Assembly (NCBI RefSeq): GCF_001436255.1
Contig: NZ_AZEI01000076.1
Span: forward strand, 62,001-126,000
Direction of reading: 5' to 3'
DNA: 64,000 nt
Source of the DNA: Lentilactobacillus rapi DSM 19907 = JCM 15042
GTDB lineage: Bacteria > Bacillota > Bacilli > Lactobacillales > Lactobacillaceae
The notes beneath the pieces were generated by a model. That model worked only from the letters and a program-made list of their open reading frames with translations, was not told the origin of the DNA and ran no database searches. The first letter of the stretch is position 1, and the number at the start of each line of letters is the position of its first letter. Positions 1-64,000 of the stretch are shown piece by piece. Made by a program: the position numbers and the translations under genes.

Positions 1-179
1 AGCTTCATCGCTTGATGGCAAGAAATCAATTGAGCATTAGTCAGGCAAGCCAGCGAATTAAGAATCAATGGCCGTTGCAGACAAAATGTGATTTGGCTGA
101 TACAATTATTTATAATTCCGGTACAATTACTCAGACCCAGATACAGATTGATGAGTGGTTGGCCGCTGAAACGAATTAA
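1..179 (+). CDS. coaE: Dephospho-CoA kinase, C-terminal part
   Basis: The window opens inside a reading frame (first full codon at base 3) that closes with TAA at 177-179. The visible 58 residues contain a helical tail with [14 protein letters not shown] and a region ending DEWLAAETN, which resembles the C-terminus of dephospho-CoA kinase, the last enzyme of coenzyme A synthesis. The P-loop lies upstream of the window, so the family cannot be proven here. The position directly before nrdR and dnaB is the usual place of coaE in Firmicutes, which supports the call. The stop is 14 bases before the nrdR start, so the two are probably cotranscribed. Confidence 0.75.
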
Positions 180-193
180 ACGAGGTGAAATCC

Positions 194-685
194 ATGCAAT
201 GTCCTCATTGTGGTTACAATGGTTCCAAAGTTGTTGATAGTCGACCGACCGATGATGGCCGCGTCATTCGGCGAAGAAGAGAATGTGAACACTGCGGTTT
301 TCGATTCACAACATTTGAACGGGTCGAAGTAACGCCTTTACTTGTTGTCAAAAAGAACGGGAACCGTGAAGAGTTTAACCGTGAAAAATTGATGAAAGGC
401 ATTGTTAGGTCAGCTGAAAAGCGGCCGGTCTCAATGAATTCCATCACTGAATTAGTTGACCGGGTGGAGAACAAGCTTCGATCATTGGGTGAAAATGAAG
501 TTTCCAGTCAACAAATCGGCGAGTATGTCATGGCAGAATTAGTTAACTTGGACGAAATCGCCTATATTAGGTTTGCAAGTGTTTACCGCCAGTTTAAGGA
601 TATGTCGGTGTTTTACAAAGAACTTAAAGAAATTATGGAAAAGGATAAGAAAAAAGATTCCAAAAACGATCCGGAGGGGAAATAA
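194..685 (+). CDS. nrdR: Transcriptional repressor NrdR
   Basis: NrdR senses ATP/dATP and represses ribonucleotide reductase genes through NrdR boxes. The 163-residue protein has the N-terminal zinc ribbon with Cys3, Cys6, Cys31 and Cys34 and an arginine-rich stretch (RVIRRRR) used for DNA binding, followed by an ATP-cone domain at about residues 46-136. Length is that of the family. I start at ATG 194, giving the family's canonical MQCPHCG; a GTG at 185 is in frame but lies inside the ribosome-binding site GAGGTG (182-187), which sits six bases before the ATG. The stop is immediately followed by the dnaB ATG, so these form an operon. Confidence 0.96.
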
Positions 686-2059
686 ATGGCAGATGCATTC
701 AACAAATTAACCCCGGATTCCAAGTTTGTTGTGGTCAACGCGACCGTTAATAGTATGATTGATCACAATGTACTTAACAACTTGTATTTACCAATCATTG
801 GAGATGGCGCGCTTCAACTGTACGAGCTACTCTGGAATTTTAGTGTGAGTGATCATAATCAACTCGTTTTGCATAAACATTATGAGTTACAAAGTATGCT
901 CAATATTGGGACTGACAAGATTGTTGCGCAACGAAAGCTCTTGGAAGCTGTTAATTTGTTAGGAACGTTTGCCTCACGGAAATCACCAGATTCGCTCGTG
1001 TACGCCATGCAGGTTCCCTTGTCTGCCAAAGAATTTTTGAAGACTGATATTTTGGCGGTCATGTTATTGGGAAAAGTTGGGGATGAGACCTACAAGCAAA
1101 TTGTTTCAAGGTTGATTGTCCCCTTACCCGATTTAGGTGATTTGAAGAATATTTCTGCTTCTCTCCTGGATACGTTTGATGTGCCAACGACTTTAATCAA
1201 GAACATTCCTGGGACGGTTAACGAAACCAAACAAGTGTTAAACGATGATCGTTTAGACGCCAGCAACGATCAACTAAGTCCTCAAAGCGATGACTTTGAC
1301 TTCAATTTGATCCTTGAAATGCTTGATAATTCCTACGTTGACCAGCGAAGTGTCAAGAGAAGCCATGATCTGATTATATCCGAGCATTTGTTATATGGCA
1401 TTGATGAAGTTGAAATGGTGAAGCTCATTCAAAAAGCGACAAATTTAAGCACGAATGAGTTGGATCAACACCGGTTGAAAAGACTCATTTCTCAACAATT
1501 TGAGATGCCTCAACCGGCCAACAAGCCTAAAGTTGAGCCACGCAGTCAACAAGCCGAGAAGCCAACCCAAAATTTTGATGCTGCCACTGAGCAGCTTATC
1601 AAAATTACGCAATCAAATGCGCCGATGACTTTTCTGCAGCAAATTAAGGACCAGAAACACGGAATTGTCACCCCAGGAGAGGAACGAATCTTACGGGATC
1701 TCGTCAATAAGCGGGTCTTTCCCAATGAAGTCCTTAATTTGTTGGTTTATCAAATTTTGGTGGTTGAAAAGCATTCTACTCTCAACCAAAATCTCATTTC
1801 GACAATTGCGGATGATTGGTCTCAAAAACACGTTTCTAGTGCACAAGATGCCATTAATGCGCTTAGAAATCGCGGCAAAGAACGAGCAGAAAAGACGACC
1901 CGGCGTTATCCCAAAAAGCGTATTAACGTGAAGGAAACGCTACCTGATTGGGCAAAACAGCCCCGGAAGAGTCAACCCAAGCAGTCAAAACAGGGTTTGA
2001 GTCCGGAACAGAAGAAACAATTGGAACAGCAACTCAATCAATTAAAAAAGCAAAAGTAG
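686..2059 (+). CDS. dnaB: Replication initiation and membrane attachment protein DnaB
   Basis: This is the Firmicutes DnaB (not the helicase of the same name), which with DnaD and DnaI loads the replicative helicase at oriC and at restarted forks. The 457-residue protein has an N-terminal winged-helix-like region and, at about residues 290-400, a DnaB/DnaD-type helical domain, then a basic, lysine/glutamine-rich tail containing the LPDWAKQ motif common to the family. A GGAGGGG site lies just before the ATG at 686. It directly abuts nrdR and is followed after 10 bases by dnaI, its functional partner. Confidence 0.93.
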   Translation: MADAFNKLTPDSKFVVVNATVNSMIDHNVLNNLYLPIIGDGALQLYELLWNFSVSDHNQLVLHKHYELQSMLNIGTDKIVAQRKLLEAVNLLGTFASRKSPDSLVYAMQVPLSAKEFLKTDILAVMLLGKVGDETYKQIVSRLIVPLPDLGDLKNISASLLDTFDVPTTLIKNIPGTVNETKQVLNDDRLDASNDQLSPQSDDFDFNLILEMLDNSYVDQRSVKRSHDLIISEHLLYGIDEVEMVKLIQKATNLSTNELDQHRLKRLISQQFEMPQPANKPKVEPRSQQAEKPTQNFDAATEQLIKITQSNAPMTFLQQIKDQKHGIVTPGEERILRDLVNKRVFPNEVLNLLVYQILVVEKHSTLNQNLISTIADDWSQKHVSSAQDAINALRNRGKERAEKTTRRYPKKRINVKETLPDWAKQPRKSQPKQSKQGLSPEQKKQLEQQLNQLKKQK

Positions 2060-2069
2060 GTGAAAATCA

Positions 2070-3011
2070 ATGGAACGGGTCAGCGATTACGTGAAAAAGC
2101 TCATGCAGGACCGCAAGATCAATGGGGGCACTTTTAGCGAAACTTTCAATAAGATTATGAATGATATTCAGCATGATCCTGAGATCGCCAAGTTTATTAA
2201 TGAGCATCAAAATGAATTAGCAGATAATGCCGTTGAACGATCGGCATCCAAACTATACGAGTATGCGAATGTGAAACGTCAGATTTCCGAGGACAAGCAG
2301 TCGTTTGCCCCAGGGTATTTGCCACAACTGGTTGTCAATGATCACTTGATTGATATTTCGTATGCAGCCTCACCACAGACCCTTGCTCGGCAGCAGTCAC
2401 AATCGTTGGCTCGTCGGATTACGACGATTTCAATGCCGAAAGATATTAAGCAGGCTAAGATTGATGGCTTCGATAAAGATCCCTCAAGAGTTGAGGCTCT
2501 GACTAAGGGGATTGCTTTCATTAACGCTGTTAAGTCGGATCCTAAGCATTTTCATCCCGGATTATATATTTATGGCCCGTTTGGGGTTGGCAAAACCTAT
2601 CTAACCGGTGCGCTTGCAAATGAACTTGCTGACCGCAACATTCAAACCACCATGGTCCATTTTCCAAGTTTTGCCGTTGAAATGAAGGCTGCAATTGCGA
2701 CAAATAATGTTGCCGATAAAATTGATACCATCAAAAAATCCCCCGTTCTGATGATTGATGATATTGGTGCAGATTCAATGTCGTCATGGGTTCGAGATGA
2801 AGTTCTCGGAGTTATTTTGGAGTATCGAATGCAGCAACAACTCCCAACTTTTTTTACCTCGAATTTCTCGATGGAGCAGCTTGAACAAGAGCATCTACGA
2901 ATCAACCAGCGGGGAGACGATGAGCCACTAAAAGCCAAGCGCTTGATGCAACGAATCAAGTTCTTGTCCCGGGAAGTTGAAATGACCGGTGAAAACCGGC
3001 GACCCGGTTAA
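2070..3011 (+). CDS. dnaI: Primosomal protein DnaI (helicase loader)
   Basis: DnaI is the AAA+ ATPase that loads the replicative helicase in Firmicutes. The 313 residues contain an N-terminal domain (1-110), Walker A GPFGVGKT at about 169-176, and Walker B LMIDDIGAD near 227-235, followed by TSNFS as sensor 1. An AGGTGAAAATCA ribosome-binding site precedes ATG 2070. The whole protein contains no cysteine. The B. subtilis DnaI N-terminal domain is known to hold zinc through cysteines and a histidine, so the zinc site appears to be lost here; the surrounding GYLPQLVVN segment is still aligned with the family. The operon ends here, and the thrS leader follows. Confidence 0.94.
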   Translation: MERVSDYVKKLMQDRKINGGTFSETFNKIMNDIQHDPEIAKFINEHQNELADNAVERSASKLYEYANVKRQISEDKQSFAPGYLPQLVVNDHLIDISYAASPQTLARQQSQSLARRITTISMPKDIKQAKIDGFDKDPSRVEALTKGIAFINAVKSDPKHFHPGLYIYGPFGVGKTYLTGALANELADRNIQTTMVHFPSFAVEMKAAIATNNVADKIDTIKKSPVLMIDDIGADSMSSWVRDEVLGVILEYRMQQQLPTFFTSNFSMEQLEQEHLRINQRGDDEPLKAKRLMQRIKFLSREVEMTGENRRPG

Positions 3012-3024
3012 TTTTCAAATTGAA

Positions 3025-3053
3025 TTGACTTTTTAAAAGAGCAATTCTATACT
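3025..3053 (+). promoter_or_regulatory. Sigma-A promoter of thrS
   Basis: TTGACT (3025-3030) and TATACT (3048-3053) are separated by 17 bases, a near-consensus housekeeping promoter. It lies just after dnaI and just before the T-box leader, with the predicted start near 3060. Confidence 0.75.
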
Positions 3054-3059
3054 TATAAG

Positions 3060-3316
3060 CAATGAATCAAGGAGACATGACAGTTACTTCTCATCACAGG
3101 GAGAATGGTTCTAGCCTGGAAGACCATTTGTTTAGAAAATAACTGTTACCACTTCTTGGACTGGATTGCGGATAATGCTATCCCGGATGGTACCGTTAGC
3201 AACCACTTGAGAGCTTTGTGGGCAATTATGGTTTATTTGTCTATGAATCCAATACGGGTGGAACCGCGCTAATTGCGTCCCTAATATACTTAAGTGTATA
3301 TTAGGGATTTTTTTGT
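3060..3316 (+). ncRNA. T-box leader controlling thrS
   Basis: The untranslated region before thrS contains the conserved T-box sequence GGGTGGAACCGCG (about 3256-3268), which binds the uncharged tRNA acceptor end. Upstream, CAGTTA (about 3080) and TAACTG (3140-3145) can form the lower part of stem I, and an ACC triplet at 3148-3150 just 3' of it is the likely threonine specifier. A terminator hairpin (3278-3315) ends the leader. Uncharged tRNA-Thr is expected to stabilise the antiterminator and allow thrS transcription. The specifier choice is inferred by eye. Confidence 0.9.
3278..3315 (+). terminator. T-box attenuator terminator of thrS
   Basis: CCCTAATATACTT and AAGTGTATATTAGGG form a long stem followed by a run of T residues. 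The 5' arm follows the T-box motif directly, as expected for the competing terminator. Confidence 0.9.
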
Positions 3317-3347
3317 GGTTCCAAAAAATAAAAAGGGAGTAAGAGAT

Positions 3348-5297
3348 ATGTCACAACTTTCATTCGAATTTCCAGATGGCAGTGTTAAACAGTTTGACGA
3401 TGGCGTAACGGCCCAAGACATCGCCAAATCAATCGCTGTTAGTTTAGGTAAAAAATCCGTAGCCGGTAAGGTGGACGGTCAATTCGTTAATAATGACGAA
3501 CCGCTACATAAGGGTGGTAAGATCGAAATTGTCACTTCAGATAGTGACGACGGCCTCAGCGTTTTGCGGGCAACTGCTGCTCAAATTTTAAAGATGGCCA
3601 TTGCCAATGATTTTGATAACATTAACTTTGGTGAAAGTGCAGCTGATGAAGATGGCTTCTTTGTTGATACTGATAAGCCTGATACTCAAATCAGCGTGGA
3701 TCAACTAGAGGACCTTAGCAAATCTATGCACAAGATTATTAAAGAAGATTTGCCAATCAAGGTTGTCTTCTTGAGTACTGACGAAGCTAAAAAGGTTGCC
3801 GGCAACGATCCTTACCAAAGCGAATTGGTTAAAGAAAACGCTGTTGACGGTCAAGTTAAATTCTTTGAAATTGGCGACTTTAAGTCAATTGCTGAAGGTG
3901 CTGTGTTACCATCAACCGGTAAAGTCAAAATCTTCAAATTACTCTCAGTTGCTGGTGCATATTGGCAGGGTAAGTCATCTAATCCGATGCTCCAACGGAT
4001 TTATGCAACTGCCTTTAACAAACAAAAAGACCTTGACGCCGATTTGGAAAAGCGTCAAGAAGCCCATGATCGTGATCACCGAGTTATTGGAAATCAACTT
4101 GATTTGTTCTTCGTTGATCCTAAAGTTGGTGCCGGCTTGCCATATTGGATGCCAAACGGCGCCACAATCCGCAGAACCATCGAACGATACATTGTTGATA
4201 AGGAAGTTGCTAACGGGTACGAACACGTTTACACACCAGTACTTGCCAACTTGGACCTTTACAAACAATCTGGACACTGGGCCCACTATCGTGAAGACAT
4301 GTTCCCACCAATGGATATGGGCGATGGTGAAATGCTTGAATTACGGCCAATGAACTGCCCAAGCCATATTCAAATTTATAACCATCATATCCGTTCATAC
4401 CGTGAATTGCCGCTAAGAATTGCTGAACTTGGTATGATGCACAGATATGAAAAGTCTGGTGCTCTATCAGGTTTACAACGGGTTCGTGAAATGACCTTGA
4501 ATGATGGTCACACGTTCGTTGCTTTGGATCAAATTCAAGAAGAGTTTAAGAATATTTTGAACTTAATGGTCGACGTTTATCATGACTTTGACATCAATGA
4601 TTATACTTTCCGATTGAGTTATCGTGATCCCCAAAACACTGAAAAGTACTTCGATGATGACGAGATGTGGGAAAAAGCTCAAAGTATGTTGAAGGGTGCC
4701 ATGGATGAAATGGGCCTTAACTATACTGAAGCAGAAGGTGAAGCTGCCTTCTATGGTCCTAAGTTGGATGTTCAAACAAAGACGGCGCTTGGTAATGAAG
4801 AAACTTTGTCAACGATTCAATTGGACTTCATGCTGCCTGATCGTTTCGACCTTCATTATGTTGGTGAAGATGGCAAACAACATCGTCCAGTTATGATCCA
4901 TCGTGGTTTGGTTTCAACGATGGAACGATTCGTTGCCTACTTGACTGAAATTTATAAGGGTGCTTTCCCAACTTGGTTGGCACCTCATCAGGTTAAGATT
5001 ATTCCTGTTAGCCAAGATAAGCATGGGGATTATGCCAAGAAGATTAACGAGCAGCTCCGCAAGCTGAAGATTCGGTCATCAGTTGATAGTCGAGGTGAGA
5101 AGATGGGCTACTTAATTCGGGATGCTCAAACCCATAAGATTCCATATACCTTGGTTGTCGGTGATGAAGAAGTTAACGACAATTCAGTCTCTGTTCGTCG
5201 TTATGGTGAAAAGAACACAGAATCTGAATCTCTTGACAGTTTTGTTGATGAGATTCAAAAAGATATCAACTCATATTCTCGTGAAGACAACAAATAA
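3348..5297 (+). CDS. thrS: Threonine-tRNA ligase
   Basis: Charges tRNA-Thr with threonine using ATP in the cytoplasm. The 649-residue protein has an N-terminal TGS domain, a SAD-type editing region (about 65-225), a class II catalytic core with motif 2 containing the zinc-ligand cysteine in MNCPSH, and a C-terminal anticodon-binding domain beginning near [11 protein letters not shown] start at ATG 3348 ([11 protein letters not shown]), preceded by GGGAG; an in-frame upstream extension runs back into the T-box terminator and is not a plausible N-terminus. Expression is controlled by the T-box leader upstream. Confidence 0.97.
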
Positions 5298-5320
5298 GGC
5301 CGTTCATAACGGGCTTGTTG

Positions 5321-5349
5321 TTGACAGGGATTTGGATGCATGATAACAT
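5321..5349 (+). promoter_or_regulatory. Sigma-A promoter of infC-rpmI-rplT
   Basis: TTGACA (5321-5326) and TAACAT (5344-5349) are 17 bases apart. The promoter lies between thrS and the ribosomal-protein leader, so infC has its own start about 170 bases upstream of its first codon. Confidence 0.7.
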
Positions 5350-5356
5350 GTAATAG

Positions 5357-5502
5357 TTGTTCAAATGAAAGCAGAGGCTACCCGCTTCTCGCCTGAGTAA
5401 ATTTCAAATTTGCTGGGCATGATATCGAGTAAGAACTTGGATATCCAAGTTCTTTAATTGAGAGCGGGCGCAATTCTGTGCCTGCTCTCTTTCTGCTTTT
5501 TC
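5357..5502 (+). ncRNA. Ribosomal protein L20-type leader of infC-rpmI-rplT
   Basis: The roughly 170-base leader holds a perfect 24-base palindrome (5431-5454, AAGAACTTGGAT then its complement) and a terminator-like hairpin (5460-5489) followed by a T-rich run. The segment CCCGCTTCTC at 5381-5390 could pair with the 5' arm of the terminator (GAGAGCGGG, 5460-5468), which would give mutually exclusive antiterminator and terminator states. This matches the known L20 autoregulatory leader of Bacillales in position and logic. I cannot confirm the Rfam family by eye. Confidence 0.7.
5460..5501 (+). terminator. Attenuator hairpin in the infC leader
   Basis: GAGAGCGGGC (5460-5469) pairs with GCCTGCTCTC (5480-5489), followed by a T-rich stretch, 25 bases before the infC start. 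Confidence 0.75.
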
Positions 5503-5525
5503 ACAAAATTCGGAGGTGAAGTACC

Positions 5526-6047
5526 ATAGCAAAAGATATGATGGTTAATGATGGAATCCGCGCACGTGAGGTTCGTTTGATTGGTGCTAATGGTGATCAA
5601 TTGGGGGTTAAGTCTAAGAACGAAGCACTTCAGTTAGCTGAGGATGCTGATTTAGATTTGGTCCTCGTTGCACCTAAGGCCAAGCCACCAGTTGCAAAGA
5701 TTCTTGATTATGGGAAGTATCGTTTCCAAGAACAGAAGAAGGAACGAGAATCTCGTAAGAAACAAAAAGTCATCAGTGTCAAAGAAGTCCGTTTAAGCCC
5801 AACAATTGATGTGAACGATTTTAACACCAAGTTGAAGAATGCTAAGAAGTTCTTAGCAAAGGGCGAAAAAGTAAGAGTTTCAATTCGATTTAAAGGTCGT
5901 GCAATCACCCATAAGGATATTGGTCGAAAAGTCCTTGACCGAATGGCTTCAGAAACGTCTGACGTTGCCACTGTGACCCAGCGGCCAAAGATGGATGGCC
6001 GAAGCATGTTCTTGATGCTCTCACCAAAAGACGCAGACAAAAACTAA
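5526..6047 (+). CDS. infC: Translation initiation factor IF-3 (AUA start)
   Basis: IF-3 binds the 30S subunit and checks start-codon pairing. The product (173 residues) has the N-terminal domain with [14 protein letters not shown], a basic linker with KKQK and the C-terminal domain with [10 protein letters not shown] and RPKMDGRSM. No ATG fits the ribosome-binding site: GGAGGTG at 5512-5518 lies seven bases before ATA at 5526, whereas the in-frame ATGs at 5535 and 5538 are 16 and 19 bases away. The ATA reading adds AKD before MMVNDG, the usual family N-terminus. Rare start codons in infC are known to allow IF-3 to repress itself, so this start is likely regulatory. Confidence 0.93.
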
Positions 6048-6083
6048 TTTAGTTCGTTAAATACTTGAGGAGGATTTTTACCA

Positions 6084-6281
6084 ATGCCTAAACAAAAAAC
6101 AAACCGCGCTGCAGCAAAACGTTTCAAGAGAACTGCTAACGGTGGATTTAAGAGTGCTAATGCTTACACAAGTCACCGTTTCCACGGTAAGACAAAGAAA
6201 CAACGTCGCCAACTTCGTGGTACCAGTATGATGGACAAGACTAATATCAAGACTTACAAGAAGTTATTGCCACATCTATAA
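6084..6281 (+). CDS. rpmI: 50S ribosomal protein L35
   Basis: The 65-residue, strongly basic protein begins MPKQKTNRAAAKRFKRT and carries the family's FHGKTKKQRRQLRG segment. GAGGAGG-like ribosome-binding site before the ATG. It is the second gene of the infC operon, where L20, encoded next, is the expected autoregulator. Confidence 0.97.
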   Translation: MPKQKTNRAAAKRFKRTANGGFKSANAYTSHRFHGKTKKQRRQLRGTSMMDKTNIKTYKKLLPHL

Positions 6282-6333
6282 AATCTACTATTCATTCAAT
6301 CATTTCGTTTTTAAAATATAGGAGGAATTCAAA

Positions 6334-6690
6334 ATGCCACGAGTAAAAGGTGGAACAGTCACACATGCACGTCGTAAGCGTGTTTTAAAATTAGCTAAAG
6401 GATATCGTGGAGGTAAATCCCGTTTATTCAAGACTGCTAAAGATCAAGTAATGAAGTCACAGGTATATGCATTCCGTGACCGTCGTGCCAATAAAGGTAA
6501 CTTCCGTAAATTATGGATTGCCCGCATTAACGCTGCTGCTCGTCTTAACGATTTAAGCTACAGCCAATTTATGCACGGCTTGAAACTTGCTAACATCGAT
6601 ATGAACCGTAAGATGCTTGCAGACCTTGCCGTTAGTGACACAGACGCTTTTAAGGCGCTCACTGACGCTGCCAAAGAAGCTCTTAAGTAA
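6334..6690 (+). CDS. rplT: 50S ribosomal protein L20
   Basis: The 118-residue protein begins [16 protein letters not shown] and has the [17 protein letters not shown] segment of L20, an early 23S rRNA assembly protein. The length is exactly that of the family. In Firmicutes L20 binds its own leader mRNA and represses infC-rpmI-rplT, which fits the structured leader upstream of infC. A terminator hairpin follows. Confidence 0.97.
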
Positions 6691-6705
6691 TTTGATGATT
6701 GATGA

Positions 6706-6748
6706 AACGTGGCTGGGCAAAATTTATTTTTGTTCCAGCCACGTTTTA
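6706..6748 (+). terminator. Terminator after rplT (GCTGG-type)
   Basis: AACGTGGCTGG pairs with CCAGCCACGTT around an AT-rich loop, followed by TTTT. It shares the core GCTGG...CAAAA...TTTTGTTCCAGC with two other terminators in the window (34967 and 43249). Confidence 0.85.
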
Positions 6749-6778
6749 AATAAATAACTATTTATTAAGGAGCGACAT

Positions 6779-7294
6779 ATGTTGTCTCGATTTAAACCAA
6801 CGTGGATGATTGAAAATATTTATAGTATTTCTCCTGAGTTCTTGTTGGATAATAATATCAACTGTGTTCTAACCGATTTAGATAATACTTTGGTTCCATG
6901 GAATTCAAAAGCGGGTTCTGACGAACTACGCAATTGGTTGGTAAGTATCAAAAAGTATGGTATTAAAGTGATTGTTGTTTCAAATAACAGCCATCGCCGG
7001 ATTCAAGAAGCGGTAAAAGATTATGAGCTACCATTTGTGCCTCGGGCGATGAAGCCGTTGTCGATTGGTATTCGTCACGCGATTAAAGCTTTTCATCTAA
7101 AGAAGAAGAACACGGTAATGATTGGTGACCAGTTGATGACTGATGTCGTTTCAGCAAACAATTGTGGCGTTCGCAGCATTCTCGTGAAGCCTTTAGTTCG
7201 AACGGACGCATGGAATACGACAATCAATCGTGGCTTCGAGAAGATTGTTTGGAACATGTTAATTAAGAAATATCCTGATTTACATTGGAAATAG
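6779..7294 (+). CDS. yqeG: YqeG family HAD-type phosphatase
   Basis: A 171-residue member of the HAD superfamily IIIA group. The nucleophile motif DLDNTLVPW lies at about residues 34-42, VVSNNS near 69 is motif II, K in AMKPLSIG is motif III, and IGDQLMTDV near 115 is motif IV. Related yeast and plant proteins dephosphorylate phosphatidylglycerophosphate; the bacterial substrate is not settled. Good ribosome-binding site AAGGAG before ATG 6779. It heads the conserved yqeG-yqeH-yhbY-nadD-yqeK-rsfS cluster, with yqeH 9 bases downstream. Confidence 0.92.
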   Translation: MLSRFKPTWMIENIYSISPEFLLDNNINCVLTDLDNTLVPWNSKAGSDELRNWLVSIKKYGIKVIVVSNNSHRRIQEAVKDYELPFVPRAMKPLSIGIRHAIKAFHLKKKNTVMIGDQLMTDVVSANNCGVRSILVKPLVRTDAWNTTINRGFEKIVWNMLIKKYPDLHWK

Positions 7295-7303
7295 GAGGAA
7301 TTT

Positions 7304-8440
7304 ATGGCAGAAAATGAAGTTGTTGTGGATGGCGAAGTAGTTCGTTGTATCGGATGTGGTGCTAAAGTGCAAACGACTGACAAAACAGCACTGGGGTACA
7401 CTCCGGAATCGGCGTTGAAAAAAGGTCTTGAAAATGGTGAAGTGTACTGCCAACGCTGTTTTAGGCTGCGACATTATAATGAAATTGCTCCGGTTAGTCT
7501 ATCCGACGATGACTTTTTGAAGCTATTAACAAGTATTTCTGATACTGACTCACTAATTGTCTACGTGGTTGATATTTTTGACGTGAATGGGAGCATGATT
7601 CCGGGTCTTCATCGTTTTGTTGGTAACAATCCAATCTTATTAGCTGGAAACAAATTGGATGTTCTTCCAGCTCGATTGAAGAAAACCAAGGTTAAGGATT
7701 GGTTGCGTCAACAGGCGAACGCTGCTGGTATCCGACCAGTCGACGTTGAGCTGATTTCAGCCAAAACCAATCTTGATGTTGACCGATTGCTGGATCAAAT
7801 TGAAAAATATCGAAACGGCAAGGATGTGTATGTGGTTGGTGTCACCAATGTGGGTAAGTCAACTTTGATTAATTCGATTGTGCGCCAATCCACCGGGATC
7901 AAGGAGTTGATCACAACTTCTCGGTTCCCTGGTACCACCTTAGATCGGATTGATATCCCTTTGAAAGATGGCAAGCTTTTGGTTGATACGCCGGGAATTA
8001 TCCAGCCTGAACAGATGGCTCATCATCTGGTTGGCAAGGAATTGAACTTAGTAACGCCTCAGAAGCGAATTAAGCCGAAAGAATATCAATTAAATCCCGC
8101 CCAAACACTTTTCTTTGGCGGCGTCGCTCGGTTTGATTATAATTCAGGTGAGGGTAAAGCAGGCTTTACAGTTTATGTCGAAAATAACCTGTATATTCAT
8201 CGGACTAAACTGGAGAATGCTGATGAGTTCTATCCAAAACACGTTGGTAATTTACTAACACCACCATCCGAAGAAAACAAAGCTGATTTTCCACCACTGG
8301 AAGCTCATGAATTCAAGACGACTCAGAAAAGTGATTTGGTCATTGAAGGTCTGGGCTGGGTAACAGTTCCTGAAGGCGTTTCAGTGTCTGGCTGGGCACC
8401 AAAAGGGGTTTCAGTTTTGTTAAGACCGGCAATGATTTAA
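7304..8440 (+). CDS. yqeH: Ribosome biogenesis GTPase YqeH
   Basis: A circularly permuted GTPase needed for assembly of the 30S subunit. The 378 residues start with a zinc finger (CIGCG at about 15 and YCQRC near 49), followed by the permuted G motifs: NKLD near 117, SAKT near 150, GVTNVGKST (G1) near 180, and DTPG near 228. The C-terminal half is the treble-clef-like domain typical of YqeH. GGAGG precedes the ATG. Confidence 0.95.
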   Translation: MAENEVVVDGEVVRCIGCGAKVQTTDKTALGYTPESALKKGLENGEVYCQRCFRLRHYNEIAPVSLSDDDFLKLLTSISDTDSLIVYVVDIFDVNGSMIPGLHRFVGNNPILLAGNKLDVLPARLKKTKVKDWLRQQANAAGIRPVDVELISAKTNLDVDRLLDQIEKYRNGKDVYVVGVTNVGKSTLINSIVRQSTGIKELITTSRFPGTTLDRIDIPLKDGKLLVDTPGIIQPEQMAHHLVGKELNLVTPQKRIKPKEYQLNPAQTLFFGGVARFDYNSGEGKAGFTVYVENNLYIHRTKLENADEFYPKHVGNLLTPPSEENKADFPPLEAHEFKTTQKSDLVIEGLGWVTVPEGVSVSGWAPKGVSVLLRPAMI

Positions 8441-8456
8441 AAAATTAGAGGTATAT

Positions 8457-8768
8457 ATGAAATTAACTGGAAAACAAAAACGATTTTTACGTGCGAGTGC
8501 GAATCGAATGCGACCGATTTTTGAGATCGGTAAAAATGGATTATCACCTATTTGGTTGGCTGAAATTGATAAGGCTTTGGACAGCCGGGAACTAATTAAA
8601 GTCAACGTGTTGCAAAACGCCGCTGAGTCTCTGACCGAAATCAAAGACTATGTTGAATCTAATAGCGATATTACGGTTGTTCAAACAATCGGTAAAACAC
8701 TTGTACTATTCAAGCAATCAAAGAATCAAGATCATCAAGATTTATCAACAAAAGTATTCTCAATGTAG
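8457..8768 (+). CDS. yhbY: RNA-binding CRM-domain protein YhbY
   Basis: The 103-residue protein is a single CRM domain (LTGKQKRFLRASAN...IGKNGLSP near residue 24 onward), the family that associates with pre-50S particles. The loop GKNG corresponds to the GxxG RNA-binding turn. It follows yqeH by 16 bases and precedes nadD, the normal order in Firmicutes. Confidence 0.95.
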   Translation: MKLTGKQKRFLRASANRMRPIFEIGKNGLSPIWLAEIDKALDSRELIKVNVLQNAAESLTEIKDYVESNSDITVVQTIGKTLVLFKQSKNQDHQDLSTKVFSM

Positions 8769-8780
8769 GGGTATTTTAAA

Positions 8781-9413
8781 ATGTCTAATGTTGTTCGCAC
8801 TGTAGAAACACTGCCGAAAACTGAAACGATCGTTCAAAATAAGCGCAAGCGGATCGGCATCCTTGGCGGAACGTTTAATCCAATTCATAATGGTCACCTG
8901 ATTGTTGCTCAACAAGTCCTGGACCAACTTGGATTGGATAAGATTTTATTCATGCCAGATGCAAATCCACCTCACATTGACCGCAAGTTAGCGATCGATG
9001 CGCAGGATCGTGTGGCAATGATCAATTTGGCTATCTGGAATAATCCTAATTTTTCGATAGAAATGGCCGAAGTGAATCGCGGTGGGATCAGTTATACGTA
9101 TGATACAATGGCAGAATTGACCAGAAAGCATCCCGAAAATGATTATTATTTCATTATTGGCGGTGACATGGTTAATTATCTGCCTAAATGGCATCGAATC
9201 GATGAATTGGTCAAACTGGTATCCTTCGTTGGCGTCAAGCGGGATGGGTACACCCCATCCTCAAAGTATCCAATTATCTGGGTTGACGTGCCTTATATCG
9301 ACATTTCTTCTTCTTATATTCGGTCAAAGATTCGCCAACACCAATCGATTCGCTATCTTGTACCAACGTGTGTTGCGAAATATATAAGGGAGCATCAATT
9401 ATATGGAGAATAG
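8781..9413 (+). CDS. nadD: Nicotinate-nucleotide adenylyltransferase
   Basis: Converts nicotinate mononucleotide and ATP to deamido-NAD. The 210-residue protein carries the nucleotidyltransferase signature GGTFNPIHNGHL near residue 30 and the C-terminal ISSSYIRSKIR motif. It begins with a roughly 22-residue extension before KRIGILGG, which is common in lactobacilli. Its end overlaps the start of yqeK by 11 bases, indicating translational coupling. Confidence 0.96.
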   Translation: MSNVVRTVETLPKTETIVQNKRKRIGILGGTFNPIHNGHLIVAQQVLDQLGLDKILFMPDANPPHIDRKLAIDAQDRVAMINLAIWNNPNFSIEMAEVNRGGISYTYDTMAELTRKHPENDYYFIIGGDMVNYLPKWHRIDELVKLVSFVGVKRDGYTPSSKYPIIWVDVPYIDISSSYIRSKIRQHQSIRYLVPTCVAKYIREHQLYGE

Positions 9414-10008
9414 TCAGTTAACGTATCGGGGTACCCCATTCAGCAGGTCAGAACTCGTTGAAAAATTGCGGGATGCCTTAACGGACAGTCGCTTTCACCA
9501 CGTGTTGCGAGTTGAACAAACCGCAATGGACTTGGCGGATATTAATGGGGTAGACTTACAACGCGCAAGTATTGCTGGTTTGGTCCATGATTACGCGAAA
9601 CAGCGCCCTGATGAAGACTTCATCCAGGCAATTAAAACGTACCATTTAGATCCTGAATTATTAAATTACGGGAATGCAATTTGGCATGGGGTTGTCGGTT
9701 GGATCTTTGTTAAAAAGGAACTTCAGATCAATGATATTGAAATCTTAAATGCAGTCCGTTACCATACGGTTGGGCATGAATATATGACGCCACTTGAACA
9801 AATTGTTTACATGGCCGACTATATTGAACCTGCCAGAGATTTTCCGGGCGTCGATGAGGCCAGAAAAGTAACTTTCAATGACTTGAAACAGGGTGTGGCA
9901 TACCAAACCAAACAGACGTTAAGTTATTTGGTGGAGAATAATAAACCGGTATTTCCACAGACTATCGTCACCTATAATAGCTGGGTCCCAGATTCTGGAT
10001 TGAAATAA
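9403..10008 (+). CDS. yqeK: YqeK family HD hydrolase (probable Ap4A hydrolase)
   Basis: The 201-residue protein has an HD domain: RFHHVLRVEQTA supplies the first histidine, LVHDYAK the HD pair, and VRYHTVGH and YMADYIEPAR the later metal ligands. Family members hydrolyse diadenosine tetraphosphate symmetrically to ADP. It overlaps nadD and is followed 9 bases later by rsfS. Confidence 0.92.
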   Translation: MENSQLTYRGTPFSRSELVEKLRDALTDSRFHHVLRVEQTAMDLADINGVDLQRASIAGLVHDYAKQRPDEDFIQAIKTYHLDPELLNYGNAIWHGVVGWIFVKKELQINDIEILNAVRYHTVGHEYMTPLEQIVYMADYIEPARDFPGVDEARKVTFNDLKQGVAYQTKQTLSYLVENNKPVFPQTIVTYNSWVPDSGLK

Positions 10009-10017
10009 GGAGTAAAT

Positions 10018-10374
10018 ATGGATAGTAAAGAAATTTCTCAAATAGTTGTTCGAGCTGCCGATAGCAAACGGGCTCACGACATTGTTGTTTTAGACATGCA
10101 GAAAGTCAGTTTAATGGCTGATTATTTTGTGATTGCCGATGCCAATTCTGATCGTCAAGTTAAGGCGATTGCCGATGAAGTGATTGATCAGGTTGAAGCA
10201 GAGGATGTTAATGTTTATAGTGTTTCTGGCAAGAATAGTGGTCGCTGGATTTTAATCGATTTAGGTGATGTGGTTGTTCACATTTTCCAAAAAGAAGTCC
10301 GTGATTTTTATAATCTTGAAAAATTATGGTCTGATGCACCATTGGTCAATATCGATTCATGGGTTGAGGTATGA
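10018..10374 (+). CDS. rsfS: Ribosomal silencing factor RsfS
   Basis: The 118-residue RsfS/YbeB/iojap protein binds L14 on the 50S subunit and blocks joining to 30S when nutrients are scarce. The signature segments DIVVLDM, ADYFVIADANSDRQV and SGRWILIDLGDVVVHIF are all present. The stop overlaps the next gene's ATG by four bases (ATGA-type overlap). Confidence 0.95.
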   Translation: MDSKEISQIVVRAADSKRAHDIVVLDMQKVSLMADYFVIADANSDRQVKAIADEVIDQVEAEDVNVYSVSGKNSGRWILIDLGDVVVHIFQKEVRDFYNLEKLWSDAPLVNIDSWVEV

Positions 10375-11126
10375 TCTATACAGAATTTGCGCAATTCTAC
10401 GATGATTTGTTCGATGAATCATTATATGATCGATGGTTAGCTTACACGACCGATCGAATTTCTAATTCAAAAAAGCCTAATAATAAAACCAAGATTCTGG
10501 ATTTGGCATGTGGGACAGGGCGGTTGGCAGTTAAGCTTGCTGAAAGTGGTTATCAAGTGGATGGAGCTGATTTATCGCCTGACATGTTGACACTGGCCGA
10601 TCAACGAGCTCAACAAACCAATAGTAATGTGATGTTTATCCAGGCTGACATGCGTGACTTATCAGATTTAGATAATTATGATGTGATCACGTGTTTTGAC
10701 GACTCACTAAACTATCTCATCAACCAAGAAGATTTTCAGAAAACGCTTAATTCTGTGAGTCAACATTTGAATCCAGGTGGAAAATTCTTATTTGATGTGA
10801 TCACCCCTTATCAAGTAACCGATATTTATCCAGGATATATGTATAACTATCGCACCGAAGATTCAGCTTTCATGTGGACAAGTTACGAGGGGGATTTTGC
10901 TCCTGCGGCTGTAGAACATGATTTGAGTTTTTTCAGTTATAATGCTGAAAAAGATGCTTATGATGCCTATAGCGAACTTCATCAGGAGCGGGCATACGAT
11001 CATGATGAATTGATGAAAATGCTGCGGGTTGGTGGTTTCAGGGATCTCAAATTTACAACGGATTTCGGTGATAAGCCATTTGCTAAGCAAGTCAAGCGGT
11101 GGTTTATTGAGTCTACAAAGGGGTAA
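10371..11126 (+). CDS. Class I SAM-dependent methyltransferase (YqeM type)
   Basis: The 251-residue protein has a Rossmann methyltransferase fold: motif I LDLACGTGRLA near residue 42, the acidic residue in DGADLS, and ITCFDDSLNYL as motif IV. It sits after rsfS, where B. subtilis has yqeM, whose substrate is unknown. The ATG overlaps the rsfS stop by four bases. Confidence 0.88.
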   Translation: MIYTEFAQFYDDLFDESLYDRWLAYTTDRISNSKKPNNKTKILDLACGTGRLAVKLAESGYQVDGADLSPDMLTLADQRAQQTNSNVMFIQADMRDLSDLDNYDVITCFDDSLNYLINQEDFQKTLNSVSQHLNPGGKFLFDVITPYQVTDIYPGYMYNYRTEDSAFMWTSYEGDFAPAAVEHDLSFFSYNAEKDAYDAYSELHQERAYDHDELMKMLRVGGFRDLKFTTDFGDKPFAKQVKRWFIESTKG

Positions 11127-11132
11127 TGGTTG

Positions 11133-12266
11133 ATGCTTCATGCAGTTGGGATCGTTTCTGAATATAATCCGTTCCACAACGGGCATTTATATCACCTGCA
11201 GCAAGCCAAAGTCCAAACAGGTGCCGATGTGTCAATTGCGATCATGAGTGGCAACTGGCTGCAAAGGGGCGAACCAGCTATTTTTGATAAATGGCAACGC
11301 ACCAAATTGGCTCTCGATAATGGGATTGATATTGTTGTTGAGTTGCCTTTTTTTTCGGCTGTCCAACCATCCCATATATTCGCATCTGGGGCAGTTACTT
11401 TGGCAGCAGACCTGCAGTGCGATTGGTTGTCGTTTGGCGCGGAGAACCCCAGCATTGACTATCAGGAGTTAATCGACAATCAACCTCGGCATGATAAGAG
11501 CTTTAAGCAATTTGATCGTCCGTATCCTTCCATTTTTCAAGATTATTTGTTCAAAAAAACTGGGATTCGGTTAAATCAGCCCAACGATATGCTTGCGTTT
11601 GGTTATGCGAATGCTAATTTTAATTTGGGAGCGCCATTGAAGCTGGTCCCGGTTAAACGCATTGGGAGTGGCCACAATGATCGTCAAATTGATTCCTCAA
11701 GCTCAATTTCGAGCGGATCGGCAATTCGGACGGCTTTACTGGCTGGAAATTCAACGGCTGTTGCCCGGTTTGTTCCAACTGAAACGCAGGAACTGATTCA
11801 GGCTCAACAGCTGATGACTTGGGATCAATTCTGGCCGATGTTGCGGTTTGAGTTGGTCGAAACACCCATTGATGAGCTCCACAACATTTATCAGATGACT
11901 GAGGGAATCGAGTATCGCCTTAAGCGTTGTGCCATCAAAGCGACTTCTTTTCGTGACTTTTTACGATTAGTCAAAACAAAGCGGTATACGTATACGCGAA
12001 TCCAACGATTGTGCACCTATGTTTTGGTTCACGCTTACCCTCAAGATATGCTGGTTAAACCAAGTTATATCCGTCTGTTGGGGTTTAGCCGCAACGGTCA
12101 GACATATCTTAACCAAGTCAAAAAGCAGCTGTCGCTACCTCTTATCACCAAAATTAATGAGGATGTTGTTCAAGATTACATTGAAATGGATTTCAAGTCA
12201 GGGATGTTATTTCAAATGATCAATCAGGTCTCACAAGATTTTTATAAGCATCCAATTATTCACTAA
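11133..12266 (+). CDS. tmcAL: tRNA(Met) cytidine acetate ligase TmcAL (YlbM)
   Basis: TmcAL acetylates the wobble cytidine of elongator tRNA-Met using acetate and ATP. The 377-residue protein begins with the nucleotidyltransferase motif GIVSEYNPFHNGH, followed by SGNWLQRGEPA and, near 185, an SSSISSGSAIR segment that matches the family's ISSTxIR motif. I use ATG 11133, nine bases after AAAGGGG; an in-frame TTG at 11130 is an alternative only one codon earlier. It follows the methyltransferase gene by six bases. Confidence 0.92.
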   Translation: MLHAVGIVSEYNPFHNGHLYHLQQAKVQTGADVSIAIMSGNWLQRGEPAIFDKWQRTKLALDNGIDIVVELPFFSAVQPSHIFASGAVTLAADLQCDWLSFGAENPSIDYQELIDNQPRHDKSFKQFDRPYPSIFQDYLFKKTGIRLNQPNDMLAFGYANANFNLGAPLKLVPVKRIGSGHNDRQIDSSSSISSGSAIRTALLAGNSTAVARFVPTETQELIQAQQLMTWDQFWPMLRFELVETPIDELHNIYQMTEGIEYRLKRCAIKATSFRDFLRLVKTKRYTYTRIQRLCTYVLVHAYPQDMLVKPSYIRLLGFSRNGQTYLNQVKKQLSLPLITKINEDVVQDYIEMDFKSGMLFQMINQVSQDFYKHPIIH

Positions 12267-12296
12267 AAGAGGGCTGAACCTATCAAGCAAAACACC

Positions 12297-12325
12297 TTGA
12301 CAAGCCTATTTGTTGCCGGTATAAT
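12297..12325 (+). promoter_or_regulatory. Consensus sigma-A promoter of yceD-rpmF
   Basis: TTGACA (12297-12302) and TATAAT (12320-12325), both perfect, with 17 bases between them. It sits 28 bases before the yceD start and is the strongest promoter match in the window, as expected for an operon ending in a ribosomal protein gene. Confidence 0.9.
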
Positions 12326-12352
12326 GAGTTTTGTTGCATTGGAGGAATTATA

Positions 12353-12907
12353 TTGAAATGGTACTTTAAGGATCTCCAAAAGTACTCTGATACTGATCCT
12401 TTCACGTTTAATGAGCGTATTGATATCAAGGATGATTTGTTGCAACGATATTCCGAACAAGTTATCGATGCGACCCCGTTCGATATCGATGGTCAGGCAT
12501 TTGCTGATCGGGGAGATGTAATTATTGACACTCATATCGTGGGTAAGCTTGTTGTACCGTCCTCAAGATCACTTGAGCCGGTAGACTTACCCTTAGACTT
12601 TACCATCGAGGAGTTTTATGTGCCCTCTAAGGCTGCTGAAGCCCGATATGGTAAAGATGATGTGGTGTTTGTCCTCGATGAAGATGCCGAAGTTGATATG
12701 GAATCTGCAGTAAGTGATAATGTTATTCTGCATATTCCAATGCACATTTTGTCTCCTGACGAGATTGCTGGCAAACAGATGCCCAGTGGCAAAGATTGGG
12801 ACGTCATGTCAGTAGATGATTATAAGAATCAGAAGGCAGAGTTAAACACAGTTGATCCACGTCTGGCAAAATTGAAAGATCTTTTTAAAGATCAAGATTC
12901 AAAATAA
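12353..12907 (+). CDS. yceD: YceD family (DUF177) protein
   Basis: The 184-residue protein belongs to the DUF177/YceD family, encoded next to rpmF in most bacteria and implicated in 23S rRNA processing and L32-related assembly. The C-terminal region with VDPRLAKLKDLF is characteristic; the usual two CxxC pairs of many YceD proteins are not present. The start is TTG 12353, seven bases after a perfect GGAGG; no ATG in frame is better placed. Its strong promoter lies directly upstream. Confidence 0.88.
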   Translation: MKWYFKDLQKYSDTDPFTFNERIDIKDDLLQRYSEQVIDATPFDIDGQAFADRGDVIIDTHIVGKLVVPSSRSLEPVDLPLDFTIEEFYVPSKAAEARYGKDDVVFVLDEDAEVDMESAVSDNVILHIPMHILSPDEIAGKQMPSGKDWDVMSVDDYKNQKAELNTVDPRLAKLKDLFKDQDSK

Positions 12908-12962
12908 CCGGGCCTAAAAATTTCACTAGTGGATATTTTATTTTTGCAAGGAGGGAAAGAAT

Positions 12963-13139
12963 ATGGCAACACCAGCACGTAGAACTTCAAAAGCAAGAAA
13001 ACGCATGCGTCGCGGTCACATTAAGTTGACGACTCCTAATTTGAGCCTCGACCCTAAGACCGGTGAATACACCATGCCACACCATGTTTCACCATCAGGC
13101 TTTTACAAAGGCCGTAAAGTAATTAAAGATAACAAGTAG
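12963..13139 (+). CDS. rpmF: 50S ribosomal protein L32, cysteine-free form
   Basis: The 58-residue basic protein begins [19 protein letters not shown] and ends [14 protein letters not shown]-type sequence, so it is L32. The four cysteines that bind zinc in the common form are all replaced (for example HVCPSCGY becomes HVSPSGFY), making this the zinc-independent type. AAGGAGGG precedes the ATG. It is last in the yceD operon and is followed by a terminator. Confidence 0.96.
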
Positions 13140-13146
13140 TTTGACA

Positions 13147-13187
13147 AAACGGTTTAGAACGCCATGGATTCTAAGCTGTTTTTTTAT
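13147..13187 (+). terminator. Terminator after rpmF
   Basis: AACGGTTTAGAA and TTCTAAGCTGTT form the stem around CGCCATGGA, followed by seven T residues. Confidence 0.85.
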
Positions 13188-13253
13188 GCCCAAAATTTGG
13201 ATTAGAGTGATATCATGGCACACTGGTTATGAGCTAGTTTAGCTTTCACGATA

Positions 13254-13290
13254 TAAAAAAGGCGCCAACCTTTAACTGGTTAGCGTCTCT
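13254..13290 (-). terminator. Terminator of adhA
   Basis: Read on the minus strand, GACGCTAACC pairs with GGTTGGCGCC and is followed by TTTTTTAT. It lies 26 bases beyond the adhA stop. Confidence 0.85.
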
Positions 13291-13316
13291 CTAAGGATCT
13301 TCTCAATAGACAGTCA

Positions 13317-14333
13317 TTATTTAGTGAAATCAACGACCATCCGGCCAACAATCTTGTTAGCTTTCATTTCGTCGATGATGTCATTTACTTCGTCCAAACG
13401 ACGGGTGTGAACGATTGGCTTAACTTTGCCTTCAGCACCGAATTGGAAGGTTTCTTTGAGGTCTTGACGGGTACCAACTAATGAGCCAGCAACTTGAATA
13501 CCATCAAGAACAGTCTTATCGATGTTAAGAGCCATGTCACCTTTAGGAAGGGCAACAGCAACTAATTTACCATCTGGACGCAATGCGTTAACTGAAGTTG
13601 TGAAGGCATCAGTCGTTACGGCAGTAATTTGAGCATTGTGAACCCCGCCAACCTTCTTTTGGATCTGTTCAGCAACATCTGGATCATGACGGTTAATGGT
13701 GATGTCGGCACCGTTTTCCTTAGCAGCAGCCAGTTTTTGTTCGTTACCATCAACGGCGACAACGTGGGCACCAAATACGTTGTGGGCATATTGAACGGCT
13801 AAGTTTCCAAGGCCACCACAACCAACAACTTCAACCCATTGACCTGGACGGGTTTCACCGACTTTAAGAGCTTTATACATGGTAACACCAGCACACGTTA
13901 ATGAAGTTGCTTCAACTGGGTCAAGACCTTCAGGCACCTTAACTGCGTAGTCAGCAGGGACGATAACCTGTTCAGCCATTGCACCGTCAACGGTGTAGCC
14001 AGAGTTTTGAACGTTGCGGCAAAGAGTCTCACGGCCAGTTGTACAATATTCACAGTGACCACAGCCTCTGTAGAACCAGGCGATTGAAACTCGATCGCCA
14101 ATTTTCAAATTGTCGACATCGTCAGCAACCTGGATAACTCTTCCGACACCTTCGTGACCAATGATTCGGCCGGGAACCTTACCAAAGTCGCCAGCAGCAA
14201 CGTGAAGATCCGTGTGACATAATCCACAATATTCAACCTTAACTAATGCTTCACCTTCATGAATTGGTCGTAAATCTACATCTTTAATATCAACATATCC
14301 ATCAACTGGATCGCGTACAACAGCTGCTTTCAT
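13317..14333 (-). CDS. adhA: Zinc-dependent alcohol dehydrogenase (AdhP type)
   Basis: Medium-chain NAD-dependent alcohol dehydrogenase, 338 residues. The catalytic zinc site is CGLCHTD near Cys36 with GHEGVG following; the structural zinc lobe GCGHCEYC...LC is complete near residues 92-107; the NAD fold starts at GCGGLGN near 172. The sequence fits the AdhP group that reduces acetaldehyde to ethanol, a route for reoxidising NADH in heterofermentative metabolism; the actual substrate is inferred. It is a single-gene unit with its own promoter and terminator. I saw no convincing Rex or cre operator. Confidence 0.93.
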
Positions 14334-14374
14334 CTATTAATCATCCTTTTTGTAATATATTTTCAAACAAGTAC

Positions 14375-14403
14375 ATTATAAGCAAGCTAGCAACGATATT
14401 CAA
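14375..14403 (-). promoter_or_regulatory. Sigma-A promoter of adhA
   Basis: On the minus strand TTGAAT (14403-14398) and TATAAT (14380-14375) are 17 bases apart, about 42 bases upstream of the adhA start. Confidence 0.8.
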
Positions 14404-14456
14404 GTGAAAAAGTACACAAAAATCAAAAAATGAAAAATATTTCCAGAAAATGTAAG

Positions 14457-14492
14457 CCTTTTAGGTGAATAGACCAAAAAAAGCCTAAAAGG
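14457..14492. repeat. Inverted repeat upstream of the two-component genes
   Basis: CCTTTTAGG (14457-14465) and its exact complement CCTAAAAGG (14484-14492) are separated by 18 bases. They lie between the divergent adhA and response-regulator promoters. This could be an operator or a hairpin; the sequence alone does not say which. Confidence 0.5.
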
Positions 14493-14502
14493 TCAAACTT
14501 AA

Positions 14503-14532
14503 TGACTATCTGTTTCATAATTATGGTAAAAT
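14503..14532 (+). promoter_or_regulatory. Possible promoter of the two-component operon
   Basis: An extended -10 TGGTAAAAT (14524-14532) with a weak -35 TGACTA (14503-14508) 18 bases upstream. A second TATAAT-like box near 14560 is another possibility. Confidence 0.4.
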
Positions 14533-14601
14533 GAGAGTTATGTTAAAATATTTCAATAGATATAATAAAGAAACTAATACACTTAGGAGAGCTGATCATT
14601 T

Positions 14602-15288
14602 ATGAGTCGAATTTTGATTATTGAGGACGAAAAGAATTTGGCGCGCTTCGTCGAACTCGAATTAAAGCATGAAGGATACGATACTCAGGTTGAGTTAAAT
14701 GGCCGAACTGGGTTACAAGCAGCGTTGGATGATAATTTTGACGTTATTCTGTTGGATCTGATGTTACCTGAACTAAACGGAATGGAAGTTGCTCGTCGCC
14801 TTCGGGAAAAGAAGAACACACCAATTATCATGATGACTGCCAGAGATTCTGTCATTGATCGGGTTTCTGGCTTCGATCATGGAGCTGATGATTATATTGT
14901 TAAACCATTTGCCATTGAAGAACTATTAGCTAGAATTCGAGCATTGCTTCGTCGAATTCAAATAGAGAACGATCAACAAAAGAGCAATAAAAAGTCAGTG
15001 ACCTTCAAAGATTTAACGATCGAAAAGGAGAGTCGCATTGTTCGTCGCGGCGATGAAGTCATCAATTTAACCAAGCGTGAGTACGAACTTCTTCTAACAT
15101 TAATGGAAAATGTTGACGTTGTCTTGGCTCGAGATGTCCTGTTAACCAAGGTTTGGGGATATGATTCCGAAGTTGAAACCAATGTTGTTGATGTTTATAT
15201 TCGATACTTACGTAACAAAATTGATCGTCCCGGTGAGAACAGCTACATCCAAACTGTCCGAGGGACCGGGTACGTGATGCGTTCATGA
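14602..15288 (+). CDS. OmpR family response regulator
   Basis: The 228-residue protein has a receiver domain with the acidic pair ED near residue 8-9, phosphoacceptor Asp52 in LLDLMLPEL, Thr in MMTAR and Lys in VKPFA, followed by a winged-helix DNA-binding domain (about 130-228) with LTKREYELLLTLM and TVRGTGYVM. It is paired with the histidine kinase gene, which begins four bases before its stop. The pair resembles ArlRS-type systems, but the signal and regulon cannot be read from the sequence. Confidence 0.95.
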   Translation: MSRILIIEDEKNLARFVELELKHEGYDTQVELNGRTGLQAALDDNFDVILLDLMLPELNGMEVARRLREKKNTPIIMMTARDSVIDRVSGFDHGADDYIVKPFAIEELLARIRALLRRIQIENDQQKSNKKSVTFKDLTIEKESRIVRRGDEVINLTKREYELLLTLMENVDVVLARDVLLTKVWGYDSEVETNVVDVYIRYLRNKIDRPGENSYIQTVRGTGYVMRS

Positions 15289-16859
15289 GTTTCTCCAAAT
15301 CAACAGGGACTAAAGGTAGGCGATCGTTAAAATGGAAGTGGGCTTTCTTCACTTCTCTCGGTGTTTTGGCAATCGTGTTAATTTTTTCCGTTGTGCTCTT
15401 TAATCGATTTACAAACGTGTTGCTGCAACAGGAAAAAATTCACATTGATAATACCTTGACGACCGTTTCGTCACGACTATCTAATTATGACTCACCATTG
15501 AGTAAAAAAGATGTTGACCATTATTTGCAGCCAAGTATCACAAAGGGTGAGAGTGCGGCGACAAATGGTCAGTCGGATTCTGATAATATCTATTCGGATT
15601 CGCTGATTGTTAACTTTTCTCGTGATAACATTCTCGTTAATGTTTATGGTACTGATAAGAAGCTACTCTTTAAATCCCGAAATGACCCAGTAACCTTTCA
15701 CTCGGCTGACAAGCGTAAAATCATGACGACTACTTTTCGAGGAAAAAAGGAGTTAGTCGGAATTGAGCCATTGCTGTCAAAAAAGAACGGCTCGTTAATT
15801 GGTTATGCCCAAGTGACCGACAAGTTAGGTGATTATCGGCGAACAACAGGCAAATTGCTTGCCATTTTGGCAATTTTGGTCATTATTTCAGTTATTGTGG
15901 CCATGATGTTTGCTTATTTACTGGCTGCTGAAATGCTTCGACCGATTAATGAAATTCAAGACACAATTAATAAGGTCAAGACTGATCCTGATTCTGACGC
16001 TCGGGTTCCTGATTTAAAAACGAATGATGAACTTGCGGACTTGGGTGACTTATTAAACAGTATGCTGGATCAGACTCATCGCTATATTGACCAACAACAG
16101 CAATTTGTTGAAGATGTTTCTCACGAATTGCGGACACCGGTGGCAGTTATTCAAGGGCACATCGAAATGCTCCTCAGATGGGGTAAGGACGATCCTGAAG
16201 TGCTCTCTGAGTCGTTGAAGGCATCCCTTCAAGAAACTAAGCGAATGAAGAGCTTAGTAACAGAAATGCTTGATTTATCGAGAGCTGAGCAGATTGAGAT
16301 CAACTACGGTGAAGAAATTACCAATGTTAATGAGGTTTTTGCCCAAGTCTACAATGATTTCAAAATGATTCATCCCGATTTCACCTTTACCTTCGACGAT
16401 GATACGGATAAGAGCATTTACGTTAAGATTTATCGGAATCACCTTGAACAGGTCTTAGTTATTTTACTTGATAATGCAATTAAGTATTCTACTAAGCGAA
16501 AAGAAGTCCACCTTTCATTATCGACCTCGATGTCCAAGGTCAATATCGCCGTTCAAGACTTTGGTGAGGGGATTTCCGAGGAAGATAAGCAGAAGGTCTT
16601 TAATCGATTCTACCGAGTTGATAAGGCTCGCAGTCGTGATAAGGGCGGTAATGGGTTGGGACTTTCAATCGCTCATCGATTAATCGAAGCCTATCATGGC
16701 AATATTTCAATCGAGAGTTCTTTGGGCTACGGCTCGATATTCCAAATTAATCTACCTATCATGACAGATATGCCAACAGAAGATGAATTAGGCGATCAGC
16801 CAAAAGATAAAGAGTCTTCTGAATCAGCAAATGATTCAAATTCAAAAAGCATAAAATAA
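15285..16859 (+). CDS. Membrane sensor histidine kinase
   Basis: The 524-residue kinase has a first membrane segment at about 19-41, an extracellular sensor region of some 145 residues, a second membrane segment at about 187-211, a HAMP domain, the phosphoacceptor H box VSHELRTPVAVIQGH near residue 280, the N box DNAIKYS, and ATP-lid motifs DFGEGIS and GGNGLGLSIAHR. The polar tail after the ATPase domain is low complexity and acidic (SSESANDSNSKS). ArlS-like by H-box context; overlaps its regulator gene by four bases. Confidence 0.93.
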   Translation: MSFSKSTGTKGRRSLKWKWAFFTSLGVLAIVLIFSVVLFNRFTNVLLQQEKIHIDNTLTTVSSRLSNYDSPLSKKDVDHYLQPSITKGESAATNGQSDSDNIYSDSLIVNFSRDNILVNVYGTDKKLLFKSRNDPVTFHSADKRKIMTTTFRGKKELVGIEPLLSKKNGSLIGYAQVTDKLGDYRRTTGKLLAILAILVIISVIVAMMFAYLLAAEMLRPINEIQDTINKVKTDPDSDARVPDLKTNDELADLGDLLNSMLDQTHRYIDQQQQFVEDVSHELRTPVAVIQGHIEMLLRWGKDDPEVLSESLKASLQETKRMKSLVTEMLDLSRAEQIEINYGEEITNVNEVFAQVYNDFKMIHPDFTFTFDDDTDKSIYVKIYRNHLEQVLVILLDNAIKYSTKRKEVHLSLSTSMSKVNIAVQDFGEGISEEDKQKVFNRFYRVDKARSRDKGGNGLGLSIAHRLIEAYHGNISIESSLGYGSIFQINLPIMTDMPTEDELGDQPKDKESSESANDSNSKSIK

Positions 16860-16903
16860 ACGAGTAATTCGACTTTTTCAGACGAACTACTCGTTTTGTT
16901 TTT
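16857..16903. terminator. Bidirectional terminator between kinase and yidC2
   Basis: AAACGAGTAATTCG and CGAACTACTCGTTT pair almost perfectly. T residues follow on the plus strand and also on the minus strand, so it can serve both convergent genes. Confidence 0.8.
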
Positions 16904-16911
16904 GTGGATGA

Positions 16912-17955
16912 TTACTTATGATGCCGTTGCTGTTTGCCGGCATTCCGTTGCTTACCAGTGTTCCGCTGGTTGCTGTTGGACGGTTTAGAGGCATTGCTCT
17001 TTGGAACAGAAGATTGAGGTTGATGCTGTCTAATCCGCTGTTTGTCGGCATTACGCTGCTTACCTGAGTTTCGTTGACGATTACGATTGTGTTCGGTTTG
17101 AACTTCAGAAGGCGTCTGGGGTTCCGGCGCAGCTTTTGGTAATAAGTCTTCGACCGTGACTTTTTGGCGGCCTTCCATTTCTTTGGCAATATTTTTGCGA
17201 ATCCTTGGTCGATATAAATTGATGATCAATGTTTGCAAGCAAGCAAACAACCCACCAATAAAGAAGTAAATTCCAAGACCGGCTGGAGCGTTCATGGTGA
17301 AGAACAAGATCATCACTGGACTCATTAACATCATCATGCCCATTTGCTTCTTTTGAGCCTTCGGAGTACCCAGCATTGCAATATATCCTTGTAATAAGTA
17401 CGATAGGAATGAAAGGATTGCTAATAGTAAACTGGATTGCCCGAGTCGAATGCCCATGAAAACAGTGTGAGATAGTTCAGGTGAGTATCGAATCGCAAAG
17501 TAAAGTGCGGAGAAGATGGGCATTTGAATTAGCAGTGGCAAACAACCAATTCCACCGGTCATTGAAATACCGTTCTTCTTGTATAGTGCCATCATTGCCT
17601 GACTGACTGCAGCCTGTTCTTCTTGGGTCTTAGCCGCTTTTTGCCGCTTCTGGATTTCGGCCATCTGCGGTCTGATCAACTGCATTTTTTCCTGCTGGAT
17701 GGTAGAAGCCTTAAGCTGGCGAATCATAATCGGTAACAGGAACATTCGGACAATCACGGTCAAAGCGATAATTGCCCAGCCATAACTGCCGACAATTTGG
17801 GCGATTGCTTCCATGACCGATTGCGCTGGTCGAGCTAGATAATCATAGACGATCCCATAAGGCTTTCCAGATTTAGTTGTTTGCACGCAGCCGCTCAATA
17901 GAACAGCCAAACTAGCTAAAAGTCCAAGGGTCGATAAGTGCTTGAGTTTTTTCAT
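16912..17955 (-). CDS. yidC: Membrane protein insertase YidC (YidC2 type)
   Basis: YidC/Oxa1 insertase that helps proteins enter the cytoplasmic membrane. The 347-residue precursor has a lipoprotein signal with lipobox LLSGC (Cys23), five hydrophobic segments (about 55-75, 130-150, 165-190, 205-225, 230-245) with the conserved Arg in the first cytosolic-facing helix, and the KKNGISMTGG and QMPIFSALY motifs. The last 75 residues are hydrophilic and basic, with two near-copies of an (N/R)QRN(S/T)GKQRNA repeat, longer than the tail of many YidC1 proteins. Basic tails of YidC2 are known to contact the ribosome. It lies downstream of acyP on the same strand. Confidence 0.93.
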   Translation of the reverse strand: MKKLKHLSTLGLLASLAVLLSGCVQTTKSGKPYGIVYDYLARPAQSVMEAIAQIVGSYGWAIIALTVIVRMFLLPIMIRQLKASTIQQEKMQLIRPQMAEIQKRQKAAKTQEEQAAVSQAMMALYKKNGISMTGGIGCLPLLIQMPIFSALYFAIRYSPELSHTVFMGIRLGQSSLLLAILSFLSYLLQGYIAMLGTPKAQKKQMGMMMLMSPVMILFFTMNAPAGLGIYFFIGGLFACLQTLIINLYRPRIRKNIAKEMEGRQKVTVEDLLPKAAPEPQTPSEVQTEHNRNRQRNSGKQRNADKQRIRQHQPQSSVPKSNASKPSNSNQRNTGKQRNAGKQQRHHK

Positions 17956-18025
17956 TTGGTAAGACCTTTCTTAATTTAGTACATAAACAAGAGTAATGTT
18001 ACTCGATTATGACTGACATTTCAAT

Positions 18026-18310
18026 TTAATATTTCACATCAAACCCCTTATAATCAAAATTGGTTATATAATTGATATCGACGTGATTAATTTTTGCATA
18101 GGGAGTCGGTGATTTTTTGATCTGGCTGATAAATTTGTTGAGGTCAGATTCTGACCCAGTTGCAACTACTTCAACGGAGCCATCAATCTGATTTTTGACC
18201 CAGCCCGAAATGGCAAGAGATTGGGCAAGCCGGATTGTGGACCACCGAAAGCCGACACCTTGAACTCGTCCAAATACAGTCATTTTCACAGATTTCATAT
18301 GATCGTTCAC
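18026..18310 (-). CDS. acyP: Acylphosphatase
   Basis: A small enzyme that hydrolyses acyl phosphates. The roughly 94-residue protein has the signature FGRVQGVGFRW with the catalytic Arg, and SGWVKNQIDGSVEVVATG with the catalytic Asn. Two starts are plausible: GTG 18310, preceded six bases upstream by GGTGGTG, and ATG 18298 (90 residues, no good ribosome-binding site). I use GTG. The gene is divergent from the rRNA methyltransferase, leaving only 44 bases between the starts, and runs towards yidC2 with a 70-base gap. Confidence 0.9.
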   Translation of the reverse strand: MNDHMKSVKMTVFGRVQGVGFRWSTIRLAQSLAISGWVKNQIDGSVEVVATGSESDLNKFISQIKKSPTPYAKINHVDINYITNFDYKGFDVKY

Positions 18311-18354
18311 ATTTAGCACCACCCAAAATTTGTTTTATAAAATAGGAGAAAATT

Positions 18355-19122
18355 ATGGAAAAAATTACTTCAAATCAAAATAACAGAGTTAAAGAATGGA
18401 AAAAATTACAAGCTAAGAAGGGCCGGACAAAATCAGGGGAATACATTATTGAGGGCTGGCACATTGTTGGTGAAGCAATTCGCCATCAAAAAGAAATTTT
18501 AGCCCTAATGGTAACTGATGAAGACTTCTTAGATCAATTAGAGTTTGATGATACTAAAGTACCAGTGTATTTGATTACCCCAGAAATTGCCAATCACATT
18601 TCTTCAACGGAAACGCCTCAGGGAGTCTTTGCGGTATTGAAAACTGAAGATTATCATGAATCGATTCCGGATAATTTAACCGGTGCCTGGTTGTTATTGG
18701 ATAATATCCAAGATCCAGGTAACATTGGCACCATGGTTAGAACTGCAGATGCCGCTGGCGTAAGTGGCGTTGTCTTTGGCCGCGGAACCGCTGATATCTA
18801 TAATCCCAAAGTTGTCCGGGCAATGCAAGGCAGCCAATTTCATATGCAGCTTTTTAGTGGCGACCTTTTAGATTGGTTAGCAGCATTGAAGAAACAGCAA
18901 GTGCCGACATACGGAACTGAATTAAATGATCAGGCTGTCTCCTACACTGATGTGACCCCAACTCAAACATTTGGTTTAGTGATGGGAAATGAAGGCAATG
19001 GGGTTTCACCTGAAATATTATCTTGGACTGATCAAAATTTGTATATTCCAATGAAGGGTGAAGCAGAGTCATTAAATGTTGCCGTTGCAACCGGAATTTT
19101 GCTTTTTCATTTGTTTAAATAA
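18355..19122 (+). CDS. TrmH family (SpoU) RNA methyltransferase
   Basis: The 255-residue protein has an N-terminal substrate-binding domain (EYIIEGWHIVGEAI) and a SPOUT domain with the three knot motifs: DNIQDPGNIGTMVRTADA, GLVMGNEGNGVS and IPMKGEAESLNVAVA. It probably methylates a 2'-O of rRNA or tRNA; the exact target is unknown. It stands close to pheST, as the related ysgA does in B. subtilis. AGGAG precedes the ATG. Confidence 0.93.
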   Translation: MEKITSNQNNRVKEWKKLQAKKGRTKSGEYIIEGWHIVGEAIRHQKEILALMVTDEDFLDQLEFDDTKVPVYLITPEIANHISSTETPQGVFAVLKTEDYHESIPDNLTGAWLLLDNIQDPGNIGTMVRTADAAGVSGVVFGRGTADIYNPKVVRAMQGSQFHMQLFSGDLLDWLAALKKQQVPTYGTELNDQAVSYTDVTPTQTFGLVMGNEGNGVSPEILSWTDQNLYIPMKGEAESLNVAVATGILLFHLFK

Positions 19123-19193
19123 AAAACAATTTAATTGATCTTTCTTACAATACCATGTATTATAGCAATTAATAAAAGGTAAAGGGGAATTAC

Positions 19194-19700
19194 ATGCAAA
19201 AGGATGAATGGAAAAATGATTCCGAGTATTGCGCAATAGTTGCTGACTTGTTGGCCAATGATACTGTCAAAAAATTAGCAAATTACAAACAACATCATCA
19301 TTCAACCAGGTTAGAGCACTCTTTAGCTGTGTCTTTTGATAGTTATAAGATTGCTAAAAGACGTGGTTTGGACTATCGGGCAGTTGCGCGGGCAGGACTC
19401 CTTCATGATTTGTTCTTCTATGATTGGAGAACAACCAAGTTTGATCTTGGTTCTCATGCATTTGTTCACCCACGAGTTGCCTTAAGGAACGCCGAAAAGA
19501 TCACCAAGCTTTCTCCAATTGAAAAGGATATTATCCTCAAACACATGTGGGGATTAACACTTGCTAGACCAAAGTATGAAGAAAGTGTTATAGTTTCTTT
19601 AGTAGATGATTACGAAGCGGTTCATGAATTCATGAGCCCCGTTAAGGTCAAGTATGATGACTTTAAGAATCGTGTTCATCGCATTTCCACCAGCAAGTAG
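19194..19700 (+). CDS. HD domain-containing hydrolase
   Basis: The 168-residue protein has an HD-type metal site: HHSTRLEHSLAVS, LLHDLFFYDW, and later HPRVALRNAEKI and LKHMWGL. Proteins of this kind occur in many lactobacilli; the substrate is unknown. AAAGGGG precedes the ATG. A hxlR-family regulator follows 27 bases later, so they may share a transcript. Confidence 0.85.
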   Translation: MQKDEWKNDSEYCAIVADLLANDTVKKLANYKQHHHSTRLEHSLAVSFDSYKIAKRRGLDYRAVARAGLLHDLFFYDWRTTKFDLGSHAFVHPRVALRNAEKITKLSPIEKDIILKHMWGLTLARPKYEESVIVSLVDDYEAVHEFMSPVKVKYDDFKNRVHRISTSK

Positions 19701-19727
19701 CCATTTTGATTAGATTGGGGGGATATT

Positions 19728-20078
19728 ATGAAACAAGCCGTTGGATTGGAAGATGAAATTCATTATTATCTTTGTCCTAAATTTGAAAAGACTTTTTCGT
19801 TTCTTGGGAAGAAATGGAATGGTCTAATTATTGATGTTCTCTTGCAGGAAGGTACCATGCGTTTTCGGGAACTGGCAAGACAAATTCCAAAGTGCAGTGA
19901 TCGTGTTCTGGTTGAACGTTTAAGAGAACTGGAACAAGATGGTATTATTGACCGTCATGAGTATCCGGAATCATCCTTAATTGAATATTCGTTGACTGAA
20001 CAAGGAGAAGAATTGGCACCAATTATGCATTCAATTCATTCTTGGTCTGAAAAATGGTATGCAGGCTTGAAAAAGTAG
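19728..20078 (+). CDS. HxlR family transcriptional regulator
   Basis: A 116-residue winged-helix protein. Cys16 in the YLCPKFEKTF segment is the conserved cysteine of the family, often redox sensing; GKKWNGLIIDVL and FRELARQIPKCSDRVLVERLRELE form the helix-turn-helix and wing entry. The target is unknown; no divergent target gene is next to it. The pheS promoter overlaps its last codons. Confidence 0.92.
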   Translation: MKQAVGLEDEIHYYLCPKFEKTFSFLGKKWNGLIIDVLLQEGTMRFRELARQIPKCSDRVLVERLRELEQDGIIDRHEYPESSLIEYSLTEQGEELAPIMHSIHSWSEKWYAGLKK

Positions 20079-20079
20079 C

Positions 20080-20108
20080 TTGACCATTTTTTTATTTTAG
20101 CTTATTAT
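20080..20108 (+). promoter_or_regulatory. Sigma-A promoter of pheST
   Basis: TTGACC (20080-20085) and TATTAT (20103-20108), 17 bases apart, beginning right at the end of the hxlR gene. The predicted start near 20115 begins the T-box leader. Confidence 0.7.
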
Positions 20109-20114
20109 TCATTA

Positions 20115-20358
20115 ACGTAATGTGTTTGAGAAAAAAGTAGTAGGTGATGGCTTTATCCAGAGACTCTGTGGTTGGTGTGAACAGAGTAAAGTTATTTCAC
20201 GAATTCATTTTTCGAGCTGAAATTGGGAGTTATCATTTAATAACGAAAAATTTCCGGTAGTCACCGTTAAAGATATATTAAGTGTGTCATTCTGTTTGAA
20301 TGGCAAATTAGGGTGGTACCGCGTTGCTTCGTCCCTTTGTGGGCGAGGCTTTTTTTGT
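20115..20358 (+). ncRNA. T-box leader controlling pheST
   Basis: The T-box core GGGTGGTACCGCG is at 20311-20323. Upstream there is a stem I-like structure (CCAGAGACTCTG...CAGAG near 20158-20186) and a TTC triplet at about 20196-20198 as the likely phenylalanine specifier. The leader ends in a terminator hairpin. Uncharged tRNA-Phe should prevent termination. Specifier placement is by eye. Confidence 0.9.
20326..20358 (+). terminator. T-box attenuator terminator of pheS
   Basis: GCTTCGTCCC pairs with GGGCGAGGC across TTTGT, followed by seven T residues, just after the T-box motif. Confidence 0.9.
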
Positions 20359-20386
20359 GCTTAAAAATAAACTTTGGAGGGATACT

Positions 20387-21436
20387 ATGTCTTTACGGGA
20401 TAAATTGTCCGAGATTAAAGAAAAAGGGCTGGCTGACATTGGCCAGACCGATGATTTAAAAACATTAAATGAAATCAGGGTTCATCTACTTGGTAAGAAA
20501 GGCCCAATTACCGCCGCTTTACGCGGGATCAAGGAATTGACTCCAGAAGAACGTCCAGAAGTTGGTAGTTATGCAAATAAAATTCGGGACGCGATTTCTG
20601 AAGCTGTTGCCCAGCACCGTGACCAGTTGGAGACTATTCAGCTAAACAAACAATTGGCTGCTGAAAAAATTGATGTAACGCTGCCTGGTAAGCCGGTTGC
20701 TCAAGGTCAACCACACGTGATTCAACAAATTATCGACCAAATTGTCGATCTCTTTTTGGGAATGGGCTACGAAGTTTTGACTGGCCCCGAAGTTGAAGAG
20801 GATAAGTATAACTTTGAAATGATGAACTTACCTAAAAATCATCCAGCAAGGGATATGCAGGATACTTTTTATTTGAGTAAGGAAATCTTAATGCGGACGC
20901 AAACTTCACCAATGCAAGCTAGAGCTCTTGAGAAACATGATTTTTCAAAGGGGCCTTTGAAGATGATCTCCCCCGGGATTGTCTATCGTCGAGATACGGA
21001 TGATCCGACCCATTCTCATCAATTCCATCAAGTTGAAGGGTTGGTTATCGATGAACATATTACAATGGCTGATCTCAAAGGTACTTTGATTACCATGGCG
21101 CAGAATATCTTTGGTGATAAATTTGATATCCGTTTGCGGCCAAGCTACTTCCCATTTACTGAACCTTCAGTTGAAGTTGATGTCACCTGTTTCAACTGTA
21201 TGGGTAAAGGTTGTGACGTTTGCAAGCACACAGGCTGGATCGAAGTTTTAGGTGCCGGAATGGTCCATCCAAATGTCTTGAAAATGGCTGGCGTAGATTC
21301 AGATGTATACGGTGGATTCGCATTTGGTGTCGGCCCCGATCGATTTGCAATGCTTAAATATGGTGTGGACGATATCCGAGACTTTTATTTGAATGATGTC
21401 CGCTTCTTAAATCAATTCAGCAAGAGGGGTAATTAA
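20387..21436 (+). CDS. pheS: Phenylalanine-tRNA ligase alpha subunit
   Basis: Catalytic subunit of the alpha2-beta2 enzyme. The 349 residues have an N-terminal coiled-coil arm (1-85) and a class II core with [20 protein letters not shown] and the motif 3 segment [17 protein letters not shown]. Start is ATG 20387 ([10 protein letters not shown]) with TTTGGAGGG upstream; an in-frame extension into the terminator is not credible. Four bases separate the stop region from the pheT ATG. Confidence 0.97.
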
Positions 21437-21440
21437 CATA

Positions 21441-23852
21441 ATGAAAGTATCTTATAAATGGTTAAAACAGTACTTAGATCTTAATATGCCTGCCAAGGAC
21501 TTAGCTGAAAAGATCGAACGAACTGCCGTTGAGGTTGATTCAGTGACCGTTGCAGAAGACGGTCTCAAAAAGTTAGTGGTTGGCCACATTTTGTCGATGA
21601 AGAAGCACCCAGAATCCGACCATTTGCACATTTGTTCAGTTGATGTGGGTGAAGATGAGCCGCTCCAAATCGTCTGTGGCGCTCCCAACGTGGATGCTGG
21701 TCAAAAGGTCATCGTGGCTTTGCCTAATTCTCGCATTGGCGGTAACGTCAAGATCAAACGTTCAAAGATGCGGGGCGTTGAATCAGAAGGAATGATTTGC
21801 GCGCTCGATGAGATTGGTTTTTCAAAGGATGTTGTTCCAAAGGAATGGGCGGACGGAATTTATGTATTTGATGATGATGTCCCAGTTGGCGAGCCGATTT
21901 ATCATTATCTTGGAATGGATGATCCAATCATTGACTTGGATGTGACTCCAAACCGCGGTGACATGTTAAGCATCATTGGAACCGTTCATGACCTGGCTGC
22001 AATCTACGATCAGAAGCCAGAGATCAAAAAACCGAGTGTAGAAGAAGATCAGTCGTTAGATGTTAACACTGAAATCAAGGCCACCGCAGATGCCAGTTTG
22101 GCTAAGACTTACAAATTGCGAGTTGTCGAAGGCGTCAAAATTGCCCCAAGTCCAACTTGGCTTCAAATTACCTTATGGAACGCTGGCATTCGACCAATTA
22201 ATAACGTTGTTGATGTGACTAATTATATTTTGTTGAAATATGGACAGCCACTGCATTCATTTGATAAGGATAAAATTGATGGCGACATTGTGGTCCGTAA
22301 TGCTAAAAAAGGTGAAAAATTGGTTACTCTGGATGAAGATGAGCATGAATTATCCCCAGATGACATGGTCATTTCAGACAATGATCATCCGATTGCCTTA
22401 GCAGGTGTAATGGGTGGGTTTAACACCCAAATTGATGATGAGACGCAAAATGTTGTCATTGAATCGGCTATTTTTGATTCTTTCCATATTCGCAAGACTG
22501 CCCAGAGGCATGTATTGCATTCAGAGGCATCGCAACGATTTGAAAGGGGAATTAACCCAGATGGCGTTGAGGATGCCTTAAACGAAGCCGTAAGCATGAT
22601 TAAACAGTTAGCAGGCGGTAGGATCGCCCAGGGAATTGTGACTGCAAGCGAATATCATCCAGAATTACCGGTTATTTCAATCACGGCTGAGCGAACCAAT
22701 CACGTTCTTGGGACTTCACTGAAGCTTGAAGAAATCAAGAGCATCTTTGACCGACTTGAATTTCCAAGCGTTGAACACGGAGATACGCTGGCTGTGACGG
22801 TACCTGCCCGCAGATGGGATATTCATATTGATGCAGACTTATTTGAGGAAGTTGCTAGAATTTATGGCTATGATAACCTGCCAGTCACATTACCCACTGG
22901 TCGCCAGACCATTGGTGTTTTAACACCTACCCAACGTCTACAGCGTGCTTCTCGCCAGATTCTGGAAGGAATTGGGCTTACCCAGGCCATCTCATATTCA
23001 TTAACGACTGATGCCAAAGCAAAAATGTTTTTGATGCGCGATTCTGAACCAACCAAGTTGCTTTGGCCAATGACTCAGGACCACACAACGTTAAGAATGA
23101 ATCTGTTATCAGGCTTGCTGGATGACGTTGCATACAATCACGCCCACAAAGTAGACGACGTTTCTCTTTACGAAACTGGTCGGGTATTTTACAAAGATTC
23201 TGCTGACCAAATTAGACCTGAAGAAGTTGAACATGTTGCTGGGGTCATTACGGGTAACCTCACCGATCCTGCTTGGAATAATCACGTCAAACCAGCTGAC
23301 TTTTACTTAATGAAGGGCATGGTCAATCAGTTTATCGTAAACCTTGGGATTAAAGGCGAAATTGCATATAGTGCGACTGATCAATATCCGGAGATGCATC
23401 CCGGCAGAACAGCCAACATTTCAATCCATGGCCATAATGTGGGTTTTGTGGGTCAAATTCATCCCCAAATCGCCAAAAAGTTTAAGATCAAAGAAACCTA
23501 TGCCTTTGAATTGAACATGCAGGCCTTAATCGATTTACCAAAGAATGACGATCAATATCAACCAATTGCCAAATATCCTTCAGTTAAACGAGATATTTCA
23601 ATGATTGTTGATAGGGAAACAACCAACGATGAAATTGTGGCTGTTATGAATAAACGTGGCGGCTCTTATCTCTCGGCAATTCGGTTATTTGACGTTTACG
23701 AAGGCAAAAACGTTCCGGATGGCAAGAAGTCAATGGCTTACTCATTAACATATGTCAACCCTCGCGAAACGCTCAAAGACGAAGTGGTCAATGCAGCCTT
23801 TGAAAAGATTAAAAAACGATTAACAGCTGACTTAAATGCGGAAATTAGGTAG
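21441..23852 (+). CDS. pheT: Phenylalanine-tRNA ligase beta subunit
   Basis: The 803-residue beta subunit contains an N-terminal tRNA-binding OB fold (about 40-155, VGHILSMKKHPESDHLHIC), the B3/B4 editing domain (about 210-400) with GGFNTQID near 325, the B5 domain, the catalytic-like core and a C-terminal ferredoxin-like anticodon-binding domain (about 710-803, YPSVKRDISMIVD). Full family length, in operon with pheS. Confidence 0.97.
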   Translation: MKVSYKWLKQYLDLNMPAKDLAEKIERTAVEVDSVTVAEDGLKKLVVGHILSMKKHPESDHLHICSVDVGEDEPLQIVCGAPNVDAGQKVIVALPNSRIGGNVKIKRSKMRGVESEGMICALDEIGFSKDVVPKEWADGIYVFDDDVPVGEPIYHYLGMDDPIIDLDVTPNRGDMLSIIGTVHDLAAIYDQKPEIKKPSVEEDQSLDVNTEIKATADASLAKTYKLRVVEGVKIAPSPTWLQITLWNAGIRPINNVVDVTNYILLKYGQPLHSFDKDKIDGDIVVRNAKKGEKLVTLDEDEHELSPDDMVISDNDHPIALAGVMGGFNTQIDDETQNVVIESAIFDSFHIRKTAQRHVLHSEASQRFERGINPDGVEDALNEAVSMIKQLAGGRIAQGIVTASEYHPELPVISITAERTNHVLGTSLKLEEIKSIFDRLEFPSVEHGDTLAVTVPARRWDIHIDADLFEEVARIYGYDNLPVTLPTGRQTIGVLTPTQRLQRASRQILEGIGLTQAISYSLTTDAKAKMFLMRDSEPTKLLWPMTQDHTTLRMNLLSGLLDDVAYNHAHKVDDVSLYETGRVFYKDSADQIRPEEVEHVAGVITGNLTDPAWNNHVKPADFYLMKGMVNQFIVNLGIKGEIAYSATDQYPEMHPGRTANISIHGHNVGFVGQIHPQIAKKFKIKETYAFELNMQALIDLPKNDDQYQPIAKYPSVKRDISMIVDRETTNDEIVAVMNKRGGSYLSAIRLFDVYEGKNVPDGKKSMAYSLTYVNPRETLKDEVVNAAFEKIKKRLTADLNAEIR

Positions 23853-23896
23853 TTTCGAACTTATAATGAAGAGGTATGTAGAAGGAGGAGCTTCCG

Positions 23897-25024
23897 ATGA
23901 GCAATAACTCAAATCAACGAACTCCAAAGCCCAATCGAAGCCTTGGGCGCAGGATCATTATTTCCGTCATTACGTTAATTGTTATCTTAGCCGTTACAAT
24001 TGGATTTATGGGTTATCATTTTTTCCAAGAGGCATTACAACCACTAAATGCTCAGGATACAGCTGTCAAGCAGGTCCATATTCCACTTGGGGCATCCAAC
24101 AAACAAATTGGGTCTATTTTGCAAAATAATAAAATTGTCAAAAGTGGCATGGTTTTTGATTATTATGTCAAATCAAACAACATGGCTAATTTCCGGGCCG
24201 GCTATTACCAACTGACTCCGGCCATGAGTTTGAAAAAGATTGCGGTCAGATTGCAGCAAGGTGGAACTGATCAACCAATCCAAAGTACGAAAGGGAAATT
24301 GTTAGTCCGTGAAGGATTGAATATTGATCAAATTGCCAAGCAAGTCGCTGCCACAACTGATTTCTCAGAACATGATTTCATTTCACTGATGAAGGATAAG
24401 ACCTTTATTCGCCAGTTGGCTAAACGTTATCCTCAGTTGCTGGCATCTGCGATGAAATCTGAGGGCGTTCGTTACCGCTTAGAAGGGTATTTGTATCCTG
24501 CAACTTATGAGGTTAAGAAGAACACATCACTCAAAGCATTAGTTGAGCAAATGGTTGCCAAAACCAACCAAGTGTTGATGCCATACTATCCAAAGATCAA
24601 GAAGTCCAAAATGACGCTTCAAGAATTTATGACGTTGGCATCTTTAATTGAACGTGAAGGCGTCAACCAGACCGATCGACGAAAGATGGCGGGCGTATTC
24701 TTAAACCGAATTCAGATTAATATGCCAATTCAGTCGGATATTTCCGTTCTGTATGCAATCCACAAAAATAATAAGACATTAACTGCAAAAGATCTACAAG
24801 TTGATTCACCCTATAACCTTTATGTGAATGCTGGCTTTGGTCCGGGACCGTTTGATAGTCCAAGTATCAGTTCCATCAGTGCTGTGTTGCATCCACTGGA
24901 CCGATCAAAGGATTACTTATACTTCTTTGCCAACACCAAAACGCAAAAAGTTTATTATTCAAAGACCTATGCTCAACATCAGGAGCAAATTGCCAAGCAC
25001 TCACCAAGTAAGAAAGACGATTAA
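23897..25024 (+). CDS. mltG: Endolytic transglycosylase MltG
   Basis: MltG cuts nascent peptidoglycan at the membrane. The 375-residue protein has a short basic cytoplasmic start, one membrane helix at about 24-45, a LysM-like region, and the YceG catalytic domain with LASLIEREGV (catalytic Glu), MAGVFLNRI, QSDISVLYA and NLYVNAGFGPGPF followed by ...YLYFFANTK. AAGGAGGAG precedes ATG 23897. The neighbours udk and greA are its common partners in Firmicutes. Confidence 0.95.
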   Translation: MSNNSNQRTPKPNRSLGRRIIISVITLIVILAVTIGFMGYHFFQEALQPLNAQDTAVKQVHIPLGASNKQIGSILQNNKIVKSGMVFDYYVKSNNMANFRAGYYQLTPAMSLKKIAVRLQQGGTDQPIQSTKGKLLVREGLNIDQIAKQVAATTDFSEHDFISLMKDKTFIRQLAKRYPQLLASAMKSEGVRYRLEGYLYPATYEVKKNTSLKALVEQMVAKTNQVLMPYYPKIKKSKMTLQEFMTLASLIEREGVNQTDRRKMAGVFLNRIQINMPIQSDISVLYAIHKNNKTLTAKDLQVDSPYNLYVNAGFGPGPFDSPSISSISAVLHPLDRSKDYLYFFANTKTQKVYYSKTYAQHQEQIAKHSPSKKDD

Positions 25025-25048
25025 CGTAATTGAAAGGGATATTATTTA

Positions 25049-25723
25049 ATGACGACTCCAGATAAACGACCGGTCGTCATCGGCGTAACCGGTGGCTCGG
25101 GTAGTGGTAAAACAACTGTTAGCCGAAAGATTTTTGACCAACTTTCAAACTATTCAATCATGATTTTACAGTTGGATTCTTACTATAACGATCAATCTAA
25201 TATGACGATGGCTGAAAGAAAACAAGTGAATTATGATCATCCCAATTCATTTGATTATGATTTGTTGGTTAAGCAGCTAACTCAGTTATTGCACTATCAA
25301 CCGATTGAAAAGCCCGTGTATGATTACAATCTGTTTACCAGAAGTGATCAGACGATTCATCAAGATCCTCGAGAAGTCATTATTCTTGAAGGCATTTTGC
25401 TACTTGACGATCAGCGATTACGTGATTTAATGGATATTAAAGTCTTCGTTGATACAGATGATGATATTCGACTGATTAGACGGATTGAACGTGATACCAA
25501 AGAACGTGGTCGATCATTAGATAGTGTGATCAACCAGTATTTGACAACTGTTAAACCAATGTATCATCAATTTGTCGAACCAACGAAGCGCTATGCTGAT
25601 ATCATTGTTCCGGAGGGTGGCGAGAACCAAGTTGCCATTGATCTCTTGACAACGAAGATTCGGTCTATTTTAATGAAACGTGGTAACAAACAAATTAACA
25701 ATAATATCGATTCTACAATTTAA
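25049..25723 (+). CDS. udk: Uridine kinase
   Basis: Phosphorylates uridine and cytidine in pyrimidine salvage. The 224-residue protein has the P-loop [13 protein letters not shown] near residue 13-25, the LQLDSYYND segment, HPNSFDYDL, and [13 protein letters not shown] as the lid. It lies 24 bases after mltG and 20 before greA. Confidence 0.95.
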
Positions 25724-25743
25724 TCGATCAAAGGAGAATACTA

Positions 25744-26220
25744 ATGGCTGAACAAGAATCATATCCAATGACTGAAGAGGGCCGTGACAAGCTCAAAGCA
25801 GAGTTGGAAGACCTGAAAGTAAATCAACGACCAAAAGTGGTCGAACGAATCAAGATTGCTCGGAGTTACGGGGATTTGTCCGAAAATTCTGAATATGAGT
25901 CTGCTAAAGACGAACAAAGTATGTTGGAAAGCCGGATTAATACGATTGAGCATATGCTACAATATGCCCAAATCATTGACTCCAATGCCAGTGAAAAAGA
26001 TGAGGTGACGGTTGGTAAGCATGTCACTTTCAAAGAATTACCCGATGAAGAGCCCGAAACTTATCAAATCGTTGGTGCTGCCGAAGCTGACCCAATGTCT
26101 GGCAAGATTTCAAACGATTCACCAATTGCCAAGGGACTGCTTGGGCATAAACTTAATGAAGAAGTAGTCATCCAAATTCCAGCAGGGAATATGAAAGTGA
26201 AAATTTTGAAGGTTGAGTAG
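25744..26220 (+). CDS. greA: Transcription elongation factor GreA
   Basis: Rescues backtracked RNA polymerase. The 158 residues show the N-terminal coiled coil (1-75, with [16 protein letters not shown] and the acidic tip) and the C-terminal FKBP-like domain ([21 protein letters not shown]). AAAGGAG precedes the ATG and a strong terminator follows. Confidence 0.97.
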
Positions 26221-26255
26221 ATTAACCTTTTATTTCACAAAGTAAATCAATAGTT

Positions 26256-26295
26256 AAAAAAGCTTGAGCAATATAATCCTTGCTCAAGCTTTTTT
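26256..26295 (+). terminator. Terminator after greA
   Basis: AAAAAGCTTGAGCAA and TTGCTCAAGCTTTTTT form a perfect 15-base stem with a T run. Confidence 0.93.
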
Positions 26296-26393
26296 GCAAC
26301 CCAATCACGCCATTCAAAAAGTTTGTGAAATTCAATGACGATGATATACTAAAAGCGTGGTGATTTCGAATTTGATTAGGAGTGTGACTTAAA

Positions 26394-26705
26394 ATGAAGA
26401 TTGAGGTTACGGATTCAGCCAGTAAATGGTTCCAACAAGAAATGGGACTGGGAAACGGAAATGGCGTTCGTTTTTACGGGAAGGTATACGGAAAAACGCC
26501 AGTTCATGATGGTTTTTCGTTAGCATTAACGAGGGATGATGATCCCGAAAAAGTGTACACAAAAACCAATAAAGATGGCATCAACTATTTTGTTGACGAA
26601 GATGACCGTTGGTTCTTTAAGGGGTATGACTTAAAAGTTGATTTTGATCCAAAAAAGGATCCAGAAAATGTCGTTTACACCTACGAAGCGAATGGTGAAC
26701 TTTAA
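26394..26705 (+). CDS. HesB/YadR/YfhF-type protein without cysteines
   Basis: The 103-residue protein resembles the HesB/IscA-like fold used in iron-sulfur assembly (KIEVTDSASKWFQQE at the start, NYFVDEDDRWFFKGYDLKVDF later). It contains no cysteine at all, so it cannot carry a cluster through the usual C-x-C motif. This cysteine-free form is common in lactic acid bacteria and its role is unknown. Single-gene unit between two terminators. Confidence 0.8.
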   Translation: MKIEVTDSASKWFQQEMGLGNGNGVRFYGKVYGKTPVHDGFSLALTRDDDPEKVYTKTNKDGINYFVDEDDRWFFKGYDLKVDFDPKKDPENVVYTYEANGEL

Positions 26706-26713
26706 TTAACTCA

Positions 26714-26769
26714 TAAAAGTGCCAGTGGCCTTGAAGACGTAATTGTCTCCAAGGCCACTGGCACTTTTT
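26714..26769. terminator. Bidirectional terminator, hesB-like gene and yfhO
   Basis: AAAAGTGCCAGTGGCCTTG pairs perfectly with CAAGGCCACTGGCACTTTT. A T run is present in both directions, fitting the convergent genes on either side. Confidence 0.93.
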
Positions 26770-26784
26770 GCTGTTTAATTGATT

Positions 26785-29469
26785 CTAATCTTGATCTTGA
26801 GCTTCAGTTACTTCTGAATGTGTTAAAGCTTTTTTCTTCTTGGAACGGTTGCGGTAAAATTCAAATCCGATAAAGACCCAACCGATTAATCCAATGATGA
26901 GACCGGCCGTTAATCCTTCCGGCCAGAAACTAAGCTTCACAGTATGATGGCCTTTTGTCATCGGAACATACAGGAACATGTTCTCCCACATCTTAGGGGT
27001 GACAGCTTTCCCATCAACGGTTGCATGCCAACCTTTTGAATAAGGAATTGTGGTTGTTAATGCTTGATTATTAGACTTCACATTAACCGTTCCACTCATT
27101 GAACGTTCATTCCATTTGTTAATCTTGAAGGGATTAGCCTTCATGTCATTTGAAAATTGTGCAATTTTGCTATTGTGGACTTTGTACAATCGAACATCCC
27201 GTAGCATTGTACTACTTGCGTTCACAAAAATCTGGATATTAATGTTACCGGCAACTTGTTCGTTACCAATATTGGCAATAATTGTTCGTTCAGAAGGGGT
27301 AAACTGCGTTTGATTTTGGCCATCGACTGAGATTGAAATTTGACCCTTATTAAAGTTGGTCCCAAGTGTCATGTAATAAGAGGTGTTGGCTTGAACAGGG
27401 ACAGTCAAGATGATGTATGAAAGTTCCATCATATTTTTCTTCTTCAAGATTGCGTTGTTCAATTTAGAAATCTTGTAAATATTGTTGTAACGAATATGTG
27501 AGTAATTGGCTGGTTGGTAGAGGCTCTTAATATTTGGATCTAAACGGTTAGCCAGTTCATTTTGATATTCGATTGGATCAGAAGCAATTTTGTTATTATT
27601 CATGCCGCTCTTTGGTGCTAAGAATCCAAGTGGTAATGCGTATGGGTTCTTGTAGGTTCCAATTAACTTGTCCTGTGAAAGGAGTTCATAACTGGTTAAA
27701 TCAGGTTTTCTGGTAAGTGCTGGCACGGGTTCTTTTTGTTGCTTCTTGTTTGGATTGTTTTCGGGAATTTGTTGATTCATATAATACTTCATTCCCAGCA
27801 ACGAATCAGTAAACATCGTTCCGTTTGAATAAAGAACGAAGGAATCCCCGTTTGGTTGACCAATGTGTTTAAAGAATTGAGAAGTGTTGGCCTCAAGGGT
27901 TGAAGAAAAGATTGAACCGCCGTTAAAGTCAGCAGCGAATGCATCGTTCTTGGTCCGGGCAAAAGTTGTGCCAATCCGGTAGAAGCTCTTATCCTTTTGT
28001 TTAACTTGGTTAACTTCCTTACGAAGCATCTTGGTATAGGTTGTAAAATCAGTACTCTTTAAATAATCTAAATTGTTGAGCGAAGTGACCATGTTAAGAC
28101 CTGCTTCACCAGCCATCACGACGAAAACGGCAACGGCTAACAATAGGCTTTGTTTATAAATGGCACAGGCAATAATGACACCCGCACTGATAACCAGGAA
28201 AACACATCCCCAGATAAAGTTGTCTGAGTGCAGATATTCGAAGTGCTTTTTGAAGATGCCGACGTAAGCGACTCCCAGGACGATAAGTCCCATCGCGATT
28301 GAGAACCGTTTGGAATCAAGGCCTTCCTTTAAGATATGCAGGAAGGCGCTAAAGGCAGTTACAATCATCAAGAATGAGAAGAGATATGAGAATCTAAATG
28401 TGTACCAAACTGGCAGCTGCCAGCCGTGCCACAGCAGATCAAGCGGTTGGAAAACCATGGACAGGATCATAAACGCGGTCAGTCCAAGGTTGGCAAAGCG
28501 GACGTTTTTCTTGATACTTGAAATAAAGAAGTAATAAACAAATAAAATGACAACGATACTACCTACAAAAATATTCGCGGTTCCACTTGGCAACTGTTTG
28601 AAATCAACGGAACCGTTGAAAAATTTACCAAGCATGTCAAGCGGATTGTATTCAAAGCGAATTTGGAATTGGTTTCTGGTATAATGAGTTTTTCCGGCAA
28701 GCAGCGAGAAGAAAGTGGGAATGAGCAGCCAGGCCGTTAACATTGCACTCAAAACTGACGCCTTAATCCACTTAATAATGATGTGAAGGTATTGACTGGT
28801 ATCGACCGGATAAGCCTTGGCAATGCCGTAAATAACCATATAAGCGGTTAGGAATAAAGCGATCATCCAGCCCATGTAGTAATTAATGATAAACATGACC
28901 GTCAATGCAACAACGTAAAGCACACTTGATTTGTCATGAAGGAGTCTCTGAAACCCTAAGAAAATAATTGGTAGAATAATCGCGGCATCAATCCACAATG
29001 TGTTGAATTGGTTAGCGATCATCCAGCCCATCAGTGCGTAGGCGGTTGAAAAGCCAACCACTGACCAGCTAACGTATTTCTTGGATTGAATCAAGAAATA
29101 CCCAAAGCTTAAGCCACTGAGCGCATATTTGAGCAAGGTGATGATTGCGATCACGCTGGGCAACTTTGAAAGTGGGAACAGCAAGATTAGCAAGTTCAAA
29201 GGACTCATTAAGTAATAACTCCAAGTCCCGATCATCCCACCGCCCAATGCATTGGCGAAGGAATAAATAAAACCACTTGGGTTATGTAAGAGGGTGTCTC
29301 GGTAGTGGGCAAAGAAATCAATGTACTGTTGGCCCATATCAACCGTCATTATCGATGAATTGCCAAACGGCGCAAAACGGCGATAAATGAAGTAACAGGT
29401 TGCAATTGCGAGGGGCACCAAAAAACACATGGCGTAAATAATGAATCGTTTTGTCTTTTTGACTTTCAT
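26785..29469 (-). CDS. yfhO: YfhO family membrane protein
   Basis: The 894-residue protein has about a dozen hydrophobic segments over residues 1-480, a large soluble region (about 490-850) and one more membrane segment near 858-878 before a basic tail. The N-terminal part has a GT-C glycosyltransferase-like arrangement with MTVDMGQQYIDFFAHYRD in the first extracytoplasmic loop; family members are linked to sugar decoration of lipoteichoic acid or glycolipids, though here the substrate is unproven. Start ATG 29469 fits AAAGGA eight bases upstream; an earlier TTG at 29475 is too close to it. Divergent from the PBP gene. Confidence 0.9.
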   Translation of the reverse strand: MKVKKTKRFIIYAMCFLVPLAIATCYFIYRRFAPFGNSSIMTVDMGQQYIDFFAHYRDTLLHNPSGFIYSFANALGGGMIGTWSYYLMSPLNLLILLFPLSKLPSVIAIITLLKYALSGLSFGYFLIQSKKYVSWSVVGFSTAYALMGWMIANQFNTLWIDAAIILPIIFLGFQRLLHDKSSVLYVVALTVMFIINYYMGWMIALFLTAYMVIYGIAKAYPVDTSQYLHIIIKWIKASVLSAMLTAWLLIPTFFSLLAGKTHYTRNQFQIRFEYNPLDMLGKFFNGSVDFKQLPSGTANIFVGSIVVILFVYYFFISSIKKNVRFANLGLTAFMILSMVFQPLDLLWHGWQLPVWYTFRFSYLFSFLMIVTAFSAFLHILKEGLDSKRFSIAMGLIVLGVAYVGIFKKHFEYLHSDNFIWGCVFLVISAGVIIACAIYKQSLLLAVAVFVVMAGEAGLNMVTSLNNLDYLKSTDFTTYTKMLRKEVNQVKQKDKSFYRIGTTFARTKNDAFAADFNGGSIFSSTLEANTSQFFKHIGQPNGDSFVLYSNGTMFTDSLLGMKYYMNQQIPENNPNKKQQKEPVPALTRKPDLTSYELLSQDKLIGTYKNPYALPLGFLAPKSGMNNNKIASDPIEYQNELANRLDPNIKSLYQPANYSHIRYNNIYKISKLNNAILKKKNMMELSYIILTVPVQANTSYYMTLGTNFNKGQISISVDGQNQTQFTPSERTIIANIGNEQVAGNINIQIFVNASSTMLRDVRLYKVHNSKIAQFSNDMKANPFKINKWNERSMSGTVNVKSNNQALTTTIPYSKGWHATVDGKAVTPKMWENMFLYVPMTKGHHTVKLSFWPEGLTAGLIIGLIGWVFIGFEFYRNRSKKKKALTHSEVTEAQDQD

Positions 29470-29599
29470 ATACAACGTCCTTTTCTAAAAAATAAATATC
29501 ATTGTTTAGAATATCATAATTAATTAAAGAATGGGGAACGGTTCTAGTTTTTACGGTAAAAATTTGATAGAATTGATTCCATGGCAAGGAGTAAATATC

Positions 29600-31654
29600 G
29601 TGAAAATTTTTAAGAAAAGAAACAAAAGAATAAAAAAGGGTAAGGCAGCATCACTGCCCTTTCGAATTAATATTATCTTCATTATTGTTGGTATCTTGTT
29701 TGTTGCATTATTAACTCAACTGGCCTATCTGCAGGTCATGTATGGCGCTAAATTTAAGGCGGAAGTGAATCGATCCGACACGTCTGTTGTCAATGGCAAT
29801 GTTCAACGGGGAATGATTTATGATTCCACTGGCCATATTTTAGTTGGTAATTCAGCTCATCAAGCCATTGTGTATACAAAAGGCGTTAATGATCTGACAA
29901 CCGATCTCTACCGGACAGCCAATCGTTTAGCTGACTATATCACGGTTTCAACGTCCAGCTTAACGAAGCGCCAGCTTGCTGACTACTATTTGTCGGACGC
30001 AAATAGACTATCGGCTGTTGAAAAGAAAGCGCCTGGAATTTCTTCCGGAGATAGTGAAGACGCAATGTATGACAAGGCTGTCAGTTACGTCGAAAAGATG
30101 AATCCTGACACTTTTAGCCATGCAACCAAAGTGGCAGCCACAATCTTCGCAAAAATGAGTGGTGCTTATCAATTATCAACTGTCAATATCAAGGACAGTG
30201 GGGTCACTCAGAGAGAAGTTGCTGAAGTTGGTGAACATCTTGCAGATATGCCTGGTGTAAACGTCGGAACCAGTTGGAGCCGAAATTATCCAAATGGTCA
30301 GTCGATTCAAGGAATTACCGGGACGGTATCTAATGAAAAGACTGGGTTACCTAGTGATCGCGTGAATGAATTGCTTGCTCAAGGCTACTCACGTAACGAT
30401 AGTGTCGGCCAAAGTTACTTGGAACGGCAATACGAGCCTGTTCTTCGTGGGACTAAATCTCAGACCCAGATCGTTTTAAACAGTGATAACCAGATTAAGA
30501 AAGAAATTAAAAAGTACGGTGGTCAAAAAGGTGACAACCTTCAATTAACCATTAACGCCAAATTCCAAAAGGATCTTCAATCCTTGGTTCGTTCTGCAGA
30601 GTCTGGCGCTGGCGGCAACTCAACCGGAACTTACGCGGTTGTCATGAACCCCAATAACGGGGCCATCATCGGAATGGGTGGGGTTAACCGGAATCCTAAA
30701 ACCTCTAAGATCACTGATAACATTCTGGGAACAATCAACAGTTCAATTGTAATGGGGTCAGTTGTCAAAGGAGCCATGGTTTCTGGTGCCCTTATGGATG
30801 GTGTCATTACACCAACTAACAGCACCTTAACCGATCAACCGATTACCACTGGCGGGGTTAAAAAATCTTCATGGTTTAATCATAGCGGTAATGCAAACAT
30901 TGCCGTGGATGCCAGTGGCGCGCTTGAAGTATCTTCAAACTCTTATATGATGCAGTTGGCTATGAAGGAAGGCCACTTTAATTATGTTGAGGGTGGTGCG
31001 TTGACCATGAGTCCGAACGTGTTTAATACCATGCGAGGATACTTCAACCAGTTTGGCCTGGGAGTTGATACAGGAATCGATATTCCCGGTGAATCAACAG
31101 GGCTTAAAGGTAAGAGTGGCAAGTCTCACATTGGGAGTGCATTGGATTTAGCATTTGGTAACTATGATGCTTATACAACCATGCAGGTTGCCCAATATAT
31201 TTCAACGGTCGCCAATGGTGGTTATCGAATTGCTCCCCACGTTGTTCAATCAATCAGAGGAACCACAAAGGATGGTAAGCTTGGCCAAATCAAGGCCACC
31301 GTTATGCCAGATGTTTTGAATCATATCGACATGACCCAATCACAACGAGCCGTCGTTAAGAAAGGGTTGTATGATGTGGTTCACGGAACCAACACGTACA
31401 AGACTGGTGGCGAACTTGATACGATCAAACCCGAGATTTCCGCTAAAACTGGTACCGCTCAGACTTTCTATGATGGCAACGAAACAGTTACTTTGAGTTT
31501 GGCTTCCTACGCGCCGTCAACTCATCCACAGGTTGTGGTCGCCCTCGCAATGCCTAATTTAGGGGTAAATGCTGAGAGTAACAACATGCAGTTAGCGAAG
31601 AGAATTTATGCTGCTTATTGGAAGGATGTTCAATCAACTTCAACTGTTAAGTAA
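29600..31654 (+). CDS. Class B penicillin-binding protein (PBP2B type)
   Basis: A membrane-anchored peptidoglycan transpeptidase. The 684 residues have a basic cytosolic start, one membrane helix (about 25-45), a dimerisation domain, and a transpeptidase domain with SVVK (Ser387), SNS in VSSNSYMMQ, and KTGT at Lys616, so all three active-site motifs are intact. Start is GTG 29600, eight bases after AAGGAG; an in-frame ATG lies 69 bases earlier but has no ribosome-binding site. It is next to rpmG, and no PASTA domain is visible. Confidence 0.9.
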   Translation: MKIFKKRNKRIKKGKAASLPFRINIIFIIVGILFVALLTQLAYLQVMYGAKFKAEVNRSDTSVVNGNVQRGMIYDSTGHILVGNSAHQAIVYTKGVNDLTTDLYRTANRLADYITVSTSSLTKRQLADYYLSDANRLSAVEKKAPGISSGDSEDAMYDKAVSYVEKMNPDTFSHATKVAATIFAKMSGAYQLSTVNIKDSGVTQREVAEVGEHLADMPGVNVGTSWSRNYPNGQSIQGITGTVSNEKTGLPSDRVNELLAQGYSRNDSVGQSYLERQYEPVLRGTKSQTQIVLNSDNQIKKEIKKYGGQKGDNLQLTINAKFQKDLQSLVRSAESGAGGNSTGTYAVVMNPNNGAIIGMGGVNRNPKTSKITDNILGTINSSIVMGSVVKGAMVSGALMDGVITPTNSTLTDQPITTGGVKKSSWFNHSGNANIAVDASGALEVSSNSYMMQLAMKEGHFNYVEGGALTMSPNVFNTMRGYFNQFGLGVDTGIDIPGESTGLKGKSGKSHIGSALDLAFGNYDAYTTMQVAQYISTVANGGYRIAPHVVQSIRGTTKDGKLGQIKATVMPDVLNHIDMTQSQRAVVKKGLYDVVHGTNTYKTGGELDTIKPEISAKTGTAQTFYDGNETVTLSLASYAPSTHPQVVVALAMPNLGVNAESNNMQLAKRIYAAYWKDVQSTSTVK

Positions 31655-31770
31655 AAACACTTAACATTTATTGATTTAATCCTAGTAATTTTACAAGATT
31701 GATGATAAAATGTTTTAAGTTAAGGCTAATAGAGTAGCTGTATTAATAAAAAGTTTGGAGGTAGTATTCC

Positions 31771-31920
31771 ATGCGAGTACACATTACTTTGGAATGTACA
31801 GAATGCCACGAACGTACTTACTTATCTAGCAAGAACCGTCGTAATAATCCCGACCGTTTGGAGCTTAAAAAGTATTGTCCACGTGATCGTAAAGTGACAT
31901 TACATCGAGAAACCAAATAA
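31771..31920 (+). CDS. rpmG: 50S ribosomal protein L33 (incomplete zinc ribbon)
   Basis: The 49-residue protein begins [17 protein letters not shown] and continues [18 protein letters not shown], so it is L33. The first CxxC pair is intact, but the second pair reads CPRD, with Asp replacing the fourth cysteine. Zinc binding should be weakened or absent. GGAGG precedes the ATG, and a terminator follows the stop directly. Confidence 0.95.
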
Positions 31921-31951
31921 GGCTTGGGTAAATAACCCAAACCTTTTTTAT
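31919..31951 (+). terminator. Terminator after rpmG
   Basis: GGCTTGGGT pairs with ACCCAAACC across AAATA, followed by six T residues. Confidence 0.88.
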
Positions 31952-31996
31952 ATTCACGCAATAATTAATTAAGCAAAAAGAAATGTTGGTGATACC

Positions 31997-32551
31997 GTGA
32001 GTGAACAAAATTTAAGCAAGCCACAACTGAGAAAAATTCAAGCGAAAAAAATTAATGAATTCTTTCAACGTGAAGATGCAGCTGAATTCATTACTAACTT
32101 AGAATCTCGGCTCTATACCGATCCTGATTATTTAAACAGTCAGATAATTGGCATTACGCTTAGTATGCCAGGGGAGTTGGACACATCACCAATCATCAAA
32201 CATTCACTACAAAATGATAAACAAGTTGTCGTTCCACGAACTTTACCTCATCGACAAATGGAATTTGTGTTACTTGAGGAAGATACGCATCTGTCTCAAA
32301 CGCCCTTTGGAACCCGTGAACCCGAGGGTGGAGAAATTATTGACAAAACAGACATTGATGCTTTAATTGTTCCGGGGTTAGCGTTTTCCAAGAATCATTA
32401 TCGAGTGGGATTTGGAGGGGGCTTCTATGATCGATACCTTGCTGATTTCGTTGGCAAGAGTATCTCATTGGCATTGCCGCCACAACTATATGAACGACCA
32501 AAATGGCCGGTAGAACCTCACGATATCTTAGTTGATAAAATTATTTATTAA
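31997..32551 (+). CDS. 5-formyltetrahydrofolate cyclo-ligase
   Basis: Converts 5-formyl-THF to methenyl-THF using ATP. The 184-residue protein has LPHRQMEFVLLEE, TPFGTREP near 100, VPGLAFSKNHYRVGFGGGFYDRYL near 125 and the C-terminal EPHDILVDKII, all family hallmarks. Start is GTG 31997 with GGTGAT upstream. It is the yqgN position of the conserved yqgN-yqgP-yqgQ-glcK run. Confidence 0.93.
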   Translation: MSEQNLSKPQLRKIQAKKINEFFQREDAAEFITNLESRLYTDPDYLNSQIIGITLSMPGELDTSPIIKHSLQNDKQVVVPRTLPHRQMEFVLLEEDTHLSQTPFGTREPEGGEIIDKTDIDALIVPGLAFSKNHYRVGFGGGFYDRYLADFVGKSISLALPPQLYERPKWPVEPHDILVDKIIY

Positions 32552-32575
32552 ACTTTTTTCATGCAAGGAGATACA

Positions 32576-33238
32576 ATGAGCAGACTAAAAGATAAGCCGT
32601 TTGTCACGTATGGGTTGCTCGCAATCATGGTTGTTGTGTTCCTAGTGATGACTGCAGTGGGCGGCACTACTAATCCAAATACGTTGGTTGAATTTGGCGC
32701 CAAATATAATCCCGCCATTCGTGCCGGGGAATATTGGCGACTGATTACCCCGATGTTTATTCACATCGGTTTTACCCACATTCTAATGAATGGCATCACG
32801 TTATATTTTATCGGCGAGTATGTTGAACAATTATTCGGTCATTGGCGATTCCTATTGATTTTTCTGGTGTCTGGAATTGTTGGCAACCTTGCCAGCTTCA
32901 CGTTTAGTTATGGATTATCGGCAGGTGCCAGCACGGCAATTTTTGGCCTCTTTGGTGCTTTTATGATGCTCGGAGAAAGCTTCTCCAAGAATCCTGTCAT
33001 TACATCGATGGCAAAAACATTTTTGCTGTTTATTGTCTTGAACATTGGGACTGACTTATTTGTCCAGGGAATTGACATTGCCGGTCATATCGGTGGCTTA
33101 GTCGGTGGATTCTTGGTAGCATATGTTGTTGGCGTGGGCTTTGCGAAAGTGAGCCCAGTCAAACGGGGAATTGCTGGCGTGATGCTGGTTGTCATTTCAG
33201 TTGGCCTCTTCATTCTAGGAATGCAGGGAAATCTTTAA
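32576..33238 (+). CDS. Rhomboid family intramembrane serine protease
   Basis: The 220-residue protein has six to seven hydrophobic segments. The catalytic dyad is Ser in GASTAIFGLFG and His in DIAGHIGGLVGG; HIGFTHILMN supplies the conserved His/Asn of the oxyanion region. The start is ATG 32576 after AAGGAG; the upstream in-frame extension includes the ribosome-binding site. It lacks the long cytosolic and TPR parts of B. subtilis GluP (YqgP), so it is the short form. Substrate unknown. Confidence 0.92.
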   Translation: MSRLKDKPFVTYGLLAIMVVVFLVMTAVGGTTNPNTLVEFGAKYNPAIRAGEYWRLITPMFIHIGFTHILMNGITLYFIGEYVEQLFGHWRFLLIFLVSGIVGNLASFTFSYGLSAGASTAIFGLFGAFMMLGESFSKNPVITSMAKTFLLFIVLNIGTDLFVQGIDIAGHIGGLVGGFLVAYVVGVGFAKVSPVKRGIAGVMLVVISVGLFILGMQGNL

Positions 33239-33281
33239 TATTTTTCAAATTTGAAAGAAATTTTAATTGGGATGTGAGATA

Positions 33282-33521
33282 ATGAAAACGCTATATGATG
33301 TTCAACAGTTACTCAAAAAGTTTGATATTTATGTCTATGTTGGCAAGCGACTTTGGGACATTGAGGTCATGGCGTTGGAATTGGATCATCTTCATGATGC
33401 TCAATTAATCACGCATAAGGAATTTATTCAAGCTAAGTTGATATTAAATCGAGAACATCGTGTCGAAGAAAAAAAGGAAAGTAGGGGTAATAACATTGGC
33501 AAAGAAACTGATCGGAATTGA
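33282..33521 (+). CDS. yqgQ: YqgQ family (DUF910) protein
   Basis: The protein (79 residues, ATG 33282) matches the small YqgQ fold: MKTLYDVQQLLKKFDIYVYVGKRLWDIE then a helix ending with NREHR. YqgQ may bind single-stranded nucleic acid; its function is not known. Its last 26 bases overlap the glcK start. Confidence 0.9.
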   Translation: MKTLYDVQQLLKKFDIYVYVGKRLWDIEVMALELDHLHDAQLITHKEFIQAKLILNREHRVEEKKESRGNNIGKETDRN

Positions 33522-34455
33522 TTTGGGCGGGACCACTACGAAATTTGCATTCATTGACCAATCTGGAAATATTTTAACAAAGTGGCGAATCCCAACTGAT
33601 ATTAGTAATGCAGGTAGTAATATCGTTCCAAATATTGTTCAATCTATTGCAAATCAAATGCGCAAAGACGATTACAACTCTAACGACTTCTTAGGAATTG
33701 GAATGGGCACTCCCGGAGCTGTTGATCGTGAAAAGGGAACCGTTGTCGGTGCTTACAACTTAGGCTGGAAAATTGTGCAACCGGTTGGCGCCACAATTTC
33801 TGCTAACCTTCAATTGCCAGTTTTCATCGATAATGACGCTAACAGCGCCGCTTTGGGCGAGTTCTGGAAAGGCGCAGGTTATAAAGCAAAAGATGTTGTC
33901 TTTGTCACACTAGGAACTGGTGTTGGTGGCGGAGTCGTTACAAATGGCCACCTTGTTCATGGGATTAATGGCGGCGCCGGTGAAATTGGTCATATTACTG
34001 TTCAACCTGGCGGCTATCTTTGTACCTGTGGCAAACGAGGCTGCTTGGAGCAATACGCTTCAGCAACTGGTGTCGTTCGACTGGCGAAAGATTTAGCCAA
34101 GCAATTCACTGGTCAGTCACGAATCATTGAATTAATTGATAGTGATGAAGGATTAACTTCCAAAATGGTCTTTTATCTCGCTGATAATGGTGATATTTTG
34201 GCAAACCAAATCGTTGACAAAGTTTGTTCATATCTTGGGTTGGCATTGTCAGATATTGGGAACATCTTAAATCCAGAAAATATCATTATCGGTGGTGGTG
34301 TATCTAACGCTGGCAACACCTTATTGCAGCCAACTACTCGTTATTTCCAAGAAAATGCCTTTCCATCAGTCCGAGATTCAACTAAACTAAAACTAGCACA
34401 ACTTGGTAATGATGCCGGGGTGATTGGTGCTGCTTCATTGGCACTCCCACAATAG
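33496..34455 (+). CDS. glcK: Glucokinase (ROK family)
   Basis: Phosphorylates glucose with ATP. The 319-residue protein has phosphate-binding IGIDLGGTTTKFAF, GMGTPGAVD, DNDANSAALGE (catalytic Asp), TLGTGVGGG and the zinc-type ROK signature CTCGKRGCLEQYA. The TTG start at 33496 lies eight bases after AGGGG and gives the usual N-terminus; an upstream GTG at 33460 would add 12 charged residues inside yqgQ and is less likely. Confidence 0.93.
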   Translation: MAKKLIGIDLGGTTTKFAFIDQSGNILTKWRIPTDISNAGSNIVPNIVQSIANQMRKDDYNSNDFLGIGMGTPGAVDREKGTVVGAYNLGWKIVQPVGATISANLQLPVFIDNDANSAALGEFWKGAGYKAKDVVFVTLGTGVGGGVVTNGHLVHGINGGAGEIGHITVQPGGYLCTCGKRGCLEQYASATGVVRLAKDLAKQFTGQSRIIELIDSDEGLTSKMVFYLADNGDILANQIVDKVCSYLGLALSDIGNILNPENIIIGGGVSNAGNTLLQPTTRYFQENAFPSVRDSTKLKLAQLGNDAGVIGAASLALPQ

Positions 34456-34501
34456 TCGGTTTCGTCTCAGTTGGCATTAACAATAAAGTAAAGGTAAAGG
34501 G

Positions 34502-34927
34502 ATGGTATTACAAGTGATAGTAGGAGCAGTTAATCCAAATATCGTGATGTCGATTATTTTGATTATTATTTTAGGTGTGTGGCTGGGCTATACACTTTAT
34601 CAAAATGCACGAGTGAAAAAAGCGGCTACATATTTATCCAACGATGAATTTCAAAAGGGCATGAGAAAAGCACAAGTGATTGACCTACGTGAGTCTAAAA
34701 GCTTTAAGGATGGTCACATTTTAGGTGCCCGTAACGTGCCGTTTTCAACGATTCGAAATTTTTATGGTCAAATCCGGTCTGATTTACCCGTTTACTTGTA
34801 TGATCAGGGCAAAACTATGAGTAAAAGGGCTGCCTTGTTCTTAAGTAAAAAGGGTTACCGAGAAATTTATATTCTGAAAACCGGTTACCAAAATTGGAAC
34901 GGTAAGGAAAAGAAAAATAATATTTAA
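34502..34927 (+). CDS. Membrane-anchored rhodanese-like protein lacking the catalytic cysteine
   Basis: The 141-residue protein has one N-terminal hydrophobic segment (about 13-35) and a rhodanese domain (about 50-138) with VIDLRESKSFKDGHILGARNVP. The catalytic loop reads YLYDQGKTMSKRA: the position of the sulfur-accepting cysteine is Asp, and no other cysteine is nearby, so it should not transfer sulfur. Such anchored, inactive rhodanese proteins (YqgP/glcK neighbours) recur in lactobacilli; a binding role is plausible. The upstream context is GGTAAAGGG before the ATG. Confidence 0.85.
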   Translation: MVLQVIVGAVNPNIVMSIILIIILGVWLGYTLYQNARVKKAATYLSNDEFQKGMRKAQVIDLRESKSFKDGHILGARNVPFSTIRNFYGQIRSDLPVYLYDQGKTMSKRAALFLSKKGYREIYILKTGYQNWNGKEKKNNI

Positions 34928-34966
34928 CTGAGTTGTGGGTTCTGATGCAAATGTGGTTGAATATAC

Positions 34967-35014
34967 TAAATGAGGCTGGCAGCAAAACAATCGTTTTGTT
35001 CCAGCCTCATTTCA
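34967..35014. terminator. GCTGG-type bidirectional terminator
   Basis: AAATGAGGCTGG pairs with CCAGCCTCATTT; the loop contains CAAAACAATCGTTTTG, which can extend the stem. It separates the rhodanese gene from the convergent DUF3042 gene. Confidence 0.82.
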
Positions 35015-35061
35015 AAATGTTTTAGAATGTCAATCGCATTTAGGCAACCATGTACTTTAGA

Positions 35062-35238
35062 TTAACCGTGGTGAGCGGCGCGGCTCTTACGAAGTGCCTT
35101 ACGACGGTTCTCTTCAAACTTACTTTCTTCATCCTCAATGGGATCGACCACCGCTTTTTTAAAAGTCATTAATGCAGCTAGACCTGCGGTGACAGTTCCA
35201 ATGACACCAACTATGAGACCACTTGTAAAATGTTTCAT
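35062..35238 (-). CDS. DUF3042 family membrane protein
   Basis: The 58-residue protein has one hydrophobic segment (about 3-25, with GLIVGVIGTVTAGLAALMTFKK broken by the usual glycine pattern), then a basic tail with DPIEDEESKFEENRRKA. The start ATG 35238 follows GGAGGG; an upstream in-frame start gives an extension with a Cys that has no ribosome-binding site. Function unknown; the family is confined to lactic acid bacteria and relatives. Confidence 0.85.
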   Translation of the reverse strand: MKHFTSGLIVGVIGTVTAGLAALMTFKKAVVDPIEDEESKFEENRRKALRKSRAAHHG

Positions 35239-35338
35239 TTCAAACCCTCCAATGCAACTTGATACTTTCATTATGCGTTATTTGGGTTCAGAATTCTAGT
35301 TAATTGATTAATTATTGTACGGATTATTGGAGGTTGTT

Positions 35339-36079
35339 ATGAAAATTGATACCAAAATAATTGCCCATCGCGGTAGTAAAGGAACTCGGCCTGAAAATAC
35401 ATTGGTAGCATTTCAAGCTGCAATTGACGACGGTTGTGATGGAATTGAAACTGATGTCCATTTTTCCAAGGACCGTCAATTGATCATCATGCATGATGAA
35501 ACGGTGGATCGAACCACTAATGGACACGGACTAATCCATGAAAAAAATCTGTCAGAATTAAAACACCTTGACGCGGGGATCCGATTTTCCGATGAATTTA
35601 AAGGGACGAGAATCCCCACTTTACAAGAAGTTGTTGAACTACTCATTCAAAACAACTTTCAAGGTATTTTTAACCTTGAATTGAAAACCAACAAAATTCA
35701 ATATCCAGGCATTGAACAAGCGGTTTATGAATATTTTTCAGCATTAGATTATCCTTTTCAGCTAATTTATTCCAGTTTCAATGCGCAATCATTGGAAATT
35801 CTGAACAACATCGATCCCCAAGCTTACCGGGCAAAACTATTCAAAACGGCTGCCAAACAAGCCAAAGCACTTAAAAAGAATCGGCTGATTGAGGATTTTC
35901 ATCCAGATATTCGCTGGCTTAAAAGACACCCATTCTTCGCAGCTGCTAAACATCTCCGCCCTTGGACGGTTAATTCAACGGAGGATATGCAATACTGCTT
36001 TGAGCGCAACATGGCGGCCATTATCACGGATTATCTAGCAAGAGCCGTCCAATTACGCAAGGAAATGCGGGGTGAGTAA
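35339..36079 (+). CDS. Glycerophosphodiester phosphodiesterase
   Basis: Hydrolyses glycerophosphodiesters. The 246-residue cytosolic protein has the GDPD signature: HRGSKGTRPENTL (catalytic His), GIETDVHFSKD (metal-binding Glu and Asp), IMHDETVDRTTNG (second His), NLELK near 118 and PWTVNSTED near the end. GGAGG precedes ATG 35339, the natural start. It abuts miaA, whose ATG begins right after the stop. Confidence 0.95.
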   Translation: MKIDTKIIAHRGSKGTRPENTLVAFQAAIDDGCDGIETDVHFSKDRQLIIMHDETVDRTTNGHGLIHEKNLSELKHLDAGIRFSDEFKGTRIPTLQEVVELLIQNNFQGIFNLELKTNKIQYPGIEQAVYEYFSALDYPFQLIYSSFNAQSLEILNNIDPQAYRAKLFKTAAKQAKALKKNRLIEDFHPDIRWLKRHPFFAAAKHLRPWTVNSTEDMQYCFERNMAAIITDYLARAVQLRKEMRGE

Positions 36080-36080
36080 A

Positions 36081-37004
36081 ATGAAAAAAGTTCTGGCAAT
36101 CGTTGGGCCGACCGCAGTTGGTAAAACTGCCATGTCAATTAAAGTTGCTCAAAATTTTAACGGTGAAGTCATTTCTGGCGATTCTATGCAGGTTTACCGA
36201 AAGTTGGATATTGGAACCGCTAAGATTACTGACAGTGAAAAACAAGGAGTGCCTCATCATTTAATTAATATTCGCGACATCACTGAACGATATTCGGTCG
36301 CTGACTTTATTCACGATGCGACCGAGCAAATCGCTCAGATTACCAGCCGGGGGCATTTGCCAATCATTGTCGGTGGCACCGGCTTTTATTTGCAAGCGTT
36401 GCTGGACGGCTTGGAATTGGGCGGAGATCAATACACAGACGATGGCCTACGGAAGAAGTTGTACCAAATTGCTGATACGGAAGGTAACATGGCTTTACAT
36501 AATCGGCTTGCTTCAGTTGACCCTAAAGCCGCTGCCCAAATTTCTGCAAATAACGTTCGGCGAGTCATCAGGGCACTTGAAGTTTACAGAAAAACGGATC
36601 ATCTATTTTCTGATCAGACGAATAATCCACAGCCGTTTGATTCGTTCGTTGTTGGGCTTAATACCGATCGCAAGCTGCTATATCAAAGAATCAACCAACG
36701 TGTTGACATCATGATGAAGTCGGGGTTAATAGATGAAGCAAGGTATTTATTTAACAATGGTGGGACTGAACTTCAAGCTGGCAAAGGGATCGGCTATCAC
36801 GAGTTCTATGACTACTTTGCTGGCACCCGCTCACTTGAAGACGCCGTCGAGCTTGTTAAGAAAGATTCTCGCCATTACGCAAAACGTCAACTCACCTGGT
36901 TTAGAAATAAAACGCACCCCGCTTGGTATAACGTGATTGAACATCCTGACGATAAGGACCAATTGATTTTAGACATTGATAAATGGTTACGGAAGAAGAT
37001 TTAG
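36081..37004 (+). CDS. miaA: tRNA dimethylallyltransferase
   Basis: Adds dimethylallyl to A37 of tRNAs reading UNN codons. The 307-residue protein has P-loop GPTAVGKT near residue 8, ISGDSMQVYRKLDIGTAK, the DIRDITERYSVADF region, VGGTGFYLQALLDGL and RQLTWFRNK near the C-terminus. ATG 36081 follows GGGGTGAG; a GTG at 36072 is in frame but overlaps that site. Its start is one base after the GDPD stop. The glnRA promoter follows. Confidence 0.95.
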   Translation: MKKVLAIVGPTAVGKTAMSIKVAQNFNGEVISGDSMQVYRKLDIGTAKITDSEKQGVPHHLINIRDITERYSVADFIHDATEQIAQITSRGHLPIIVGGTGFYLQALLDGLELGGDQYTDDGLRKKLYQIADTEGNMALHNRLASVDPKAAAQISANNVRRVIRALEVYRKTDHLFSDQTNNPQPFDSFVVGLNTDRKLLYQRINQRVDIMMKSGLIDEARYLFNNGGTELQAGKGIGYHEFYDYFAGTRSLEDAVELVKKDSRHYAKRQLTWFRNKTHPAWYNVIEHPDDKDQLILDIDKWLRKKI

Positions 37005-37012
37005 CCAACTGA

Positions 37013-37029
37013 TGTCATAAAATATAACA
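37013..37029. promoter_or_regulatory. GlnR operator
   Basis: TGTCATAAAATATAACA matches the GlnR/TnrA consensus TGTNA-N7-TNACA exactly. It lies directly upstream of the -35 box of glnR, a position suited to repression when glutamine is plentiful. Confidence 0.85.
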
Positions 37030-37036
37030 TTCGCTA

Positions 37037-37064
37037 TTGACATTGGTTTTAGGAATGGTATTAT
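37037..37064 (+). promoter_or_regulatory. Sigma-A promoter of glnRA
   Basis: TTGACA (37037-37042) and TATTAT (37059-37064), 16 bases apart, 8 bases after the GlnR operator. Confidence 0.8.
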
Positions 37065-37089
37065 GGTTACAAGATTTAGGAGGTGAACA

Positions 37090-37491
37090 ATGCGAGAGAA
37101 GGAATTACGGCGTTCAATGTCAGTTCTGCCGATTGGAACTGTGATGAAGTTAACTGACTTGACGGCAAGACAAATACGATATTATGAGCAGCAAGATTTG
37201 ATTAAGCCCCTCAGAAACGAGGGTAACCGAAGGATGTATTCGCTCAATGACGTTGACCGGCTACTAGAGATTAAGGATTACTTGGATGACGGCTTAAATA
37301 TCTCAGGTATTAAAGAGGTCTACAAAAAGCAATCCCAGTTGGAAGATGAGCGGAAGCGAAACTTAGAGAAGGGACTCACTGACAGTGATGTGAGAAAGAT
37401 TCTCCAAGATGAATTTCTAAACATTGGTGGATTGAAGCCGCCTTCTTCGTCATTTGATGATCCGAATAATTTGAATAAACTAAATCACTGA
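37090..37491 (+). CDS. glnR: MerR-family repressor GlnR
   Basis: The 133-residue regulator has a MerR-type winged helix at the N-terminus (LTARQIRYYEQQDLIKPLRNEGNRR), a dimerisation helix and a tail beginning NIGGLKPP that in this family mediates control by glutamine synthetase. GGAGGTGA precedes the ATG. It represses glnRA when nitrogen is ample, using the operator at 37013, and glnA is the next gene 16 bases downstream. Confidence 0.96.
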   Translation: MREKELRRSMSVLPIGTVMKLTDLTARQIRYYEQQDLIKPLRNEGNRRMYSLNDVDRLLEIKDYLDDGLNISGIKEVYKKQSQLEDERKRNLEKGLTDSDVRKILQDEFLNIGGLKPPSSSFDDPNNLNKLNH

Positions 37492-37507
37492 TGGGAGCGT
37501 TATATAG

Positions 37508-38851
37508 ATGGCAACTAGACACGATTATACAAAAGATGATATTCGCAAGATGGTAAAAGATGAAGACGTCAAATTTTTACGTTTGATGTTTACGGATCTG
37601 TTTGGCACAATCAAAAATGTTGAAGTTCCAATAACTCAGTTGGATAAATTACTTGATAACAAATTAATGTTTGATGGTTCTTCAATCGAAGGATTCGTTC
37701 GAATTGAAGAAAGTGATATGTACTTGTACCCAGATCTCTCAACTTGGATGATCTTCCCATGGAGTACTGATCGTGGCAAGATTGCTCGGGTTATTTGTCA
37801 AGTTTATCGTCCAAATGGCGAACCCTATGCGGCAGATCCTCGAAACAACCTCATCCGGGTTCTTGGCGATATGAAGAAGGCAGGATTTACTTCATTTAAC
37901 ATTGGGCCTGAACCAGAATTTTTCTTATTTAAGATGGGTGAAAATGGTGAACCAACCTTACACCTAAACGATAAGGGAAGTTACTTCGATATGGCACCAA
38001 TGGATCTTGGTGAAAATTGCCGTCGTGAAATTGTATTAACGCTTGAAGAAATGGGCTTCGATGTTGAAGCTGCCCATCATGAGGTTGCCCCTGGACAACA
38101 TGAAATTGATTTCAAGTATGCAGATGCGTTAACTGCCGCTGATAACATTCAAACATTCAAGCTGGTTGTTAAGACAGTTGCTCGTAAGTATGGCTTATAT
38201 GCAACCTTCATGCCAAAACCTCTAAGCGGAATCAATGGTTCAGGAATGCATTTGAACATGTCATTGTTTAGCGACAAAGGCAATACTTTCTACGATAAGG
38301 ATGGCGAATTAGAGATTTCTCAAGAAGCTTATTACTTCCTTGGCGGATTGTTGAAGCATGCCCGTTCATTTACCGCTGTATGTAACCCAATCGTTAACTC
38401 ATACAAGCGTTTAGTTCCTGGCTATGAAGCACCCGTTTATGTTGCTTGGTCCGGTTCAAACCGTTCACCATTAATCCGAATTCCAAGTGCTCGTGGAAAT
38501 TCAACTCGTTTGGAACTTCGAAGCGTTGATCCAACTGCCAACCCATATCTTGCCATTGCATGTGTCCTAGAAGCCGGTCTTGATGGTCTCAAAAATAAGG
38601 TCGAACCTGAAAACAGTATCGATCGTAACATTTATCGAATGGATGCTCAGGAACGTCAACAAAGCCACATTACCAACTTACCTGATACCCTTCACAATGC
38701 ATTGAAGGACCTGTCTGCTGACGAAGTTATGAAGCAGGCTTTGGGCGAACATCTATATCACAGTTTCATTGAAGCTAAGAATTTGGAATACGATTCATAT
38801 CGTACCCAAGTATCTGGCTGGGAACGTGATCAATATCTTGAGAAGTATTAA
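37508..38851 (+). CDS. glnA: Type I glutamine synthetase
   Basis: Makes glutamine from glutamate, ammonia and ATP. The 447-residue protein contains FDGSSIEGF (latch and phosphate motif), [32 protein letters not shown] and [19 protein letters not shown], all expected. The length is of the I-alpha type of Firmicutes, which is feedback-inhibited and talks to GlnR. It follows glnR and ends at a strong hairpin. Confidence 0.97.
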
Positions 38852-38875
38852 TCAAAATTAGTTGCAAGTATCAAA

Positions 38876-38931
38876 TTAAAAAGCTTTCATTTCTGTAACC
38901 CAGTTTTGGGTTGCTGAATGAAAGCTTTTTA
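38876..38931 (+). terminator. Terminator after glnA
   Basis: AAAAAGCTTTCATTT pairs with GAATGAAAGCTTTTT, and a small nested hairpin GTAACCCAG...GGGTTGC lies in the loop. A T run ends it. Confidence 0.88.
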
Positions 38932-38990
38932 TCTTGATTTCGGCTAAAAAGTGTCTAAATTGACAAAACATTGAAGAATCAGGCGATTAA

Positions 38991-39040
38991 CCCTTTATTT
39001 ATCAGCGGTTTTCAGATAACATTAAGTGTATAAATAAGGG
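38991..39040. repeat. Inverted repeat upstream of the unknown operon
   Basis: CCCTTTATTTAT (38991-39002) and ATAAATAAGGG (39030-39040) are complementary apart from one extra T. The second arm overlaps TATAAA, so this could be an operator over a promoter; a clear -35 box is not visible. Confidence 0.45.
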
Positions 39041-39057
39041 GAAAATGAGGCAATAAT

Positions 39058-39939
39058 ATGGACAGAAAAACTGAAGAAGATCAATTCAGTCAAAATGATA
39101 CCATTTTGTCTTCGGCTTTAAAGCAGAAGATGGACTATTTGAACGACCTTAATGAGTCAATTACAAAGGGTGACGACCTTAAAGTTTATGAGTTGATCGA
39201 TCCTAATCGATATGCCACTGAGGCTAATGGGGAGACTTTATCAGAAGCAAAACCTGATCATTTTAGTCTGGCAGCCGATTTAAATGCGCAATTGAGTCAT
39301 CATTTGAGCAACAAATTGATTGATTATTTAGGAAAAGCTTACCCATTCTTTTATTATCATGAGTATGAATTGGGTAAGTTTCATATCTACTTTGGAAATT
39401 GGTGGGATCACCGCATGTTTGGTGATTTGGATCCAATTAATGTGCGGTTCAATTTTTCTGAAGAAGAATATCAGATTTTGGCTAAATCTTTCCAATTGGA
39501 ATTAGAGAATAGTCGCGTAAACGACGCTGAGATGAGACAACTTGGTGAAGAAAATGAAAAATTAACTCAGCTCATTGAGGACCAGGATAAACGCGATCGA
39601 CGCAAAGAAGAAATTCGAAAACAACTCAAGGAAAATGAGGAAAAGTCGCCAATGCCTTGGGAAGCCGGTAAGGTCAAAGAAGAACACCAGCAATTAAGCG
39701 ATGCATTGCTGGAATTGACTAATATTGATGAGCAAGCATCAAACAGTCGGCCGAAAATTAAAGCAAATGAGAATAAAATTCTCGCATTATCAAAGGAAGA
39801 AACAATCTTGAATCTTGAAAAGCAAAATATCAGAGCTTCCTTTGGCAGTTTTGATGCTTTCAACGAAAATAATCGGAATTTATATGCCAAGTACATTCAG
39901 AATTTGGCAGAAGAATCGCAGGTGAGCGACGGTGAGTAA
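39058..39939 (+). CDS. Uncharacterised coiled-coil protein (cassette gene A)
   Basis: I do not recognise this 293-residue protein. Its N-terminal part (about 85-140) is rich in aromatic residues (FFYYHEYELG, IYFGNWWDHRMFGDL), and from about 155 to 260 it is charged with repeated glutamate, lysine and leucine (for example RKEEIRKQLKENEEK), typical of a long coiled coil. It has no signal peptide or membrane segment. It is the first gene of a three-gene operon; gene B starts inside its last codons and a dUTPase follows. The start is ATG 39058 with a weak GAGG upstream. Not obviously a nuclease or ATPase: no Walker motif is seen. Confidence 0.75.
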   Translation: MDRKTEEDQFSQNDTILSSALKQKMDYLNDLNESITKGDDLKVYELIDPNRYATEANGETLSEAKPDHFSLAADLNAQLSHHLSNKLIDYLGKAYPFFYYHEYELGKFHIYFGNWWDHRMFGDLDPINVRFNFSEEEYQILAKSFQLELENSRVNDAEMRQLGEENEKLTQLIEDQDKRDRRKEEIRKQLKENEEKSPMPWEAGKVKEEHQQLSDALLELTNIDEQASNSRPKIKANENKILALSKEETILNLEKQNIRASFGSFDAFNENNRNLYAKYIQNLAEESQVSDGE

Positions 39940-40861
39940 GGAAACTGAAAAGAAAGTTTTGACTACTAACGAGTTGCTCAAACACTACAGTGATTCAATT
40001 AAAAATGGCCTCAATAATGGGGCAAAGTACGTTGATGCCTTTAATCGGTTAAACAATACATCTGATCAGAATGATTTGTTAGCTGCAGCAGTTGAATTGA
40101 CTAATTATCAACTTAATTCTGACTTTGTTGTTTTTCCTCATCAATTTTCTGATGCCGACGTTCAGCTGGTCTTTTTGGAACGGATTTTGAGTTTAGCCGG
40201 ATCCAAGGGGTTAACCATTAGTAATGCTGAACACGTTCAAAAGTTGTTATGCAAATTTGCCTCTCTAAGTGACAATACTTTCACTTTCACAAAATCGAGT
40301 AAGAACCCCACTGGCTTTTTCTTTGGGCCGACAGACTACAATCGACCACTATTCTATTTGAATTTGAAGACAAAAGAATTGATGTTCCATGGTTCTGCGC
40401 TAATTGATTACTTTGTGGTTGATTTAGAGGGAATAGCTGTCAGCGATTTGAAGGCAGCACTGGAAGTTTTGCTAAAAGTTGCCGAAATCCTCAAAGAGAG
40501 CTTTGGCTTTAAAATCGATTTCAACGTCTTGGATGGCGTCAATGGTGAATTTTATGAATTTGCTGCTGGTGAAATTCCGGAAGCAATTATGGATGAGTTG
40601 TTTGTTAAGTCAGCCGATAACAAATTCATCTTGATGGCTGATCAAAATGGCGGCGCATCGTTAACGTTGAATGAGGGCACCCAACTCAAGGTTTATAATT
40701 CAGGCAATTCTGATCGGCCAAAATGGGGGGCTGCTATTTATGATGCAGACCAAAAAGAAAGTTGGCTTTATCTTTTACTTGATTACCCATTCATTCAGGA
40801 GTGGTACCTTGATAACAAAAAACAGTTGGAAATTCTCTCAAATCAGTTTGTATTTGGATAG
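39932..40861 (+). CDS. Uncharacterised protein (cassette gene B)
   Basis: I do not recognise this 309-residue, soluble, acidic protein. It starts at GTG 39932 after AGGTGA, overlapping gene A by eight bases, so the two are translationally coupled. No signal peptide, membrane segment, nucleotide-binding or catalytic motif is apparent; residues about 125-165 (FFFGPTDYNRPLFYLNLK, LMFHGSALIDYFVVDLEG) look like a compact beta-rich domain and the C-terminus ends in LEILSNQFVFG. It always reads in the same direction as its neighbours, and the third gene encodes dUTPase. A partner role for gene A is inferred from the overlap only. Confidence 0.72.
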   Translation: MSKETEKKVLTTNELLKHYSDSIKNGLNNGAKYVDAFNRLNNTSDQNDLLAAAVELTNYQLNSDFVVFPHQFSDADVQLVFLERILSLAGSKGLTISNAEHVQKLLCKFASLSDNTFTFTKSSKNPTGFFFGPTDYNRPLFYLNLKTKELMFHGSALIDYFVVDLEGIAVSDLKAALEVLLKVAEILKESFGFKIDFNVLDGVNGEFYEFAAGEIPEAIMDELFVKSADNKFILMADQNGGASLTLNEGTQLKVYNSGNSDRPKWGAAIYDADQKESWLYLLLDYPFIQEWYLDNKKQLEILSNQFVFG

Positions 40862-40875
40862 GAGTTAATGATTAA

Positions 40876-41415
40876 ATGGATTTACAAGCGCTTATTTCAG
40901 CATCCGTATTCTTAAATCGGCAAATTGAGGATAAAAAACAGCTTCATTGGGCAAACGAAGCCCGAATCAAAAATGCGTTTGTGGCTTTGGATGTTGAATT
41001 ATCAGAGATGGCCAATACCTCGGAGTGGTTTAAAGTTTGGAAGATTCATCGTGGCAAAAGCGATCCTGATAAAACGCCCAGAGAAACGTTACTATATGAA
41101 TACGTGGACGCTTTAGATTTTTATCTGTTAATTTCAAATCTAAAGAACTGGAACCACTTTGTACTCAATTCTGAGAAAGATTTACCAAAGATTGAATCTT
41201 TAAAGAAGGAAGATAGTTTGGACAAACAATATCTCGCAATGAAACGGATGTTGTTTGATGCTTACTTTAATCATAGCGGTGATAGTTTTAATCATTCATG
41301 GCGGCTATTCTTGAAATTTGGTTTAGTTGATTTTGGGTATTCGGAGACTGAAATCGAAACTGCTTTTAAGGATAAGAACCAGATTAACGAAAAACGCCAA
41401 GATAATAATTATTAA
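40876..41415 (+). CDS. Dimeric (all-alpha) dUTPase
   Basis: The 179-residue protein has the two metal-binding motifs of the all-alpha NTP pyrophosphohydrolase fold: ExxE at Glu41-Glu44 (VELSEMAN) and ExxD at Glu75-Asp78 (YEYVDALDF). The later AYFNHSGDSFNHSWRLFL segment is also typical of dimeric dUTPases, which cleave dUTP to dUMP and pyrophosphate. TAGGAG at the end of gene B supplies the ribosome-binding site. It is the last gene of the cassette and a terminator follows. Confidence 0.85.
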   Translation: MDLQALISASVFLNRQIEDKKQLHWANEARIKNAFVALDVELSEMANTSEWFKVWKIHRGKSDPDKTPRETLLYEYVDALDFYLLISNLKNWNHFVLNSEKDLPKIESLKKEDSLDKQYLAMKRMLFDAYFNHSGDSFNHSWRLFLKFGLVDFGYSETEIETAFKDKNQINEKRQDNNY

Positions 41416-41423
41416 TTTTAACA

Positions 41424-41474
41424 CTAAAAAAGCCTTATTGGACCACCCTAAAAGCGGACCAACAAGGCTTTTTC
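41424..41474 (+). terminator. Terminator after dUTPase
   Basis: AAAAAAGCCTTATTGG pairs with CCAACAAGGCTTTTT around a 17-base loop, followed by T residues. On the minus strand it can also end the tRNA-Arg transcript. Confidence 0.85.
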
Positions 41475-41484
41475 ATATTAAAGA

Positions 41485-41558
41485 TGTCGCAAGAGAGATT
41501 CGAACTCTCGACCTACGGTTTAGAAGACCGTTGCTCTATCCAGCTGAGCTATTGCGAC
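41485..41558 (-). tRNA. tRNA-Arg (anticodon TCT)
   Basis: On the minus strand the 74-base cloverleaf begins GTCGCAATAGCTCAGCTGG, has anticodon stem CGGT/ACCG around CTTCTAA (anticodon TCT, reading AGA), T-arm GAGAGTTCGAATCTCTC and acceptor ends GTCGCAA/TTGCGAC with discriminator A. CCA is not encoded. A promoter lies upstream at 41574-41602. Confidence 0.96.
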
Positions 41559-41573
41559 AAATCAACACTAATA

Positions 41574-41602
41574 ATTATATGAGATATTGAAGGGGGAGTC
41601 AA
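41574..41602 (-). promoter_or_regulatory. Sigma-A promoter of tRNA-Arg
   Basis: On the minus strand TTGACT (41602-41597) and TATAAT (41579-41574) are 17 bases apart; the start would lie a few bases before the tRNA. Confidence 0.85.
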
Positions 41603-41693
41603 TGTTTAATAGATAAATGTTTTGGATAATAATTACGATTTTCTTAAGAATCTTGAATTTTTATTAAATTAAGATGTGTTGTGGGCTAATAAT

Positions 41694-41722
41694 TTGATGC
41701 CAATCCCCTAATAGCCTAATAA
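41694..41722 (+). promoter_or_regulatory. Candidate promoter of the 38-codon ORF
   Basis: TTGATG (41694-41699) and TAATAA (41717-41722), 17 bases apart, about 40 bases before the small ORF. The transcript would begin with a short hairpin ATAGCA...TGCTAT (41730-41747) just before AGGAGGTGG. Confidence 0.5.
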
Positions 41723-41768
41723 TGGATTTATAGCAAAGGATTGCTATCACTATTAGGAGGTGGAAGTT

Positions 41769-41885
41769 GTGGGATTTGTCATATTTATTGTGCTGATTTT
41801 CATTGCAAGTGGAATTTTTCAATATTTTGCTGACTCTTCAACATCCATACGGGGGAACGGCAAACATTTAGCGTCAAGAAAATAG
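41769..41885 (+). CDS. Possible 38-residue membrane peptide
   Basis: A GTG-started frame with a very strong AGGAGGTGG site (41755-41763) five bases upstream. The product begins VGFVIFIVLIFIASGIF, a single hydrophobic helix of about 20 residues, followed by a polar, basic tail ending LASRK. No known family is recognised. It has its own likely promoter and a structured 3' region, ending at the terminator near 42035. A leader peptide, a type I toxin, or a small membrane regulator are all possible; none is shown. The GTG start and short length keep confidence moderate. Confidence 0.55.
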   Translation: MGFVIFIVLIFIASGIFQYFADSSTSIRGNGKHLASRK

Positions 41886-42034
41886 CGTGAGGCAAAAAGC
41901 AAATTTAATTATGGAGTGTGGATAAACGAGTGGAATATCGTGGGTTTAAATAACTGACTCGTTTGTTGACATCATTTGCAATCGGCTTTTTGCTGTAAGC
42001 TTAATCCATCAATCAGTTGGATTTCCCCAAAGAG
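41886..42034 (+). other. Non-coding stretch between the small ORF and the terminator
   Basis: No reading frame stands out. AAACGAGT (41924-41931) and ACTCGTTT (41957-41964) can form a hairpin around a 25-base loop, so the 3' part of the small ORF's transcript is probably structured. Confidence 0.45.
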
Positions 42035-42066
42035 GTTGGGCAAATTTTTGCCCAATTTTTCTTTAT
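42035..42066 (+). terminator. Terminator downstream of the small ORF
   Basis: TTGGGCAAA pairs with TTTGCCCAA (tiny loop), followed by TTTTTCTTT. It closes any transcript reading from the small ORF before the rplU promoter begins. Confidence 0.8.
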
Positions 42067-42089
42067 ATATAGGCTTACAATATCTAAGG

Positions 42090-42118
42090 TTGACGAAGCA
42101 CCAGCGATTATGTATACT
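42090..42118 (+). promoter_or_regulatory. Sigma-A promoter of rplU-prp-rpmA
   Basis: TTGACG (42090-42095) and TATACT (42113-42118), 17 bases apart, with the start near 42125. Confidence 0.8.
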
Positions 42119-42124
42119 AGTAAC

Positions 42125-42226
42125 GTTGTAATTGTGGCTTCCACAGCTACAACCGCTCGATTCGAGCCATAAAGTTCCTGCAAAGGGCGCTTTGTATCGG
42201 CGAGTCTAAGCATAAAATATAAGGAG
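42125..42226 (+). ncRNA. Ribosomal protein L21-type leader
   Basis: A 100-base leader with local pairings GTTGTAATTGTGG/CCACAGCTACAAC (about 42123-42153) and GCAAAG/CTTTGT, directly before rplU. Position and structure fit the L21 leader known in Bacillales and Lactobacillales. Whether L21 binds it was not tested here; the Rfam match cannot be run by eye. Confidence 0.6.
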
Positions 42227-42235
42227 GTGCACAAT

Positions 42236-42544
42236 ATGTACGCAGTTATTACTACAGGCGGTAAGCAATATAAGGTTTCCAAAGGCGACGCAATCTACGT
42301 TGAAAAATTAGACGCAAACGAAGGCGACAAGGTTACCTTTGACCAAGTTGTAATGGTAGGTGGCGATTCAGTTAAGGTTGGTGCTCCATTAGTCGATGGC
42401 GCATCTGTTACTGCAACTGTTGAAAAACAGGGTCGTCAAAAGAAGATTACAATCTTCCGTTACAAGCCAAAGAAGGGCTCACGTTCAAAGAAGGGTCATC
42501 GTCAACCATATACCAAGGTTGTTGTTGATTCAATCAACGCTTAA
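42236..42544 (+). CDS. rplU: 50S ribosomal protein L21
   Basis: The 102-residue protein starts [14 protein letters not shown] and carries the [22 protein letters not shown] segment that binds 23S rRNA. ATG 42236 follows AAGGAGGTG; an in-frame GTG inside that site is not used. First of the rplU-prp-rpmA set. Confidence 0.97.
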
Positions 42545-42568
42545 TTTTATATTTGAGGTGACTGACAG

Positions 42569-42904
42569 ATGATCAAGGCAACAATTAACCATTACCATCA
42601 TCACGTGAGTAGTTTTACGATCACTGGTCATGCTGATGCCGGCGAATATGGGCAAGACATCGTTTGCTCTGCTGTTTCAGTGTTGAGCATCACAACGGTT
42701 AACGGCCTTCAAGAGGTTGCTGGCATGGATGTTGATGTTGATAGTGATGACAAAAATGGCGGTTATCTGTCGGTTCATATTCCCGTCACCGCCGATTCAA
42801 AGAAACGTATTCAAGCAGATGCAATTCTTAATACCTTTCAAGGCGGCATGACTGACATAGCTTCAAGTTATAGTCAATATATTAAATTAAACATAGCAAA
42901 TTAA
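42569..42904 (+). CDS. prp: Ribosomal-processing cysteine protease Prp
   Basis: Prp cuts the N-terminal extension from L27. The 111-residue protein has catalytic His21 in [20 protein letters not shown] and Cys33 in the same segment. It is encoded between rplU and rpmA, and L27 next door keeps the cleavable extension, so both substrate and enzyme are present. Confidence 0.95.
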
Positions 42905-42930
42905 ATAAACTTATTCGGAGGTGTAACCTT

Positions 42931-43224
42931 ATGCTAGCAATGAACTTACAATTCTTCTCTCACCATAAAGGTGGTGGATCAACTGCCAACGGTCGTAACT
43001 CAGCTGGTCGTCGTTTAGGTACAAAGGCTGCTGATGGCTCATCAGTTCACAGTGGATCAATCATTTATCGTCAACGCGGTACTCATATTTATCCTGGTAA
43101 CAACGTTAGTCGTGGTAACGACGATACTTTGTTTGCTTTAGTTGACGGTGTCGTACGCTTTGAAAGAAAAGGCCGTGACAAGCGTCAGGTTTCAGTTTAT
43201 CCAGTTGCTGAAGCTGCTAAGTAG
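42931..43224 (+). CDS. rpmA: 50S ribosomal protein L27 with cleavable N-terminal extension
   Basis: The 97-residue L27 begins MLAMNLQFF before [15 protein letters not shown]. The nine-residue extension ends in the QFF motif cut by Prp in Firmicutes, exposing the SHHKGG N-terminus that reaches the peptidyl-transferase centre. GGAGGTG precedes the ATG. A GCTGG-type terminator follows. Confidence 0.97.
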
Positions 43225-43248
43225 TACTTTTAAATCTTGAATGAATGA

Positions 43249-43290
43249 AGAGCTGGGACAAAACGGTGGTTTTGCTTCCCAGCTTTTTTA
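43249..43290 (+). terminator. Terminator after rpmA (GCTGG-type)
   Basis: AGCTGGGA pairs with TCCCAGCT, with ACAAAAC/GGTTTTG extending the stem, then five T residues. It shares its core with the hairpins at 6706 and 34967. Confidence 0.85.
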
Positions 43291-43384
43291 ATCGAATTTT
43301 CGGGATTAATTCATTATAATTGGATATTTAGGGACGAAGTATTATATAATTAGGATTGTTACTTTACATTTAGGAGGAACAAAA

Positions 43385-43945
43385 ATGGCAATTTCGACTG
43401 CTGATTTTAAGAATGGTTTGACCATCGAAGTTGATGGTGCAATTTGGAGAATTTTAAGTTTCCAACACGTTAAGCCTGGTAAAGGTGGCGCCTTTGTTCG
43501 TTCAAAGCTTAAGAACTTACGAACAGGTGCTGTTCAGGAAAAAACATTCCGTTCTGGTGCAAAAATGGAACAAGCTCAAATTGATACCCGTAACATGCAG
43601 TATCTTTATGCAGATGGTGACCAACATGTATTCATGGATATGGATACGTATGATCAGATTTCAATTCCAGCTGAACAAATCAAAGCAGAATTGAACTATC
43701 TTCAAGAAAATATGGAAGTTAACGTTATCCAATATGGCAACGAGACCTTAGGGGTTGAATTACCGAACACGGTTACCCTCGAAGTTGCTTCTACTGAACC
43801 TGGGATCAAGGGTGATACCGCATCAGGCGGTTCAAAGCCCGCAACAATGACAACTGGTTTGACGCTACAAGTACCTTTCTTCGTTAATCAAGGTGACAAA
43901 TTGGTCATCAACACCACTGATGGTACTTATATTTCCAGAGCATAA
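43385..43945 (+). CDS. efp: Elongation factor P
   Basis: EF-P rescues ribosomes stalled at polyproline. The 186-residue protein has three beta-barrel domains with the modification loop VKPGKGGAF (Lys33) in domain I. The signature region [17 protein letters not shown] begins domain II-III. TAGGAGG precedes the ATG. In B. subtilis accB-accC follow efp; here the next gene is asp23-like directly. Confidence 0.96.
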
Positions 43946-43983
43946 TCAGGTTAACTGATTTGATTGAAAACGGAGGCTTTAAT

Positions 43984-44424
43984 ATGGCTGAAGATACGAA
44001 TATTGCACTTCATACCAACGATCCAGAGTTGGGAAAAATTGAAATTGCCCCTAATGTCCTTGAAATTATTGCCGGGGTTGCAACAACTCAAGTAGATGGC
44101 GTTAATCGGATGCAAGGTTCTCTGTCCAATAGCGTTAACGAGTTACTTGGTCGCCGCAAAGAGCATAGTAAAGGTGTTAAGTTAACTTACACTAACGAGG
44201 AACTCGCAGTCGACATTTACGTTTATTTGAATTATGGGGTTTCTGTCCCTAAGGTTGCCTTACAAATTCAAAGCCAAGTTGAACAACAATTGTATTTTAT
44301 GACCGAATTAAAGGTTCATGAAGTCAACGTACACGTTCAAGGTGTCGTTCCTGAAAAGACCACCAGCACTGTTGACCCGAACGATCCTTTTGCTGCTGAC
44401 GATGAAGAAGACGGTGAGAATTAG
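43984..44424 (+). CDS. Asp23/Gls24 family envelope stress protein
   Basis: The 146-residue protein belongs to the Asp23/Gls24 (DUF322) family, with GKIEIAPNVLEIIAGVATTQVDGVNRM and an acidic, disordered tail (DPNDPFAADDEEDGEN). It is in the yqhY position beside nusB. YqhY-type proteins are linked to control of acetyl-CoA carboxylase in Bacillus; that role is not evident here. ATG 43984 follows GGAGG. Confidence 0.9.
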   Translation: MAEDTNIALHTNDPELGKIEIAPNVLEIIAGVATTQVDGVNRMQGSLSNSVNELLGRRKEHSKGVKLTYTNEELAVDIYVYLNYGVSVPKVALQIQSQVEQQLYFMTELKVHEVNVHVQGVVPEKTTSTVDPNDPFAADDEEDGEN

Positions 44425-44837
44425 TGGAACTAACACGACATCATATTCGCGAGCTTGCATTTCAAACATTATTCGCGCTTAATACAAATGAACAAACCGA
44501 CTGGAAAGATTTTTATCAAGTCCTGACTGATGGTCAATATGGAGATGAGTACCCAAGCTATCTTCATCAGCTCATCGCAGGCGTTTTAGAGCACAAGTCT
44601 GAAATCGATCAAATGATTGAAAAATATTTGATCTCTGGTTGGTCACTCAATCGGATTGCCCAAACGGACTTGATTATTATTGAAATTGCTTTATATGAAA
44701 TGATGTATGTTGATGATTTACCCGCAAAGGTTTCTATTAACGAAGCGATCGAACTCGCAAAAAAATACAGTGATGACCGTTCTCGTAAATTTGTTAACGG
44801 GATTTTGTCACATGCATTAGAAGAACTGGTAAAATAG
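44424..44837 (+). CDS. nusB: Transcription antitermination factor NusB
   Basis: The 137-residue all-helical protein has RELAFQTLFALNTNE at the start and the typical LPAKVSINEAIELAKKYSDDRSRKFVNGIL segment. It starts at GTG 44424, overlapping the stop of the Asp23 gene by one base, with GGTGAG upstream. A short hairpin with a T run follows. Confidence 0.95.
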   Translation: MELTRHHIRELAFQTLFALNTNEQTDWKDFYQVLTDGQYGDEYPSYLHQLIAGVLEHKSEIDQMIEKYLISGWSLNRIAQTDLIIIEIALYEMMYVDDLPAKVSINEAIELAKKYSDDRSRKFVNGILSHALEELVK

Positions 44838-44867
44838 ATTTACACAACTGTAAGTCTATTTTTTTGT
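44834..44867 (+). terminator. Weak terminator after nusB
   Basis: TAGATTTACA pairs with TGTAAGTCTA, then seven T residues. It overlaps the nusB stop; readthrough into folD is possible. Confidence 0.65.
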
Positions 44868-44910
44868 ACATACGACACTGGATGTTATTAAGAGAGGAAG
44901 AGATTTTTCG

Positions 44911-45777
44911 ATGGCAACGATTATTGATGGTAAGGCACTTGCAAAGAAACTGAACCAACGTACCAGCAAACGGGTAGAAGAATTACAATCGCAGTTTGGG
45001 GTTACCCCAGGGCTTGTCGTCGTCATTGTTGGAAATGATCCGGCAAGTGAACGTTATGTTCGTAATAAGAACCGAACAGCTAAACGATTGGGAATTAATT
45101 CAACCGTCAAACAATTGCCAGCGGATACTTCAGAAGCAGACTTGTTAAAATTGATTGCAAGTTACAATGCGGACCCCGCAGTTCACGGTATTTTAGTTCA
45201 AGATCCACTTCCTGATCAGATTAATGAAAAAGATATCACCCGCGCCATTTTGCCTGAAAAGGATGTCGATGGTTTTCATCCAATCAATGTTGGAAAGTTA
45301 TATTTGAATGATACAACCGAATTTCCAGTTTCTTGCACCCCTAAGGGCATCATGACGATGTTTGATGAATATCATATTTCATTAAAAGGGAAAAATGCAG
45401 TCATGATCGGACGAAGTGCCATTGTCGGCAAGCCAATGGCAGCGTTAATGTTAAATGCCGGTGCCAGTGTATCGATTCTTCACAGGTTTACCAGGGACAT
45501 TACTGAATACACAAAGAACGCAGATATCATTGTCTCAGCTACGGGTCATTTACATACCTTAACGAAAGATGCGGTTAAGGAAGGGGCAGTGGTTATCGAC
45601 GTTGGTCAAAACATTAATGAAGCAGGTCACTTGGTTGGTGATACTGATTATGACGATCTTTTTGATAAGGTAAGTTATATTACCCCAGTCCCAGGTGGTG
45701 TGGGCCCAATGACCATTGCAACCCTCATGCAACAAAGTGTTGATTTAGCAGAATGGAGTAGTCAAAGTGGTAAATGA
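44911..45777 (+). CDS. folD: Methylenetetrahydrofolate dehydrogenase/cyclohydrolase
   Basis: The 288-residue bifunctional enzyme has VGNDPASERYVRNKNRTAK (with the catalytic Lys), GILVQDPLPDQI, KDVDGFHP and the NADP-fold GRSAIVGKP near 165. GAGAGGAAG precedes the ATG. Its end overlaps xseA by 11 bases. Confidence 0.96.
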   Translation: MATIIDGKALAKKLNQRTSKRVEELQSQFGVTPGLVVVIVGNDPASERYVRNKNRTAKRLGINSTVKQLPADTSEADLLKLIASYNADPAVHGILVQDPLPDQINEKDITRAILPEKDVDGFHPINVGKLYLNDTTEFPVSCTPKGIMTMFDEYHISLKGKNAVMIGRSAIVGKPMAALMLNAGASVSILHRFTRDITEYTKNADIIVSATGHLHTLTKDAVKEGAVVIDVGQNINEAGHLVGDTDYDDLFDKVSYITPVPGGVGPMTIATLMQQSVDLAEWSSQSGK

Positions 45778-47134
45778 TTCTGTCACTAGCGATTATTTGA
45801 CCGTTAGTGCCTTAACTAAATATATTAAAAGAAAATTTGACGTTGATCCATACTTATCAAAAGTCTATCTAACGGGTGAAATCTCTAATTTTCGGTTGCG
45901 GCCAAATGCCCATCAATATTTTAGTTTGAAAGATGATCATGCCAAGATTAGCGCCATTATGTTTAAGTCAGCTTTCAATAGAATCAAATTCACGCCTGAA
46001 GAAGGGATGAAGGTGTTGGTGGTTGGTCACATTTCATTATATGAACCAACAGGTAGTTATCAAATTTACGTTGACCGCATGGAACCTGATGGGGTTGGCC
46101 AACTCTACCAAGCTTATGAGCAACTTAAAAAGAAGCTTGCTGATGAAGGATTATTCGATTTACCCAAAAAGCCGTTAACAAAGTTTCCCAAGCGAATTGC
46201 GGTCGTGACTTCTCCCAGTGGTGCAGTGATCCGAGATATTATCACAACCGTTCGCAGGCGTTATCCCATTGCTCAAATCGTTTTGTTTCCGGCGTTGGTT
46301 CAAGGAAATGAAGCCAGTGAGGATATCGTCAACCAAATTCATCGAGTGAACGGTCTCGGCAATTTTGACACGTTGATTGTTGGCCGTGGTGGTGGTTCAA
46401 TCGAAGACCTCTGGCCATTTAACGAAGAAAGGGTTGCCCGCGCAATCGTTGGGAGTCGGATCCCAGTCATTTCCTCTGTCGGACATGAAACGGATACCAC
46501 AATTGCTGATTTAGTTGCCGACGTTAGGGCCGCAACACCAACTGCTGCAGCTGAACTAGCTGTCCCTCGTTTGGATCAGGTCTTAGTGGATTTAAAGACA
46601 ACCCAAAATCGAATCATTAACGCCACTTATCAGATTATCCAGCAAGAGAAATTGCGCTTGAAACGATTACAGCAGTCAACTGTTTTCACCACTCCTCAGA
46701 GAATTTATGAAAGTTTTTCGCAGCGACTGGATTTGCTGGTCCAACATTTGTATAATCAATCAGATAAGATTACAAGCAAACGGAAAGAAAAGTTTGCCGA
46801 TCTGAACATGAGATTACGGCTTGTGGCGCCAACGTACACAATTAAGGAACAACAACAAAAGTTGAGTGCACTTCAGCAACGATTAAAGCAATCCGCAATT
46901 CAAACGATTAAAAATAACCGGCAACAGTATCAGATGCTGGTAGCGTCGCTAGACCATTTAAGCCCACTTAAAATTTTAAGTCGAGGCTATACATTTACAA
47001 CCGATGAAAAAGATCAATTCATTAGTCAGGTTGCCCAACTTAATACAAAAGCAATTAAGGTTCACTTTAGTGATGGTATTGTTGAAGCAACTGTATCGAA
47101 AATAACCAAAAAGGAAGACAATCAAGATGGCTGA
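45767..47134 (+). CDS. xseA: Exodeoxyribonuclease VII large subunit
   Basis: The 455-residue subunit has an N-terminal OB fold (about 10-105, VYLTGEISNFR), the catalytic domain with ARAIVGSRIPVISSVGHETD and DVRAATPTAAAEL, and a long C-terminal coiled coil. It starts with GTG 45767 inside the end of folD and overlaps xseB by eight bases. Confidence 0.95.
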   Translation: MVNDSVTSDYLTVSALTKYIKRKFDVDPYLSKVYLTGEISNFRLRPNAHQYFSLKDDHAKISAIMFKSAFNRIKFTPEEGMKVLVVGHISLYEPTGSYQIYVDRMEPDGVGQLYQAYEQLKKKLADEGLFDLPKKPLTKFPKRIAVVTSPSGAVIRDIITTVRRRYPIAQIVLFPALVQGNEASEDIVNQIHRVNGLGNFDTLIVGRGGGSIEDLWPFNEERVARAIVGSRIPVISSVGHETDTTIADLVADVRAATPTAAAELAVPRLDQVLVDLKTTQNRIINATYQIIQQEKLRLKRLQQSTVFTTPQRIYESFSQRLDLLVQHLYNQSDKITSKRKEKFADLNMRLRLVAPTYTIKEQQQKLSALQQRLKQSAIQTIKNNRQQYQMLVASLDHLSPLKILSRGYTFTTDEKDQFISQVAQLNTKAIKVHFSDGIVEATVSKITKKEDNQDG

Positions 47135-47402
47135 TAAACCAGAACAGAATCAAACATTTGAACAAAAAATGGATCAGTTGGAAACCATTGTCAATCAGTT
47201 GGAACAGGGCAATGTTTCCCTTGAAGATTCGATGGAAAAGTTTAAAACTGGCATTAAATTAAGCGAACAACTCCAGGACACTTTAAGCAAGGCTGAACAC
47301 ACCATGGCTAAAATGATGGATAAAGATGGTAATGAAGTTTCCTTCGAAAGTCCAGACGACGCTGATAATCAAAAAGGTGATAGTAATGGCAACCAAGCTT
47401 AA
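47127..47402 (+). CDS. xseB: Exodeoxyribonuclease VII small subunit
   Basis: The 91-residue helical protein has the family core QKMDQLETIVNQLEQGNVSLEDSMEKFKTGIKL. It overlaps xseA at its start and the next gene, ispA, by 17 bases at its end, a tightly coupled run. Confidence 0.95.
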   Translation: MADKPEQNQTFEQKMDQLETIVNQLEQGNVSLEDSMEKFKTGIKLSEQLQDTLSKAEHTMAKMMDKDGNEVSFESPDDADNQKGDSNGNQA

Positions 47403-48279
47403 CGTATTCCAATCTGAGTGGCTTCCAAAAATTAATCGTTTTCTTGAAACTCAAATTCCAGCTGATACCGATGAAGAAACCCTCGCAGAAGCAATGAGCT
47501 ATTCGGTTAACGCCGGTGGCAAACGGTTGCGACCGCTTTTTACGCTGGCGGTGCTATCCATTTTCGACAAGCCCATCACACAAGACGTCTTAAAAGCCGT
47601 TTGTGCATTGGAATTAATGCATTCCTACTCATTAATTCATGATGACCTGCCTGCAATGGACAATGATGATCTTCGGCGAGGCAAAGCAACCAATCACGTT
47701 GTCTATGGAGCAGGGATGGCCACACTTGCTGGCGATGGCTTACAAGCACTGGCTTTTCAATGGTTGGTTGATAATCAGTTGCCTGCAGAAGTTCATTCTG
47801 AGTTGACGCTTGAACTTGCCAAGGCGGCTGGCCCTGAAGGAATGGTTTCTGGTCAAGCTGACGATATTCATTTTGAAGGGACCAGACTATCACTGGCGGG
47901 ACTTCAGAAATTAGATAAGCATAAAACGGGTGCGTTGATTCGATACGCGATCAACGCTGGGCTAATCATTGGTGGCATTTCCCCCGACGATCGTTCTGAT
48001 CTTTTGGCGTTCGCTGAATCATACGGGGCCGCCTTCCAAATTTACGATGATATTTTGGATGTCGTGGGCACCGAACAGCAAATTGGCAAGCCTGTTCATC
48101 AGGATGCCAGCAAAAATACTTATCCTAATCTTTTGGGGTTGGCTGGCGCAAGGGCGGCGCTTAACCAAACGGTCAAAGATGCCCGTCAATCACTGACCAT
48201 TGCCAGTCAAAAATTAGGAGTCGACACGACTCTTTTGGCTGAATTTTGTAACTATTTTGAACTTAAGGACGAACAGTAA
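47386..48279 (+). CDS. ispA: Polyprenyl diphosphate synthase (farnesyl diphosphate synthase type)
   Basis: A class I prenyltransferase, 297 residues, with the first Asp-rich motif HDDLPAMDNDD and the second in QIYDDILDVVG. ATG 47386 follows AAGGTGATA and overlaps the end of xseB; the upstream in-frame extension lies within xseB and has no ribosome-binding site. In Bacillus dxs sits between this gene and tlyA; here dxs is absent, consistent with the mevalonate pathway of lactobacilli. Confidence 0.94.
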   Translation: MATKLNVFQSEWLPKINRFLETQIPADTDEETLAEAMSYSVNAGGKRLRPLFTLAVLSIFDKPITQDVLKAVCALELMHSYSLIHDDLPAMDNDDLRRGKATNHVVYGAGMATLAGDGLQALAFQWLVDNQLPAEVHSELTLELAKAAGPEGMVSGQADDIHFEGTRLSLAGLQKLDKHKTGALIRYAINAGLIIGGISPDDRSDLLAFAESYGAAFQIYDDILDVVGTEQQIGKPVHQDASKNTYPNLLGLAGARAALNQTVKDARQSLTIASQKLGVDTTLLAEFCNYFELKDEQ

Positions 48280-49091
48280 TGGAAAAACAACGAGTGGATG
48301 TTTTATTGGTAACACAAGGGTTATTTGATACCCGAGAAAAAGCCAAACGGGCAGTCATGGCTGGCGAAATTCTTGGTGACAATGAAGAACGGTTGGATAA
48401 ACCGGGAACAAAAATTCCAGTTGATACTGAGTTACATTTAAAGGGTAAACCAATGCCTTATGTGAGTCGGGGTGGTTTGAAGCTGGCGAAAGCCTTGGAT
48501 GTTTTCAACATTGATGTCAAGGGTTTGACCGTTCTGGATATTGGGTCTTCAACTGGTGGATTTACTGATGTGATGCTCCAGAATGGGGCTAAACTCAGCT
48601 ATGCATTAGACGTTGGCAGTAATCAGTTGGTCTGGAAGCTGCGGGAAGACCCTCGCGTTGTTGTAATGGAGCACACAAACTTTCGTTACAGTAAACCGGC
48701 CGATTTTACCCATGGCCAGCCCCAGTTTGCTTCAATCGACGTTTCTTTCATTTCACTAGAGTTAATTCTCCCAGTCTTAAAAACGATTCTGGTCCCAAAC
48801 GGTCAAGTCGTTGCGCTTATTAAACCTCAGTTTGAGGCTGGTAAAAGTAACGTTGGCAAGCATGGAATTGTCCGTGACCCAGCTGTCCATAAAATGGTCC
48901 TGGAAAAGATCCTTAACTTTGCAGTTGCCACAGGCTACTCGGTCGAACATTTGGACTTTTCACCAATTAAGGGTGGCGCTGGTAATATTGAATTTTTAGT
49001 CGCACTAAGATCTGTCGAAAATCCCATCATGGCGGATAATGTTTCAATTGAAAAAGTGATTGAAAACGCTTATTCTGAATTAAAGGGATAA
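48279..49091 (+). CDS. tlyA: TlyA family rRNA 2'-O-methyltransferase
   Basis: The 270-residue protein has an N-terminal S4 RNA-binding domain (RVDVLLVTQGLFDTREKAKRAVMAGEI) and a FtsJ-like methyltransferase with LDIGSSTGGFTDVML near 85. TlyA methylates 16S and/or 23S rRNA; lactobacillus targets are unconfirmed. It begins at the last base of ispA's stop codon and ends near argR. Confidence 0.93.
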   Translation: MEKQRVDVLLVTQGLFDTREKAKRAVMAGEILGDNEERLDKPGTKIPVDTELHLKGKPMPYVSRGGLKLAKALDVFNIDVKGLTVLDIGSSTGGFTDVMLQNGAKLSYALDVGSNQLVWKLREDPRVVVMEHTNFRYSKPADFTHGQPQFASIDVSFISLELILPVLKTILVPNGQVVALIKPQFEAGKSNVGKHGIVRDPAVHKMVLEKILNFAVATGYSVEHLDFSPIKGGAGNIEFLVALRSVENPIMADNVSIEKVIENAYSELKG

Positions 49092-49129
49092 AAATCCATC
49101 CCTTTAACAGATTTTCCGGGGGTGAAGGT

Positions 49130-49588
49130 ATGCGCAAAAAAGAACGTCAAAGATTAATTAAACAGTTATTAACAAGCAATAATATTCAGCGGCAGGAAGA
49201 TTTTGTCACCTTGCTGGAAAAGCAGGGCGTCAAAGTGACCCAAGCAACAGTGTCCCGGGACATTAAAGATATGCAGTTGGTAAAGGTTCCCTCAGTGACT
49301 GGCGGATATCGATACAGCCTGCCAACTCAAAAGAATATTGATACTGAGAAAAAATTAGTTCAAACAATCCGGGATTCATTTGTTTCAGTCGATTCCCAGG
49401 ACAAGTTTGTCTTTTTAAAGGTCCTACCCGGTAGTGGACCAATTATTTCCAGCCTGATGTACCAAATGAACTACAGTGAGATTTTTGGAACAATTGGTGA
49501 TGATAATACTGTTCTTATTATTTGCAAGACAGAAGCGGATACGCTCAGTTTCCGTAATCAAATTAACAATATGCTCAGTACCGAATAA
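49130..49588 (+). CDS. argR: Arginine repressor ArgR/AhrC
   Basis: The 152-residue regulator has an N-terminal winged helix with VTQATVSRDIKDMQLVKVP and a C-terminal arginine-binding, trimerisation domain (KVLPGSGPIISSLMY...FGTIGDDNTVLIIC). In this position of the nusB-recN run it is the usual argR. GGGGGTGAAGGT precedes the ATG. Confidence 0.95.
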   Translation: MRKKERQRLIKQLLTSNNIQRQEDFVTLLEKQGVKVTQATVSRDIKDMQLVKVPSVTGGYRYSLPTQKNIDTEKKLVQTIRDSFVSVDSQDKFVFLKVLPGSGPIISSLMYQMNYSEIFGTIGDDNTVLIICKTEADTLSFRNQINNMLSTE

Positions 49589-49610
49589 CAATCATTGAAA
49601 GGGTTAATTT

Positions 49611-51308
49611 ATGTTACTTGAACTATCAATTACTGATTTTGCGATCATTGAACATTTAGACATTGAATTTCAAGCAGGCATGACGGTGTTAACTGGCGAG
49701 ACCGGTGCCGGCAAATCGATTATTATTGATGCGGTCGGGCTACTGGTTGGTGGCCGTGGTTCCCACGATTTGATTCGAACCGGCGCGAAAAAGTCGGTCA
49801 TTCAGGGTAACTTCATCCTCCATAATGACAATCCTACATATGCTGTTTTAGATGACCTTGGGATTGATCACAGCGATGGTAACGTGATTATTGAACGCGA
49901 AATTTTTGCAAACGCGCGCAATAGTTGTCGGGTTAATGGGATTATGGTCAATATTGCATCTTTGAAACGAATTGGCGAAACCATTGTCGACATTCAAGGA
50001 CAAAATGAACACCAGGAACTAATGAAGCCGGAACGGCATATTCAATTACTGGACGATTTTGCAGAAGACGAATTGCAACCAATTTTAAGTTCTTATCAAG
50101 AAAAGTACGACAAATTCATCAAGCTTCGGGCGCTCAACGAGAAAAAGCATCAAAATGAAAAACAGTGGGCCCAACGGGTGGATATGCTGAAATTCCAAAT
50201 TAAAGAGATTGAGGCCGCTGACTTACATGAAAATGAAGATACCGAGCTAACGGCTGAACGTGATCATCTCAACAATTTTCAAAAAATTCATGATTCCTTA
50301 CTGAGCAGCTATGAAGGAATCAACGGTGACGATTCGGGACCTTTGGATTCAATTGGATCAGCAATGAGTTCAATGCAAGAAATTGAAGACTTAGATCCAG
50401 ACTACAAGCAAATTTCTGACAATTTATCCGGGGCGTTTTTTACACTTCAAGATGTTGCCAGTCAAATTTCTGATCAGTTGAGCAGCTTAGAGTTTGATCA
50501 GGATCGACTTGATCAAGTTGAACAACGGTTAAATACGATTTATCAGTTGAAACATAAGTATGGTGATTCTGTCGACCAAATTCTGAAATATCTCAAAAAA
50601 ATTCAAAAAGAATTAGCGGATATGTCTGGAACGGTCAGTGAAGATCAAGATCTTGACGAGCAATTAACCACGATCAAAGCATCCCTGATCAAAGATGCCA
50701 AAAAAATCAGTGATATCCGGCGCAAATCTGCTAAGGAATTGGAAAATGCGGTCCATCACCAATTAGCGGATTTATACATGGATAAGGCTGTTTTTGAAGT
50801 AAACATCAAGCAAAATACCGCACTTAACCGACTGGGTGCTGACCGGGTTGAATTTTATATTCAAACCAATCCGGGAGAAAAAATGTTACCCCTGGTTAAA
50901 TCAGCTTCTGGTGGGGAACTGTCTCGTATTATGTTGGCATTAAAAACGATGTTTGCAAGGGCTGCCGGGGTCACTTCGATCATTTTTGATGAGGTGGATA
51001 CAGGTGTCTCCGGTCGGGTCGCTCAGGCAATTGGTAATAAAATCTATACGATTTCAACCAAGTCTCAGGTGTTATGTATTACGCATCTCCCACAAGTTGC
51101 CGCAATGAGTGATCATCACTATTTCATTGAAAAAAAAGTAACGGACAACCGAACCACTACGACGATTACCGAACTGACTGCCAAGCAGAGTGTGAAGGAA
51201 ATTTCCCGAATGTTGGCCGGAACTGCTGTCACCAAATTAACTAAGGAGCATGCTCAAGAACTCCTGAATCTCGCGGACGAGGAAAAGGTTAAAATTAGTC
51301 AGGATTAA
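49611..51308 (+). CDS. recN: DNA repair protein RecN
   Basis: A 565-residue SMC-like ATPase for double-strand break repair. Walker A TGETGAGKS is near residue 30-38, QGQNEHQEL near 131, the coiled-coil arms flank residue 310, ASGGELSRIMLALK forms the signature motif and IIFDEVDTGVSG the Walker B. Follows argR by 22 bases. The hairpin after it has its T run on the other strand. Confidence 0.96.
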   Translation: MLLELSITDFAIIEHLDIEFQAGMTVLTGETGAGKSIIIDAVGLLVGGRGSHDLIRTGAKKSVIQGNFILHNDNPTYAVLDDLGIDHSDGNVIIEREIFANARNSCRVNGIMVNIASLKRIGETIVDIQGQNEHQELMKPERHIQLLDDFAEDELQPILSSYQEKYDKFIKLRALNEKKHQNEKQWAQRVDMLKFQIKEIEAADLHENEDTELTAERDHLNNFQKIHDSLLSSYEGINGDDSGPLDSIGSAMSSMQEIEDLDPDYKQISDNLSGAFFTLQDVASQISDQLSSLEFDQDRLDQVEQRLNTIYQLKHKYGDSVDQILKYLKKIQKELADMSGTVSEDQDLDEQLTTIKASLIKDAKKISDIRRKSAKELENAVHHQLADLYMDKAVFEVNIKQNTALNRLGADRVEFYIQTNPGEKMLPLVKSASGGELSRIMLALKTMFARAAGVTSIIFDEVDTGVSGRVAQAIGNKIYTISTKSQVLCITHLPQVAAMSDHHYFIEKKVTDNRTTTTITELTAKQSVKEISRMLAGTAVTKLTKEHAQELLNLADEEKVKISQD

Positions 51309-51330
51309 ACTTTGCTGTTTTGGAGATTGA

Positions 51331-51363
51331 AAAGGAGCGACCACATTTAATTGGCCGCTCCTA
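51331..51363 (-). terminator. Terminator of the YolD-like gene
   Basis: On the minus strand AGGAGCGGCCAA pairs with TGTGGTCGCTCCT and is followed by TTTTC. It lies 24 bases beyond the YolD-like stop; the T run is lacking on the plus strand, so recN would stop less efficiently here. Confidence 0.7.
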
Positions 51364-51387
51364 ATGTTACGTGCTTGAGATTGTCAT

Positions 51388-51693
51388 TTAAAACTTTTTG
51401 ATTGCTTGGATTTCATTGATCGAGAAAATTCGCGTAAAGTGATTGTCAGCAGATGTAATTAAAAAGCGACGATCACTAATCTTTGAAAGATAGCCAGCTG
51501 AATCGGGCGTATGATCGTTAAATTGGACGATAATTGGGAACTTTTGACTTAAAGCTTTATCAATGTAGACGTCTAATTGAAAGGTTGGCATTTGTTTGAC
51601 CTGGGTATTGTCTGTCACCAGATCAAAGAAACGGTTGTAATTGTCTTTAACAGATTTAGTGATTTCCGATAAATAGGATTGTTTGTTTTGCAT
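51388..51693 (-). CDS. Small YolD-like protein under a LexA box
   Basis: The 101-residue protein has a helical N-terminus and, at about 40-98, VYIDKALSQKFPIIVQFNDH followed by AGYLSKISDRRFLITSAD and ending FSINEIQAIKKF. This pattern resembles the C-terminal half of YolD-like proteins, which are often SOS-induced companions of Y-family polymerases. The usual N-terminal DRGMxKW part is missing. ATG 51693 follows GGGGTGAAC. Its promoter carries an SOS box (separate entry). No polymerase gene is adjacent; recN is next to it in the convergent direction. Family assignment is moderate. Confidence 0.6.
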   Translation of the reverse strand: MQNKQSYLSEITKSVKDNYNRFFDLVTDNTQVKQMPTFQLDVYIDKALSQKFPIIVQFNDHTPDSAGYLSKISDRRFLITSADNHFTRIFSINEIQAIKKF

Positions 51694-51723
51694 TTTGTTC
51701 ACCCCGAACGTTTGTTTGTAGTT

Positions 51724-51757
51724 TCATTATACGAACAACTGTTCGAAATTGCAAGAC
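51724..51757 (-). promoter_or_regulatory. Promoter with LexA (SOS) box, YolD-like gene
   Basis: On the minus strand TTGCAA is at the -35 position and TATAAT (complement of ATTATA near 51726-51731) at -10, with a 17-base spacer that contains CGAACAGTTGTTCG, the reverse of plus-strand 51732-51745. This 14-base perfect palindrome matches the Gram-positive LexA consensus CGAAC-N4-GTTCG, and its placement between -35 and -10 would block RNA polymerase. Expression should rise with DNA damage. A second, weaker half-match lies at 51705-51718. Confidence 0.82.
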
Positions 51758-51866
51758 CAAATTTAAAATATGCAATAGAATCAGATTAACCGGTAATAAT
51801 ACTTGTCAAATCAAGGAAAAAGGGCGATAATTATCGGTACTATAAATAATTGAAGGGATTTTTTCA

Positions 51867-52481
51867 ATGGCTAAAAGAGGAATGTTGATTGTTTTGTCAG
51901 GTCCATCAGGAGTTGGTAAGGGAACAGTCAGAAAAGCGCTGTTTGAAGAACCAGATGTCGATTTTGAATACTCAACATCGATGACGACCAGGGAGCCCCG
52001 CCCTGGTGAAAAGAATGGTGTCGACTATTATTTTGTTTCGAAAGAACAGTTTGAGAAGAACATTCAAGATGGTGAGATGCTTGAATACGCAAAATACGTT
52101 GACAATTACTACGGAACGCCATTAAAATATGTTAATGAAACGTTGAATTCCGGTAAAGATGTCTTTTTGGAGATTGAAGTGAATGGTGCCATGCAGGTTC
52201 GGGCTAATTGTCCTGATGCCGTATTTGTGTTCTTAACCCCACCAGACCTGATGGAATTAAAGCACCGGTTAATTGGTCGAGGGACTGACGAAATGGATGT
52301 GATCAACCGCCGAATTAAAAAGGCCGTTGGTGAAATCAGCATGATGCGAAATTATGATTATGCGGTTTTGAATGACAAAGTTCCTTATGCCGTTGATCGA
52401 ATTAAATCAATTATTAGAAGTGAACGATTAAAAGTTGCTCGGGTGATGCCCGATTATGAATCAATGTTAGGAGAAGATTAA
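51867..52481 (+). CDS. gmk: Guanylate kinase
   Basis: Converts GMP to GDP with ATP. The 204-residue protein has P-loop GPSGVGKGT at residues 11-19, [15 protein letters not shown] and [14 protein letters not shown] precedes the ATG. It heads the gmk-rpoZ pair; coaBC then follows after a separate promoter. Confidence 0.96.
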
Positions 52482-52483
52482 TT

Positions 52484-52696
52484 ATGTTACTTTACCCATC
52501 AGTTGATAAGTTGTTGGATCAAATTGATTCGCGTTATTCTTTGATTATGCTTGCCAGCAAACGTGCCCATGAATTGGACGCAGGCGCCAAACCATTATTA
52601 GACAGTTATAAATCACAAAAGTCCGATGGTAAGGCATTAGAAGAAATTGCTGCCGGTGTGCTAAAAATTGATCCAAAAGAAAAAGATTTTAACTAA
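52484..52696 (+). CDS. rpoZ: RNA polymerase omega subunit
   Basis: The 70-residue protein has the omega signature [17 protein letters not shown] (with MLASKRA) and begins [14 protein letters not shown]. It follows gmk by two bases, sharing its transcript, as in most Firmicutes. Confidence 0.93.
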
Positions 52697-52746
52697 TTAA
52701 GTTTAAGTAGGCGAAACTGGGATAAGGAGACTTGATTCCAGAATTT

Positions 52747-52799
52747 AGCGAAGAAGGACAATCATTTCCGGATCTTGGAATGGTTGTCCTTCTTCGTTA
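52747..52799. repeat. Long inverted repeat without a T run
   Basis: GCGAAGAAGGACAATCATT pairs with AATGGTTGTCCTTCTTCG (about 20 base pairs, with a few G-U pairs), loop about 9 bases. Neither strand has a clear T tract after it, so it is not a standard intrinsic terminator, though transcript end processing is possible. Confidence 0.6.
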
Positions 52800-52891
52800 A
52801 ATAATTAAGATCAGCAGACTTTAAGAACAGGCCATCCTTTGACATTGCGCTTTGTTATTGGCATAGAGTTCTTGGATCGAAAGAGATTATT

Positions 52892-52920
52892 TTAATTACC
52901 AAGAAAATGTTTGGTACAAT
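52892..52920 (+). promoter_or_regulatory. Candidate sigma-A promoter of coaBC-priA operon
   Basis: TACAAT (52915-52920) preceded by TTAATT (52892-52897) with a 17-base spacer. A start near 52927 would rule out the in-frame TTG at 52926 as a translation start and favour TTG 52953. Confidence 0.55.
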
Positions 52921-52952
52921 AAAGATTGAATAATGAAATGGCGGTGAATCGA

Positions 52953-54167
52953 TTGTTAAAAAATAAAAACGTTGTGTTATTTGTGACTGGCAGTATTGCG
53001 GCATATAAGTCCTTAACCCTAACTCGACTGCTTGTTAAAAGCGGCAACGATGTTCATGTTGTGATGAGTGAGGCCGCTCAACAATTTGTGACGCCATTCG
53101 CTTTTGAAACTTTGAGCAAAAATGCCGTTATCACCAGTGATTTTAGCGGTGATGATCCCAAAACGATTCCACACGTTCAACTTGCAGATGACGCTGATCT
53201 TGCCATTATTGCCCCGGCAACGGCAAACACCATTGCCAAGATGGCTAATGGAATTGCTGACAATGTTCTTACGGCAACGTTATTAGCAATGACCACGCCA
53301 ATTTTTGTTGTACCGACAATGAATACCCACATGCTGACTAACTTTGCCACCCAATTTAACTTACAGACTCTAGCTGACCATGGGATTCACATCATGCAGC
53401 CAGCAGAAGGCTTTTTAGCTGAAGGTTATTCTGGCCGTGGCCGGATGCCGGAACCAGCTGAAATCTTTGAATGGATTGATCATACATATGAATCTCCGCG
53501 TCAACTATTAGCTGGCAAGCGGATCGTTGTGACTGCTGGCGGGACCCAAGAACCATTGGACCCAGTTCGGTATTTAACAAACCGTTCTTCAGGGAAAATG
53601 GGGTATGCGATCGCCGAAGCAGCTCAAGTTGCTGGTGCCGACGTGACTTTAATTTCTGCAAATGCGGCACTGCCGACGCCATCTAACGTCAAACTGGTTC
53701 GTGTCCAGACAGCCGCTGAATTATTGACTTCAGTCCAACAAAACTTTGCAACTGCCGACATTTTAATTATGGCCGCAGCTGTGGCCGATTATCGACCTAA
53801 AACGGTTGCAACCCAAAAGATTAAAAAAACGGCTAATAATGAAACCATGACCCTTCAATTAGTCCGCAATCCTGATATTTTGAAGACAGTTGCTGCATCC
53901 AAAGAACCTAATCAGGTCATTGTCGGATTTGCTGCGGAGACAAATGACTTACTGGCAAACGCAACTAAAAAAATTGCTGCTAAAAAGTTGGATTTGATTG
54001 TTGCCAATGATGTTTCCAATCACCAAATTGGCTTTAATTCCGAAAATAATCAGGTCACTTTTTTGTTTGCAAACGGTGAAAAAACTAAGACTGCTCTTGA
54101 AAGCAAGCGTGCCGTCGCAAATGAACTGATTACGATTCTTGCAAACAAATTCTCGTTTAATGAATAA
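52953..54167 (+). CDS. coaBC: Bifunctional CoaBC (phosphopantothenoylcysteine synthetase/decarboxylase)
   Basis: Catalyses two steps of CoA synthesis. The decarboxylase domain (about 1-185) has GSIAAYK, the flavin-site HVQLADDADL and PTMNTHM; the synthetase domain (about 190-404) has VTAGGTQEPLDPVRYLTNRSSGKMG and IMAAAVADYRP. I choose TTG 52953, six bases after GGCGGTG, over an ATG at 52938 that has no ribosome-binding site. Length is about 404 residues, usual for the family. It leads the long coaBC-priA-fmt-rsmB-stp-pknB run. Confidence 0.9.
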   Translation: MLKNKNVVLFVTGSIAAYKSLTLTRLLVKSGNDVHVVMSEAAQQFVTPFAFETLSKNAVITSDFSGDDPKTIPHVQLADDADLAIIAPATANTIAKMANGIADNVLTATLLAMTTPIFVVPTMNTHMLTNFATQFNLQTLADHGIHIMQPAEGFLAEGYSGRGRMPEPAEIFEWIDHTYESPRQLLAGKRIVVTAGGTQEPLDPVRYLTNRSSGKMGYAIAEAAQVAGADVTLISANAALPTPSNVKLVRVQTAAELLTSVQQNFATADILIMAAAVADYRPKTVATQKIKKTANNETMTLQLVRNPDILKTVAASKEPNQVIVGFAAETNDLLANATKKIAAKKLDLIVANDVSNHQIGFNSENNQVTFLFANGEKTKTALESKRAVANELITILANKFSFNE

Positions 54168-54197
54168 AATCGACATCATGAAAGGAGCAGCCTAACC

Positions 54198-56597
54198 TTG
54201 CAGATTGCACAGGTCATCGTTGATATCCCAACTCGCCAAACTAATAATCCTTACAGCTATCTAATTCCTGACTACCTGACTGACCAGGTTGTTCCTGGAA
54301 TGCGAGTGGCCGTTTCTTTTGGCAACCGAAAAATCACTGGTTTTGTGGTTGCTATCACAGACAAAGCGGCATTTGACGGTAAATTAAAACCAATTGATTC
54401 GCTGATTGACTTGGCACCCGTGATCAACAAAGAACTTCTTCAGCTGGCAACTTGGATGGCTGACAAAACCTATTCGTTTAAAATCAGCTGCTTGCAAACC
54501 ATGCTACCTGGTGGCATGCGAACGAAGAATCAGAAACGGTTAATTGCAACCGAGGATTCAGTTGTAGCGGCTTATCCAAAAATATTCCATGGTCAACATG
54601 AAGTCGATTATAATCGTCAAAGTTTAGATAACCAATCTGTCACAAAAGTGCTCGAACTAGAGCGTCAGGGAAAAATTCGGGTGGAATATAATTTAACCAA
54701 ACACGCGCGACCAATCATGATGAAAGCCTACCAAGCAATGCTGAAGCCAGACCAAATCTCTGGTGAGCTGGCAGGTGTTCGAAAAAATGCAAACGGCCAA
54801 ATCAGATTACTCGATATCTTGAGGCAACACCCAGGTGAAACTTTTTTACAAAGTAAGTTAACAGCTGCTGGAGTGACAACTTCAGCCCTTAAAACGGGTG
54901 AACAAAAAGGCTGGGTAAAGGCCACACTGAAGCGCCACGTTCGAAATCCCTTTCTAAGACCCGTTGCCCACACGACCCCCCTCCATCTAAATGCTGATCA
55001 GCAAAAAGCTGTCGACCAAATTAATATTGATGTGAGTGATCGAAAAAATGACGTCTTCTTATTGGAAGGGGTCACTGGCTCCGGCAAAACCGAAGTATAT
55101 CTCCAATCGATTGCCCACGCCCTTGAAACCGGGCGAACAGCATTGATGTTAGTGCCCGAAATTACTTTAACGCCACAAATTGTTGGGCGAATTCGGAGCC
55201 GGTTTGGTGATCAGGTTGCCATGCTCCATAGCGCGCTATCCAATGGTGAGCGCTACGATGAATGGCAGCGGATTAATTCCGGCCAAGCTAAAGTGGTTGT
55301 CGGCGTGCGGTCAGCAGTTTTTGCGCCCTTAGACAATATTGGCTTGATCATTATCGATGAAGAACACGATAGTAGTTACAAGCAGGCCGATAATCCCCGC
55401 TATCAGACGCGTGACGTTGCCAAATGGCGGGCTGCTTACAACCATTGCCCAGTCGTATTGGGAAGCGCCACGCCATCATTAGAGTCACGGGCGCGGGCAA
55501 TGAAGGGAGTCTATCGATTTTTGACTCTCCCTGAGCGGATTAACCACCATGCTTTGCCCCATGTTTCGATTGTCGATATGAAAACCGAAATGGCACAACA
55601 TCAAAGCATCCTATCGAACCAACTTGCGAATGCAATTTCTGACCGGCTTGAAAAACATGAACAAATTATTCTATTGTTAAATCGGCGTGGCTACTCGTCG
55701 TTTTTGATGTGTCGAGATTGCGGTTATGTTCCCAAGTGCCCCAATTGCGATATTTCACTGACGGTTCACAAAGACACTCATACCCTGGATTGCCATTATT
55801 GTGGCCATAAGGAACCGATTCCATCCGTTTGCCCACAATGTCACAGTAAACGAATTCGGTTTTATGGGGTTGGCAGCCAACAATTAGAAGAACAGGTGAG
55901 AAATCAATTTCCAACTGCCCGGGTGCTACGAATGGATGTCGACACCACCAGGCGAAAGGGGTCACACGAAGCCATTATTGATAAGTTTGGCGCCCACAAG
56001 GCTGACATTTTGCTTGGCACTCAGATGATTGCAAAGGGGCTGGATTTCCCGGAAGTCACTTTGGTTGGGGTGCTGAATGCCGATTCTGCGCTTCAGTTTC
56101 CGGATTTTCGTTCCAGTGAACGGACCTTCCAACTCCTTACCCAGGTTTCCGGTCGATCGGGGCGTGCTGATAAAGTTGGTGGAGTCATTATTCAGACGTT
56201 TAATCCGGATCATTACGCCATTCAATTGGCTAAAACCCAGGATTATGAACGATTTTATGCGACTGAGATGCGCGTTCGCCATGACGGCAAGTACCCGCCA
56301 TACTATTTCACCGTTAAATTGACGGGTAATTCGCCCAGTGAAAATCAAACGGCTTCAGAAATGTTTGGCATTCTGACCTTTTTGAAGGATAATTTATCTA
56401 AGCAGGCGATTATCCTCGGACCAACGCCTAAAGCCATTACTCGGATTAATAATCAGTATTACTATCAAATCATCATTAAGTATCGAAAAGAACCCAATTT
56501 AAAAAAGACTTTGGATCAAATTTTAGTTGATTCACAGAAAAAGCAACGTCATGGGTTACAGATTGCAATTGATAATGAACCACTCGATTTTATGTAA
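54198..56597 (+). CDS. priA: Primosomal protein N' (replication restart helicase PriA)
   Basis: PriA loads the primosome at arrested forks. The 799-residue helicase has a 3' DNA-binding domain, Walker A LEGVTGSGKTEVY near residue 288, DEEHD motif II, and a zinc-binding insertion with CRDCGYVPKCPNC and CHYCGHKEPIPSVCPQC, with eight cysteines intact. A TTG start at 54198 follows AAAGGAG. Between coaBC (30 bases upstream) and fmt. Confidence 0.96.
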   Translation: MQIAQVIVDIPTRQTNNPYSYLIPDYLTDQVVPGMRVAVSFGNRKITGFVVAITDKAAFDGKLKPIDSLIDLAPVINKELLQLATWMADKTYSFKISCLQTMLPGGMRTKNQKRLIATEDSVVAAYPKIFHGQHEVDYNRQSLDNQSVTKVLELERQGKIRVEYNLTKHARPIMMKAYQAMLKPDQISGELAGVRKNANGQIRLLDILRQHPGETFLQSKLTAAGVTTSALKTGEQKGWVKATLKRHVRNPFLRPVAHTTPLHLNADQQKAVDQINIDVSDRKNDVFLLEGVTGSGKTEVYLQSIAHALETGRTALMLVPEITLTPQIVGRIRSRFGDQVAMLHSALSNGERYDEWQRINSGQAKVVVGVRSAVFAPLDNIGLIIIDEEHDSSYKQADNPRYQTRDVAKWRAAYNHCPVVLGSATPSLESRARAMKGVYRFLTLPERINHHALPHVSIVDMKTEMAQHQSILSNQLANAISDRLEKHEQIILLLNRRGYSSFLMCRDCGYVPKCPNCDISLTVHKDTHTLDCHYCGHKEPIPSVCPQCHSKRIRFYGVGSQQLEEQVRNQFPTARVLRMDVDTTRRKGSHEAIIDKFGAHKADILLGTQMIAKGLDFPEVTLVGVLNADSALQFPDFRSSERTFQLLTQVSGRSGRADKVGGVIIQTFNPDHYAIQLAKTQDYERFYATEMRVRHDGKYPPYYFTVKLTGNSPSENQTASEMFGILTFLKDNLSKQAIILGPTPKAITRINNQYYYQIIIKYRKEPNLKKTLDQILVDSQKKQRHGLQIAIDNEPLDFM

Positions 56598-56615
56598 TGA
56601 AAGGAAACGATTAAT

Positions 56616-57560
56616 TTGACAACCATAGTATTTATGGGGACTCCAGAATTTGCTGTTCCAGTTCTGCAGGGGCTCGTTGACAACGATTATGATGTTGTAG
56701 CAGCAGTCACTCAACCGGATCGGCCGGTTGGCAGAAAACACCGGATTCAACAAACACCCGTCAAAAAGCTGGCTGTGAGTCTCAAAATCCCCGTTTTTCA
56801 ACCAGCTAAATTAAGCGGCAGCGCAGAAATGCAGCGGGTCATCGATCTGCATCCTGATTTCATCGTCACCGCCGCATATGGCCAATTCTTACCAACAAAG
56901 ATGTTAAATGCCGTCAAAATTGCGGCTGTCAACGTTCATGGTTCGTTATTACCCAAGTACCGTGGTGGTGCACCGGTACAATACGCGATCATGAATGGCG
57001 ATAAAGAGACCGGCATTAGTTTAATTTACATGGTCAAAAAAATGGATGCCGGCGATATCTTGGCACAAAAAGCCATCCCGATAGAAGATGATGACGATAC
57101 CGAATCCATGTTTCACAAGCTAAGCATCGTTGGTCGAGATGTGCTCCTACAAACCTTACCAAAAATCATTTCCGGAGATATCCAGGCGACACCTCAAGAT
57201 GCTGACAAGGTTGTCTTTTCGCCAAACATTAAGCCAGAGGAAGAAGAACTCGATTTTAATCAGTCTGCCTTTTTAGTGGACGCCAAAGTTCGAGCTTTAC
57301 GACCAGATCCGGGAGCCTATGCAATGTTAAATGGCAAACGGGTCAAGATTTGGCAAACCGCTGTCACAGACGATTCAACGACCGCAGTCCCTGGAACAGT
57401 TGTCAAAAAGGATAAACATGATTTATACTTAGCGGCTGGCAATGGCAGTGTGCTTTCCTTATTGGAAGTTCAACCGGCCGGCAAACCCAAACAAGCAATT
57501 ACAGACTATTTAAATGGAAGCGGCCAATCGTTAAAAGTTGGTCAACAGGTGATTAAATAA
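56616..57560 (+). CDS. fmt: Methionyl-tRNA formyltransferase
   Basis: Formylates initiator Met-tRNA. The 314-residue protein has IVFMGTPEFAVPVLQGL at the start, VNVHGSLLPKYRGGAP and the C-terminal OB-fold. It starts at TTG 56616 after AAAGGAAA. rsmB begins immediately after its stop. Confidence 0.96.
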   Translation: MTTIVFMGTPEFAVPVLQGLVDNDYDVVAAVTQPDRPVGRKHRIQQTPVKKLAVSLKIPVFQPAKLSGSAEMQRVIDLHPDFIVTAAYGQFLPTKMLNAVKIAAVNVHGSLLPKYRGGAPVQYAIMNGDKETGISLIYMVKKMDAGDILAQKAIPIEDDDDTESMFHKLSIVGRDVLLQTLPKIISGDIQATPQDADKVVFSPNIKPEEEELDFNQSAFLVDAKVRALRPDPGAYAMLNGKRVKIWQTAVTDDSTTAVPGTVVKKDKHDLYLAAGNGSVLSLLEVQPAGKPKQAITDYLNGSGQSLKVGQQVIK

Positions 57561-58898
57561 ATGAAATACAAAACGAACAATCCGCGTCAACTTGCAGTTG
57601 AAACCTTAGTGAGAACCAGTACGGGGTCATATTCCAATTTACAAATTAATGCGGTGATTCAGTCAACTTCAATGAAACCAGAAGACAAAGCATTATTTAC
57701 CAATATCGTCTATGGGGTCATCCAACATCGGCTCACGCTCCAATACAAGCTTAGCCCATTCATTCGCGAGCCTCAAAATACAGAGACCTGGGTCAAAGAA
57801 TTATTATACACAGCAATGTATCAACTGGAATATCTAGACCGCGTTCCCAAACGGGCCATTTTTGATGAAACCATCAAGATTGCCAAATCGATGGGCCACG
57901 ATGGGACGAGACGGTTCGTGACTGGAATCCTACATCAAATGGATCGTAAGGGGACTCCTGAAGTTGATGCCATCAAAGATGTAACTGAGCGCTTATCGAT
58001 TGCCTACAGTGTGCCAACCTGGTTAGTCACAATGTTACAAGATCAACTTGGAAAGCCAAAAGCCAAGGCAATTTTGCAATCACTGAACATGGCTCCCAAA
58101 CAATCGGTTCGTTTCAATTCAACCAAGACAACGAAGGCTGATTTGATGACCAAACTCAACGCCGATGGCTATGATGTTGAAGATAGTGAGGTTGCCAGTG
58201 AAGGAATCATCGTTAAAAGTGGCCAGATTGTTCACAGTTCATTTTTCAAAGATGGTTTATTGACTATTCAGGATGAAAGCGCTATGTTGCCGGTGGAATC
58301 GATGAAGATTGCCGCTGATGATACCATTTTGGATGCCTGCAGTGCTCCGGGTGGGAAAACGACCCAAATTGCCAGTCGATTGGACGGTGGGAAAGTCTTC
58401 GCCCTCGATATTCACAAGAATAAACTAAAGACGGTGTTACGTAACGCGACCCGGCTGGGAGTTGAAAAACAAGTTGAGACCTTTGAGCTAGATGCTAGAA
58501 AAGTTGATCAAAAGTTTAACGATGGTCTATTCGACCAGATCTTAGTCGACGCACCTTGTTCGGGACTTGGATTATTACGGCGAAAACCAGAAATTCGTTA
58601 TGATAAGACGCCTGAAGACATTGACCGACTCAGTACCATTCAGCTGCAAATTCTAAACGCCATTGCCCCAAAGGTTAAAACTGGTGGTATGATTACGTAT
58701 AGCACTTGTACAATTGTTAACCAAGAAAATCAAGATGTCATTGATCAATTCATTGCAGCTCATCCAAATTTTGAGGTAGTCAAGACGCAAACCGCTTTGG
58801 ATCTTGATCATAATCATGACGATCAAATGCTTAAAATCTATCCCGATGACTATGGTTCTGATGGCTTCTTTGTTAGTTCTTTAGTAAGGAAATCGTAA
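57561..58898 (+). CDS. rsmB: 16S rRNA (cytosine-5) methyltransferase RsmB
   Basis: Methylates C967 of 16S rRNA. The 445 residues comprise an N-terminal NusB-like helical domain (1-140) and a methyltransferase domain with DACSAPGGKTTQIA, the second catalytic cysteine in DAPCSGLG and TYSTCT. Begins at the base after the fmt stop. The PP2C gene follows 15 bases later. Confidence 0.95.
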   Translation: MKYKTNNPRQLAVETLVRTSTGSYSNLQINAVIQSTSMKPEDKALFTNIVYGVIQHRLTLQYKLSPFIREPQNTETWVKELLYTAMYQLEYLDRVPKRAIFDETIKIAKSMGHDGTRRFVTGILHQMDRKGTPEVDAIKDVTERLSIAYSVPTWLVTMLQDQLGKPKAKAILQSLNMAPKQSVRFNSTKTTKADLMTKLNADGYDVEDSEVASEGIIVKSGQIVHSSFFKDGLLTIQDESAMLPVESMKIAADDTILDACSAPGGKTTQIASRLDGGKVFALDIHKNKLKTVLRNATRLGVEKQVETFELDARKVDQKFNDGLFDQILVDAPCSGLGLLRRKPEIRYDKTPEDIDRLSTIQLQILNAIAPKVKTGGMITYSTCTIVNQENQDVIDQFIAAHPNFEVVKTQTALDLDHNHDDQMLKIYPDDYGSDGFFVSSLVRKS

Positions 58899-58912
58899 CG
58901 GAGTTGATTTAC

Positions 58913-59662
58913 ATGCAAATTGCGTATCAATCGTCGACAGGTAAAGTTCGTGACAAGAACGAGGATGCTGTCGGCGCATTTTCAAACAAAAAGGGGTTAG
59001 TCCTCGCCATTATTACCGATGGCATCGGGGGCAATAACGCCGGCGAAGTAGCTTCTCAGATGGTCGTGACTCATTTTGGAGAGAGCTTTCAACAAACTGA
59101 CATCGATAGTCTGGACGAACTGGAAACCTGGTTTGAGAATAAATTAACTGAAGAAAATACGACGATTATTGAAGAATCAAATACGAATAGTCGGCTCCAT
59201 GGGATGGGAACAACAATTGTTGCCGCTCTGATCGACGGTAAACAAGGTTTGATTGCCAATATTGGCGACAGTCGGGGCTATGTCTATTCGGATGGTCAAT
59301 TAACTCAGATTACCGAAGATCATTCATATGTGAATGAGTTGGTTAAGCATGGTGATTTGACCCCCGATCAAGCCAAAAATAATCCTTATAAAAATATCAT
59401 TACGAAAAGCCTTGGTATCAACGATGATTCTGTTGCTGATTTCAAACCGCATACTGCATCCCCAAATGATCAGATTCTCCTCTGCACGGATGGACTCACT
59501 AATATGGTCGATGATACCGATATTGAAAAAGTTCTAGCGATGGATGAAAGCTTACAGGATAAATGTGACTTGTTAGTATCCATTGCAAATCAAAACGGAG
59601 GTTTAGATAACATCACCGTTTTAATTGCTCAATACGATTCGGAGGTGGAAACCGATGAATAA
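58913..59662 (+). CDS. stp: PP2C-type protein phosphatase
   Basis: The 249-residue phosphatase has the PP2C motifs: VRDKNEDAVG, ITDGIGGNNAGEVAS, GMGTTIVAALI, NIGDSRGY and the late DGLTNMVDD. It should act with the kinase encoded next to dephosphorylate the same targets. ATG 58913 lies nine bases after GGAG. Its last eight bases overlap the kinase start. Confidence 0.95.
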   Translation: MQIAYQSSTGKVRDKNEDAVGAFSNKKGLVLAIITDGIGGNNAGEVASQMVVTHFGESFQQTDIDSLDELETWFENKLTEENTTIIEESNTNSRLHGMGTTIVAALIDGKQGLIANIGDSRGYVYSDGQLTQITEDHSYVNELVKHGDLTPDQAKNNPYKNIITKSLGINDDSVADFKPHTASPNDQILLCTDGLTNMVDDTDIEKVLAMDESLQDKCDLLVSIANQNGGLDNITVLIAQYDSEVETDE

Positions 59663-61718
59663 AGGGTATGTGTTAAATGGCCGTTATGAAATTATTGGCC
59701 GGCTTGGTGAAGGTGGTATGGCTGACGTTTACCTGGCCAAGGATCTCATTTTAAAACGGGAGGTCGCCGTTAAACTTTTGCGATTGGACTTTCGGGATAA
59801 CCCGCAAGCCAAGAAACGGTTCCAGCACGAAGCAATGGCGGCAACCCAACTGGATAATCCCCACATTGTCGGCATCTATGATGTTGATGAAGTTGAGGGG
59901 ATGCAATACTTGGTCATGGAGTACATCGATGGTGAAGATCTTAAGAAGTACATTGGTGACCATTTTCCGATTCCATATGCTGAAGTGGTCAACATTATGG
60001 AACAGATTTGTTCCGCTGTTAGTGAAGCCCATCGCCACCACATCATTCACCGAGACCTCAAGCCGCAAAATATTTTAGTTGATAAAAATGGTTATATTAA
60101 AATTACTGATTTCGGAATTTCTCGGGCCGGTACCGAAGATACAATGACTCAGACCCGTTCAATTATTGGTTCCATTCATTACTTATCACCAGAACAGATT
60201 AAGGGCCAGGTTGCAACCGAACAGTCAGATATCTACTCACTGGGAATCATTTTGTATGAACTGTTGACAGGGAAGGTACCGTTTACAGGGGATACGGCCG
60301 TTTCAATTGCAATTAAGCATTCTCAAGAAGCGATTCCATCCGTCCGTGACTTTGATCCAAGAATCCCCCAGGCAATGGAAAACGTTGTCTTACGAGCGAC
60401 TGCAAAAGACCCAAACGACCGTTATGCAACCGTCGATCAGCTGGCTGACGACTTAAACACATCGCTTGATCGTTCAAGAGCCAATGAACCACGATTTGTT
60501 GTGCCTGAGAAAAAATCTGACTTGAACGAAGCAACCCGGGTCATGCCGTTCCCACCGCTCCAAGACCAGTCTGCCTCAGCTAATGATCAGGCTAGTCAAC
60601 GAAGCGAACCAGCTAAACAAGCTTCAAAAGACCAGCCGCCCAAAAAGTCGACGTCTAAAAAGAAAAAGCGCCGTCGGTTGATTATCGCCGCTATTTTAGG
60701 ACTACTGGTGCTCTTAGCTGCTTTTGTCATGATTGTGACTGCCAATGGTCGAACAACTGTCCCAGTCATCACGGGCACAACTGAGGAAGAGGCATCCCAA
60801 AAGCTTCAGGATGCCGATCTTCAAGTAGGTAAGGTTAAGTACCATAGTAGTGATACCGTCGACCGTAATCGGGTAATTTCTTCTAACCCCAAGGAGAATA
60901 CTAAGATTAAGAAAAACACCAAAGTTTCCCTTGTGGTAAGTTCTGGTCCGCGGAAAGTCCGCGTTGGTAATTACGTCGGCCAGAACTACAACTCAGTCAA
61001 AGACCGCCTCGAACGGGAAGGGTTTAAAATTCGCAAGCGCAATGCCCCATCTGGCACGTTCAAATCAGGTCGGATCTTACAACAAGACTTCAGGTCGGGG
61101 GCTAAGCTGAATCCGGCTAAGCACACTTTGACATTTGTGGTTTCAACCGGGGTTAAGCAAATTACCCTTAAAGACCTGACTGGGATGACCAAGGCTCAGG
61201 TTGTGAGTTATGCCAACAAGGAAGAAATTAATCCAACCTTTGACTATGTCTATTCTGATGATCAGCCTAAGGGACGCGTTGTTCGCCAGTCCCCAGGAGC
61301 CAATGAAGTGATTCAACAAGGGGGCAACGTTGCTGTTTGGTTATCCAGAGGATCAAAGAGTAGCAAACAGGATACCTTGAAGAGTTTCAACGTTCGAATC
61401 ACGATTCCATACTTTGATGCCAATAGTGACGCCGAAAGTAGTTCTCAGCCGTTGACTGGCAGCCCCAGTGCGGATACCCCGTCTGATAGTTCAGGCGATG
61501 CCCAAGCAACGAGTGGTAGTAGCGAAAATGTTGTGTTTATCTATTTAAAGGATCACGATCATGACTTTTCAACGATTTACAAACAGATGGTGATCACTAA
61601 AGATACAGCTGTGAACTTGCCATTTAAATTGACGAAGAATGAGGTTGGCCGTTACAAAGTTGTTCGTGATGGCAAAACAATTCTGAGAGATAACAACGTT
61701 ACGCAAGATTCTCAATAA
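59655..61718 (+). CDS. pknB: Ser/Thr protein kinase with three PASTA domains
   Basis: The 687-residue membrane kinase has an N-terminal kinase domain (about 11-270) with GEGGMADVY, VAVKLL (catalytic Lys), HRDLKPQNIL and DFGISRA; a single membrane helix (about 345-368) after a KKKKRR stretch; and three extracellular PASTA repeats (about 372-565) beginning TVPVITGTTEEEA. Such kinases sense muropeptides or lipid II. A 120-residue extracellular tail follows. ATG 59655 after GGAGGTGG overlaps the phosphatase gene by eight bases. Confidence 0.95.
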   Translation: MNKGYVLNGRYEIIGRLGEGGMADVYLAKDLILKREVAVKLLRLDFRDNPQAKKRFQHEAMAATQLDNPHIVGIYDVDEVEGMQYLVMEYIDGEDLKKYIGDHFPIPYAEVVNIMEQICSAVSEAHRHHIIHRDLKPQNILVDKNGYIKITDFGISRAGTEDTMTQTRSIIGSIHYLSPEQIKGQVATEQSDIYSLGIILYELLTGKVPFTGDTAVSIAIKHSQEAIPSVRDFDPRIPQAMENVVLRATAKDPNDRYATVDQLADDLNTSLDRSRANEPRFVVPEKKSDLNEATRVMPFPPLQDQSASANDQASQRSEPAKQASKDQPPKKSTSKKKKRRRLIIAAILGLLVLLAAFVMIVTANGRTTVPVITGTTEEEASQKLQDADLQVGKVKYHSSDTVDRNRVISSNPKENTKIKKNTKVSLVVSSGPRKVRVGNYVGQNYNSVKDRLEREGFKIRKRNAPSGTFKSGRILQQDFRSGAKLNPAKHTLTFVVSTGVKQITLKDLTGMTKAQVVSYANKEEINPTFDYVYSDDQPKGRVVRQSPGANEVIQQGGNVAVWLSRGSKSSKQDTLKSFNVRITIPYFDANSDAESSSQPLTGSPSADTPSDSSGDAQATSGSSENVVFIYLKDHDHDFSTIYKQMVITKDTAVNLPFKLTKNEVGRYKVVRDGKTILRDNNVTQDSQ

Positions 61719-61737
61719 TTAATTACTGCAAATTAAA

Positions 61738-61777
61738 GTTACTTCTCCTATAATGATAGGTGAAGTAATTTTTTTAT
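61738..61777 (+). terminator. Hairpin after pknB
   Basis: TTACTTCTCCTA pairs with TAGGTGAAGTAA, followed by seven T residues. It lies between pknB and rsgA and could attenuate rsgA; the T run overlaps the rsgA ribosome-binding region. Confidence 0.8.
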
Positions 61778-61789
61778 CGAGGTGATGAA

Positions 61790-62680
61790 TTGACAAAGGG
61801 AAAGATTTTTCAATCCCTAAGTGGATTTTACGATGTCCACTCTGAGGGGAAGGTATACCGGACACGGGCACGGGGGAATTTCCGAAAACGTAAGATTACG
61901 CCGTTGGTTGGCGATGACGTCGAGTTTCAAATTGAAGATGGCGATAAGGGTTACATTTTGAGCATGTTACCAAGAAAGAATTCTTTGGTTCGGCCACCAA
62001 TTGCAAATATTGATCAGGCAATTGTCGCAACCGCCGCTGTCCAACCCGAATTTTCAAGCAATCTGTTGGACCGTCAACTGATTGCGTTAGAAATTAGTGG
62101 CATTACACCCATAATTTATTTTACCAAGACGGATTTGTTAACTGATCAACAGCGGGCTCATTTAGAAACGATTGCCAAGGGGTATCGGGCCGTCCCCTAT
62201 GAAGTCATCTTTCCGGAGCAGGCATTTGATCCGTCATCACTAGATCAACTGCGACAGTTATTTGCCGGCAAAGAGAATGTCATTATGGGGCAAACTGGTG
62301 CCGGAAAATCAACGCTGCTCAATCATCTGGCACCGGAACTCCAGTTAAAGACTGGAGAAATTTCGGCTGCCCTGAATCGTGGAAAACACACAACTCGAAA
62401 AGTTGCGTTACTTCAAGTTAATGATGGCTTAATTGCTGATACGCCTGGCTTTTCTTCATATGATACACTAGAGATTGATTACCGTGAATTAGCCAACTAT
62501 TTCCCTGAATTTAAACGAGCAGCAGTAAAATGTCGATTTCGGGGATGTGTTCACGTTAATGAACCGGATTGTGAAGTGAAGCGTCAAGTGAGTGCCGGGA
62601 CAATCATGAAATCACGATATGCAAATTACCTTCAGTTATATACAGATATCAGGAATCGTAAACCAATTTATAAAAAGTGA
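61790..62680 (+). CDS. rsgA: Small ribosomal subunit biogenesis GTPase RsgA
   Basis: RsgA proof-reads 30S assembly. The 296-residue protein has an OB fold (1-70), a circularly permuted GTPase with NxxD-type TKTDL, GQTGAGKSTLLN (G1) near 165 and DTPGFSS, and a zinc-binding tail CRFRGCVHVNEPDC. TTG 61790 follows CGAGGTGAT. Followed by rpe 11 bases later. Confidence 0.95.
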   Translation: MTKGKIFQSLSGFYDVHSEGKVYRTRARGNFRKRKITPLVGDDVEFQIEDGDKGYILSMLPRKNSLVRPPIANIDQAIVATAAVQPEFSSNLLDRQLIALEISGITPIIYFTKTDLLTDQQRAHLETIAKGYRAVPYEVIFPEQAFDPSSLDQLRQLFAGKENVIMGQTGAGKSTLLNHLAPELQLKTGEISAALNRGKHTTRKVALLQVNDGLIADTPGFSSYDTLEIDYRELANYFPEFKRAAVKCRFRGCVHVNEPDCEVKRQVSAGTIMKSRYANYLQLYTDIRNRKPIYKK

Positions 62681-62691
62681 GGAAGTTAATA

Positions 62692-63345
62692 ATGATTAAA
62701 GTAGCACCTTCAATTTTGAGCGCAGATTATGTGAACCTTCAACGAGACATCGAAATGGTGGATAAGGGTGGCGCAGAGCTCTTACATATTGATATTATGG
62801 ATGGGGCATTTGTGCCAGCATTGTCATATGGCCCTGGCTGGGTAAAAGCCATTCGCCCCATTACTGATATGACGCTGGATGTTCATATGATGGTTGAATC
62901 TCCGGAACGTTACGTCGAAGACTTTGCCGATGCAGGGGCCGATATTATTGGTGTTCACACTGAAGCCACTCCCCATATTCATCGGGCACTCCAGATGATT
63001 AAGAATAAAGGGGTTAAAGCAGAAGTTGTCATCAACCCAGGGACCCCAGTTGCGGCCATTACCCCTGTTCTTTATATGGTCGACCAAGTGCTTGTCATGA
63101 CTGTTAACCCAGGCTTTGGTGGCCAAAAGTTCTTACCAGAAACGGTTAAGAAAATTGCTGAATTAAACGAAATCAAAAAGCAACAAAACCTGGACTTCGA
63201 CATTGAAATCGATGGTGGGGTAAACGACTCAACCGTTGTCGGCGCTTATCAAGCAGGTGCGACCGTTGCTGTTGCGGGTTCATATGTTTTTGATAACGAT
63301 GATCCGGTTTCAAGAATTCAAGCTTTAAAGGACGCCACAAAATAA
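62692..63345 (+). CDS. rpe: Ribulose-phosphate 3-epimerase
   Basis: Interconverts ribulose 5-phosphate and xylulose 5-phosphate in the pentose phosphate and phosphoketolase routes. The 217-residue TIM barrel has APSILSADY, LLHIDIMDGAFVP and TVNPGFGGQKF. ATG 62692 follows GAGGAAG; an in-frame start 15 bases upstream is less well placed. Next to it thiN starts immediately after its stop. Confidence 0.96.
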   Translation: MIKVAPSILSADYVNLQRDIEMVDKGGAELLHIDIMDGAFVPALSYGPGWVKAIRPITDMTLDVHMMVESPERYVEDFADAGADIIGVHTEATPHIHRALQMIKNKGVKAEVVINPGTPVAAITPVLYMVDQVLVMTVNPGFGGQKFLPETVKKIAELNEIKKQQNLDFDIEIDGGVNDSTVVGAYQAGATVAVAGSYVFDNDDPVSRIQALKDATK

Positions 63346-64000
63346 ATGAAATTATTAAACTTACTGGTTGGCGGACCAATCGATCTGTGGCCACAACAAT
63401 TGAAAAACGGTGAGATAAAAGGAAACTGGATTGGCATCGATCGTGGCAACCTCCATCTCATCAAAATGGGCATTGATCCGTTAGTTGCGATTGGTGACTT
63501 TGATTCACTTAAACCGGAAGAATATCAATTAATGAAGGATCATGTCAGCGATATTCGCCAATCGATTCCTGAAAAGGACGATACGGATACGCAATTGGGC
63601 CTAAAAGTTGCCATTGAAGAACATCACGCTGACCGTTTGGATATCTACGGTGCCACCGGCGGAAGATTGGACCATTTTTTGGCTAATCTGTGGATGGTCT
63701 TGGAACCCCGGTTCAAAAAATACGCGCCAAAAATTAGAATGATCGACAAACAAAATACGATCACCTTTTTTCTGCCTGGGGAGTATACCATCACGAAAGA
63801 ACCTGACAAGAAGTATTTGGCGTTCGTGGCCTTAACCCCTATGGATCACTTGACGTTATTTGACGAAAAATACAAGTTGGATGACTACCAAGTTAAACGG
63901 CCCATTTCACTGGCCAGCAATGAGTTTGTTGGTGACAAGGCTCGGTTTAAATTTGGCAGTGGCGTCATGTGTGTGATTCAGAGTAAAGATATTGATCGAT
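63346..64000 (+). CDS. thiN: Thiamine pyrophosphokinase, partial (window end)
   Basis: The frame opens with ATG 63346, one base after the rpe stop, and runs to the end of the window without a stop. The protein has IGIDRGNLHLIKMGIDPLVAIGDFDS, KDDTDTQLGLKVA and GATGGRLDHFLANLWMV, the motifs of thiamine pyrophosphokinases that make thiamine diphosphate. About 218 residues are visible; the last few are missing. The rsgA-rpe-thiN order is normal in Firmicutes. Confidence 0.93.
   Translation, partial: MKLLNLLVGGPIDLWPQQLKNGEIKGNWIGIDRGNLHLIKMGIDPLVAIGDFDSLKPEEYQLMKDHVSDIRQSIPEKDDTDTQLGLKVAIEEHHADRLDIYGATGGRLDHFLANLWMVLEPRFKKYAPKIRMIDKQNTITFFLPGEYTITKEPDKKYLAFVALTPMDHLTLFDEKYKLDDYQVKRPISLASNEFVGDKARFKFGSGVMCVIQSKDIDR

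Follow-up and report, generated by a model that had tools for sequence, protein, structure and literature searches.

The question raised by this locus is what a small, solitary gene with a LexA box in its promoter does for its host when no polymerase gene lies beside it. A preliminary description had seen in the product only the C-terminal half of a YolD-like protein and had left two readings of the gene, an SOS regulon member that had lost its polymerase partner or a new small effector. Membership of the SOS regulon has held up in the analysis reported here, the loss of a partner has not, and of the two readings the small effector is to be preferred.

Promoter and operators of the gene

The gene lies on the minus strand of the window (the whole 64-kb stretch of DNA that was analysed) at 51388..51693, where a 101-aa open-reading frame runs from an ATG at 51693 to a stop at 51388. 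The ATG start, the orthologue alignment and the predicted fold lead us to annotate the product as a stand-alone YolD-superfamily (Sm/SH3-barrel) protein. An alternative GTG start 9 bases upstream of the ATG would give 104 aa; the ATG is preferred since the aligned orthologues begin there, with the MQN/MEN-type N-terminus common to them. The closest named relative of the protein is from L. dabitei (98%). A convergent plus-strand open-reading frame at 49611..51308, which we take to be recN, flanks the gene on one side, as first described, and a divergent plus-strand frame at 51867..52481, presumably gmk (guanylate kinase), flanks it on the other. Both neighbours come from the ORF list and from synteny, and their names (that of recN also given in the preliminary description) do not derive from a family search.

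Reading the minus strand, TTGCAA at 51749..51754 forms the -35 hexamer, with its TTGC nearly invariant in the promoter consensus, and TATAAT at 51726..51731 the -10 hexamer, which is near-invariant in the same consensus. The 17-base spacer between them (TTTCGAACAGTTGTTCG, minus strand) holds box 1, CGAACAGTTGTTCG, a perfect 14-base palindrome at 51732..51745 on the minus strand that is recognized as a LexA box by sequence and conservation, and the exact CGAACNNNNGTTCG occurs once in the 64-kb window, at this box. This much confirms the promoter as originally read, but the single LexA box reported then is one of two. A second operator, box 2 (CAAACAAACGTTCG, with one mismatch), had been overlooked just downstream of the -10 hexamer at 51705..51718 on the minus strand, and is likewise identified by sequence and conservation. 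It sits 27 bases downstream of box 1, with 13 bases between the end of box 1 and its own start, and it touches the Shine-Dalgarno sequence GGGGTG (51700..51705, minus strand), which lies 6 bases before the ATG and appears in the consensus as a conserved GGgGg. That box 2 is a real operator is supported by a near-identical variant, CAAACAAATGTTCG, which precedes umuC in the same genome.

Single boxes show no enrichment: LexA-like sites with up to two mismatches number 16 in the window against 20.7 expected, and strict GAACNNNNGTTC sites number 20 across the genome, fewer than the 69 of the reversed pattern. What identifies the LexA boxes is where they lie and how well they are conserved. The 2.85-Mb genome holds a single copy of the strict two-box pattern, at this gene, and likewise one of the reversed control. 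LexA itself is encoded in the genome, with a DNA-binding match at C12:308371 and the open-reading frame in L215. As a discriminating trait, the presence of LexA was dropped, since 200 of 201 genomes gave a LexA match at E <= 0.001 (197 over the cut-off).

Of the first 30 orthologue loci, 29 have a readable promoter (the other lies at a contig end), and in each of the 29 the two boxes stand 27 bases apart. Among 61 later loci (L052-L112, picked from profile matches, with L112 repeating L026), the pair was found near the gene in 51, and in the controls the same test picked out none of 148 flanking windows and none of 305 Markov-shuffled sequences. The ten later loci without the pair are seven of family f4 and L078, which were kept in this count as misses, together with L096 and L110, each with a single box. 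The strict two-box pattern was found in 197 of 397 Lactobacillaceae genomes against 39 of 397 for the reversed control (counted from the table). The scan of related genomes that had been proposed for the palindrome has in this way found it retained, together with the second box. From 66 distinct promoter sequences, with a 39-base spacing, the consensus gTTGC..tTt.GAACa..tGTTCGTATAATgaAgacACAAACAAatGTTCGGgGg was obtained, in which both boxes and the -10 hexamer are almost invariant. Protein identity across genera falls to ~30% and below while the two-site operator stays conserved; judged from this near-fixed promoter and the fast protein divergence, the operator has evolved at a much lower rate than the protein under its control.

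LexA (SOS) control of the gene through two operators is supported by these comparisons. LexA would occupy two sites, one between the -35 and -10 hexamers and one over the transcript start, and since it can occupy both, the gene would be almost silent until LexA is cleaved.

Two further LexA-type arrangements were seen elsewhere. In a g37 genome, a two-box LexA operator stands just upstream of a UmuC gene (L196:2001-2043), which shows that genes other than the one studied here can carry the double operator. At L176:1501-1512, a GAACNNNNGTTC site lies ~45 bases before an open-reading frame (1556-2713, 385 aa) that resembles phage-type integrases and, going by this site, is possibly under LexA control.

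Distribution and gene neighbourhood

In a single-sequence search, 136 of 397 Lactobacillaceae genomes (17 of 40 genera) proved to have the gene, and a 25-sequence profile found it in at least 238 of the 397 genomes and at least 23 of the 40 genera. Among the matches listed, there is one copy per genome, with one genome excepted, and 159 of the 397 genomes have no profile match among the matches listed. An order-level sample gave a profile match in 89 of 295 genomes. In the Lactobacillaceae loci that were read, the gene adjoins gmk or lies one open-reading frame away from it and is transcribed away from it, while the other flank is mostly a convergent recN, with opu genes instead in some genera.

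The promoter pattern was also used to fetch 16 loci. In twelve of these, an open-reading frame of 100-161 aa overlaps the boxes or follows them closely; gmk flanks the boxes on their other side in 11, and the twelfth begins at a contig end. Eight of the 12 come from genomes missed by the profile, so conservation of the place and the operators extends to genomes where the protein profile fails, and the two-site operator offers a handle for orthologues that escape profile searches. In two of the other four loci the pattern leads to UmuC (directly in one, 0.4 kb downstream in the other), and of the remaining two, one is at a contig edge and one has no open-reading frame of 60 aa.

Some of the profile matches were not accepted as orthologues. 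L078 was excluded as a full YolD-like gene next to UmuC. The f4 matches are weak (E 9e-6 to 3e-4), occupy a different place in the genome, adjoin open-reading frames resembling rimM and trmD at six of the seven loci read, carry LexA boxes at none of the seven, and were set aside for these reasons. The f4 genomes look to us like Streptococcaceae, and at these loci (L081-L084, L102, L104, L105) they encode a protein of 106-118 aa whose C-terminal sequence is similarly barrel-like. This protein is possibly a non-SOS relative in a family that is reported, in the part of the source available to us, to lack LexA (PMC3616900).

No sign of an origin as phage or plasmid cargo was seen: relatives of the protein were found neither in plasmids nor in phages by single-sequence tblastn, and a search of viral contigs with one conserved pattern confirmed none. 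In contrast, one UmuC-linked YolD-like protein matches 995 plasmid records; phage copies of full YolD-like proteins were not found.

One member of the family has very probably been encountered before. In L. plantarum, lp_1611 was noticed in 2007 as a hypothetical gene beside the opu operon and in the opposite direction, with a LexA-DinR motif and a 32-fold increase under H2O2, according to the portion of the report available (PMC2174512). The same opu layout, with gmk on the other side, is present at two g38 loci (L027 and L053), and g38 is presumably the genus of L. plantarum; by this analogy of layout, lp_1611 is very probably an orthologue of the window gene. As a hypothetical open-reading frame of strain WCFS1 with a LexA-DinR motif and opposed opu neighbours, it matches the layout of the window gene's family, while its published account, as far as the available portion goes, gives no family, second box or order-wide conservation and suggests a transcription regulator (PMC2174512).

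Kinship and predicted fold of the protein

Pfam and NCBIfam returned 0 families for the 101-aa protein, YolD (PF08863) included. The Pfam YolD model was also absent among the matches of 25 members of the family and had 0 matches in the whole genome, so that the search with this model suggested in the preliminary description was negative at each level. The model is insensitive here, as it matches one of ten full YolD-like proteins (set A2, whose genes adjoin a UmuC-type polymerase gene or lie one gene away) and misses the full YolD-like gene of this genome. The weak Pfam matches of single members (best E 0.0059) are to unrelated families and were set aside.

Kinship to YolD was found by comparing profiles. 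With hhalign, the window family aligned to A2 over columns 6-99 with a probability of 95.8 (P 7e-9), beginning just after the DRGxxKW-like N-terminal segment that the A2 proteins carry, with variants, and running to the C-terminus. In controls, the best of 200 column shuffles reached 0.0029 (100 per side: 0.0029 and 0.038) and the reversed comparison 0.33. Without the two nearest members, the alignment still gave P 1.5e-6 (probability 90.3), and against five Lactobacillaceae YolD-like proteins alone it gave P 3.6e-4 (probability 36.9). In the reverse search, the full YolD-like profile found the window gene in its own genome (E 1.1e-4) as well as the promoter-defined gene of genus g24 (6.2e-4). 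The DRGxxKW segment is absent from all 25 aligned members. The view of the product as the C-terminal half of a YolD-like protein is thus supported by the hhalign probability and by the reverse match. Among phage protein families, phrog_12716, of unknown function, is matched by 4 of 25 members (best E 3.2e-4); a link through phrog_16307, which 9 of 10 A2 proteins match, was rejected as too weak, with 2 of 25 members matching at a best E of 0.04.

With the YolD family PF08863 (Bacillus YolD, YqjX and YozL, and S. aureus YolD), the protein has in common LexA control, the region alignable after the N-terminal motif and a barrel-type C-terminal domain. It differs from that family in having no Pfam match, no DRGxxKW segment and two LexA boxes, and its gene is not part of a polymerase operon and shows no fixed link to UmuC from genome to genome.

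AlphaFold2, run on nine Lentilactobacillus sequences, predicted a helix at residues 37-50 and five strands, with pLDDT block means of 86-92 over residues 41-100 and values below 50 for residues 1-29; the five models average 52-74, on an alignment of nine sequences from one genus. The structure prediction that had been proposed as a check thus returned, on a model from nine sequences, a predicted Sm/SH3-type barrel. As a caution, Foldseek gave no match at E <= 0.001 among solved structures, and small barrels resemble one another easily, a designed barrel ranking second in VIA (Z 8.5). The predicted barrel fits the literature, in which YolD is assigned to the WYL superfamily and described as having an Sm-like SH3 barrel (available parts of PMC4012209 and PMC6511836). 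The WYL domains of DriD and PafBC, which have the damage response in common with the window gene, form a similar Sm-like barrel and rank among the closest solved structures (VIA Z 8.1 each); there, the barrel is part of a larger DNA-binding activator, whereas the window protein is free-standing with no DNA-binding domain seen. By hydropathy, the window protein is soluble with no membrane segment, the maximum 19-residue value in 25 members being 1.33. Basic residues recur among these members at R76 (in 21), R88 (in 22) and K100 (in 24).

Relation to polymerases and candidate roles

The genome encodes DinB and UmuC, the latter at C12:517740. A full YolD-like gene (C12:481658-482023, or L214:1659-2024; 121 aa) with an NDRGMMKW segment and a LexA-like box, CAAACATATGTTCG, in its promoter lies 36 kb away from umuC. 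In its distance from the polymerase this full gene resembles S. aureus yolD, a LexA-boxed gene located away from umuC according to the available parts of PMC11442139 and PMC6511836. Directly after umuC in the present genome is an open-reading frame (L136:2758-3078 / L216:4998-5318) for a 106-aa protein of unknown kind; short open-reading frames follow umuC in other Lactobacillaceae, and a YolD-like gene is third in L134 and L137-L139. Beside the window gene and its orthologues, no Y-family gene was present in the loci read (flanks of 1.5-3 kb), apart from L078.

Dependence on a polymerase was assessed in 201 evenly sampled genomes, grouped by the number and strength of IMS matches (a cut of our own, with DinB type judged by match strength only). 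The window gene was present in 92 of 146 genomes with at least two Y-family matches, 11 of 26 with a DinB-strength match only, 6 of 27 with a weaker match only and 0 of 2 without an IMS match. In this sample it is mildly associated with UmuC (92/146 vs 11/26). Nine of the 11 DinB-only carriers were read (G037, G070, G050, G051, G090, G122, G146, G171 and G192, with G059 and G140 left out), and the box pair stands at the gene in all nine, at loci L094, L099 and L217-L223 (7/7 in the last group). The full YolD-like profile was compared with the window gene in 80 chosen genomes, which include all 11 DinB-only genomes carrying the window gene. It matched 57 of 59 genomes with at least two Y-family matches, 3 of 15 DinB-only genomes and 2 of 6 with a weaker match only, where the window gene was found in 50, 11 and 4; because this choice favours window-gene carriers, the 11 of 15 overstates, and what can be read from these figures is how the two proteins differ. 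The three DinB-only genomes positive for YolD comprise a weak partial match (G007, 9.5e-4), a match that covers part of the profile (G019) and a 60-aa remnant (G122). The full YolD-like gene follows UmuC, and the window gene does so much less. It is not tied to DinB either, since in genus g6 it is present where only a weaker, UmuC-like match exists. For the g6 genomes G005, G045, G077, G104, G130, G154, G177 and G197, the lack of a DinB-strength IMS match suggests loss of DinB.

On balance, we consider it probable that the gene is a stand-alone member of the LexA regulon whose product, a YolD/WYL-superfamily barrel, no longer works with UmuC and serves the damage response as a small adaptor. 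The gene would be old within LexA-bearing Lactobacillales and its product a soluble ~100-residue Sm/SH3-barrel protein without DRGxxKW, that segment being presumably the part tied to UmuC. The gene's persistence in genomes where UmuC seems absent makes a separate role in the response to DNA damage probable. By analogy with ssDNA-binding WYL domains, the barrel may bind damage-derived ssDNA, its RecA-coated form or a component of the replication fork; we infer this target because the WYL domain of DriD binds ssDNA, as stated in the available part of its literature, and because of the basic residues R76, R88 and K100. More tentative, and rather doubtful as a whole, is a bolder form of this reading, in which the protein would be an unnamed core SOS effector of the Lactobacillales, a free-standing WYL/Sm barrel that reads damage-made ssDNA or the RecA filament and signals to replication or repair independently of UmuC, under a slow-evolving two-site LexA operator.

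The protein might instead be a YolD subunit working in trans, one that, once the SOS response is induced, associates with UmuC or DinB and has a translesion role like that of UmuD' for Pol V, despite the missing motif. Its homology to UmuC-linked YolD-like proteins and the higher frequency of the gene in genomes with at least two Y-family matches than in DinB-only genomes speak for this, as does the S. aureus precedent of a LexA-boxed yolD away from umuC (PMC11442139, PMC6511836, each in part). We nevertheless regard it as unlikely, given that a full YolD-like gene with a LexA box is already present in the genome, that 11 carriers have only a DinB-strength match (with the box pair in the nine read), that the g6 carriers, with only a weaker UmuC-like match, remove a tie to DinB as well, and that no Y-family gene adjoins the gene in the loci read, L078 excepted.

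Less probable again is a growth checkpoint of the SOS response, in which the protein would restrain division, replication or other growth and the double operator would silence a harmful product. The two operators, together with the strong induction reported for lp_1611 in the available portion of PMC2174512, would fit such a role, and the fast divergence of the protein behind a near-fixed promoter would fit it also. However, the UmuC gene at L196 has two boxes as well, so two boxes do not imply toxicity, and the kinship to YolD and WYL proteins points to nucleic-acid work. Inspection by eye found no yneA-like open-reading frame beside lexA in this genome, only one that we take to be ynzC-like, and this also speaks for a checkpoint role; known Gram-positive SOS division inhibitors have a membrane segment, however, and hydropathy finds none here.

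A small Hfq-like, RNA-binding Sm protein that alters mRNA fate after damage would explain why Hfq chains top both fold lists (Foldseek, best E 1.9e-3; VIA, Z up to 8.8), with the helix plus five-strand barrel in common. Identity in the Foldseek alignments with Hfq is, however, 8-15%. Sequence kinship to Hfq was not detected in a PDB sequence search, whose 6 matches at E values of up to 10 (the best 0.047) include no Hfq and nothing convincing. Small barrels are readily alike, and YolD-like proteins are nearer in sequence, which together make an Hfq-like role very unlikely. The lost partner of the preliminary description, that is, a decaying YolD remnant whose polymerase is gone, would suit the missing N-terminal half and the lack of a polymerase next to the gene but is scarcely credible for an intact open-reading frame, almost always single-copy, with place and operators conserved across many genera, kept in 11 of 26 DinB-only genomes and accompanied in this genome by UmuC and a separate LexA-boxed full YolD-like gene.

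Parts of the picture are already known from sources available in part, namely a LexA-controlled yolD away from umuC in S. aureus and lp_1611 as a LexA-motif, peroxide-induced gene. In the same way, 13 LexA operons have been predicted for Lactobacillaceae (PMC3616900), and YolD is a proposed counterpart of UmuD, for which the evidence is called inconclusive or missing in the available parts of PMC6511836 and PMC11442139. The open-access literature searched, which did not extend to the supplement of PMC3616900 that possibly lists the gene, contained no account of the two-box operator with its order-wide conservation, of the synteny, of a protein lacking DRGxxKW being linked to the YolD superfamily or of its independence from UmuC.

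As a natural YolD-superfamily protein that is without DRGxxKW and is kept without a UmuC-type match, the product of this gene separates the role of the barrel from that of the N-terminal segment. The gene, read as encoding a LexA-controlled barrel adaptor, would also add an SOS gene common to many lactic acid bacteria, one that is testable in L. plantarum through lp_1611.
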